This document shows positions 1 to 29,066 of a DNA stretch of 29,066 bases, in pieces. A program made the position numbers and the translations under genes. This stretch comes from a virus. The notes under the pieces are model-generated. The model made no database searches. It was not told the origin of the DNA and worked only from the letters and a program-made list of their open reading frames with translations. The stretch is from positions 1 through 29,066 of the IMG/VR virus record IMGVR_UViG_3300025117_000199; one strand, written 5' to 3'. Numbering within the stretch: position 1 is the stretch's first letter; each line of letters begins with the position of its first letter.

Positions 1-1
1 T

Positions 2-2164
2 ATTGTTCGTGTTCTTGGACCTGGTAGTAGATCTGTAAACGGCGCAGCAGTCACGCCAGGTTATACAGCTGAAAGCCTTTGGGGCATTACCGCAGGTTCA
101 GGTTCTGTTGGTGCCGTTCTTGCTCTTCTTGAAATAACTGGAAGTTCTGGTGTCAAAGTTACAGATCTTGGAAACGATACATTATTCCTTAGTGGTACTG
201 GCACAAATGGTGGTGTTTTTGGTGTTGGTATTACTGCATCTTTCTTGACTGGTAGTTCAAATTATATTAAAAAGGTTCTTAATACAGATCCTACCAAATT
301 TACCGAACAGGGATATTACGTTCGTGATGTATATGACTATGCTACCAAAGTATTGGCTGGTGGCAATGCTCTATTTTCTTCTGCCAGCTATGCAATAACA
401 AATTTTCAAATTGGCTACAATTCTGGTTCAACGCCATGGGTAAAATCTCAAACTTTCAGTGCTGGCACAGAATATGATCTTTTTAAATTTCATACGCTGG
501 GCCACGGTGAAGCAGAAAATGGAAGATTTAAAGTTTCTATTAAGAATATTAAGGTTTCCGCAGCTCCAAGTGTAAATGATTTTGGAAAATTTGATGTTGA
601 AGTTCGTTTATTTGGCGATACAGACAAAAATGTCAGTGTTGTAGAATCGTTTCCAAATCTTTCTTTGGACAATACAGATACAAATTATATTCTTCGTGTC
701 ATTGGTGACAAATATTTGCAATATGATGCAGCCAGAGACAAGATGGTTGAGTATGGAAGCTATAGCAATGGCTCTAAGCTTATTCGTATTGAATTGACCA
801 CAGGTTCTTTCCCTGGTACAGCCTTACCCTGGGGATTTAGAGGTTTGGCAAAGCCAGCTCTTATGATTCTTTCAGGCACAGGGGCTACTGATACTGGAGT
901 AAACGCTGATGTTACGAATGGTGTTGTGGCTTTACCGTATGTTGCAGATCTGAAGGATAAAGAAACACAAGCTGAAGCTCAAACGTACGTTTATTTTGGC
1001 ATGGAAACTGTTCTTTCTGGTTCTGTTAAATCAAGATTTACATTATTGCCAACAATGACTGGATCTGATACAGACTTTACTTTAACGAATGTTTCTGGAA
1101 ATTCTACGAGTACGGCACTCTATAATGCTTCAAATCCTGCTGCTTCGCAGAAGTCTCCTGGAGACACTACGTCTCATACGGTGCTTGCTTCGGATTTGGC
1201 AAAATTTACTATTCCTGTTGCGTTTGGTTTTGATGGCTTTGACAGGAGATTATCAAATCCTTTGGATAACGAAGCGCAGCTTGCAACAGTAACCCAGCTT
1301 GGTACACAAGCGTTGAGACAGGCTGTTGATATTATAAAGGATCCTGATTTTGTTGATATTAATCTATTGGCAATTCCTGGAATTTATAGTAGCAGAGTCG
1401 TAGACTACGCTATTACGAAGATTTCAGATAGATCAGACGCATTTTATGTTCCTGACGTGACTGGTTCTACGGTTACTGCTGTAGTTAATGAAGTACGCGG
1501 TCGTGGTTTTGATACAAATTATGCTGGCATGTATTATCCATCAATCAAAATTTTTGATGATGTTAATAAGGTAGCTAAAGTTGTTCCAGCATCTCTTGCT
1601 GCTATCGGTGCAATTGCTTTCAATGACCGTGTAGCTTACCCGTGGTTTGCTCCTGCTGGTTTGAATAGAGCTGGCCTTGGCAGAGACACAATTGGTTTTG
1701 ATGTTCTCGGCGTTGAAGATCAACTTACACAGACAGAAAGAGACACTCTATATGATGCTAGAGTTAATCCAATTGCTAGATTCCCAGATGTGCCCCAGGG
1801 CGTAATTTGGGGACAAAAGACACTGCAATTGAAACCCTCGGCATTAGACAGAATTAATGTTCGTAGATTGCTCATTAGAGCTAAAAAGCTTATTGCATCT
1901 ACGGTTAAATTCCTTGTATTTGAGCCTGGGAATGCAAATACGATGACAAGATTTAAACAGCTTGTCAATCCTATTCTTGCGGATATTCAGCAAAAGCAAG
2001 GTCTAGATAAGTTCCTTGTTGTGATGGATGAGAAGACAAGTCCTCCTGAATTGATTGATAGAAATCAACTAAAGGGAAAGATTTTTCTAATCCCAACAAG
2101 AACAGCAGAAGCCATTAGCATTGATTTTATAGTAAGCCGTTCGGGGGCTTCGTTTGAAGAATAG
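2..2164 (+). CDS. Tail sheath protein (5' end outside window)
   Basis: Contractile-tail sheath subunit, which polymerises around the tail tube and contracts on infection. The reading frame is open from base 2 to the stop at 2164 (720 codons seen), so the true start lies left of the window; the TTG at 245 is internal. Support comes mainly from the C-terminal third: a 'YPWFAPAG' segment, a 'ARVNPIARF' stretch, then 'VIWGQKTL' followed by the 'INVRRLLI' helix, the order seen in T4 gp18 and other sheath C-terminal domains. The N-terminal visible half is Gly/Ser/Thr-rich, as expected for variable outer sheath domains. A homing endonuclease gene follows after 8 bases and then the tail tube gene, so sheath-tube synteny is kept apart from that insertion. 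Family assignment is confident; subdomain limits are not. Confidence 0.93.
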   Translation: MVRVLGPGSRSVNGAAVTPGYTAESLWGITAGSGSVGAVLALLEITGSSGVKVTDLGNDTLFLSGTGTNGGVFGVGITASFLTGSSNYIKKVLNTDPTKFTEQGYYVRDVYDYATKVLAGGNALFSSASYAITNFQIGYNSGSTPWVKSQTFSAGTEYDLFKFHTLGHGEAENGRFKVSIKNIKVSAAPSVNDFGKFDVEVRLFGDTDKNVSVVESFPNLSLDNTDTNYILRVIGDKYLQYDAARDKMVEYGSYSNGSKLIRIELTTGSFPGTALPWGFRGLAKPALMILSGTGATDTGVNADVTNGVVALPYVADLKDKETQAEAQTYVYFGMETVLSGSVKSRFTLLPTMTGSDTDFTLTNVSGNSTSTALYNASNPAASQKSPGDTTSHTVLASDLAKFTIPVAFGFDGFDRRLSNPLDNEAQLATVTQLGTQALRQAVDIIKDPDFVDINLLAIPGIYSSRVVDYAITKISDRSDAFYVPDVTGSTVTAVVNEVRGRGFDTNYAGMYYPSIKIFDDVNKVAKVVPASLAAIGAIAFNDRVAYPWFAPAGLNRAGLGRDTIGFDVLGVEDQLTQTERDTLYDARVNPIARFPDVPQGVIWGQKTLQLKPSALDRINVRRLLIRAKKLIASTVKFLVFEPGNANTMTRFKQLVNPILADIQQKQGLDKFLVVMDEKTSPPELIDRNQLKGKIFLIPTRTAEAISIDFIVSRSGASFEE

Positions 2165-2172
2165 AATTCTTA

Positions 2173-2763
2173 ATGATTTCAGGCATTTATAAGATAACCA
2201 ACAATATAAACAACAAGGCTTATATTGGAAAATCTGGCGATATTGAAAATAGATGGTATTCTCATGTTGTTGAATTAAAAAATAATCGTCACGGGAATGA
2301 ACATTTGCAAAATTCTTGGAATAAGCACAAAGAGAACAATTTTTTATTTGAAATACTTAAAGAAATAAATGACGACATACAATTAAAAATAGCTGAAATA
2401 TGTTATATTTACTTGTATGATTCTGATTTATCAGATAAAGGATATAATAAAACTGTAGGTGGTGAAGATTTTGGTTATTGTTATTTATCAGACGAAACAA
2501 AGACAAAAAGAAATAAAGCTATTTCTCAAGCACTAAAAGGTCGTCAAATAAAAAATAGAATCACGACTGGTATGTTAGGAAAGAATCATTCAGAAAAAAC
2601 AAAACAAAAAATTTCAGAAAACAGAAAAGGAATATTGGCTTGGAATAAAGGCTTAACAATTGCCGACAAAAGAGTAAAAAGCAATATAACAGAAAAATCA
2701 AAATCAACACAATTCAAAAAGGGTAATATTCCTTGGAATAAAAGAATTAATGTTCCTAATTAA
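2173..2763 (+). CDS. GIY-YIG homing endonuclease with NUMOD3-type DNA-binding repeats
   Basis: Free-standing site-specific endonuclease, a selfish gene that spreads by cutting alleles lacking it. GIY is at residues 4-6 and YIG at 17-19. Arg27 and Glu75 fall at the same numbers as the catalytic Arg and Glu of I-TevI. His31 and the 'HLQNSWNKH' segment (44-52) also fit the family. From about residue 105 there are short basic NUMOD3-like units ('GKNHSEKTKQKISENRKG' near 132-149), then two 'WNKG/WNKR' repeats. The gene sits between sheath and tube genes. It is more A-rich than its neighbours and has no good ribosome site before ATG 2173, consistent with acquisition. No intron boundary is evident, because both flanking genes look whole. 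It could alternatively be called a SegA-F-like endonuclease. Confidence 0.92.
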   Translation: MISGIYKITNNINNKAYIGKSGDIENRWYSHVVELKNNRHGNEHLQNSWNKHKENNFLFEILKEINDDIQLKIAEICYIYLYDSDLSDKGYNKTVGGEDFGYCYLSDETKTKRNKAISQALKGRQIKNRITTGMLGKNHSEKTKQKISENRKGILAWNKGLTIADKRVKSNITEKSKSTQFKKGNIPWNKRINVPN

Positions 2764-2787
2764 TAAAAGAATGTGTTTTATGATCTT

Positions 2788-2804
2788 GGAGGGTGACTCT
2801 CACG
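2788..2804 (+). promoter_or_regulatory. Ribosome-binding site overlapping the tail-tube start
   Basis: A strong GGAGG lies at 2788-2792. The only in-frame standard start upstream of residue 13 is GTG 2793, which directly abuts it and is too close for normal initiation. An in-frame ACG at 2802 is 9 bases after the GGAGG, at good spacing, and would give a product starting Met-Ser-Glu-Ile. The frame is closed just upstream by TGA at 2781. Either a GTG is used with a weak upstream purine site, or initiation is at a rare ACG codon. Confidence 0.5.
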
Positions 2805-3290
2805 TCTGAAATTTTAGATATCCAACAAATGCTCGCAGATACATATGAACCAAAAAGAAAGTTCAGATGGATAATTGCAATCAACGGTATTGATGCATTT
2901 ACAGCCAAAACAGCATCTCGCCCACAGCTTACTTTTGATGAAACTGTAATTGATTATATTAACCAAAAGCGTTACCTCTCTGGCAAAGGTACATGGGCAC
3001 CTCTTAATTTGACACTATATGATCCTATCGTACCTAGTGCCGCGCAGAAAGTGATGGAATGGATCAGGTTGGATTGGGAAAATGTAACGGGACGTATGGG
3101 ATATGCAGCTTTCTATAAGAAAACAATTAATTTAAAGCTTCTTGATCCTGTCGGTGCAGTAGTGGAAGATTTCGAATTACAGGGATGTTGGATCCAGGAA
3201 GCAAACTTCAATGATCTTGATTATGCCTCCAGCGATCCTGTTGAAATATCTCTCGTATTACGCTACGATCAGAGTATTTTAAACTTCTAA
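2793..3290 (+). CDS. Tail tube protein (T4 gp19-like)
   Basis: Subunit of the inner tail tube through which DNA passes. The product is about 160 residues, the usual size of gp19-like tubes (T4 gp19 is 163). An N-terminal helix is followed by the beta-rich segment 'KFRWIIAINGIDAFTAKTA', then a 'ITLTLYDPI'-like strand pair (here 'LNLTLYDPI') and 'YKKTINLKLLDP'. A final strand region ('VEISLVLRYDQ') matches the conserved tube C-terminus. It follows the sheath gene, separated only by the GIY-YIG gene. The start is uncertain: GTG 2793 lies against the Shine-Dalgarno sequence, while ACG 2802 is better spaced; the next in-frame ATG (2829) would remove part of the first helix. The next gene is 157 bases downstream, after a promoter region. 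Confidence 0.88.
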   Translation: MTLTSEILDIQQMLADTYEPKRKFRWIIAINGIDAFTAKTASRPQLTFDETVIDYINQKRYLSGKGTWAPLNLTLYDPIVPSAAQKVMEWIRLDWENVTGRMGYAAFYKKTINLKLLDPVGAVVEDFELQGCWIQEANFNDLDYASSDPVEISLVLRYDQSILNF

Positions 3291-3291
3291 T

Positions 3292-3312
3292 TTCTTTTTT
3301 CACGAAAAAGAA
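3292..3312 (+). other. A/U-only hairpin after the tail tube gene
   Basis: TTCTTTTT (3292-3299) can pair with AAAAAGAA (3305-3312) around a five-base loop, two bases after the tube stop codon. No T tract follows and the stem has only one G-C pair per side, so it is not a convincing rho-independent terminator. It may mark or stabilise the 3' end of the sheath-tube message just before the promoter at 3313. Confidence 0.25.
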
Positions 3313-3340
3313 TTGCTTTATCAAATCGTTGTGTTATTAT
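3313..3340 (+). promoter_or_regulatory. Sigma70-like promoter with extended -10, upstream of the tail chaperone genes
   Basis: TTGCTT (3313-3318), a 16-base spacer, TG at 3332-3333 and TATTAT (3335-3340) form an extended -10 promoter. The overlapping TATAAATT (3338-3345) also resembles the T4 late-promoter octamer TATAAATA, so a phage-modified polymerase is an alternative reading. The predicted start is near 3347, right at a small ATG (3346). The TTGTGTTATT core recurs at 4554 upstream of the gene at 4586. The position fits internal transcription of the tail genes. Confidence 0.5.
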
Positions 3341-3345
3341 AAATT

Positions 3346-3417
3346 ATGGCGCAAGATCTTGTCGGTCAAGTATCTTGTCACAAAAAAGAGCATGAAACAA
3401 ATAAAGATAGTGACTAA
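3346..3417 (+). CDS. Possible 23-residue leader peptide or gene remnant
   Basis: ATG 3346 opens 23 codons ending at TAA 3415-3417. There is no Shine-Dalgarno site, but the predicted transcription start is at or within a base of the ATG, so it would be leaderless if translated. Its first residues (MAQDLVGQVS) resemble the start of the protein at 4586 (MQDLVSPEV), and the DNA around both starts is related. It may be a leader peptide, a decayed duplicate of that gene's 5' end, or simply non-coding DNA carrying an operator. I do not assign a function. Confidence 0.28.
   Translation: MAQDLVGQVSCHKKEHETNKDSD
3352..3379. repeat. Tandem near-palindromes just downstream of the 3313 promoter
   Basis: CAAGATCTTGTC (3352-3363) and CAAGTATCTTGTC (3367-3379) are direct repeats, and each is itself palindromic or nearly so (CAAG-AT-CTTG and CAAG-TAT-CTTG). 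Their position, straddling roughly +5 to +33 of the predicted transcript, is what would be expected of a repressor operator. A related CAAGATCTAGTC lies at 4589-4600 after the second copy of the promoter motif. Function is inferred only from arrangement. Confidence 0.4.
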
Positions 3418-3447
3418 TTATCGTATACAACAAGGAGAGCATTATTA

Positions 3448-4272
3448 ATGTCTGATTCTATTTTTCAAAAAGCCACAGAGACAAAGCTAGAGAGCGTATC
3501 CAAGGAAGCAGGCTTCCAGGTACCAGTAGAGAATGTTACATTGCCAAGTAAAGGTCTCGTATATCCTATTGGTCATCCATTGAGCAATGAAGAAAGCCTA
3601 GAAATTAAATGTCTCACTGCAAAAGAAGAGGATATTTTGACATCCCGCGCGCTCATTAAAAATGGTACTGTCATTTCTCAGCTTTTGAAATCTTGTATAT
3701 TGAATAAGTCGGTTGATCCTGATGATATGCTCGTCGGTGATCGAAATGCTATTCTCGTTGCAATAAGAATAACAGGCTATGGTTCTGACTATAAGGTAAA
3801 AATACAATGTCCAGCATGTTCGGAAGATTATGAAAATGAGTTTAATTTATCTCAATTAAAGGTTAAAACTTTATCATCTATGCCATTAAGACAAAATGAA
3901 AACCTATTTGAATATACATTGCCAGGATCTGGTCAAAATGTGCAGCTTAAATTGTTAACTGGACGTGATGAACTTGAAATTTCAAAAGTTGCCGAGAAAA
4001 AGAAAAAGCTCCAGACTCAAATTGATAATTCTGTTACCTCTAGACTCTTCTATTCGGTCATGGCAATTAATGGAGAAACAGATCGACAAAAGCTAAGCTA
4101 CATAATTAATAACATGCGAGCAGGCGATTCTCGGGCGCTGAGACGCTATATTGATAAGGTTGAGCCTGGTGTGGAGATGAAACAAGAGGTTTCCTGCCCT
4201 CATTGTTCCGATCAGTCGGAGGTAAATATCCCACTTGGGATAAGCTTTTTTTGGCCTGACCTCGGTAACTAA
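3448..4272 (+). CDS. T4 gp26-like baseplate or tail assembly chaperone protein, zero-frame product
   Basis: A 274-residue protein between tail tube and tape measure genes, where tail assembly chaperones are encoded in most long-tailed phages. It has two CxxC pairs (Cys121/Cys124 in 'CPACSEDY' and Cys250/Cys253 in 'CPHCSDQS') that probably bind one zinc. It ends with the 'IPLGISFFWPD' segment that I associate with T4 gp26-type baseplate assembly proteins. Start ATG 3448 has an excellent site, AAGGAG at 3432-3437. Seven T's (4246-4252) in the last codons sit where the +1 frame opens (from 4244), so a fraction of ribosomes may slip and add the 4307 gene product as a C-terminal extension of about 93 residues. 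Family identity is moderately sure; zinc binding and frameshifting are inferred. Confidence 0.72.
   Translation: MSDSIFQKATETKLESVSKEAGFQVPVENVTLPSKGLVYPIGHPLSNEESLEIKCLTAKEEDILTSRALIKNGTVISQLLKSCILNKSVDPDDMLVGDRNAILVAIRITGYGSDYKVKIQCPACSEDYENEFNLSQLKVKTLSSMPLRQNENLFEYTLPGSGQNVQLKLLTGRDELEISKVAEKKKKLQTQIDNSVTSRLFYSVMAINGETDRQKLSYIINNMRAGDSRALRRYIDKVEPGVEMKQEVSCPHCSDQSEVNIPLGISFFWPDLGN
4246..4252 (+). other. Candidate programmed frameshift site (U7)
   Basis: In the zero frame this reads AGC TTT TTT TGG, with TAA at 4270. The tRNA-Phe on TTT 4249-4251 can re-pair perfectly with TTT one base downstream (+1) or two bases back (-2). Either shift enters the frame that opens just after a stop at 4241-4243 and runs to 4534. 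The shifted frame reads FGLTSVTKQDLFLEECFNY across the junction, which is protein-like and has no normal start codon before ATG 4307. Lambda G/GT and Mu tail chaperones are made by an analogous shift. Confidence 0.55.
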
Positions 4273-4306
4273 ACAAGATTTATTTCTTGAAGAGTGTTTT
4301 AATTAC

Positions 4307-4534
4307 ATGTATGCATTTCAGACAGGCGATCTTGAGAAGGTTATGGGTCTCCCTGTACCTTACAGAAAATGGCTTATAGAACGCTGGAATAAGCAAAAAG
4401 AGAAAGAACAAAAGGCAAATGGCCAATCTGACCCAAATCAGCCAATGTCGCAGTCAGAACGAATGAAGTTCATAAAAAAAGCTCAAGAAGTTCAGCCAAA
4501 TAGCTTTATGCAGCCCATGAGAAACAAAAAATAA
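4307..4534 (+). CDS. Tail assembly chaperone C-terminal extension, or separate small protein
   Basis: The ORF from ATG 4307 gives 75 residues with 'GLPVPYRKWLIERW' near residue 14, followed by a Lys/Glu-rich helix and a polar tail. There is no convincing ribosome site: only GAAGAG at 4289-4294. The same frame is open back to 4244, and the residues before Met form an obvious helix with it (LFLEECFNYMYAF). I therefore infer that the functional product is a fusion to the 3448 protein by ribosomal slippage at 4246-4252, about 361 residues in all, comparable with lambda gpGT. Such an extension normally binds the tape measure protein, encoded two genes downstream. If frameshifting does not occur, this is a short unknown protein started at 4307. 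Confidence 0.62.
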   Translation: MYAFQTGDLEKVMGLPVPYRKWLIERWNKQKEKEQKANGQSDPNQPMSQSERMKFIKKAQEVQPNSFMQPMRNKK

Positions 4535-4536
4535 GG

Positions 4537-4565
4537 TTGCATTTTGTGGTTCCTTGTGTTATTCT
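4537..4565 (+). promoter_or_regulatory. Sigma70-like promoter with extended -10 before the gene at 4586
   Basis: TTGCAT (4537-4542), a 17-base spacer, TG at 4557-4558 and TATTCT (4560-4565). The predicted start is near 4572, giving a short leader with a ribosome site GAAGGGAAGGA at 4574-4584. The TTGTGTTATT core (4554-4563) is identical to that at 3329-3338. It begins three bases after the stop of the preceding gene. Confidence 0.5.
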
Positions 4566-4585
4566 TCTCCTGAAGGGAAGGATAT

Positions 4586-4900
4586 ATGCAAGATCTAGTC
4601 AGTCCAGAAGTAATGAATGCTCAGCTATCTGACCTCAAAAAGATAGTTTACGACCTAATTACTATATCTGGAGAACCAAAATCAGGGGTCACAAAGGAAC
4701 AGCTTTCTTATGCACTCATGGAGCTTTCTAAAATTAGAGATTCTTTCAAAGAAATGGAAGCTGATAGAGTGAGCTTTAATAAAGAACTTGATGAACATTC
4801 TAAAAAGGTAGAGAATTTACGTAATGGCTCTAAGTATTTTTTGGATAAGTATGGAAAAGATTTTTATCCAAAATGGTATAAGAGCTTTTTAAAGCTTTAG
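4586..4900 (+). CDS. Small coiled-coil protein between chaperone and tape measure genes
   Basis: A 104-residue acidic/basic helical protein I do not recognise. Heptad-like spacing runs from about residue 10 to 85 ('LSDLKKIVYDLI', 'LMELSKIRDSFKEME', 'HSKKVENLRN'), suggesting a coiled coil. It ends with an aromatic segment 'YGKDFYPKWYKSFLKL'. The start ATG 4586 has a good purine-rich site (GAAGGGAAGGA). It has its own probable promoter and lies immediately before the tape measure gene, so a role in tail length control or baseplate assembly is a reasonable guess from position only. No catalytic motif is visible. Confidence 0.7.
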   Translation: MQDLVSPEVMNAQLSDLKKIVYDLITISGEPKSGVTKEQLSYALMELSKIRDSFKEMEADRVSFNKELDEHSKKVENLRNGSKYFLDKYGKDFYPKWYKSFLKL

Positions 4901-4915
4901 GAGATTTTTACTTAA

Positions 4916-7132
4916 TTGGCAATAGACAATGACGATCTTGAAGAATCTGGTGATTTAGCTTCTAAGCTTAAAGGTGTTCTTTCTGATATTGAAAATATAG
5001 TCTCTAGGACTAACGATCAATTTGCTGGTGGGCAAAGAAATCTCACCAACATGAATGCTGTTCTTGAAGAAGTCCTTGCGACATCCGAGGACTTGTCTAG
5101 AAGTTTTGTTAAAGCACGCGATCTTGAATCTGCGATGATAAAAAACTCTAGGATTTTTGAAAAAGTCCAAAGAGAAGCTTATAAATTTCTTGATCATCAA
5201 AACAAGCAAAGAATCGCTGACATAAAAAGGGTTGCGGAACTTGAAGGAAAATCTGGTGAAGATTTAAAGTTTGATCTTCTTCAACAGCAACAATTTCATA
5301 GAAACCTTGTAGAAATAGTAGAAAACGAATTAAAACTTACAAAGAAGAAAGCTGATCTGGCTCTATTAGAATCTATCAGAATTGGAAATATTAAGGATGC
5401 GATTGAGGATCTTGGTAACAAAATAAGAAACCCAGACAAGCTATTCTCTTCAATGCTCGGCACGGCTGGGCAGTTGCCATCTAAAGTTTTTGATGCTGCC
5501 AAAGGTTCAAAGAATCTTGGTGAGACTCTTTCTAAACTCACCGTTCCTGCATTAGATAAAATGGGTGGTTTTGCAAAAGTTCTTTTTAGTGCAAGTGGTT
5601 TTCTAATTGCTGGTGTAGCCTTAGCAACAGCAGCTCTAGTTGGTTTGTATGCTTTGTTTAAGAATTTTTGGGAATTTATGGATAAGAAGGTTATGCCTGC
5701 ACAGGCTTCCTTTAATAAAGAAATAGGTTCATCATCTGAAAATTCTGCACGATTGAAAAACGAAATGACAGCTACGGGAGTTCAGTTTGAACTTCTTGGG
5801 AAATCTTTTGAGGAAGGTGCTCAATTTTCTACTGATTTTACGAAAGCATTAATGTCTACGTCCGCCGCGTCAAAAGAAGCACAGCAACTTGGCAAAGAGC
5901 TTGCTCTTGTTGTAGGATTAACGGCAGAAGAGTCTGGAAATCTTATTATGCAGTTCCAAAAACAAGGCAATAGTCTTGCAGATGTAAGAGATATGTTTGG
6001 AGAAGCAGAAAAAGGAGCTAAAGCTTATGGTCTTCCTGTGAATGATGTGTTGAGAGATTTAGGAAAATATCCTAACATTCTCGCTCGCTTTGGTACATCA
6101 AATAGGAAAGAATTTGCTAAATCTGCTGTTATTGCCAAAAGTTATGGCTTAGATATTGGAAAAATTAACGAAGCATTTGGTAAACAGCTTGATACATTTG
6201 AAGGTTCCGCCGATGCATCAGCAAAATTGAATGCTATATTTGGAACGACAATTAATTCGTTTGAGCTTATGTTAGAGACTAATCCAGAGAAACGCATGGA
6301 GATGCTCAGAAAACAATTGATTGCTCAAGGAAAAGAATGGAATAAGCTTAGTGTTTTTGAAAGGAATGTGATTACACAGACTCTCGGTGTTGACGAAGCT
6401 ACGGCCTCGTTGGTTCTCTCATCAGACGAAGAAAGAAAGAAGCTTGAAAGAAAAGCCAACCAAAAAAAGAAAGAAATAAGAATTAACGAAGAATGGAATA
6501 AGAGCCTTACGACAATCAAATCAACGCTTATGGCTTGGGGAGTAGAGCTTGATAGGGTCATGAGAGCGGTGACTGGTCTTATATCTACAATTTTTGGATG
6601 GGATACTCCTGGGAAAAACATGCAAGAGCTAGCAAGCTCTTTGGTCAAAACTTTTCAAGACTTAACGACATGGCTTAATAATACGAACGAAAATTGGAGC
6701 AATTGGAAAGGATTAGATGGATACGGTAAAGCTTTAAAGGTTATTGTTGAGACTGTCCAAAATCTTTATAAAGCTTTTAAATTACTCAGCGGTATTACCA
6801 TTTTTCAGGCACTATGGGATTTTGGAAAAGCTTTGTACAGTGGTGCTTCTTTCGGCGAAGCCCTTTCTTCGGCGAGTGCCAGAATCCAAGGTGATGTGCC
6901 ATTTTTAAATGAACTTACGGGCAGCTCTTCTATGCCAGCCCCACCTGCACAAATTAAAAATACATCTACACCAACAGCAACACCACTGACAAGTGGTGGT
7001 GGATCATCTACTGCATCAACGCGCTCGGCAGGCGGTGCTTCTACTGGAAATATTATAAAGATTGAGCTTGCAGCCGTATATTTGGATGGTAAAAAGATTG
7101 GCGAAGCACAAGTCAAATATAGTAGGCAATAA
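4916..7132 (+). CDS. Tail tape measure protein
   Basis: The long helical protein that sets tail length inside the tube and is released on injection. It is 738 residues and almost wholly helical. It has coiled-coil stretches at about 40-165, one strong hydrophobic segment at about 222-248 ('GFLIAGVALATAALVGLYALF') typical of tape measure proteins, long amphipathic helices through 650, and a Gly/Ser/Thr-rich linker (675-715) before a short C-terminal beta tail. Start is TTG 4916 with AGGAG at 4899-4903. It lies downstream of the chaperone pair and upstream of baseplate genes, the canonical position. No lysozyme or peptidase domain is evident, so it seems a plain tape measure. Closest functional counterpart in T4 would be gp29. 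Confidence 0.85.
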   Translation: MAIDNDDLEESGDLASKLKGVLSDIENIVSRTNDQFAGGQRNLTNMNAVLEEVLATSEDLSRSFVKARDLESAMIKNSRIFEKVQREAYKFLDHQNKQRIADIKRVAELEGKSGEDLKFDLLQQQQFHRNLVEIVENELKLTKKKADLALLESIRIGNIKDAIEDLGNKIRNPDKLFSSMLGTAGQLPSKVFDAAKGSKNLGETLSKLTVPALDKMGGFAKVLFSASGFLIAGVALATAALVGLYALFKNFWEFMDKKVMPAQASFNKEIGSSSENSARLKNEMTATGVQFELLGKSFEEGAQFSTDFTKALMSTSAASKEAQQLGKELALVVGLTAEESGNLIMQFQKQGNSLADVRDMFGEAEKGAKAYGLPVNDVLRDLGKYPNILARFGTSNRKEFAKSAVIAKSYGLDIGKINEAFGKQLDTFEGSADASAKLNAIFGTTINSFELMLETNPEKRMEMLRKQLIAQGKEWNKLSVFERNVITQTLGVDEATASLVLSSDEERKKLERKANQKKKEIRINEEWNKSLTTIKSTLMAWGVELDRVMRAVTGLISTIFGWDTPGKNMQELASSLVKTFQDLTTWLNNTNENWSNWKGLDGYGKALKVIVETVQNLYKAFKLLSGITIFQALWDFGKALYSGASFGEALSSASARIQGDVPFLNELTGSSSMPAPPAQIKNTSTPTATPLTSGGGSSTASTRSAGGASTGNIIKIELAAVYLDGKKIGEAQVKYSRQ

Positions 7133-7143
7133 TACTTATCATC

Positions 7144-9453
7144 ATGGCTACACTTTTAGAACTAGTAAATCAATTTATCGGAGACGTATTGGCAGGGAAC
7201 ATATATACAAACTTAAGACCATTCACCGATGCTTCTGTAACACCTTTACGTTCCATTGATGGCTTGGCTCATCCACACGATCATTCTAATGTAATTCCTG
7301 GTCCTGGTTCAGTGCCGCCAGTTAAAATGCATAGTCCGCCTCCACAAACGAGGAATGAAATTTATCAATTTGGCGTTGATAAACTCAACATCCCGCAACA
7401 AGTTGTCACTTCTCAACAGAAGGATGTTCTTTTAACTAGAGAACAAATTTATGCTCCCAACCTTCCGCCACCACCAACACCAGATGCTGGGCAAGAGAAT
7501 ATAACTAACGATCCAAAGTTTGCAAAAATGCAATCTTTTGATCCAACAATTCGATCAGAAAAATATTTACAAGATTTTGCTAATTCTCCATCTCCACCTG
7601 CGGGAAATACTTTGTCTAACGCAAAACAACTTATTTCTAACATCGGAGGAACGCCAATCTCTAAACCTACTGCTGGTGATATATTAGCAAGTGTCGGTCA
7701 GTCTCCGCTTAATCCAGAAGCACATAAAGATATAGTTAAAGCAGATCCTTCTTTTAGAAAAGGTCAATCCTTTGATCCAGTAAGGAGAAGTGATATTTAT
7801 AGAATTACAGACAGAGACCAACAAATAAGATCTAACATCGGAGGAACGCCTGATTCTGTAGAAACTTTAGGAGACCTTAAAGCAAAACAAGGTTTACCTC
7901 CTTCTCCGTCGCTTAAGTTCAGAGGCCCAAGATCAGGTGATGTACCATCAGAAAGTTCTTTGTTTGCAAAACCACTCATACAGCCATCTAGAAATGATGT
8001 TTATAAAGATTTTGATTCTGCTGGAAATGCTTTACGACCAGACGGCAAACCTCCTGTTATGGCCCTAGATCAGATAACTTCTAAAACTGCTCGAAGTGAT
8101 TTTGCTTCTGTGCAAGGTCAAATTGGAAAAGACTTTGCTAGCGCTCACAGGCTTGGCAATCTTTATGATGATGGCGATATTTCTATTGGAGCCCGTGGTG
8201 GTAGATATGGATTGTTTACTTCTCCTGTACCATCTGAGTTGAGAACATTTGACGTTGTTGCTGTTGCGCATTGGCTTAGAAATATTGGTAGAGAGTTTGG
8301 TGCGCTTCCAATACAAGACAATAATTTTGAGAACAAAGTACACAGACCAGCAGAAATGATTTCTAAGGGCGTTACATTTTTGGCAAGTCAATTTCTTTTG
8401 GCGTCTTTAAATCCAGGTGGTATAAGTCCGCTCGGCACAACAGAAAAAGGTCCTACCAATATGAGTCCTTTGAATGCTGTGTATAATCCATTGGCTATAC
8501 CTACTGCTGCGTTACCTATATTAAGAGGCACCGACGTTACAGGAATTACAATTGGTGCGCTGACCACAGACTACAAAACAAGTCTTTTAGCGAGAATTCC
8601 ACTTCAAGCTGATGTTCTTTCTTTGAAGGGCGAAACATCTTCTATGCCTGATTTGCCTGGCTTTCAAACACCAGAAACTGGCATAGATGCTCTTGATGCC
8701 GCGCTTGTTTCGGGTGTTGGTCCTTTGGATGCTGCATTTAGTCCTTTAGATGAAGAAAAAGGTTTTGTAGAAAAAGAATTTAGTGATCATGGTATTTATA
8801 TGCCATTTATGTTTCAGGATCTTAGAGACACTCCAGAAAAGTTTTTATACTTTAGAGCATTTTTAAAAGATGGTCTTACTGAAACATTTACTCCTGATTG
8901 GCAAGTTGATAGGTATTATGGTCGCGTAGATCAAATACCAGTTTATAAGGGAACGATAAGAAATGTAAATGTTGCTTTTGATGTTGTCGCTTGGGATCCT
9001 AAAGATTTGCCAGTAATCTATAGAAAGCTAGACAAGCTTCAGTCTATGGTTTATCCACTTTACGATACGAAGGGATTTTTAAAAACTGGTCCCATTGTAA
9101 GAATGAGAATAGGAGACCTATTCGCTACGGGAAACAAGAAAGGCATTCCAGGGTATATCACATTCTTAGATTTTGCTTATGATGATGGAATCTGGAATAT
9201 ACAGGAAAATTTTAAGGTTCCAAGAAAAATTTCTGTATCTTTGAGCTATACTATTATCCACGATGGCAACCCTGGCATATATCCATTTTCTGGTCAATTG
9301 CTTTCAGATGACACCGAAAATCCAACAGGACCAACAACATTTGGGGCAGCGAAATTTGTTACGCAAGCAGAAAGCAGAGACACTACAATTTCTGTATCAA
9401 AAGCTGAAATAAGGAAAATTTTTGATCAAGTCAAAAATAAGACTGGTATATAA
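7144..9453 (+). CDS. Large baseplate or tube-cap structural protein with repetitive Pro-rich N-terminal half
   Basis: A 769-residue protein directly after the tape measure and before the gp53-like gene; the slot in T4 is held by gp48/gp54. Residues 1-300 are rich in Pro, Ser, Asn and Gly and look disordered. They hold two copies of a roughly 65-residue unit with 'QSFDP' and 'SNIGGTP' marks. The folded C-terminal part (about 540-745) contains 'FLYFRAFLKDGLTETFTPDW', a 'YYGRVDQIPVYKGT' motif and 'RKISVSLSYTIIHDG', a pattern I associate with baseplate or tube-initiator proteins of large myoviruses. Enzymatic motifs are absent. Start ATG 7144 is 11 bases after the tape measure stop, with a weak ribosome site. 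Structural role is fairly sure; the exact T4 equivalent is not. Confidence 0.68.
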   Translation: MATLLELVNQFIGDVLAGNIYTNLRPFTDASVTPLRSIDGLAHPHDHSNVIPGPGSVPPVKMHSPPPQTRNEIYQFGVDKLNIPQQVVTSQQKDVLLTREQIYAPNLPPPPTPDAGQENITNDPKFAKMQSFDPTIRSEKYLQDFANSPSPPAGNTLSNAKQLISNIGGTPISKPTAGDILASVGQSPLNPEAHKDIVKADPSFRKGQSFDPVRRSDIYRITDRDQQIRSNIGGTPDSVETLGDLKAKQGLPPSPSLKFRGPRSGDVPSESSLFAKPLIQPSRNDVYKDFDSAGNALRPDGKPPVMALDQITSKTARSDFASVQGQIGKDFASAHRLGNLYDDGDISIGARGGRYGLFTSPVPSELRTFDVVAVAHWLRNIGREFGALPIQDNNFENKVHRPAEMISKGVTFLASQFLLASLNPGGISPLGTTEKGPTNMSPLNAVYNPLAIPTAALPILRGTDVTGITIGALTTDYKTSLLARIPLQADVLSLKGETSSMPDLPGFQTPETGIDALDAALVSGVGPLDAAFSPLDEEKGFVEKEFSDHGIYMPFMFQDLRDTPEKFLYFRAFLKDGLTETFTPDWQVDRYYGRVDQIPVYKGTIRNVNVAFDVVAWDPKDLPVIYRKLDKLQSMVYPLYDTKGFLKTGPIVRMRIGDLFATGNKKGIPGYITFLDFAYDDGIWNIQENFKVPRKISVSLSYTIIHDGNPGIYPFSGQLLSDDTENPTGPTTFGAAKFVTQAESRDTTISVSKAEIRKIFDQVKNKTGI
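7636..7850 (+). repeat. In-frame repeat in the 7144 gene
   Basis: An identical 20-base string starts at 7636 and again at 7831, 195 bases (65 codons) apart, encoding SNIGGTP both times. A second pair of related peptides, 'KMQSFDPTIRSEKY' and 'KGQSFDPVRRSDIY', precedes each copy by different distances. This indicates a diverged duplication of a linker unit within the baseplate protein. Confidence 0.7.
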
Positions 9454-9455
9454 TC

Positions 9456-9734
9456 ATGGCATTCAGCAGATATCGCAACCTTAACATTTTAGAAGGAAAG
9501 TTTTATGAAACAAGCACATTTCCTTCAAAAGAAAAATTGGATGCTATTTCCACATTTCAAATAAGAATTGCAAATTTTGACAGGTTGGATAATTTAGCAT
9601 TTAAGCATCTTGGCTCTGGTGAATACTGGTGGGTCATAGCACTCCTAAATAATATTGATTGGGCATATAAGTTTGAAGAAGGACAAGTCTTGAGAATTCC
9701 CGTTGATGTTCAGGATGTTTTGAAACTATTTTAA
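9456..9734 (+). CDS. Baseplate wedge protein, gp53-like
   Basis: A 92-residue protein of the gp53 family, which in T4 joins baseplate wedges to the hub and each other. Recognisable features are an N-terminal tyrosine-containing arm, 'ISTFQIRIANFDRLDNLAFKHLGSGEYWWVIALLNNI' spread over residues 31-67 (the conserved 'YWWVIALLNN' helix), and 'FEEGQVLRIP' at 74-83, a LysM-like ending. The match over nearly the full length makes this one of the clearer structural calls. ATG 9456 follows the upstream stop by two bases, and the downstream ATG abuts its own stop, so the three baseplate genes are transcribed and probably translated together. T4 gp53 is longer (196 residues); here only the core is present. 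Confidence 0.82.
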   Translation: MAFSRYRNLNILEGKFYETSTFPSKEKLDAISTFQIRIANFDRLDNLAFKHLGSGEYWWVIALLNNIDWAYKFEEGQVLRIPVDVQDVLKLF

Positions 9735-11492
9735 ATGACTGCTATAAATTATTTTTATATTGCCAAAGATTCAACCGATAAGGCTCCTGATACGAAGGTC
9801 AATGAAATTAAACCACTCCTTAACGATAGGAAGCTATTTAATCCTATTTTTAATTTTGAATCTTCTTTTGTTTCCGATCTCCAATCTGTATCTGCTATAG
9901 ATCTAGCTTCTTCAGAACCTTTTATATCTCTCAAAACAATGAAATTAGATGGTGGCGTATTGCAAGATATGAATGTGTCATTCTTTCACAAACCATTGGA
10001 TATGTCAAAAATTAATAGTGGAGAAAGATATTCTGATAGGACGCAAATGTCACTAAAAGAAATTGAAATATCTACTGATTTAGCAAGCGGATATCTTTAT
10101 TATACGAATGTAAAAATAAGAATAAAAATTCATAAGCCAGACGTACTTGTCAATAGTTCTCTTATGAGCTTTTTATTTCCTTCTGCTCCAATGCTTTTGG
10201 AGTATGGATGGAATTCTCCGAATACTTTTTTAAATCAAAAAGAAAAACTTTTATTTTCTGTCAAGACATACGATATCTCTTATGACGAAACAGGACAAAT
10301 TGATTTAAGCGTTGAAGGTATGGCATTTAATGATAAATTTTCTAATGTTTATATAGGAGACCTAGGCGATGAAGTTAGCAATAGCACAACTTCAGGAAAT
10401 CAGTTTGATGGAATTTTCACAACCTACAAACAGATTAAGACATACGAATCCTATATTAATGAAGTTCAACAAAGACACGATTCTAATACAAATGATCCAG
10501 AAATAAAAAAACAATATATTATAGATTTTAATAATATTGAAAAACAAGTTCGTGGCAAAATTTCCAAGAATTTTTCAGAAAGATCTGAACATCTTTCTGA
10601 TCGTCGTTTAATAAAAAAAATTGCCTTTTCTAGTAAGCGCGGTCGTCACAAAATAGATTGTATTCCGTTTCATGATTTGTTTAGCACGCTATGCCACGAT
10701 ACATTGCAGGCTTTAGGCAAAATTATGCCAGATGTTAGCAAACTAAGAGTCATATACGGGAACTTTAACGAAAAGACTCCAAAAATACAAGGAGTCACTA
10801 GCAAATCTATTGCTGAGTTTCCCATTAATTTGAATGATTTTAGAGCCAAAATAGAAAACTACAGAGATAAAGGAAAGATTGTCATTACCATATCTGATCT
10901 TTTAAATACAATTATTTCTAACTTTATAGAAAATAAAGAATATTGGAATGCAGCTCACCCTATTGGAGACGAATTTAACATGCCAGATATAGCAATTAAT
11001 TTTTCTAACAATGGGGACACAATTGACTTGTCTATCATAGATACAAAGTTTGGTATTCCTCCAACAATTTCAAGAGTTCCAAAAGGAAAAACTTCTTATG
11101 ATGCATTTAAGTCTGCTGTGTTAAATGGCTTAACTGTGCCAGTGGTCACTCTTGGCCACGCTAATTCATTTATTAAAAACATTTCATTATCTCAAATTAG
11201 TGATGCATACATGAAGGCAGCCTTAATAGAAAGAATGAGCAGGGATAGAATTATCGGTCCTCGTTCAACAATAGCTCCAGGACAAGCTCTAGATGAAGTT
11301 CCTGTTACTCCGTTGACTCTTCCTCTGAAGGGCGCAGGAAATTTGTTAGGTCATCCTGGATGGAAACCGTTTAGAGTTTTCTTTTTAGAGGCTGGCATAT
11401 TTATGATAGATGGTCTTTACAAAATTACAAAAGTTGTTCATAGACTTAGTGCAGAGGGTTTTAATACTAATATAGAATTTATGTGGCACTAA
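9735..11492 (+). CDS. Probable baseplate hub protein (gp27/gpD-like)
   Basis: A 585-residue protein directly abutting the gp53-like gene. Its middle has 'PMLLEYGWNSP' (around 150), which I associate with hub-type baseplate proteins, followed by beta-rich 'KTYDISYDETGQIDLSVEGMA'. The last 40 residues ('FFLEAGIFMIDGLYKITKVVH', then a beta strand) resemble the closing module of gp27/gpD hub proteins, which has a 'Y-x-V-x-x-V-x-H' element. Such proteins form the trimeric ring on which the spike and tube sit. No lysozyme domain is present. Alternatives are another tail-terminus or wedge protein; position between gp53 and the end of the tail run supports the hub. Confidence 0.6.
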   Translation: MTAINYFYIAKDSTDKAPDTKVNEIKPLLNDRKLFNPIFNFESSFVSDLQSVSAIDLASSEPFISLKTMKLDGGVLQDMNVSFFHKPLDMSKINSGERYSDRTQMSLKEIEISTDLASGYLYYTNVKIRIKIHKPDVLVNSSLMSFLFPSAPMLLEYGWNSPNTFLNQKEKLLFSVKTYDISYDETGQIDLSVEGMAFNDKFSNVYIGDLGDEVSNSTTSGNQFDGIFTTYKQIKTYESYINEVQQRHDSNTNDPEIKKQYIIDFNNIEKQVRGKISKNFSERSEHLSDRRLIKKIAFSSKRGRHKIDCIPFHDLFSTLCHDTLQALGKIMPDVSKLRVIYGNFNEKTPKIQGVTSKSIAEFPINLNDFRAKIENYRDKGKIVITISDLLNTIISNFIENKEYWNAAHPIGDEFNMPDIAINFSNNGDTIDLSIIDTKFGIPPTISRVPKGKTSYDAFKSAVLNGLTVPVVTLGHANSFIKNISLSQISDAYMKAALIERMSRDRIIGPRSTIAPGQALDEVPVTPLTLPLKGAGNLLGHPGWKPFRVFFLEAGIFMIDGLYKITKVVHRLSAEGFNTNIEFMWH

Positions 11493-11496
11493 GTTG

Positions 11497-11505
11497 TGAT
11501 ATACT
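11497..11505 (+). promoter_or_regulatory. Extended -10 promoter for the polymerase operon, placing GTG at +1
   Basis: TG (11497-11498), one base, TATACT (11500-11505). No good -35 is present 16-18 bases upstream. The expected start is at 11512, which is the GTG of the next gene, and no Shine-Dalgarno site precedes that GTG. The flanking TTGTGATATAC resembles the TTGTGTTATT promoters at 3329 and 4554. Confidence 0.45.
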
Positions 11506-11511
11506 ATCTGT

Positions 11512-12747
11512 GTGAGCACAGAATTTGTTAATTCTCTAAAAGATAAGTTTTTCAGTATCAGACAAACAGATGAATTAGTTTGTTTTGACTTTTTTAACTC
11601 TTATCCATTTTTAGACAAGAACAAAATCATATATGACGTTAAAACTTTATATGATTTGGCGGGCTACGAAACAGATGATTTAGTTCCCTTGGCCGAAAAG
11701 GTCCTTGGCAGATCTAGGATTGCTAATTATATTTTGCTTTCTAAAAAAATGAATGCTTATTTAAAGAGCTATAAGGATTCAAAAATAGATTATAGTAAAT
11801 TTTCTATAGAAAGATTGCTACCAAAAGATCTTTATGAAAAAATTTGTTCTGAAAGATCAGCCATTCTCTATGAACTTTATCAAAAGAGTGAAGAGAAAGA
11901 GTTCTATAAAACTTTTTTTTCTGTTTTAAAGTGTCTTTTTGAAATATCTAGTAGCCCACTTTATATAGATTTAAATTCAATCAAAGAGGATAATTCTCGC
12001 TTTTCTAGTTTGATTAGATTATTAGCAAAGAACGATCAACTTTTTCTTCATTTTAGTGCCGTAGGAGCAAAAACAGGTAGACTTTCTTTTAAGAAGGGAA
12101 CAGTTAGCATATATCATTTACCAAAAGAATTAAGAAAATGTATTGTAGCTCCTAAAGATTATCAAATTGTGCAATTTGACTTTAAAAGCTTTCAGCCTAG
12201 ATTGGCAATTTTTTGTACGGACGATAAAGACTTTAGAAATAAATTTGTGGATGTTGAAGATATTTATTCTGTATTTCCTGGCGAGCGAGAAAAAAACAAG
12301 ATAGAATTTTTGTCTTGGATGTTCGCTAAAAAGAGGAAACATCCAATATTTGATGATGTCGCAGGCGCTATTTTGTTTTTCAGAAAAAAATTGCTTTCGG
12401 TTAAGCATAATGACAAATTAGTTAACAAGTTTGGCAGAACTCTCCATTGTGGCAACGAGGAAGAAAATATAGTATTTCAGAATTATATTACCTCAAACGA
12501 GGTTGATGCTATACTAACATTGATGGTTTCAATCCATCAGAGCTTAAAAGATAGGAAGTCTAGAATATTGCTTCCTTTTCATGATTGTATCATTTTTTAC
12601 ATACATGATTCCGAAATGGCACTTATAAAAGAAATTAAAAATATTATGGAAACAAAACACAAGGATTTATTTGGTTCTAGTTTTCCTGTTACTGTCAAAA
12701 TAGGACAAAATTTTGGGAATATGAAAACATTTAAGGAGCTTTCATGA
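11512..12747 (+). CDS. Divergent family A DNA polymerase, polymerase domain only
   Basis: A 411-residue protein matching the polymerase half of Pol I. Residues 188-192 read TGRLS. Motif A is 'VQFDFKSFQPRLAI' with Asp223. A 'FGRTLHCG' (307-314) and 'NYITSNEVDAILTLM' (324-338) correspond to the fingers-to-palm segment before motif C. Motif C is 'LPFHDCIIFYI' with His357-Asp358; the usual Glu after Asp is Cys. The O-helix region (about 262-280) is poorly conserved. No 3'-5' or 5'-3' exonuclease domain is present. Start is GTG 11512, apparently leaderless. It follows the tail genes and opens the replication module. Since a Pol III alpha gene lies at 26876, this may serve in repair, primer processing or a special replication step. 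Whether it is catalytically active is uncertain because of the motif changes. Confidence 0.72.
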   Translation: MSTEFVNSLKDKFFSIRQTDELVCFDFFNSYPFLDKNKIIYDVKTLYDLAGYETDDLVPLAEKVLGRSRIANYILLSKKMNAYLKSYKDSKIDYSKFSIERLLPKDLYEKICSERSAILYELYQKSEEKEFYKTFFSVLKCLFEISSSPLYIDLNSIKEDNSRFSSLIRLLAKNDQLFLHFSAVGAKTGRLSFKKGTVSIYHLPKELRKCIVAPKDYQIVQFDFKSFQPRLAIFCTDDKDFRNKFVDVEDIYSVFPGEREKNKIEFLSWMFAKKRKHPIFDDVAGAILFFRKKLLSVKHNDKLVNKFGRTLHCGNEEENIVFQNYITSNEVDAILTLMVSIHQSLKDRKSRILLPFHDCIIFYIHDSEMALIKEIKNIMETKHKDLFGSSFPVTVKIGQNFGNMKTFKELS

Positions 12748-13085
12748 AAAAGAGTTTGCTATTATTGGTGCTTTTGTGTGGCTGCGCAGGTTCAAAGCCC
12801 GCTACCGCAGACACAAAATCTTCTGTAAATATTATTTTATCTTCAGATAGTAAGACTCGTGCTATTATAAATGATAATCTTCCTTTGAGGTGTGCTTTTA
12901 TAAAGGAATGGGATGTAAGTACTATCAGAGATGACAAGAGAAAAGAGGGATGTTGGTGTATGTATCCTCCTTTTGTTGGTCCTAGTTCTGGACTTTTAAT
13001 AACATTTAGATACATGGAAGATAATTTTTGTACAGGAGAAGAAAAAAAATTACCTGAAAAGTCTGACGAGGAGATGAAGCTTTAA
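12744..13085 (+). CDS. Predicted lipoprotein
   Basis: A 113-residue secreted protein. The N-terminus is MKK followed by a Leu/Val run and the lipobox L-C-G-C with Cys14 as the lipidation site. Residue +2 is Ala, not Asp, so outer-membrane sorting is expected in a Gram-negative host. The mature part holds five Cys (including the pair in 'EGCWCMYPP') that could form disulfides in the periplasm, and an acidic/basic tail. ATG 12744 overlaps the polymerase stop (ATGA), so translation is coupled. Phage lipoproteins are often superinfection-exclusion or receptor-blocking factors or outer spanins; nothing in the sequence decides between these. It seems out of place inside a replication operon. Confidence 0.72.
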   Translation: MKKSLLLLVLLCGCAGSKPATADTKSSVNIILSSDSKTRAIINDNLPLRCAFIKEWDVSTIRDDKRKEGCWCMYPPFVGPSSGLLITFRYMEDNFCTGEEKKLPEKSDEEMKL

Positions 13086-13346
13086 ATGGTTGGAAATAAA
13101 CAACTTTATAAGCATTGGGATAAGCCTTCCTTGGAACGCCAAGTGCTTGATATTAAACAACAATTTGAAAAAAATATAGTTGAAAATAGCCCAGCTGAAA
13201 CACTAATTATACCAACAGAAATTGTTGTAGAAAAAGTTTTACCAGAACCAGTCGAACAGGTTATAATAACTAAGCCTCGCAAGCCGACTAGAAAAAAAGA
13301 TAGTAAAATATTAAAAAACAACAAAAACAAATTAAAAAACACTTAA
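13086..13346 (+). CDS. Small protein of unknown function with basic C-terminus
   Basis: An 86-residue protein not recognised. The N-terminal 30 residues form a likely helix ('KPSLERQVLDIKQQFEKN'). The middle is Pro/Val/Glu-rich and the last 25 residues are strongly basic ('KPRKPTRKKDSK'). ATG 13086 follows the upstream TAA without a gap, and the gp32-like gene begins 16 bases downstream. The basic tail and its place beside the single-stranded DNA-binding protein suggest nucleic acid contact, but this is a guess from composition and context. It has no membrane segment or catalytic motif. Confidence 0.6.
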   Translation: MVGNKQLYKHWDKPSLERQVLDIKQQFEKNIVENSPAETLIIPTEIVVEKVLPEPVEQVIITKPRKPTRKKDSKILKNNKNKLKNT

Positions 13347-13362
13347 GGAGATTAAAAACATT

Positions 13363-14172
13363 ATGGCATTAGACACACAAAAATTAAAAGAAAAATTAGA
13401 TTTACTAAAAAATCCAAAAAATAGAAACCAAAAGGGCGAAAGAAAACAGTGGCCAACAGAAAAACCAAAAGCTGGAGATTCTAGAAAGGTTCGTCTTATT
13501 CAAAATCCATACAGCGAAGATCCGTTTGTAGAGCTATGGTTTCATTATGGCATAGGAGAAGGATCAGGTATTCTTTGCCCTCGCATGAATTCTGGCAAAA
13601 CATGTCCAGTTTGTGAATTTGGTTATTCTCTATATCAAAGCGGCGACAAAGAAACATCAAAACAGATGTTTGCTAGACAGAGAATTTATGCTGTCGTTGT
13701 TGACAGAGCCGACGCCGAGATGACGCCAAGATATTGGGGGTTCGGAAAAGAGGTTTATCAAGAGCTTATAGAGAAACTTCTTAATGAACAATATTCTGCA
13801 TATCTAGATCCAGTCAACGGTCTTGATGTAGAAGTAAAATGGGAAAAAAGAGGCGATTCAGCTTGGCTTAGAACAAAGCTTGAATTTGATAGAAAAGAGA
13901 GCAAGCTAGCTGATAGTAACAAAGTAAAAGAAATTATTAAAGCAATCCCAAGAATTGAAGATATTTTTAAACCACTAACTAATCAAGAAATTCACGAGAG
14001 ACTTAATGCGTGGCTCCACGTTACAGAAAAAGATGCCAAAGAGGTTGTAAAGTCAAATGGTAATGGTAGCAGCAAGACCGCTCCTGCACCTGCTGATGAG
14101 GCAGATTCTGTAGCGACAACAGCCAACATAGAAGATCTTGATAAGGCGTTTGAACAAGCTCTAAAGGGGTAA
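13363..14172 (+). CDS. Single-stranded DNA-binding protein, T4 gp32-like
   Basis: Coats single-stranded DNA at the fork and in recombination. It is 269 residues (T4 gp32 is 301). The basic N-terminus ('KLKEKLDLLKNPKNRNQKGE') is followed by an OB-fold core with a zinc site His61, Cys72, Cys81, Cys84, the spacing H-x10-C-x8-C-x2-C being very close to the gp32 zinc site. 'ARQRIYAVVVDR' (about 104-115) and 'YWGFGKEVYQEL' fit the core family. The linker from 225 is Ser/Asn/Ala-rich and ends in the acidic 'EDLDKAFEQALKG' tail, the segment that in gp32 binds partner proteins. Start ATG 13363 has GGAG at 13347-13350. A terminator follows and UvsX is next, so the recombination partners lie side by side. 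Confidence 0.9.
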   Translation: MALDTQKLKEKLDLLKNPKNRNQKGERKQWPTEKPKAGDSRKVRLIQNPYSEDPFVELWFHYGIGEGSGILCPRMNSGKTCPVCEFGYSLYQSGDKETSKQMFARQRIYAVVVDRADAEMTPRYWGFGKEVYQELIEKLLNEQYSAYLDPVNGLDVEVKWEKRGDSAWLRTKLEFDRKESKLADSNKVKEIIKAIPRIEDIFKPLTNQEIHERLNAWLHVTEKDAKEVVKSNGNGSSKTAPAPADEADSVATTANIEDLDKAFEQALKG

Positions 14173-14190
14173 TTTGTAAATATTCATAAG

Positions 14191-14228
14191 AACCAGTCCC
14201 AAAGAATAAATCTAGGGACTGGTTTTTT
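14191..14228 (+). terminator. Rho-independent terminator after the gp32-like gene
   Basis: AACCAGTCCC (14191-14200) pairs perfectly with GGGACTGGTT (14215-14224). The 14-base loop can shorten by AGA-TCT pairing, and a run of T's to 14228 follows. This is the only strong intrinsic terminator I found in the window. It separates the ssDNA-binding protein message from uvsX, whose ribosome site (TTAGGAG, 14234-14240) comes directly after; readthrough or partial termination would set the ratio of the two proteins. Confidence 0.88.
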
Positions 14229-14252
14229 ATTACTTAGGAGAATTATTTATTT

Positions 14253-15386
14253 ATGTCAAAGAAAGCAAAAGCAGAAGAGCACGATGAAGTTTTTGAATAT
14301 TTTAAGAAAGAATTGGATGCTGATGAAATTGATAAAGTAGAAAGTTTTATTTCTACTGGTTCTACGCTATTAGATTATGCTATTGCAAACAAACCAAACG
14401 GTGGTGTTCCTGTCGGTCGTATTACAGAAATTGCAGGCGGCGAAGCTTCTGGGAAAAGTTTACTTGCTTATCATATTATGGCGAATACTCAAAAACGAGG
14501 TGGTATTGCCGTTTATATTGACACAGAAAGAGCGGTCAATAATGAATTTTTGAGGAGAATGGGAGTTGATACAACTCCTGGAAAATTTATCAAACCCAAA
14601 AAAACTCCTGGGTCAATTGAGGAAGTTTTTGAATATATTGAAAAAGTTGTTATGCACACAAGGCTCAAGTTTCCAGAAAAGAATAGATTAGTAACCGTTA
14701 CGTGGGACAGCGTAGCCGCGACTCCAGGCAAAGAGGAGTTGGAAGTTGCCTACATAGATACTCCAAGAATGGGTGCAGAAGCACGCGCAATGAGCCGTTC
14801 GTTACGTAAAACTATGGACGCAATGGATGCTGGATATGTTACTCTTGTATGTATTAACCAACTTCGTGAAAAGATAGGGATTTCTTGGGGAGATTCAGAT
14901 ACGACACCTCACGGTAAAGCTCTTCCGTTTTATGCTTCTGTTCGTATAAAATTGAAATCAATTGGACAGATAAAAGTGAAAGATGGAAAAGCGGATATGA
15001 CTGTTGGCGTTTCTACTAGGGCGAAAGTATATAAAAACAAAGTTGGACCAAATTGGAGAGAAGTAGAATTTCCTTTAATGTATGATTTTGGTGTTGCTGA
15101 TGAAGTTAGTTGGCTTGAATTTATGAAGAAACTTGAATTTGTTAAAGTTAGCGGTGCTTGGTCTGTTCTTAATGTGAATGGCACGGAGCATTCTTTCCAG
15201 GGCTCATCTGGATGGAAAGAACTCCTCAAAAAGGAAGACGTTAAGAAGTTTGTTTTGGATGCAATAGAAACAAAGATGGTCAGAAAATTTGACAGAAAAC
15301 CAGATGAATTAGATATAGATGCTGAATCTCTTTTAGAAGTTGAACAGTTAAAAAGTGATTTAGAAAAAAGAGATAAAATTGTATGA
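14253..15386 (+). CDS. uvsX: UvsX/RecA-type recombinase
   Basis: ATP-dependent strand-exchange protein. It is 377 residues. Walker A is GGEASGKS at 62-69, 'YIDTE' (88-92) supplies the catalytic Glu92, Walker B is 'LVTVTWDSVAA' with Asp152, and the L2 region is 'INQLREKIG' with Gln203. The order and spacing are those of RecA/UvsX/RadA cores. The C-terminal about 60 residues are acidic and helical. ATG 14253 is preceded by TTAGGAG. It sits between the ssDNA-binding protein and a coupled unknown gene (ATGA overlap at 15383), with exonuclease and helicase genes downstream, forming a recombination-dependent replication set like that of T4. Confidence 0.92.
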   Translation: MSKKAKAEEHDEVFEYFKKELDADEIDKVESFISTGSTLLDYAIANKPNGGVPVGRITEIAGGEASGKSLLAYHIMANTQKRGGIAVYIDTERAVNNEFLRRMGVDTTPGKFIKPKKTPGSIEEVFEYIEKVVMHTRLKFPEKNRLVTVTWDSVAATPGKEELEVAYIDTPRMGAEARAMSRSLRKTMDAMDAGYVTLVCINQLREKIGISWGDSDTTPHGKALPFYASVRIKLKSIGQIKVKDGKADMTVGVSTRAKVYKNKVGPNWREVEFPLMYDFGVADEVSWLEFMKKLEFVKVSGAWSVLNVNGTEHSFQGSSGWKELLKKEDVKKFVLDAIETKMVRKFDRKPDELDIDAESLLEVEQLKSDLEKRDKIV

Positions 15387-15985
15387 TTGAAATTGGTTCA
15401 TTAATTTCTTTTAGTTACCCTGCGGTCCACCTTCAAGGGACGAGAGCACACGATAAGTATCCGAAATTATTGGTTCTTCACCACAATTGGGGAGGTCTCG
15501 TACATGGCTTGAACTTCAATTATTTAACAAATGAAGAAATTAATACAGTAAGAATGATCCTTGATCCATCGTTTGAAATGAATTATCGTGAATCAATGAC
15601 AAAAAAGAGTCCAGAAGCTGTTGCTGAATTTGATCGTATTATGCAAGGTGCAGCTAACGCAAATATAACTTCTCCTAGTGATTTTTATGTAAGAGTTGTC
15701 CGACCATTTATTATTACGAGAGGTTGGGATCCCTATAGATTGTATAGACCAGAAAAAATGACAAACATACGCATTATTCAAAAAAGGCAACATTTAGAGG
15801 GCCAGCCTCAAGGAATATTCCAAAAATTTATACAGAAGTTCCAAGGTATGCGTGGACCAAGGCTTCCAAGATTCCGTAGACCAGGTGATTTTCCAGTACG
15901 TACACAACAAAATGATACTCCAACAAAATCGCTTCCACAAGGCCCTGGTGCTTTGCCTGGTACGAGGGATGATGGGAAAAAGTAA
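15383..15985 (+). CDS. Unknown protein translationally coupled to UvsX
   Basis: A 200-residue protein I cannot name with confidence. The first 60 residues look like a small beta barrel ('IGSLISFSY', 'YPKLLVLHHNWGGLVHGLNF', 'NYLTNEEI'); the 'vHGLNF-YL' signature resembles one seen in conserved hypothetical proteins of other large myoviruses. The middle is helical. The last 60 residues are basic and Pro/Gly/Arg-rich ('GMRGPRLPRFRRPGD') and probably disordered and nucleic-acid-binding. It overlaps the uvsX stop (ATGA at 15383-15386) and the next ATG overlaps its own stop. The context suggests a recombination or replication accessory. No catalytic motif is evident. Confidence 0.68.
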   Translation: MIEIGSLISFSYPAVHLQGTRAHDKYPKLLVLHHNWGGLVHGLNFNYLTNEEINTVRMILDPSFEMNYRESMTKKSPEAVAEFDRIMQGAANANITSPSDFYVRVVRPFIITRGWDPYRLYRPEKMTNIRIIQKRQHLEGQPQGIFQKFIQKFQGMRGPRLPRFRRPGDFPVRTQQNDTPTKSLPQGPGALPGTRDDGKK

Positions 15986-16158
15986 TGAAAGACTTAAAAG
16001 CATATTTTGAATATTTTCTTCATTTAACGGATAGTGTCAAAAAAGGAAAACTAACCGTTGAAGAAGCTAAGGAAGCTATAAAAAAGAATGTAAGTTCTGA
16101 AGATTTGTTAAAATTGCGTGAAATGTGTGACGAAGAGCTGGGAGATACACAAAAATAA
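15985..16158 (+). CDS. Small helical acidic protein, 57 residues
   Basis: ATG 15985 overlaps the stop of the previous gene by one base (TAATG). The product starts MKDLKAYFEYFLHL, then has a predicted helix-turn-helix-like stretch ('KGKLTVEEAKEAIKKN' and 'SSEDLLKLREMCDEEL'), and ends DTQK. Codon use and tight packing match the neighbours, so it is probably a genuine gene although short. I do not recognise the family. The HD-domain gene begins 21 bases downstream with its own AAGGA site. Confidence 0.62.
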   Translation: MKDLKAYFEYFLHLTDSVKKGKLTVEEAKEAIKKNVSSEDLLKLREMCDEELGDTQK

Positions 16159-16179
16159 TGAATTTTTAAGGATTTTATA

Positions 16180-16809
16180 ATGTTTGAAATAATTCCAAAT
16201 GAAGAATTTGTTAAAAGAAATTACGATAAGACAGTTGAATTAATCAAGAAGACATATAAGGTAGAGAACGAAAAAGTTTTTTTACCACCATTGCTCCGTA
16301 TGATAAGTGAACTTGGTATGCGTTATGCATTATGTCCAGCTTCATCTCACAGAGATTATTACTCTGCATTCCCTGGTGGCCTTTGTTATCATAATCTTCA
16401 TGTCCTTCAATGGCTGATAAAGTTTTCTTCTTTAATGGCACCTGACAAATATTCAAAAGAAACATTGCTCAAGATTTCAATTCTTCACGATATTGGAAAA
16501 ATTGGAGATATGAAAAATGATTTGTACTTGCCAACAAAAGAAGATTGGAAAATAAAAAACGGAACATATTACGATATAAATCCTGATATAAATTTTATGC
16601 GTATCCAGCAACGATCTTTACATTTGGCAAATCAATATGGGATCCCCTTGACAGAAGAAGAATATCTTGCTATACTGTTGTCTGAAGGGCAGAATGACGA
16701 TACGAATGCTTCCTATAAATATAGAGAACCTGATTTAGCGACCATACTTCATTATGCAAACGATTGGTGTCAAAGAATAGAAAAGCAAACTAAAGTCACT
16801 TGGCCATGA
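16180..16809 (+). CDS. HD-domain phosphohydrolase
   Basis: A 209-residue metal-dependent hydrolase. The HD-superfamily signature is complete: His71 in 'GGLCYHNLHV', His103-Asp104 in 'ILHDIGKIGD' and Asp195 in 'LHYANDW'. Members hydrolyse nucleotide phosphates or cyclic nucleotides; the substrate cannot be read from sequence. ATG 16180 has AAGGA upstream, and the stop overlaps the next gene by ATGA. Located between recombination genes and a flap exonuclease, it may clean up nucleotides for replication or counter nucleotide-signalling defences; both are inference. Confidence 0.8.
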   Translation: MFEIIPNEEFVKRNYDKTVELIKKTYKVENEKVFLPPLLRMISELGMRYALCPASSHRDYYSAFPGGLCYHNLHVLQWLIKFSSLMAPDKYSKETLLKISILHDIGKIGDMKNDLYLPTKEDWKIKNGTYYDINPDINFMRIQQRSLHLANQYGIPLTEEEYLAILLSEGQNDDTNASYKYREPDLATILHYANDWCQRIEKQTKVTWP

Positions 16810-17759
16810 TGAAAATTCTTCTTGTTGATGGCGCTAATAATTTTATCAGGAATTATTGTGCTGTACCAAGTCTAACTTCTAATGGAGAGTCTAATGGTGG
16901 AGTAACTGGATTTCTAAAGAGTCTTGGTTATTTTATACGAATTATACAGCCAGACAAAGTTTTTATTTGTTGGGAGGGTGTAGGTGGTAGCCAAAAAAGA
17001 AGAGCGATTGTAAAAGAGTACAAGAACGGAAAAAAATTAACAAGATTGAACAGAAATTATGAGCATGAATTGACAAACCCAGAAGACAATAAGGCCGAAC
17101 AACATCAACGCTTGAATCAATACTTAGATGATTTACCGATTGTGCAGATTTCTGTTGACAATACGGAGGCAGATGATATAATTGCATACCTAACCAAACT
17201 GTATGCAAAAGAAAGGAAAGTTATCGCATCTAGCGATAAAGACTTTATTCAGCTTCTTGACGAAAATACAGTAATTTTTAGCCCAACAAAAAAAGTGTTT
17301 ATGAATAATAAAGACGTTTTAGAAACGTACAATATTCATCCAATAAATTTTGCATTAGCTAGAGCAATTGTTGGAGACGTTAGTGATAATCTTTTGGGCA
17401 TCCGTGGCATTGGAATGAAAAATGTTGTAAAGTATTTTTCTTTTTTAGGAAATAATGAAAAAATTGAATTGAATTACCTGTTTGAGTGCTGCGAAAAAAA
17501 TGGAGAAAAATATGACAGGTTTATACAAAATCGGGATATAATTATAAACAATCTTAAGGTCATGGAACTCAACAATACTTTGATTGGGTTTTCTAGCATA
17601 CAAAAAATACATGATGCGCTAGAAAAACCATTGCATTTTAATGCTACATCGTTTAGAATTAAGTTATACGAGGATGGTATATCGTCCATAGGAGAAAATT
17701 ACTTGCATTTTTTTAGAGTGCTAGAAGCCAAAGAAAGAGAGGTAAATCTTGGAAACTAG
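16806..17759 (+). CDS. 5'-3' flap exonuclease (T4 RNase H / FEN family)
   Basis: Removes RNA primers and flaps during lagging-strand maturation. From ATG 16806 it is 317 residues (an upstream TTG at 16800 is also in frame; I prefer 16806 because of the ATGA overlap). Acidic active-site residues are visible in order: Asp8 ('LLVDGAN'), Glu121/Asp123/Asp124 ('EADDIIAYL'), Asp144/Asp146 ('SSDKDFIQLL') and Asp191/Asp194 ('VGDVSDNLLG'). These are followed by the helix-3-turn-helix 'GIRGIGMKN' (about 198-206). Length and order fit T4 RNase H and the Pol I 5' nuclease domain. The family A polymerase at 11512 lacks this domain, so this gene could supply it in trans. Helicase starts at 17749, overlapping by 11 bases. 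Confidence 0.9.
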   Translation: MMKILLVDGANNFIRNYCAVPSLTSNGESNGGVTGFLKSLGYFIRIIQPDKVFICWEGVGGSQKRRAIVKEYKNGKKLTRLNRNYEHELTNPEDNKAEQHQRLNQYLDDLPIVQISVDNTEADDIIAYLTKLYAKERKVIASSDKDFIQLLDENTVIFSPTKKVFMNNKDVLETYNIHPINFALARAIVGDVSDNLLGIRGIGMKNVVKYFSFLGNNEKIELNYLFECCEKNGEKYDRFIQNRDIIINNLKVMELNNTLIGFSSIQKIHDALEKPLHFNATSFRIKLYEDGISSIGENYLHFFRVLEAKEREVNLGN

Positions 17760-19113
17760 ATTTCAAAATGACAAACACCTTGAAGAGTGTCTTGTCCAAG
17801 CTTTGATTGTGGATCGTCCTTTTGCAGAACAGATGACCGACATCCTAAATGTTGAATATTTTAACCTTGAATATTTGAAGGTTGTTGCAAAGCTTTTTTT
17901 TGATTATTATATAAAATACAAGACATTTCCTTCATATATGCTTCTTGGTACGCTTGTAAAAAACGAAGTATCAGATGGTGCCCTGAAGGACCAAATTAAA
18001 GCTTATTTTCTTAAGATTCATAGAGAACCTCTTAATGGTGATATGCAGTATGTTAAGGAATATGCACTTGACTTCTGTCGCAAAAGAAGCCTTGCATTGG
18101 CCCTAGAAGCCTCGCTATCATTAATTGAAGAGAAAAAGTATGAGCAAGTCGCGCAGGAAATTAAAAAAGCACTACAAGCTGGCAGCGAGCGCGACATAGG
18201 AACGACTTACCAAGAGAACTTTGAAAACAGGATGAAAGAAGAGGTTTATAATCCAGTTCCAACCCCCTGGCCAGAAATCAACAAAATTACAAAAGGTGGA
18301 CCAGGCGGTGGGAAAGTGTGCGTTATTGCTGCTAGTACTGGTGTCGGCAAATCACACACTCTTGTGGATATCGGTGCATATCTTTCTATGGATGGGTATA
18401 ATGTTGTTCATATTACTCTTGAAGATTCAAAGATTGAAACAGAAAAAAGATATGATGCTAGAATTAGTGGTATTTGTCTTGATAATTTGTCACAAAACAA
18501 AGACTTTGTTGAAAAGCAAATTCATGAAAAAGTTACAGGAAAGCTTATTGTTAAATCATATCCAGCAGGTACTGCCTCTGTGCTTACATTAAGAAACTAT
18601 TATAACAATCTTGTTCTTAGAGATATGAAACCAGACGTTATGGTTGTTGACTATGCTGAGCTTTTGAAATCGTCTGATCATAGTGACACCAAAAGATTTA
18701 ATGTAGAAGCAATATTTAAAGATCTTGTTGCTCTTGCTCAAGAGCTTAACATTCCTATTTGGACCGCCGCTCAATCAAACAGAGAAGGTCTTGATGTAGA
18801 GGTTCTTACTCTCAAACATATTTCTGAATGTTTTGCTATCGCAATGATTGTTCATCTTTTTATTACAATTAACAGAGATAAAGCTGGTCCAACTCCAGAA
18901 CTTGGGAACATGTTTGTTGCTAAAAGCAAAATTGGAAAAGATGGAATTAAGTTTCCTATGATGATTAATACGAGCATTTCTAAGTTAGAAATATTGCCAT
19001 CAGATAATGATATCGGCAGCGGTGGCGATGAAGATGAATCAGACCACATGAGCAGGCTTAGAGAAAAATTTAAAAAGTTTAAACAATCTTTTTCGTCTAC
19101 ACAGCTAAACTAA
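17749..19113 (+). CDS. Replicative DNA helicase, DnaB/gp41 type
   Basis: Hexameric ring helicase unwinding DNA at the fork. It is 454 residues. A small helical N-terminal domain (10-110, 'LEECLVQALIVDR' and 'YFNLEYLKVVAKLFFDYY') corresponds to the DnaB N-domain. Walker A is AASTGVGKS (194-202), 'VVHITLED' (219-226) is motif H1a-like, Walker B is 'VMVVDYAELL' (297-306) and 'AAQSNREGLD' (340-349) is the H3 region. Start TTG 17749 has AGAGAGG upstream and overlaps the exonuclease. The Ser/Thr and acidic C-terminal tail resembles phage forms. No primase domain or gene is visible in the window, so priming is encoded elsewhere or by the host. Confidence 0.9.
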   Translation: METRFQNDKHLEECLVQALIVDRPFAEQMTDILNVEYFNLEYLKVVAKLFFDYYIKYKTFPSYMLLGTLVKNEVSDGALKDQIKAYFLKIHREPLNGDMQYVKEYALDFCRKRSLALALEASLSLIEEKKYEQVAQEIKKALQAGSERDIGTTYQENFENRMKEEVYNPVPTPWPEINKITKGGPGGGKVCVIAASTGVGKSHTLVDIGAYLSMDGYNVVHITLEDSKIETEKRYDARISGICLDNLSQNKDFVEKQIHEKVTGKLIVKSYPAGTASVLTLRNYYNNLVLRDMKPDVMVVDYAELLKSSDHSDTKRFNVEAIFKDLVALAQELNIPIWTAAQSNREGLDVEVLTLKHISECFAIAMIVHLFITINRDKAGPTPELGNMFVAKSKIGKDGIKFPMMINTSISKLEILPSDNDIGSGGDEDESDHMSRLREKFKKFKQSFSSTQLN

Positions 19114-19133
19114 AGGGAGAATTTATAAATAAG

Positions 19134-20987
19134 ATGGAATTGTCTAGTGCTGTTTTGTCTGATGTAATTGTTTATACTAAATATTCAAAATATATTCCAG
19201 AACTAAGAAGAAGAGAAACATGGGATGAAATTGTTACAAGAAACATGCTTATGCATTTGAAAAAATATCCATCGCTTGCAGAGGATATTGGAAAAGCATA
19301 TGATTTAGTTTATCAGAAGAAGGTTCTCCCATCAATGAGATCGTTACAATTCGGCGGTCGCGCAATTGAAGTAAACAATTCAAGAATTTTTAATTGTTCT
19401 TATCTTCCTATAGATGATTATTTTGCTTTTCCTGAAATTATGTTTCTTTTACTCGGCGGTACAGGTGTAGGTTATAGCGTGCAGGCTCATCATGTAGAAA
19501 AGCTTCCTGTCATAAAAAAGCCCACAAAAACAAAACGTAGACACCTCATTCAAGATTCAATTGAGGGCTGGGCTGATGCGTGTAAAGTCTTGATGAAAGC
19601 ATATTTTTTTGGTTTGTCAAGTCCTGAGTTTGATTATTCAATTATCAGACCAAAGGGATCTCCATTGAAGACCGCAGGCGGTAAAGCTCCTGGCCCCGAT
19701 CCTCTTCATATGTGTTTGGAAAACGTTCGTCAAATTCTTCATGCAAAAGATTCAGGTGATCAATTAAGCCCATTAGAAGTTCATGATATTATTTGTTATT
19801 TAAGTGATGCAGTTTTGGCAGGCGGGATAAGAAGATCAGCATTAATATCTTTGTTTTCTTTAGATGATGAAGAAATGTTAATGTGCAAACAAGGTGATTG
19901 GTACAAGACATCTCCACAAAGGGCGAGGGCTAACAATTCTGCTGTTGTTCTGAGACACAGAATTAAAAAGAGTGAATTTTTTGATTTATGGAAAAAAATA
20001 GAAGAAAGTGGTTTTGGTGAGCCTGGAATATTTTTAAGCAATAATTCTGAAGTTGGAAGTAATCCTTGTATGGAAATTTCCCTGAAAGCAAATCAATTTT
20101 GTAATTTAACAAGTATTAATGCTTCAAACATAAAATCACAAAAAGATCTAAACGAAAGAGCCAGAGTAGCTTCTTTTATCGGTACACTTCAAGCAGGTTA
20201 CACAAACTTTCATTATCTTAGAGATATATGGAAAAAAACAACCGAAAAAGAAAGTCTTCTTGGTGTTAGCATGACAGGAATAGCCAGTGGAGATGTTTTA
20301 GAGTTTGATATGCACGACGCAGCAGAAATTGTTAAACAAGAAAATGAAAGAATAGCAAAATTAATTGGCATCAATAAAGCCGCGAGAACAACAGCAGTGA
20401 AACCAGAAGGTACATCTTCTCTTGTTCTTGGTACTTCATCTGGAGTCCATGCTTGGCATTCTCCATATTACATAAGAAGACTTAGAATTTTAAAGAATGA
20501 ATCAATTTATTCTTATCTCAAATTGAAGATTCCAGAATTAGTAGAAGATGATTTTGTAGATAAAAATAATGCTGTTGTTTCAATACCAATCAAAGCACCA
20601 GATAGAGCTGTTTTTAGAGATGAACCTGCTTTATCTTTATTGGAAAGAGTAAAGAAAGTATCTGTAGAGTGGGTAAAAAATGGTCACCGCAAAGGAGACA
20701 ACACACATAATGTAAGTTGCACAGTTTCCATAAGAAATGAAAAAGAGTGGGAAGATGTTGGTGAATGGATGTGGGAAAATAGAAGCGTATATAATGGATT
20801 GAGTGTATTGCCTTATGATGGTGGATCTTACAAACAAATGCCTTTCCAAGAGATTACCAAAGAACAATATGAAAAATTGTTAAATTATGTCCAAAAAATT
20901 GATTTGTCGGAAGTTCAAGAAGATGAAGACAATACAACATTAAAAGAAAGTGTAGCCTGTGGTGGTGGAGTTTGTGAAGTTCTTTAA
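19134..20987 (+). CDS. nrdJ: Class II (adenosylcobalamin) ribonucleoside-triphosphate reductase, monomeric type
   Basis: Reduces ribonucleotides to deoxyribonucleotides using B12 as radical source, without oxygen or a small subunit. It is 617 residues, against about 739 in the Lactobacillus leichmannii enzyme. Cys88 ('FNCSYLP'), Cys312 and Glu314 in 'NPCMEISL', and Cys323 ('FCNLT') correspond to the enzyme's active-site Cys119, Cys408/Glu410 and Cys419. The C-terminal pair Cys609/Cys614 ('ACGGGVCEVL') is the redox shuttle. 'VKPEGTSSLVLGTSSGVH' (403-420) is the conserved phosphate-binding loop region. Start ATG 19134 is preceded by AAGGGAGA. No NrdA/NrdB pair or thioredoxin is seen here. The reductase boosts dNTPs and suits a host that makes or takes up cobalamin. 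Confidence 0.92.
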   Translation: MELSSAVLSDVIVYTKYSKYIPELRRRETWDEIVTRNMLMHLKKYPSLAEDIGKAYDLVYQKKVLPSMRSLQFGGRAIEVNNSRIFNCSYLPIDDYFAFPEIMFLLLGGTGVGYSVQAHHVEKLPVIKKPTKTKRRHLIQDSIEGWADACKVLMKAYFFGLSSPEFDYSIIRPKGSPLKTAGGKAPGPDPLHMCLENVRQILHAKDSGDQLSPLEVHDIICYLSDAVLAGGIRRSALISLFSLDDEEMLMCKQGDWYKTSPQRARANNSAVVLRHRIKKSEFFDLWKKIEESGFGEPGIFLSNNSEVGSNPCMEISLKANQFCNLTSINASNIKSQKDLNERARVASFIGTLQAGYTNFHYLRDIWKKTTEKESLLGVSMTGIASGDVLEFDMHDAAEIVKQENERIAKLIGINKAARTTAVKPEGTSSLVLGTSSGVHAWHSPYYIRRLRILKNESIYSYLKLKIPELVEDDFVDKNNAVVSIPIKAPDRAVFRDEPALSLLERVKKVSVEWVKNGHRKGDNTHNVSCTVSIRNEKEWEDVGEWMWENRSVYNGLSVLPYDGGSYKQMPFQEITKEQYEKLLNYVQKIDLSEVQEDEDNTTLKESVACGGGVCEVL

Positions 20988-20996
20988 TGTGCATGA

Positions 20997-21617
20997 ATGC
21001 AAAAATATTATGATATATTTGGTGTGCAATCTAACGCCACTCAAGAAGAAATAAAGAAATCTTATAGGGCTCTTGCTAAAGAATATCACCCTGACAAAGG
21101 CGGGGATGAAGAAAAATTTAAACAGATTACAGAAGCCTATGAAATTCTTTCTGGAAAAAGACACCCGCCCAAAGATTATAATGCACCCCATTCAGGTTTT
21201 GGTGGTTTTGATATAAACGAAATACTTAAAAATTTTAATTTTGGGTTTGGGAGAGGAGATTTTAGACCACAAGAAAACAGGCCGCCAGAAGAGAAAGATA
21301 TCGTTTTTGGTCTTAAAATAAGCTTAGAAGACATAAAAAAAGGAAAAGATTTTAATATACAATATGATAAATCTGTTCCTTGCGTAAGGTGTAATGGTAT
21401 AGGTGGATCTTCTAAAAATGTATGCGCCAAATGTAAGGGAGAGGGCGTAATTAGAAATATAGCCAAACAAGGGAATATGATATCAGTATCAACTTCTACT
21501 TGTAATGCGTGCAACGGAAGTGGTATAATGGTAAAAGATCCTTGCACAGAATGTTCGTCAAGAGGATATAATATAAAGGCAGAAAATTTAAAATTTGAAG
21601 TTAAGGAGAAGAAGTAA
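20997..21617 (+). CDS. DnaJ-like co-chaperone with zinc-finger domain (copy 1)
   Basis: A J-domain protein of 206 residues. HPD is at 31-33 within '[24 protein letters not shown]'-type helix III sequence. A Phe/Gly-rich linker (66-90) follows, then a cysteine-rich domain with four CxxC pairs at 129/132, 143/146, 169/172 and 183/186, as in type I DnaJ. The C-terminal substrate-binding beta domains are mostly absent, so it ends shortly after the zinc domain. ATG 20997 was chosen because the frame begins [10 protein letters not shown], the standard J-domain start. It would stimulate host (or phage) Hsp70 during protein folding or complex remodelling. A second, diverged copy lies at 23038. Confidence 0.88.
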
Positions 21618-22127
21618 ATGGGATTATTTGATACAGTATATATTGATCCAAGGATATTGGAGGACAATAAAATTCATTGTCCAAAATGTAATTCTATGAC
21701 ATTAAAGTCTTTTCAAACAAAAGATTTTGACAATGCAATGGAATCCTATTATTTTGGTTATGATGATAACAAGGTTGCAAGACTCTACAAGCTTGATCCT
21801 CCTTCTGATAAAAGATTTTGGCATACATATACTCCAGAAGAAATTCAGAAGATGAGAGATAAAGAAAAGGGTGAGAATGGCTCTTTTCTGAGGTCTCTTA
21901 ATGATATGTGGATTGAAAATGGTGGTCATTGGGTAGAAGAAGCTCATCTTCCAAAGAATAGAAGGAAAAGAAACATGGGAGAACTTCCACATCAAATTTG
22001 TTCTTTTTATGAAATTTGTAATTCGTGCCATTCAGAAAAATATGATCCAAAAACATGGATTGAAATACAAGTCAAATTTACAGACGGAGTAGCTGTATCT
22101 ATAAAACAATCCGAAAGGGATGAATAA
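21618..22127 (+). CDS. Zinc-ribbon protein of unknown function
   Basis: A 169-residue protein starting directly after the DnaJ-like stop. Two CxxC knuckles, Cys21/Cys24 ('HCPKCNS') and Cys134/Cys137 ('ICNSCHS'), are separated by a charged middle region rich in Asp, Lys and Arg ('YTPEEIQKMRDKEKGENG', 'LPKNRRKRNMG'). A likely zinc ribbon whose halves come together in the fold. The C-terminus has a short beta stretch ('TWIEIQVKFTDGVAVSI'). It overlaps the DHH gene by one base. I do not recognise a named family; the placement between co-chaperone and phosphoesterase gives no clear role. Confidence 0.7.
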   Translation: MGLFDTVYIDPRILEDNKIHCPKCNSMTLKSFQTKDFDNAMESYYFGYDDNKVARLYKLDPPSDKRFWHTYTPEEIQKMRDKEKGENGSFLRSLNDMWIENGGHWVEEAHLPKNRRKRNMGELPHQICSFYEICNSCHSEKYDPKTWIEIQVKFTDGVAVSIKQSERDE

Positions 22128-23029
22128 TGGATGTTTCTAAAGCTGCTTTTGTTAGTCATTCCTCCTGTTTAGATGGTAGCACTTGCGCGGTTTTGTTTTT
22201 AGCTGCTGGGGGGATGAGAAAAAATATACATTTCTCTAGTCCAAACCATAGAGATGTTGACGAAATTGTTTCTGATCTCCTAGAAACGTGGCCTGGGTTA
22301 ATTATATTGGCCGATATTTCTATTTCTCTTGAACTAGCTAAGAAAGTTGGTAGAAGTGATGTTGTCTTACTTGATCATCACAAGAGTGCCATTCCTCTTA
22401 AGGAATTTCCTTGGTGTGAAATTGATGTAGAAAATACTCGTTGTGGATCAAAGATGTTGTTTGATTGGTTAATAAACAACTATACTTGTATGTCCTTAGT
22501 TCCATATAAAAATCTTGTGACTCTCGTAAACGATAATGATCTTTGGATTAAAGCATATAACGAATCTGGTAATCTTGCTTTGTTTCACGAAGTCCTTGGA
22601 CAAGATCTTTTTATTGATCGTTTTTTGAAACGTCCAGAACCAACTCTTGATACGATGGAGCAATATGCCTTGAATCTTGCAATTACCAAAGATAAATATG
22701 TTGAATACAAAAAGAAAAATGTTCAAATTGTAGAAAAAGAGATTAATGGGAACAAGGTAAGGCTTGGTTTTGTTGCTGCTGGGACACATCAGAGTGTTCT
22801 TGGAAATGAAATATGCGAAGATCCAGAATTAAATGTTGATATAGCAGTACTTGTTGGTTCTTCTATTTCTTTGAGAGGCAAACATAATTGTCCCGTTGAT
22901 TTATCGGCACTCGCTAAGTTAAATAGGGGTGGCGGCCATCGCGCCGCTGCGGGGTGTTCTTTAGATGGTATGCTTGGAAAGAGCCTTGTAGAATATGTTA
23001 TTGATAACTTGAAGCTACAGCAACAATAG
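22127..23029 (+). CDS. DHH/DHHA1-family phosphoesterase
   Basis: A 300-residue metal-dependent phosphodiesterase. 'SCLDGSTCA' (13-21, Asp16), 'LADISIS' (61-67, Asp63) and 'LLDHHKSA' (81-88, DHH at 83-85) are DHH motifs. The C-terminal 'GGGHRAAAG' (about 263-275) is the DHHA1 substrate-binding motif. Relatives include NrnA-type oligoribonucleases, c-di-AMP and pGpG phosphodiesterases and RecJ. Being short and lacking OB or other added domains it is nearer the NrnA/GdpP-like type than RecJ. The phage could use it to degrade nanoRNA, pAp or cyclic dinucleotides; the substrate is not deducible here. A GTG-start DnaJ-like gene follows after 8 bases. Confidence 0.85.
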
Positions 23030-23037
23030 TTATACAT

Positions 23038-23577
23038 GTGGACAAGTATTATCAAACTTTAGGTGTCCATTCAGGTGCCTCAAAAGATGAAATTAAGAAA
23101 GCCTACAGAAAATTAGCTACCAAACACCATCCCGATCGCGGCGGCAATGCTGAAGCTTTTAAAGAAATTAGCAAGGCATATGAACTGCTTATTGGCAAGA
23201 GACAGCTTTCTAGGGCCGAGAAACGCGAGCAAGAAAAGTCCAAGACACCCATTCAGCCATCATGTTATGATCAGTACAGATATGAACCCCCCAAAAAATA
23301 CACTCCACCTCCTCCACGACGACCAAAGTACATAGAATATGAATATGACAAATATGACAAATGTGATGATTGCGACGGGCAAGGGAAGCTAATAAAATAT
23401 TGTGATTTATGTCACGGTACAGGAAATGTTGTTCAAGGTGGCAGAGATAATGAAGTAATTTTAAAAAAGTGTAAAAGTTGTAATTTTAAAGGTTACAATG
23501 TTATATTTATCTGTAATAGCTGTAATGGCCGTGGTTCAAAATTCGTGGGAAAATTTAAATCAGGATACTGGAAATGA
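23038..23577 (+). CDS. DnaJ-like co-chaperone with zinc-finger domain (copy 2)
   Basis: A 179-residue J-domain protein starting at GTG 23038 ([10 protein letters not shown]). HPD is at 31-33 and a second helix follows ('[15 protein letters not shown]'). Unlike copy 1, the linker is Lys/Glu then Tyr/Pro-rich ('[20 protein letters not shown]', 82-101). Four CxxC pairs lie at 109/112, 122/125, 145/148 and 159/162. It shares layout with the 20997 gene but is otherwise quite diverged, so it is an old duplicate or separate acquisition. It lacks a Shine-Dalgarno site. It overlaps the next gene by ATGA. Role: Hsp70 recruitment, substrate unknown. Confidence 0.85.
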
Positions 23578-24095
23578 AAATCCGTATTGGTTTTTCCACC
23601 ACTGACAAATTGCTGTCAAGAGGGATCAGACTTTTTACTAAGTCAGATCTATCACATACCTATATACGTGTAGATGATACATTTCTAAAAGCTCCACTCA
23701 TTATTCACTCTGACTTCTCTGGTGCTGTTATTCAACACGCAAAAGCATTTGATCTAGAAAATAAAATCATACAAGAGTACGAGATAGATGATTCTAGATT
23801 AGACGACGCATTGGGAGAGAATCTGTGGTGGCTCCTTGGGAAGAAGTATGATTGGGGCAAGATATTTAATCATGCGCTATTCATTATTCTAAGAAGGTGG
23901 ATTGTTAGGAAAATAAAGAACCCAACAGTCAATCCAAGAAAGCTTCTGTGTGTGGATTTTTTACTCTATATTCTCAATGCCGCTGGCATTACTAATCTTC
24001 CAATAGGACATCTTACACCAAAAGATCTTTACGATTGGTGCGAGGCTAATTGGGAACGGCTCGGTTGGAAAAAGATATTAAACCAACATGTATAA
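23574..24095 (+). CDS. Permuted papain-fold (YiiX/NlpC-P60-like) hydrolase candidate
   Basis: A 173-residue protein with the order of a permuted papain-fold amidase or lipid-linked hydrolase: His28 in 'DLSHTYIRV' near the N-terminus and Cys126 in '[12 protein letters not shown]' near the C-terminus, with '[13 protein letters not shown]' between (92-104). These enzymes hydrolyse peptidoglycan peptides or acyl chains. No signal peptide is seen. If cytosolic, it would need a holin to reach the wall. It overlaps the copy 2 DnaJ stop (ATGA) and the TonB-like start (TAATG), so it is expressed with a protein that spans the periplasm. A lysis or envelope role is suggested; direct proof is lacking and the family assignment is from motif order. 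Confidence 0.55.
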
Positions 24096-24856
24096 TGAAA
24101 AAATTATTTCCATTCATTTTATTTTCTCTTATTTTGCATGTGATGAGTTTTTTTTTGTTAAATAAAATAAATCATAGAAATATCCCAAGTAAACCATTGT
24201 TAGTAAAAATTATACAATTAAAAGAAAAAGATGAAGTATCTAATAAAAAAGTTATTTCTTTGCCGAAGCCAAACAATAAAAAACCAAAAGATTCTCAACA
24301 TTTTAGTGAATCAGATAATTCAACCTCAAAAGAAACAATAAATAAAGAAAACACAACCAACGATGACAAACCCACAGGCCAGAACAACCTTAAAGAATTG
24401 GACAATGGAAAGTATAAAGGTATAAATTTATTTCCTCAAGATGCTATTAATTACGGTGCATCTCTAGGTGATGGAGGAGATAGCCAGGACATAGAAGGTC
24501 TTGAGATAGGAGGGCAAACAACTCTAAATTCAAAAGCATATAAGTATGCTTATTTTTTTAACAGAATCAGAGATACGGTTGTACAATTTTGGAAACCTAT
24601 TCCTGAAATTGATGCAGGAGATCCTTACAGAAATAAGTATTTTTATAAAAATAGAAAAACTGTTTTGCGCGTGACTCTTAGCGCGGAAGGTGATATAATT
24701 GATATATATGTGTCAAAATCTAGCGAAGTTGACTTTTTGGATGATTTGGCTTTAGATTCAATGAAACGTTGCGTGCAGTTTCCAAATCCTCCAAAGGGAC
24801 TGGTAAAGGATGGAACTATAATATTTACATTTGGTTTTATTGTAACAAAGGATTAA
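24095..24856 (+). CDS. TonB-like energy transducer protein
   Basis: A 253-residue inner-membrane protein laid out like TonB. Start ATG 24095 overlaps the upstream stop (TAATG); an upstream frame from 24050 is less likely. A short basic N-terminus leads into one membrane segment (5-22, 'FPFILFSLILHVMSFFLL') that keeps Ser11-x3-His15, equivalent to the E. coli TonB Ser16/His20 pair required for coupling to ExbB/ExbD. The periplasmic linker (30-105) is Pro/Lys then Asn/Ser/Thr-rich. The C-terminal domain (about 150-253) has 'VVQFWKPIPEID', 'LRVTLSAEGDI', a 'SKSSEVDFLDDLAL' helix and 'FPNPPKGL', the pattern of TonB C-terminal domains from Myxococcota/Bdellovibrionota-type bacteria. No ExbB/ExbD lies in the window. 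Phage TonB genes are, as far as I know, rare. Confidence 0.78.
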   Translation: MKKLFPFILFSLILHVMSFFLLNKINHRNIPSKPLLVKIIQLKEKDEVSNKKVISLPKPNNKKPKDSQHFSESDNSTSKETINKENTTNDDKPTGQNNLKELDNGKYKGINLFPQDAINYGASLGDGGDSQDIEGLEIGGQTTLNSKAYKYAYFFNRIRDTVVQFWKPIPEIDAGDPYRNKYFYKNRKTVLRVTLSAEGDIIDIYVSKSSEVDFLDDLALDSMKRCVQFPNPPKGLVKDGTIIFTFGFIVTKD

Positions 24857-24858
24857 AA

Positions 24859-25092
24859 ATGAGAACATATAAAGAAGTTGAAAGAACCGTTAAAGAAGCT
24901 ATGTTAAAAGAAATTTTCTGTGATAAGTGTGGCGATAGTATGGGATCATTAGAATATTCTATTAATGGTTGTAAATTTGTTATGGATTTTGGATATGGAT
25001 CGCAGCATGATAATGAAATTTATGAAATAGAATTATGTGACAATTGTAGTAATTGGTTGTTTGACCAACTGAAAACAAAGAAAGAAATATAA
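24859..25092 (+). CDS. Small zinc-binding protein, 77 residues
   Basis: Starts at ATG 24859, two bases after the TonB-like stop. Two CxxC pairs, Cys21/Cys24 ('FCDKCGDSM') and Cys60/Cys63 ('LCDNCSNW'), flank a beta-rich middle containing 'FVMDFGYGSQHDN'. This is a rubredoxin/zinc-ribbon-like arrangement, with a helical N-terminus ('EVERTVKEAMLKE') and a C-terminal helix. Similar small zinc proteins are common in phage accessory regions but I cannot assign a function. Two further short genes follow. Confidence 0.65.
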   Translation: MRTYKEVERTVKEAMLKEIFCDKCGDSMGSLEYSINGCKFVMDFGYGSQHDNEIYEIELCDNCSNWLFDQLKTKKEI

Positions 25093-25101
25093 GATTATAA
25101 G

Positions 25102-25260
25102 ATGGAAAAAAAAAAGATTATAAAGGAATCTATATTTGGTTCTTACGAGGATCAAAAAAAGAAAGCATCTTGTGAACACGAATGGGAAGAAAAAAAAGGA
25201 ATAATCTTTGATTGGATAGAGGTTTCTTTTAGATGTTTAAAGTGTGGGACACATAAATGA
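25102..25260 (+). CDS. Very small zinc-ribbon-like protein, 52 residues
   Basis: ATG 25102 opens 52 codons to TGA 25258-25260. The product has CxH ('CEHEWEE', Cys24/His26) and CxxC-x2-H ('CLKCGTHK', Cys45/Cys48/His51), a treble-clef-like set with conserved Trp between, and a Lys-rich N-terminus. It is too short for most ORF callers, but its stop is fused by ATGA to the next small gene, and its metal-ligand spacing is not random. Function unknown. Confidence 0.6.
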   Translation: MEKKKIIKESIFGSYEDQKKKASCEHEWEEKKGIIFDWIEVSFRCLKCGTHK

Positions 25261-25433
25261 AAAATTATATTACAAAGATTCTGTATTTTTTGCTTGGCGC
25301 AGCTATTGCATGTGTAGCTTATAGCTATTATGATTTATATAGGCTTAAAAAATTTGAATCAACCATTATGCAAAAATGCAAGGATGTATGCACACATATT
25401 TGTATGCCCAACACAAAAGGAGATAGTTTATGA
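25257..25433 (+). CDS. Small membrane protein or lipoprotein, 58 residues
   Basis: ATG 25257 overlaps the stop of the upstream gene and TGA 25431-25433 overlaps the MazG start (ATGA at both ends). The N-terminus MKNYITK precedes a hydrophobic run 'ILYFLLGAAIACVAYSYY' (8-25), which is either a single transmembrane helix or a signal peptide with lipobox A-I-A-Cys19. The remainder is short and carries Cys41, Cys45 and Cys49 in a C-x3-C-x3-C pattern. Small single-pass or lipidated phage proteins can be holins, spanins or exclusion factors. The TonB-like gene four positions upstream makes an envelope role attractive but unproven. Confidence 0.6.
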   Translation: MKNYITKILYFLLGAAIACVAYSYYDLYRLKKFESTIMQKCKDVCTHICMPNTKGDSL

Positions 25434-25759
25434 GCTTTGTTGAAGAGTGGAATAAGCTTGAAGAAGAGGTTTATGAAACAGCAAAACAAAAAGGTTGGTG
25501 GGAAGATAACAGAAACGATGGTGAGTTGCTTGCATTAATCCATTCAGAGGTGTCGGAGTGTCTTGAGGCTTTGCGCCACGGGAATCCTCCTGATGATAAG
25601 ATTCCTGCTTATAGCGGTGCAGAGGCTGAGTTGGCTGATGTGGTAATACGTATTATGGATCTAGCTAAAGCTAGAAATTGGAACGTTGCTGGTGCTGTGG
25701 TAAAAAAGGCAGAATATAACAAGACAAGACCGTTTAAGCATGGGGGAAAGAAATTTTAA
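25430..25759 (+). CDS. MazG-like nucleotide pyrophosphohydrolase
   Basis: A 109-residue single-domain all-alpha NTP pyrophosphatase. 'LIHSEVSECLEALRHGN' (36-52) gives the E-x2-E metal ligands Glu40 and Glu43, and 'AEAELADVVIRIMDLA' (64-79) gives the E-x2-D ligands Glu67 and Asp70, the MazG/dUTPase-like signature. Such phage enzymes hydrolyse (d)NTPs and have been proposed to influence host stringent-response nucleotides. ATG 25430 is coupled by ATGA to the upstream small gene, with AAAGGAGA at 25417-25424. It is followed without gap by PhoH. Confidence 0.85.
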   Translation: MSFVEEWNKLEEEVYETAKQKGWWEDNRNDGELLALIHSEVSECLEALRHGNPPDDKIPAYSGAEAELADVVIRIMDLAKARNWNVAGAVVKKAEYNKTRPFKHGGKKF

Positions 25760-26629
25760 ATGGATATGTTTACAGGCGTAAGGGTGCATCAAGTAAGCAA
25801 AGAGATTATTGATTTTTTATACAAGAACAAAGAAATTGAAATATGGGATAATAGATATAATTGGTATCAGAATTTATATGTTGTTCTGAAGGACGAGACA
25901 GGAACTTCTTCTTCTGCTCTCGCACGAGTCAAGAAAAACAAGATAGTTCTTTTAGACAAAGACATAAAGGCAGGAAGTCTTTGCCCAAGAAACAAAGAAC
26001 AACGAATGGCCATTGATGCTCTTATGGATGATTCTGTAAAGGTTGTTGTTTTGACAGGCCGAGCAGGTACTGGAAAGACAATTATGACTTTGGCTGCCGC
26101 TATCAACAAAATAGAATCTAGATCATACAATAAAATTATTTTGACTAAACCAATGTCGCAGGTTACTAAATATGACATTGGTGCCTTGCCTGGAGACGTT
26201 AATGACAAATTTAAACCATATCTAGATAATTATTTTGGAAATCTTGAATTTATGTTTGGTGATACGGGCATAGATGGTAAACAAAAAGCACAATCTATTC
26301 TGGAACAATATAGGGTGGAATTTGTTCCATTGCAGCTTATTCGTGGATGTTCGTGGCATAATGCATTTATTTTGGCTGATGAATGCCAGACACTAGATCA
26401 TCATGAGATGGTCACACTTGGAACAAGGGTTGGAGAAGGTAGCAAAATTGTTATTATGGGTGATCTTGCGCAAAGAGACGAAAAAATATCCAAAGAAAGT
26501 ACGGGAATTTATAAATTCATAAATGACGAAAAAGCAACAAATTCTGAATTTGTTGCTTCAATAGAACTCCTGAAAAGCGAGCGTGGCGAAGTTAGCGCTT
26601 TATTTGGAGACATTTTTGAGGCATATTAA
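25760..26629 (+). CDS. phoH: PhoH family P-loop ATPase
   Basis: A 289-residue protein with the PhoH core. 'VVVLTGRAGTGKT' (95-107) is Walker A, 'LTKPMSQV' (128-135) a conserved PhoH segment, 'GALPGDVNDKFKPYLDN' (141-157) the PhoH signature loop, and 'FILADECQ' (203-210) Walker B with 'GDLAQRD' (234-240) sensor region. The N-terminal 80 residues are not a PIN domain, so it is the single-domain phage type. PhoH proteins are common in marine phages and linked to phosphate stress or RNA metabolism, with function unresolved. ATG 25760 directly follows the MazG stop. Confidence 0.88.
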   Translation: MDMFTGVRVHQVSKEIIDFLYKNKEIEIWDNRYNWYQNLYVVLKDETGTSSSALARVKKNKIVLLDKDIKAGSLCPRNKEQRMAIDALMDDSVKVVVLTGRAGTGKTIMTLAAAINKIESRSYNKIILTKPMSQVTKYDIGALPGDVNDKFKPYLDNYFGNLEFMFGDTGIDGKQKAQSILEQYRVEFVPLQLIRGCSWHNAFILADECQTLDHHEMVTLGTRVGEGSKIVIMGDLAQRDEKISKESTGIYKFINDEKATNSEFVASIELLKSERGEVSALFGDIFEAY

Positions 26630-26632
26630 ATC

Positions 26633-26661
26633 TTGCGTAGCACACATTTTTACGTTATAAT
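26633..26661 (+). promoter_or_regulatory. Strong sigma70-like promoter before the zinc protein and polymerase III genes
   Basis: TTGCGT (26633-26638), an exact 17-base spacer and a perfect TATAAT (26656-26661). The predicted start is about 26668, three bases before ATG 26671, giving an almost leaderless message with no Shine-Dalgarno site. It sits in the only clear gap (26630-26670) of the accessory region, so it likely drives the split polymerase locus. Confidence 0.65.
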
Positions 26662-26670
26662 ATATTAGCG

Positions 26671-26886
26671 ATGAAGTGTTTCCATTGTCGAAACAATATT
26701 GACAATCCTCTGCGGACAATTATGATTTTTGATGGCAGATTCGCTAATGATATAACCTTGTCACGAGGAGATATGGATATAATAATGGAAGCAACTTTCA
26801 GAATACCCCTCGTTGATGATCAAATTGTAAAATTTTTTCATTATGAATGCTTTAGATTTGTTGCTGGGAAAGAATATGTCACTTAA
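26671..26886 (+). CDS. Small zinc-finger protein, 71 residues
   Basis: Starts at ATG 26671, about three bases from the predicted transcription start. Cys3/Cys6 ('CFHCRN') and His57/Cys60 ('FHYECF') form a likely zinc site around a middle of two short strands ('TIMIFDGRF') and a helix. The product has no recognised family. Its stop lies 11 bases inside the polymerase III gene (ATG 26876), so the two are translationally coupled. It could be a partner or regulator of the polymerase; only position supports that. Confidence 0.62.
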   Translation: MKCFHCRNNIDNPLRTIMIFDGRFANDITLSRGDMDIIMEATFRIPLVDDQIVKFFHYECFRFVAGKEYVT

Positions 26887-27742
26887 GTTTTTTAATTTAC
26901 ATGGCCATTCTGGGGCGAGTCTTTATGATGCTATAGGTTCTCCTGAAAAGTACGCAGAATGGATGATCAAGAATACAGGAGAAGATTCTGGTGGTTTCGC
27001 TATTACAGATCATGGTAATATGAATAACATTGGAGCCCAAGCTAACGCTCAAAAAAAATATGATGCCAAAGGCATTCCTGTTAAAATGCTTTATGGAATT
27101 GAGGCATATTATATACCATCGTTGGAAGAGTGGCATGAATTAAAACTTAAAAAAGACGATCAGAAAAAACAAGAAAAGAAAAAAAGAATTGTAGTTGATT
27201 CAGAAGATGCAGTTGCTGTTATAGAAAACGAGCAAGAATCTAAATCAAAATATTTTGATCCAATTCATCGTAGGAATCATCTTGTTCTCGTCGCACAGAA
27301 TCAGGGTGGCCTTAAAAATCTTTTTAGACTTGTTTCTAGGTCATATAGAGAAGGTTTTTATAAAAAACCCAGAATTGATTTTGAAATGCTTAAAGAACTA
27401 AACGAAGGACTAATTGCGTCAACGGCATGCCTACATCCAGACACACTAATTCAAACATCTGCTGGGTTACTTTCTATTAAAGATGTTGTTGAAAAAGTAA
27501 AAAATAAAGAAGAGTTATTTGTTCTTGGTTTTGACGAAAACTCAAAAAGAGTTTGTTTTAAAAAGATACTTTGGGGTGACAAAACAAGAAAAAATGAGAA
27601 ATTAATTAAAATAAAATTAAAGAACGGAAAAGAGCTAAAACTTACCAAAGATCATAAAGTATATACTGACAAAGGCTGGATTGAAGCTGGAATGCTTACC
27701 AAAGATCATAAAATATTATCTTTAGGTATACCACCAAAGTAA
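26876..27742 (+). CDS. dnaE: DNA polymerase III alpha N-terminal part (PHP domain) fused to split-intein N half
   Basis: A 288-residue product. Residues 1-184 are the PHP domain of a bacterial-type family C polymerase: 'FNLHGHSGASLYDAI' (6-20) and 'FAITDHGNMN' (41-50) give metal-ligand His and Asp, and 'LYGIEAYYI' and 'HLVLVAQNQGGLKNLF' are standard alpha-subunit segments, with a charged insert between (82-127). The alpha sequence stops at 'GLIASTA' (178-184) and at Cys185 an intein begins ('CLHPDT'). 'LTKDHKVYT' (256-264) is the block B motif with His260, and the frame ends at 288 without a C-intein. I prefer ATG 26876 (MSLKFFNLHGHS) over the in-frame ATG 26843, because the PHP domain begins there. 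The rest of the polymerase is at 28763. Function requires protein trans-splicing. Confidence 0.88.
   Translation: MSLKFFNLHGHSGASLYDAIGSPEKYAEWMIKNTGEDSGGFAITDHGNMNNIGAQANAQKKYDAKGIPVKMLYGIEAYYIPSLEEWHELKLKKDDQKKQEKKKRIVVDSEDAVAVIENEQESKSKYFDPIHRRNHLVLVAQNQGGLKNLFRLVSRSYREGFYKKPRIDFEMLKELNEGLIASTACLHPDTLIQTSAGLLSIKDVVEKVKNKEELFVLGFDENSKRVCFKKILWGDKTRKNEKLIKIKLKNGKELKLTKDHKVYTDKGWIEAGMLTKDHKILSLGIPPK
27428..27742 (+). other. Split intein, N-terminal half (104 residues)
   Basis: Starts with the nucleophile Cys (codon 27428-27430) directly after the extein 'LIASTA'. Block A is 'CLHPDTLIQT' and block B is 'LTKDHKVYT', with the conserved His three residues after Thr. It ends 'GIPPK', followed by a stop. 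No C-intein motifs occur before the stop. The partner is 28763-28885. Confidence 0.88.
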
Positions 27743-27771
27743 TTATACAAAATTCAATTGCAGGTATAACA

Positions 27772-28794
27772 ATGTTATGTATGGTGTGCAAACAAGAATT
27801 TCAACAAACCAGGAAACAATTAACTTGTAGCAAGAAGTGCAGATATACATCCACAAGTAAAGCAAAAAAAGATGAGAAGTTTTTAAGTACTTTGTGGGCA
27901 GAAGTTGGAAAAGAAAATATAAAAAACAAAGTAAACAACTTTCATTCTCCGTTAATGATATATGATTTTTTAAATAGAGATTTTTCACATATATTAAAAA
28001 TGTTTAATATAAATAAGAGAAAATTTAGAAATATAATTAATAAACAATTTATATTTGATATATCTGGATATAACAGACAACAAAACCATTTTAAACTTCA
28101 ATATAAATTTCCGAAAGAAACTTCTTTGGAGCAACTAAAGATAATACAAAAAGAATACGCTCAAAAAGGCCAAAAAGAGACAATAAAAATAAGAAATAAA
28201 AAACACGCTTTTAACAAAAAGCAATCTTTAGAATATTGGTTAAGCGTTTTTAAAGATGAAAATGAAGCAAAAAAAGCATTAGACAAGCACAAAAAAGAAA
28301 GTTCTCCTTTTTGTATAGAATTTTATCTTAGAAGAGGATACAGCGAAGTGGTTGGCCGCAAGGAGATGCTCAAGCTTAATTGTATGGGTGCGTTAGCTGC
28401 TTTAAAAAAATGTCAAAAACCTAGAACAGAAAACACAATAAAAGAAATTTTAGAGAAAAACAATATTGAATATGTGGCACAATATAAAGTAAAACTTAAA
28501 AAAGAAGAAAAAGAGTTTCGTAAAAGTTTTTATGTTTATGATTTTTATTTACCCAAGTTAAATGTATTGATTGATTGTCATGGAACGTATTGGCATTGTG
28601 ATCCAAGAATATATAAATCTGGTGACAATATCAAGTTTGCTGGAAAAGATGAAATTTCCGTTAATTTTGTTTGGGATATAGATGCTCACAGAAAAAAAAT
28701 CGCACTGATAAGAAAATATAGGTATGTTGTATTTTGGGAATTAGATCTTAAAGAAGGTTGTGATGAAAAAGTTATATCAATTTTGCGAAATTGA
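27772..28794 (+). CDS. Free-standing Vsr-like (EDxHD-type) homing endonuclease
   Basis: A 340-residue selfish endonuclease located between the halves of the fractured polymerase gene. N-terminal zinc finger with Cys3/Cys6 and Cys19/Cys23. The middle (60-215) is basic and helical, probably DNA-recognising. The C-terminal nuclease fold carries an 'ENTIKEILEKN' helix (220-230), 'YVYDFYLP' (254-261, Asp257), 'VLIDCHGTYWHCDP' (265-278) and 'YRYVVFWELDL' (317-327). That is the Vsr/DUF559-like order known from endonucleases found beside split inteins. The usual Glu before the His is Asp here. It begins 29 bases after the N-half stop and its end overlaps the C-half start by 32 bases, so insertion is compact. 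Its frame differs from the N half, so it is a separate protein. Confidence 0.78.
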   Translation: MLCMVCKQEFQQTRKQLTCSKKCRYTSTSKAKKDEKFLSTLWAEVGKENIKNKVNNFHSPLMIYDFLNRDFSHILKMFNINKRKFRNIINKQFIFDISGYNRQQNHFKLQYKFPKETSLEQLKIIQKEYAQKGQKETIKIRNKKHAFNKKQSLEYWLSVFKDENEAKKALDKHKKESSPFCIEFYLRRGYSEVVGRKEMLKLNCMGALAALKKCQKPRTENTIKEILEKNNIEYVAQYKVKLKKEEKEFRKSFYVYDFYLPKLNVLIDCHGTYWHCDPRIYKSGDNIKFAGKDEISVNFVWDIDAHRKKIALIRKYRYVVFWELDLKEGCDEKVISILRN

Positions 28795-28885
28795 TTGTAT
28801 TAAAGAATGTGAAATTTCTGACGTTTATGACATAGAAGTTGAAGAAGTTCGTAATTTTTTTGCTAACGATATGTTGGTACATAAT
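28763..28885 (+). other. Split intein, C-terminal half (41 residues)
   Basis: Begins at the gene start ('MKKLYQFCEIDC') and contains block F and block G with terminal His40-Asn41 before Cys42 (codon 28886-28888). The combined intein of 104 + 41 residues has no endonuclease domain, a usual size for split inteins. It overlaps the endonuclease ORF by 32 bases. Confidence 0.87.
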
Positions 28886-29066
28886 TGTGTCGCTGGAATT
28901 CCATCATGGTGTTCTATGCAATCTGCTACTCCTGCTGAAGCTCAAAAACTTTATGATCAAGAACTTTTTCCATTGATGGAACTTTTTGGTAAAGATAGAT
29001 TTTTTTTAGAACTACAATTTAACAAGCTTCCAGAACAAAAAATAGTAAATCAGCATTTAATAGAAT
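28763..29066 (+). CDS. dnaE: Split-intein C half fused to DNA polymerase III alpha remainder (3' end outside window)
   Basis: ATG 28763 has AAGAAGG at 28751-28757, lying inside the endonuclease gene. The first 41 residues are a C-intein: block F 'VYDIEVEEVRNFFAN' (21-35) and block G 'MLVHN' ending at Asn41, followed by Cys42 as the +1 extein nucleophile. From Cys42 the polymerase resumes ('CVAGIPSWCSM', then 'ELFGKDRFFLELQ' and a 'VNQHLI' segment at the window edge), fitting Pol III alpha at the end of the PHP region. About 100 residues are visible; the catalytic palm lies beyond. Together with the 26876 product, splicing would give a continuous 'GLIASTA-CVAGIPSW' junction, which is a normal alpha-subunit sequence. 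Confidence 0.88.
   Translation, partial: MKKLYQFCEIDCIKECEISDVYDIEVEEVRNFFANDMLVHNCVAGIPSWCSMQSATPAEAQKLYDQELFPLMELFGKDRFFLELQFNKLPEQKIVNQHLIE

Follow-up and report, generated by a model that had tools for sequence, protein, structure and literature searches.

The viral DNA analyzed here (IMG/VR virus record IMGVR_UViG_3300025117_000199, positions 1-29,066; this whole stretch of 29,066 nucleotides is called the window) contains a gp26-like gene whose end is crossed by a second open reading frame, raising the question of whether the two are translated separately or as one tail assembly chaperone of two lengths. Comparison with related sequences makes it very probable (roughly 0.87) that a conserved UUU-Y, where Y is U or C, lets some ribosomes skip one base and thereby fuses a second domain to the gp26-like chaperone.

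The gp26-like gene and the frame that crosses its end

The window carries a T4-like tail module (Table 1). Its gene order of tube, gp26-like gene, extension, small ORF, and tape measure, the last assigned by position, agrees with the original prediction, which had placed the overlapping genes between tube and tape measure. The tape measure candidate matched no family in PHROG and Pfam-type searches; a tape measure protein is annotated at the equivalent place in phages immuto and LIS04, and in these phages and others the chaperone gene likewise falls between those for tube and tape measure. Compared with PDB folds, the AlphaFold model of the gp26-like protein (pLDDT 85.5) came closest to the HK97 tail assembly chaperone, at a level that is not significant (E 0.84). 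The fusion was modelled as two halves, the gp26-like part and the extension separately, and the extension model consists of four helices (pLDDT 72). A structure search with the extension model returned nothing significant, and the fusion alignment, used as a profile, matched no PDB sequence. The gp26-like protein is also weakly similar to phrog_1854 (P1 PmgB-like, E 0.058); in P1, the gene for PmgB directly precedes that of the tape measure, and PmgB has been suggested as a tape measure chaperone (PMC9024508).

Table 1. Positions of tail-module features in the window and the basis of each assignment
Feature	Position	Strand	Basis or remark
Sheath	245-2164		T4-like tail module
GIY-YIG homing endonuclease	2173-2763		Between sheath and tube
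Tail tube protein	2793-3290	+	phrog_4542, E 2.4e-30
gp26-like tail assembly chaperone, short form (G / TAC-N like), 274 aa	3448-4272	+	PF12322, E 2.2e-17; phrog_150, E 1.8e-20
TAA in the +1 frame, upstream limit of the shift	4241-4243	+	Direct reading, +1 translation
Putative slip region TTT TTT TGG CCT	4246-4257	+	P-site TTT 4249-4251 would re-pair on TTT 4250-4252
C-terminal extension (T / TAC-C like), ~93 aa, mostly helical	4253-4534	+	+1 frame; hhalign, structure model, pN/pS
In-frame ATG, likely annotation choice, probably internal	4307-4309	+	Conserved coding upstream; without ribosome-binding site
Small conserved ORF	4586-4900	+	Between extension and tape measure; homologous ORFs at the matching place in relatives L009 and L010
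Probable tape measure protein, 738 aa, TTG start	4916-7132	+	Position and size

Homing endonucleases sit among the tail genes: one (GIY-YIG/NUMOD3) splits the sheath from the tube in the window, and an endonuclease-like ORF lies directly upstream of the gp26-like gene in L010 (861-2174). Elsewhere in the window, a PHP-domain ORF, the start of a DNA polymerase III alpha-like protein (26843-27742), continues into a domain like those of intein splicing (Pfam Intein_splicing, E 5.5e-05, below the family cut-off) before it ends, and is followed by a separate endonuclease-like ORF without a Pfam match (27772-28794); together these resemble a gene divided by a split intein with a homing endonuclease. 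The same phage carries two DnaJ-like genes with zinc-finger (CXXCXGXG) regions (20997-21617 and 23038-23577), as well as a TonB C-terminal domain protein (24050-24856; PF13103, E 2.2e-07) with a predicted membrane-like N-terminus.

Read directly, the last eight gp26-like codons before the stop at 4270-4272 are TTT TTT TGG CCT GAC CTC GGT AAC, and they begin with seven T's (4246-4252). The +1 frame opens at 4244, two bases ahead of the T run, crosses it and ends with a stop at 4532-4534. Both the place of the run within these codons and the opening of the shifted frame are as originally described, and so is the claim that the direction cannot be the usual −1: a −1 shift was rejected for the window, where TGA at 4257-4259 closes the frame it would enter. 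The T7 is not a lone assembly error, since near-identical contigs from several other metagenomes have it too. At control sites within the same genes, the +1 frame was open for 75 codons in 1 of 2,529 cases, versus a long +1 frame in 134 of 136 distinct relatives among the matches listed, and the overlap therefore exceeds chance.

The in-frame ATG at 4307 had been described as lacking a ribosome site, and in the window sequence no ribosome-binding site was indeed found near it; nor is there any ATG, GTG, or TTG in the +1 frame between 4244 and 4307. In close relatives, the codons that precede this ATG are under purifying selection in the +1 frame alone, with pN/pS of 0.02-0.10 in that frame and either >1.5 or no synonymous changes in the others. 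The peptide K[QE][DA]LFLEECFNYM, encoded between the gp26 stop and the ATG, is kept in the same relatives while third positions vary. Given the retained peptide and the low +1-frame pN/pS upstream, ATG 4307 is probably not the natural start of the coding region.

Conservation of UUU-Y among relatives and the possibility of a separate start

The overlap recurs in eight near-identical contigs from other metagenomes (L001-L008) and in the more distant L009 and L010, whose extensions are 66% and 59% identical to that of the window (tblastn); CTTTTTTTGGCCTGAC is invariant among L001-L010. Farther away, eight lineages of annotated or jumbo phages share the overlap: in Flavobacterium phage immuto, Microcystis phage Mel-JY01, the uncultured jumbo phage L014, Listeria phage LIS04, Bacillus phage SP-15, Streptococcus phage GXN1, and Streptomyces phages BRock and LuckySocke, the gp26 homologue has a +1 frame across its stop that encodes a small charged protein. 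Extensions of the Mel-JY01 group aligned with that of the window (hhalign 96.5%, 68 columns) and with Thornevirus extensions (hhalign 94%). A scan of prokaryote genomes with the Streptococcus phage protein found no relative. Two checks proposed with the original prediction were run across relatives: the two genes are not well separated, the frames staying overlapped, and they keep both the slip site and, ahead of the ATG, the open +1 frame.

Searches of IMG/VR gave at least 600 matches each for the Mel-JY01 and immuto proteins and 20 loci for the L014 protein. Taking one copy per distinct 90-base context among the matches listed yielded 136 distinct relatives; L016, L020, L021, and L022, which do not have the plain +1 UUU-Y pattern, stand outside this set. 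An in-frame UUU-Y at a C-terminal F-[FL]-[WY]-P motif was accompanied by a long +1 frame in 134 of the 136, which share ancestry and search seeds and are not 134 independent events. The motif was written TTT TTT TGG CCT in 89, TTT CTT TGG CCT in 28, and TTC TTT TGG CCT in 8, with CTT TTT TGG CCT (3), TTT CTA TGG CCT (3), TTT TTT TAC CCT (2), and TTT CTT TAC CCT (1) as rarer forms; the slip context of the Streptomyces phages is CUG UUU CGC. UUU switches between the two codons of the motif, and UUU-Y is in frame whenever the +1 frame is used among the matches listed. The two relatives without UUU have UUC instead (TTC TTG TAT CCT and TTC CTT TGG CCA) and no long +1 frame; in these two (L129 and L133) the domain is in another frame with its own ATG just past the gp26 stop, which we read from the sequences as a natural loss of the frameshift. 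In CCT, the last base doubles as the second base of a +1 Leu codon. It was T at 68 of 68 sites, as that Leu codon requires, versus 27% of the Pro codons in the rest of these genes, which places the shift upstream of this T.

It is very improbable that the downstream domain is instead a separate protein, made without fusion when ribosomes that have completed the gp26-like gene reinitiate, either on ATG 4307 or on a weak codon, for example CUG 4256. Direct starts of this kind exist in the family, in L129 and L133 as just described and perhaps in L010, where an ATG in the +1 frame overlaps the gp26 stop, but in the window no ATG, GTG, or TTG precedes 4307 and coding constraint reaches upstream of it. 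From 3 codons before the slip to 20 after it, moreover, 60 of 69 relatives have no ATG and 38 of 69 have no ATG, GTG, or TTG at all, and a separate start gives no role to the fixed UUU-Y or to the fixed T of CCT. Coliphage 121Q (L020, 2290-2528) and Agrobacterium phage Atu_ph07 (L022, 2580-2834) have the following ORF in the −1 frame. There, CAT TTT TTC (U UUU UUC) precedes the gp26 stop and an overlapping ATG is present; either a −1 shift or reinitiation would fit these sequences.

Mechanism and direction of the putative shift

In the mechanism we favor, a +1 shift at UUU-Y, most ribosomes would terminate at 4270-4272 to give the short form. In a minority, tRNA-Phe on UUU 4249-4251 in the P site, with UGG waiting, would re-pair forward on UUU 4250-4252, and GGC CUG and what follows would be read in the +1 frame to 4534, adding ~93 residues of helical domain; a slip one codon earlier gives the identical protein. 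We infer that this happens in cells and at such a minority efficiency, that the step is +1 rather than −2, and, by analogy with lambda gpG/gpGT, that the products serve tail assembly, the short form perhaps coating the tape measure protein and the rarer long form recruiting tube subunits.

The original prediction had left +1 and −2 undecided. A −2 slip on the seven U's, which would give the fusion one extra Phe, is allowed by the U7 run of the window and is used by phage Mu (PMC5009743), but we regard it as very unlikely here. Relatives with UUC UUU UGG, UUU CUA UGG, or CUG UUU CGC preclude matched re-pairing and yet keep the overlap, those with UUU CUU UGG likewise have the slip codon outside a long U run, and a Mu-type matched site is lacking in the UUC UUU UGG and UUU CUA UGG relatives. 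The tRNA-Phe (anticodon GAA), by comparison, has UUU or UUC one base ahead of it at all 134 sites among the matches listed and can re-pair there. Because that re-pairing is always possible, whereas −2 is fully paired only in long U runs, +1 at UUU-Y is the sole mechanism that fits all 134. Those relatives whose slip codons lie outside long U runs favor +1 of the two steps that had been left. The two steps predict different junction peptides, ...ISFFGLTSVTK for +1 and ...ISFFFGLTSVTK for −2.

RNA polymerase stutter on T7, leaving part of the mRNA one U short and so joining the frames, is scarcely credible: transcriptional slippage does usually occur on homopolymer runs, and in the window a small hairpin (AUCCC-acuu-GGGAU) lies directly upstream, but the hairpin is not conserved among relatives, and 40 distinct relatives among the matches listed retain the architecture although their T runs at the site reach only three or four bases.

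As for the +1 shift itself, a prfB-like slip on CUU-U is excluded by the CUA variants. Downstream RNA structure gave z of −0.97 in the window, 0.40 in L009, −2.50 in L010, and −0.65 in L013, with none shared, and no close Shine-Dalgarno stimulator was found near the slip codon in the window and the relatives examined. A GGAGGT 22 bases before the T run, present in the window, L009, and L010 and with a similar sequence in L012 and L098, was rejected as a stimulator, being far from the slip codon and absent in most relatives examined.

Significance and comparison with known systems

A short and a long chaperone in a pair are a known device of tailed phages, and +1 is the less common direction. 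The kind of system is already known, T4-like tail chaperones having been identified by Vladimirov et al. 2022 according to the papers that cite that study; the new part may be the +1 direction, the UUU-Y variant, and its spread through uncultured phages. We see about an even chance that a very widespread branch of T4-like chaperones, found for the most part in uncultured phages, relies on a hitherto undescribed programmed +1 shift at UUU-Y in which the A site holds a sense codon and no stimulator is evident, the family then having reached the short-plus-long pair by +1, by separate start (L129/L133), perhaps by −1 (121Q-like), and by duplication (gp26/gp51). Switches among a +1 shift, a separate start, and duplication within one family would make the need for a fused long form testable. 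Annotation misses the extension domain or assigns it a wrong start codon: of seven annotated phages with a +1 extension, five list the domain as a separate hypothetical protein, two omit it, and none gives it as part of a fusion.

PF12322 takes in T4 gp26 (E 8.8e-64) and T4 gp51 (E 3.9e-52), each as a full member. Genes 26 and 51 of T4 are reportedly those named in the 2022 work of Vladimirov and colleagues. The gp51 match covers residues 1-201 of 249, leaving ~48 further C-terminal residues, in the last part of which a resemblance to the extension profile falls (score 19.3; shuffles 9.75 ± 2.14, 1 of 150 as high; hhalign 9%), a match to be read as suggestive only. Some T4-like phages replace the frameshift by a short gene and a fused long gene, as Vladimirov, Gautam and Davidson (Virology 2022) are cited in PMC10885494 and PMC12846349. 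The window resembles these T4-like TAC-N/TAC-NC proteins in family, in two-length logic, and in a chaperone gene adjoining that of the tape measure, but where T4 has two separate genes it has one gene and a shifted frame; and where PMC12846349 treats poly-T sites of T4-like TACs as −1 signals, the frame of the window and the comparative sites demand +1 (or −2).

Lambda gpG/gpGT likewise pairs a short chaperone with a longer frameshift form, encoded between the tube and tape measure genes, whereas its shift is −1 and its G protein lies outside PF12322. Long-tailed phages share a conserved tail-gene frameshift (Xu, Hendrix and Duda 2004, as summarized in PMC5009743), and a 2016 review describes the G-T shift as conserved in such phages except T4, with −1, −2, and +1 all occurring (PMC5009743). 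Phage Mu (−2) and haloarchaeal phage HSTV-2 (+1 proposed) are known cases of tail chaperone shifts other than −1 (PMC5009743); they are different phages, and UUU-Y as a +1 site is not described for either in the parts of PMC5009743 that concern them.

There is also a mechanistic likeness to prfB (RF2), where on CUU-U a pyrimidine-rich P-site codon also re-pairs one base forward. At prfB, however, the A site holds a stop codon and a Shine-Dalgarno sequence is adjacent, whereas in the window UGG occupies the A site and the search for a neighboring Shine-Dalgarno found none. At the RF2 site, UUU ranks with the more slippery codons (PMC10885494). If UUU-Y with a waiting sense codon suffices, these chaperone genes, in which the shift would be retained across many phage lineages, would provide a simple natural system for forward ribosome slippage.

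Follow-up and report, generated by a model that had tools for sequence, protein, structure and literature searches.

A TonB/TolA-like gene on a phage genome fragment that retains candidate motor-docking residues

Does a phage encode a TonB- or TolA-type transducer of its own and, if so, to what end? Phages and bacteriocins use Ton and Tol machines to get into cells, and some phage proteins are known to block receptors; a phage equipped with its own transducer would intervene at the motor. The question is raised by one gene of the viral DNA analysed here, positions 1 to 29,066 of IMG/VR record IMGVR_UViG_3300025117_000199 (the window), whose protein product is called P0001. The first-pass annotation, made from the sequence alone, had described a membrane anchor, a polar linker and a C-terminal TonB-type domain in that order, with Ser11-x3-His15 in the anchor, and all of these are present in the translated frame (Table 1). 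The linker is polar, rich in Lys and Asn, and about 100 residues long. The same annotation had suggested that the gene may be more than a decayed copy, and the sequence agrees: the frame is intact and the docking residues are retained, on which grounds a decayed copy was rejected as the identity of the gene.

Table 1. Positions in the window of the TonB/TolA-like gene, the parts of its product and the adjoining genes.
Feature	Position	Strand	Basis or remark
CDS, TonB/TolA-like protein	24095..24856	+	253 aa plus stop, open frame translated
N-terminal membrane helix, residues 5-26	24107..24172	+	AlphaFold2 model
Ser11-x3-His15 motor-docking residues, first half of SHLS	24125..24139	+	sequence, alignment A1, published motif
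Putative motor-box-like hydrophobic stretch, residues 35-42	24197..24220	+	homologue alignment
Linker, residues 43-145, low confidence, presumably disordered	24221..24529	+	AlphaFold2 model
C-terminal TonB_2/TolA-III-like domain, residues 147-250	24533..24844	+	profiles, model, structure search
Upstream gene	23574..24095	+	phrog_1128 match, E 1.8e-12
Small Cys-containing ORF, next downstream	24859..25092	+	ORF reading

The gene most likely belongs to the phage, since it stands among phage genes on the same strand, has phage-like codon use and begins within the stop codon of the gene before it. A contaminating host contig, a danger that the first-pass annotation had named, is unlikely in view of the flanking phage genes, the codon use and the overlapping ATG. 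Stop and start share bases in TAATG, where the TAA of the upstream gene runs into the ATG of the TonB-like gene, an arrangement suggestive of translational coupling; no ribosome-binding site of the TonB-like gene stands out by eye. The upstream gene, tentatively named YiiX and possibly a hydrolase, returned nothing in Pfam and PDB sequence searches. Neighbouring genes encode DnaJ-like, DHH phosphoesterase, MazG, PhoH and polymerase proteins, and the MazG gene, located 574 bases downstream, has a clear phage-family match. On the same strand the window encodes a tail sheath, tail tube, baseplate hub and single-strand binding protein. Genes of RecA-like, exonuclease, DnaB-like and class II reductase type, all four below their NCBIfam equivalog cut-offs, are also present, together with the first part of an intein-bearing DNA polymerase III alpha gene. 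The codon score of the TonB-like gene is 0.286, with 18 of the 30 other window genes at 0.25-0.35, and its GC content is low (0.307). Among the proteins scanned in this 29-kb fragment no ExbB or ExbD and no TonB-dependent receptor was recognised; the neighbouring window genes scanned included no tolQR, tolB or pal, and no outer-membrane lipoprotein partner adjoining the TonB-like gene was seen by eye.

Several further features of the window were recorded. Two DnaJ-like genes (20997-21617 and 23038-23577) combine a J domain with zinc-finger-like repeats. The DNA polymerase III alpha gene (26843-29065) is split after its PHP region by the start of an intein (TIGR01445, E 2e-14), a 340-residue ORF at 27772-28794 has matches among phage families of homing/HNH type, and by eye the frame at 28760 seems to hold the intein end, after which the polymerase resumes. 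Between the sheath and tube genes, the gene at 2173-2763 (GC 0.272) reads by eye like a GIY-YIG homing endonuclease. The ORF at 25258-25432, 3' of the TonB-like gene, has a probable membrane helix and several Cys (by eye), and a lipoprotein-like ORF lies far from the TonB-like gene, at 12744-13085. The sheath (2-2164) and reductase (19134-20987) resemble those of Microcystis phage Mel-JY01, and the sheath also resembles that of the 484-kb uncultured phage LR756508. By these resemblances, the fragment may derive from a large contractile-tailed phage.

Profile searches of the kind proposed by the first-pass annotation place P0001 above the curated cut-offs of Pfam TonB_2 (E 1.9e-7; 31.5 bits, cut-off 22), Pfam TonB_C (25.1 bits, cut-off 24.6) and NCBIfam TIGR01352 tonB_Cterm (34.3 bits, cut-off 27.1). 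The NCBIfam TolA equivalog TIGR02794 scored below its cut-off (21.7 bits against 59.45), and a PDB sequence search gave a weak match to H. pylori TonB (E 0.01). One phage family considered as a TonB family, phrog_17916, was set aside: its match had an E of 0.019, and among 14 control genomes it matched only Bacillus subtilis.

An AlphaFold2 model of P0001 was built with 55 sequences; a single-sequence fold reached a mean pLDDT of only 36.7. Block means of pLDDT are 91 and 97 over residues 1-20 and 78 over 21-30 at the N-terminus; in the C-terminal domain, ten-residue blocks average 58-91 over 151-190 and 92-97 over 191-250. This domain is modelled as helix-strand-strand-helix-strand. Its best solved match by VIA-align 2, with PDB rows of Z < 5 disregarded, is TolA domain III (Z 11.3; rmsd 2.6 over 88 residues), in a structure of the complex with g3p of phage IF1; H. 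pylori TonB follows at Z 9.2 and the E. coli TonB chains at Z 5.6-6.2. Foldseek placed H. pylori TonB first (6.4e-5) and TolA-III second (3.7e-4). The structure prediction that the first-pass annotation had called for thus yields a TonB/TolA-type C-terminal fold, one that in the model is nearer TolA-III than enterobacterial TonB. Its description of the gene as a phage TonB homologue stands insofar as profiles, homologues and structure agree on a TonB-superfamily protein; a classical TonB it is not.

Relatives of P0001 were sought with FPNPPKG, presumably a motif of Bdellovibrio TonB-like proteins. A scan of genome_contigs with this pattern returned at least 118 stretches, and among the 80 listed, 75 encode the same type of protein; the other five (L105, L111, L113, L153 and L156) were dropped as chance. 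By the submitters' titles, counted by eye among the matches listed, 68 of the 75 family rows are Bdellovibrionota-type, and the other seven are titled Myxococcota, Myxococcales, Deltaproteobacteria or Proteobacteria. The rows listed that score highest with P0001 are all of myxobacterial type (L164, 125 bits; L151, 117; L149, 98; L115, 82). L164 is the best cellular homologue, at 126.8 bits over residues 27-250; although titled Bdellovibrio sp., it is treated here as probably Myxococcota because its phylum group includes the genomes of L121, L151 and L115. Identity is 36-38% in the three best genome matches and, in the C-terminal domain, 50% over 115 residues with the nearest homologue. P0001 and L164 also have linker stretches in common, around residues 53-82 (KET-type) and at 112-116 (LFPQD).

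A tree of the C-terminal domain was computed from 69 of the 75 family rows (six short ones were kept out), seven TolA-like rows, four others, and E. coli TolA and TonB. P0001 groups with L164, L151, L149, L115, L121 and L219 at 100/100, and the TolA-like rows form a separate branch with E. coli TolA at 81/98; the tree has few columns, long branches (that of P0001 included) and an unsettled bootstrap, and its details are unsure. Rows received the TolA-like label for their proximity to an ExbD/TolR match, without a check for TolB or Pal, and three further ExbD-near hits (L225, L232 and L236), not recovered by profile, are absent from the tree. Taken together, P0001 is a homologue, divergent and shortened but complete, of the stand-alone TonB/TolA-like proteins found in Myxococcota and Bdellovibrionota, and its membership of this family within the TonB/TolA superfamily can be asserted with high confidence.

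This cellular gene is widespread in its two groups. At a threshold of E 1e-6, P0001 finds matches in 180 of 195 genomes of the group with myxobacterial members, usually a single one per genome (best 126.8 bits), and in 185 of 191 genomes of the Bdellovibrio group (Bdellovibrio/Bacteriovorax; best 87.2 bits); five genomes of other kinds, with no positive control among them, gave no match. The family is called stand-alone because profile searches of eight host genomes found no ExbD/TolR match within 20 kb on the contig for any of ten family copies, a test limited by the short contigs that draft genomes can have. The nearest ExbD match to a family copy lies about 23 kb off, in G081, and in the same genomes six of seven TolA-like copies stand within 1 kb of an ExbD/TolR match, the seventh (L213) about 10 kb off. 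Seven E. coli Tol/TonB proteins compared by phmmer with the genes around the host copies gave no matches, even to the TonB-like genes, which marks this comparison as insensitive. In the two phylum groups (those of G081 and G082) the stand-alone TonB_2-type gene has the look of a core transducer. This analysis tied the gene, nearly universal in both phyla, to no named, studied gene.

The host of the phage was approached through DNA similarity. Twenty thousand (20,000) of the 29,066 window bases gave short matches (E 0.01) in eight of 193 myxobacterial-group genomes and in 71 of 191 Bdellovibrio-group genomes, a comparison in which AT-rich genomes match more by composition alone; the strongest Bdellovibrio-group matches fall at window 23047-23138 and 21108-21153, within the two DnaJ-like genes. 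If anything, these DNA matches would favour a Bdellovibrio-group host, whereas the protein tree leans the other way. The AT-rich genome G254 (locus GC 0.35) retains the neighbourhood of L164, and its GC is similar to that of the window, which ranges by kilobase from 0.285 to 0.403, a weak hint to the host. P0001 may indicate that the phage is contractile-tailed and infects a myxobacterial or Bdellovibrio-type host.

The residues by which such a protein could engage a motor were examined in alignment A1, consisting of P0001 and 54 homologues taken from the 75 family rows. His15 is matched by His in all 55 rows, that of L115 falling outside the membrane helix in a row with a truncated start. Ser four residues before the His occurs in 45 of 55 rows, including P0001; in L164, L151 and L149, the nearest homologues, this residue is Ala. 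Among 61 homologues whose start is closed, 48 have the S-x3-H pattern within their first 90 residues, one of them (L160) outside the helix by eye. In the second half of SHLS, Leu22 of P0001 fits (+7 from the His) and Asn26 replaces the last Ser (+11); Leu and Ser are found in 18 and 6 of the 55 rows, and by this alignment the later SHLS positions appear not to be held fast in the stand-alone family. Residues 35-42 align with similar hydrophobic stretches in some homologues; the AlphaFold2 model has no strand there.

Of 30 columns at least 90% conserved in the 54 homologues, P0001 retains 22 and alters eight. Seven of the 22 make up FPNPPKG, the motif that had retrieved the rows, leaving 15 conserved columns beyond the search motif, and one of the 22 is the start Met. 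Two of the changes, Gly211 to Glu and Phe223 to Met, affect positions invariant in all 54 aligned homologues; they could reflect lost or altered target binding, or drift.

According to passages of PMC12215075, Ser16/His20 of TonB and Ser18/His22 of TolA touch ExbB/TolQ, the His is essential, the Ser/His pair forms a path of signal transmission, and Ton and Tol can partly complement one another; an excerpt of PMC12204202 describes the same docking motif together with a "motor box" strand following the membrane helix. The first-pass annotation spoke of a proton-coupling motif, for which the residues are indeed present; since the passages of PMC12215075 present Ser and His as ExbB/TolQ contacts, that wording is overstated and "motor-docking" is the better term. 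The interaction of P0001 with host ExbB/ExbD that was proposed along with it is plausible.

No second viral copy of the gene was recovered. A tblastn search of 50,697 phage records with P0001, at E up to 10, gave no match. Four scans of viral_contigs were also negative, P0001 patterns returning 36 stretches with none confirmed, FPNPPKG four hits, all in short unrelated frames, and KYAxFFNR ten hits with no family match; these scans use exact peptide patterns, which divergent copies can escape, and records very near the window were perhaps excluded. Single-protein patterns of P0001 in genome_contigs gave 110 stretches, none confirmed. Among BFVD structures no viral match reached E 0.001; the top one, at 9.9e-3, is named for tetratricopeptide repeats. 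Among neighbouring genes, a PhoH scan gave no useful relatives, a DHH scan returned only L002, and a MazG scan gave nine loci, none with the TonB-like gene or its near neighbours. L002 (from 3300025073) is the only close relative of the window, with 88-93% DNA identity in shared blocks, and its contig stops exactly at window position 24095, together with the stop codon that precedes the TonB-like gene; this could mark a variable place in the genome, or be chance. The hypothetical protein at 21618-22127 is 50% identical (79/157) to that of L002, and eight other compared proteins are 86-98% identical; it is either unusually variable or differs from L002 in frame.

In open-licence papers, no match was found to phrases for a phage-encoded TonB, and no report of host takeover through Ton/Tol-type motors. 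Passages of two papers place other Ton components on phages, a SusC-type receptor in a megaphage (PMC9723777) and ExbB in Lentisphaerae phages (PMC11361711); in the present case the component is the transducer itself.

What could such a protein do for a phage? Our tentative preference, held at less than even probability for the full mechanism, is that P0001 mimics the host's own transducer, docking on an ExbBD- or TolQR-type motor of the host, which it diverts or competes for. P0001 would insert into the inner membrane of a Myxococcota/Bdellovibrionota-type host, where Ser11 and His15, perhaps with the hydrophobic stretch after the helix, would dock on the ExbBD- or TolQR-type proton motor. 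Hosts of the Myxococcus xanthus kind do have motors that could serve a protein of this type. The linker, about equal in length to that of E. coli TonB, would reach across to the outer membrane, where P0001 may compete with or replace the host protein; the outcome would be diversion or blocking of outer-membrane traffic, for instance receptors shut against rival phages. We judge diversion or blocking more likely than plain supplementation, which follows close behind: P0001 has kept its docking residues, but its linker is shortened and two invariant C-terminal positions differ. Against the full mechanism stand the occurrence of the gene in one phage fragment, the Asn in place of the last SHLS Ser (although just 6 of 55 rows have that Ser), the Ala found four residues before His in L164, L151 and L149, the two altered invariant positions, and the lack of a recognised ExbB or ExbD gene among the window proteins scanned. 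The broader view, in which a predatory or social bacterium has its proton motor seized by a dedicated phage trans-envelope transducer and its outer-membrane traffic rerouted, possibly for superinfection exclusion, is doubtful.

P0001 might instead work like the host protein as an energised supplement, sustaining outer-membrane uptake or maintenance (nutrients, iron, or cobalamin for the class II reductase). This is rather unlikely, although the architecture is complete, the docking residues are retained, Ton parts have been reported in phages, and the best NCBIfam match of the phage reductase is adenosylcobalamin-dependent (246 bits, below the family cut-off of 340). Of 80 virus records that carry a related reductase (80 of 126 relatives, many of them fragments), none has TonB_2, nor does either of two named phages, in a search in which the window, as positive control, did match; the link to a B12-dependent reductase drawn in the first-pass annotation is not supported, and a direct one was rejected. 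The lack of ExbD within 20 kb of the ten family copies in eight genomes leaves the family with no known link to a receptor system, and the two positions altered in P0001 never vary in 54 homologues.

That the gene is a passenger, a host gene captured in one phage lineage without a lasting role, is improbable. It would suit the single viral instance in the phage records and viral_contigs searched, the L002 contig ending at the gene as if the place were variable, and the alteration of eight of 30 well-conserved columns; yet the frame has stayed intact over a long divergence (36-38% identity to the three best matches), the 15 conserved columns outside the search motif are kept, and codon use is phage-like. 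Envelope disruption, with P0001 as a periplasm-spanning factor of late lysis, spanin-like or interfering with Tol, has still less in its favour and is quite improbable: the modelled inner-membrane anchor and long linker and the coupling to a gene that is presumably a hydrolase would fit, but the neighbours (DnaJ-like, DHH, MazG, PhoH and polymerase) form no recognised lysis cassette, no adjoining outer-membrane lipoprotein partner is seen, and a spanin would have no need of docking residues. Host DNA misassembled into the phage contig, to which the L002 break at 24095 might point, is hardly credible given phage-type genes on the same strand on both sides (the overlapping upstream ORF and the MazG gene), phage-like codon use and the lack of a close host copy, the best match in 195 and 191 genomes being 38% identical.

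Compared with known systems, P0001 is closest to the stand-alone TonB_2 family, as grouped here by FPNPPKG, with which it shares its sequence family, the anchor His, linker stretches and the C-terminal domain. It differs in being phage-encoded, in having Glu211 and Met223 instead of Gly and Phe, and in length, with 253 residues against mostly 380-530 for the listed open frames of the myxobacterial group and mostly 264-350 for those of the Bdellovibrio group. TolA of the Tol-Pal system has the same anchor Ser-x3-His, three-part architecture and C-terminal fold (Z 11.3), however no Tol gene is seen beside the P0001 gene, the TolA branch of the tree is another one (81/98), and P0001 falls below the TolA equivalog cut-off. 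TonB of the ExbBD system is similar in anchor motif, in the TIGR01352 score above cut-off and in the H. pylori structure (Z 9.2), whereas the E. coli TonB chains reach only Z 5.6-6.2 and no receptor or ExbBD neighbour is seen. The phage-carried SusC-type receptor and ExbB, as they appear in passages of PMC9723777 and PMC11361711, resemble P0001 in being Ton components on a phage genome; they are, however, other components of the system, and P0001 is the transducer.
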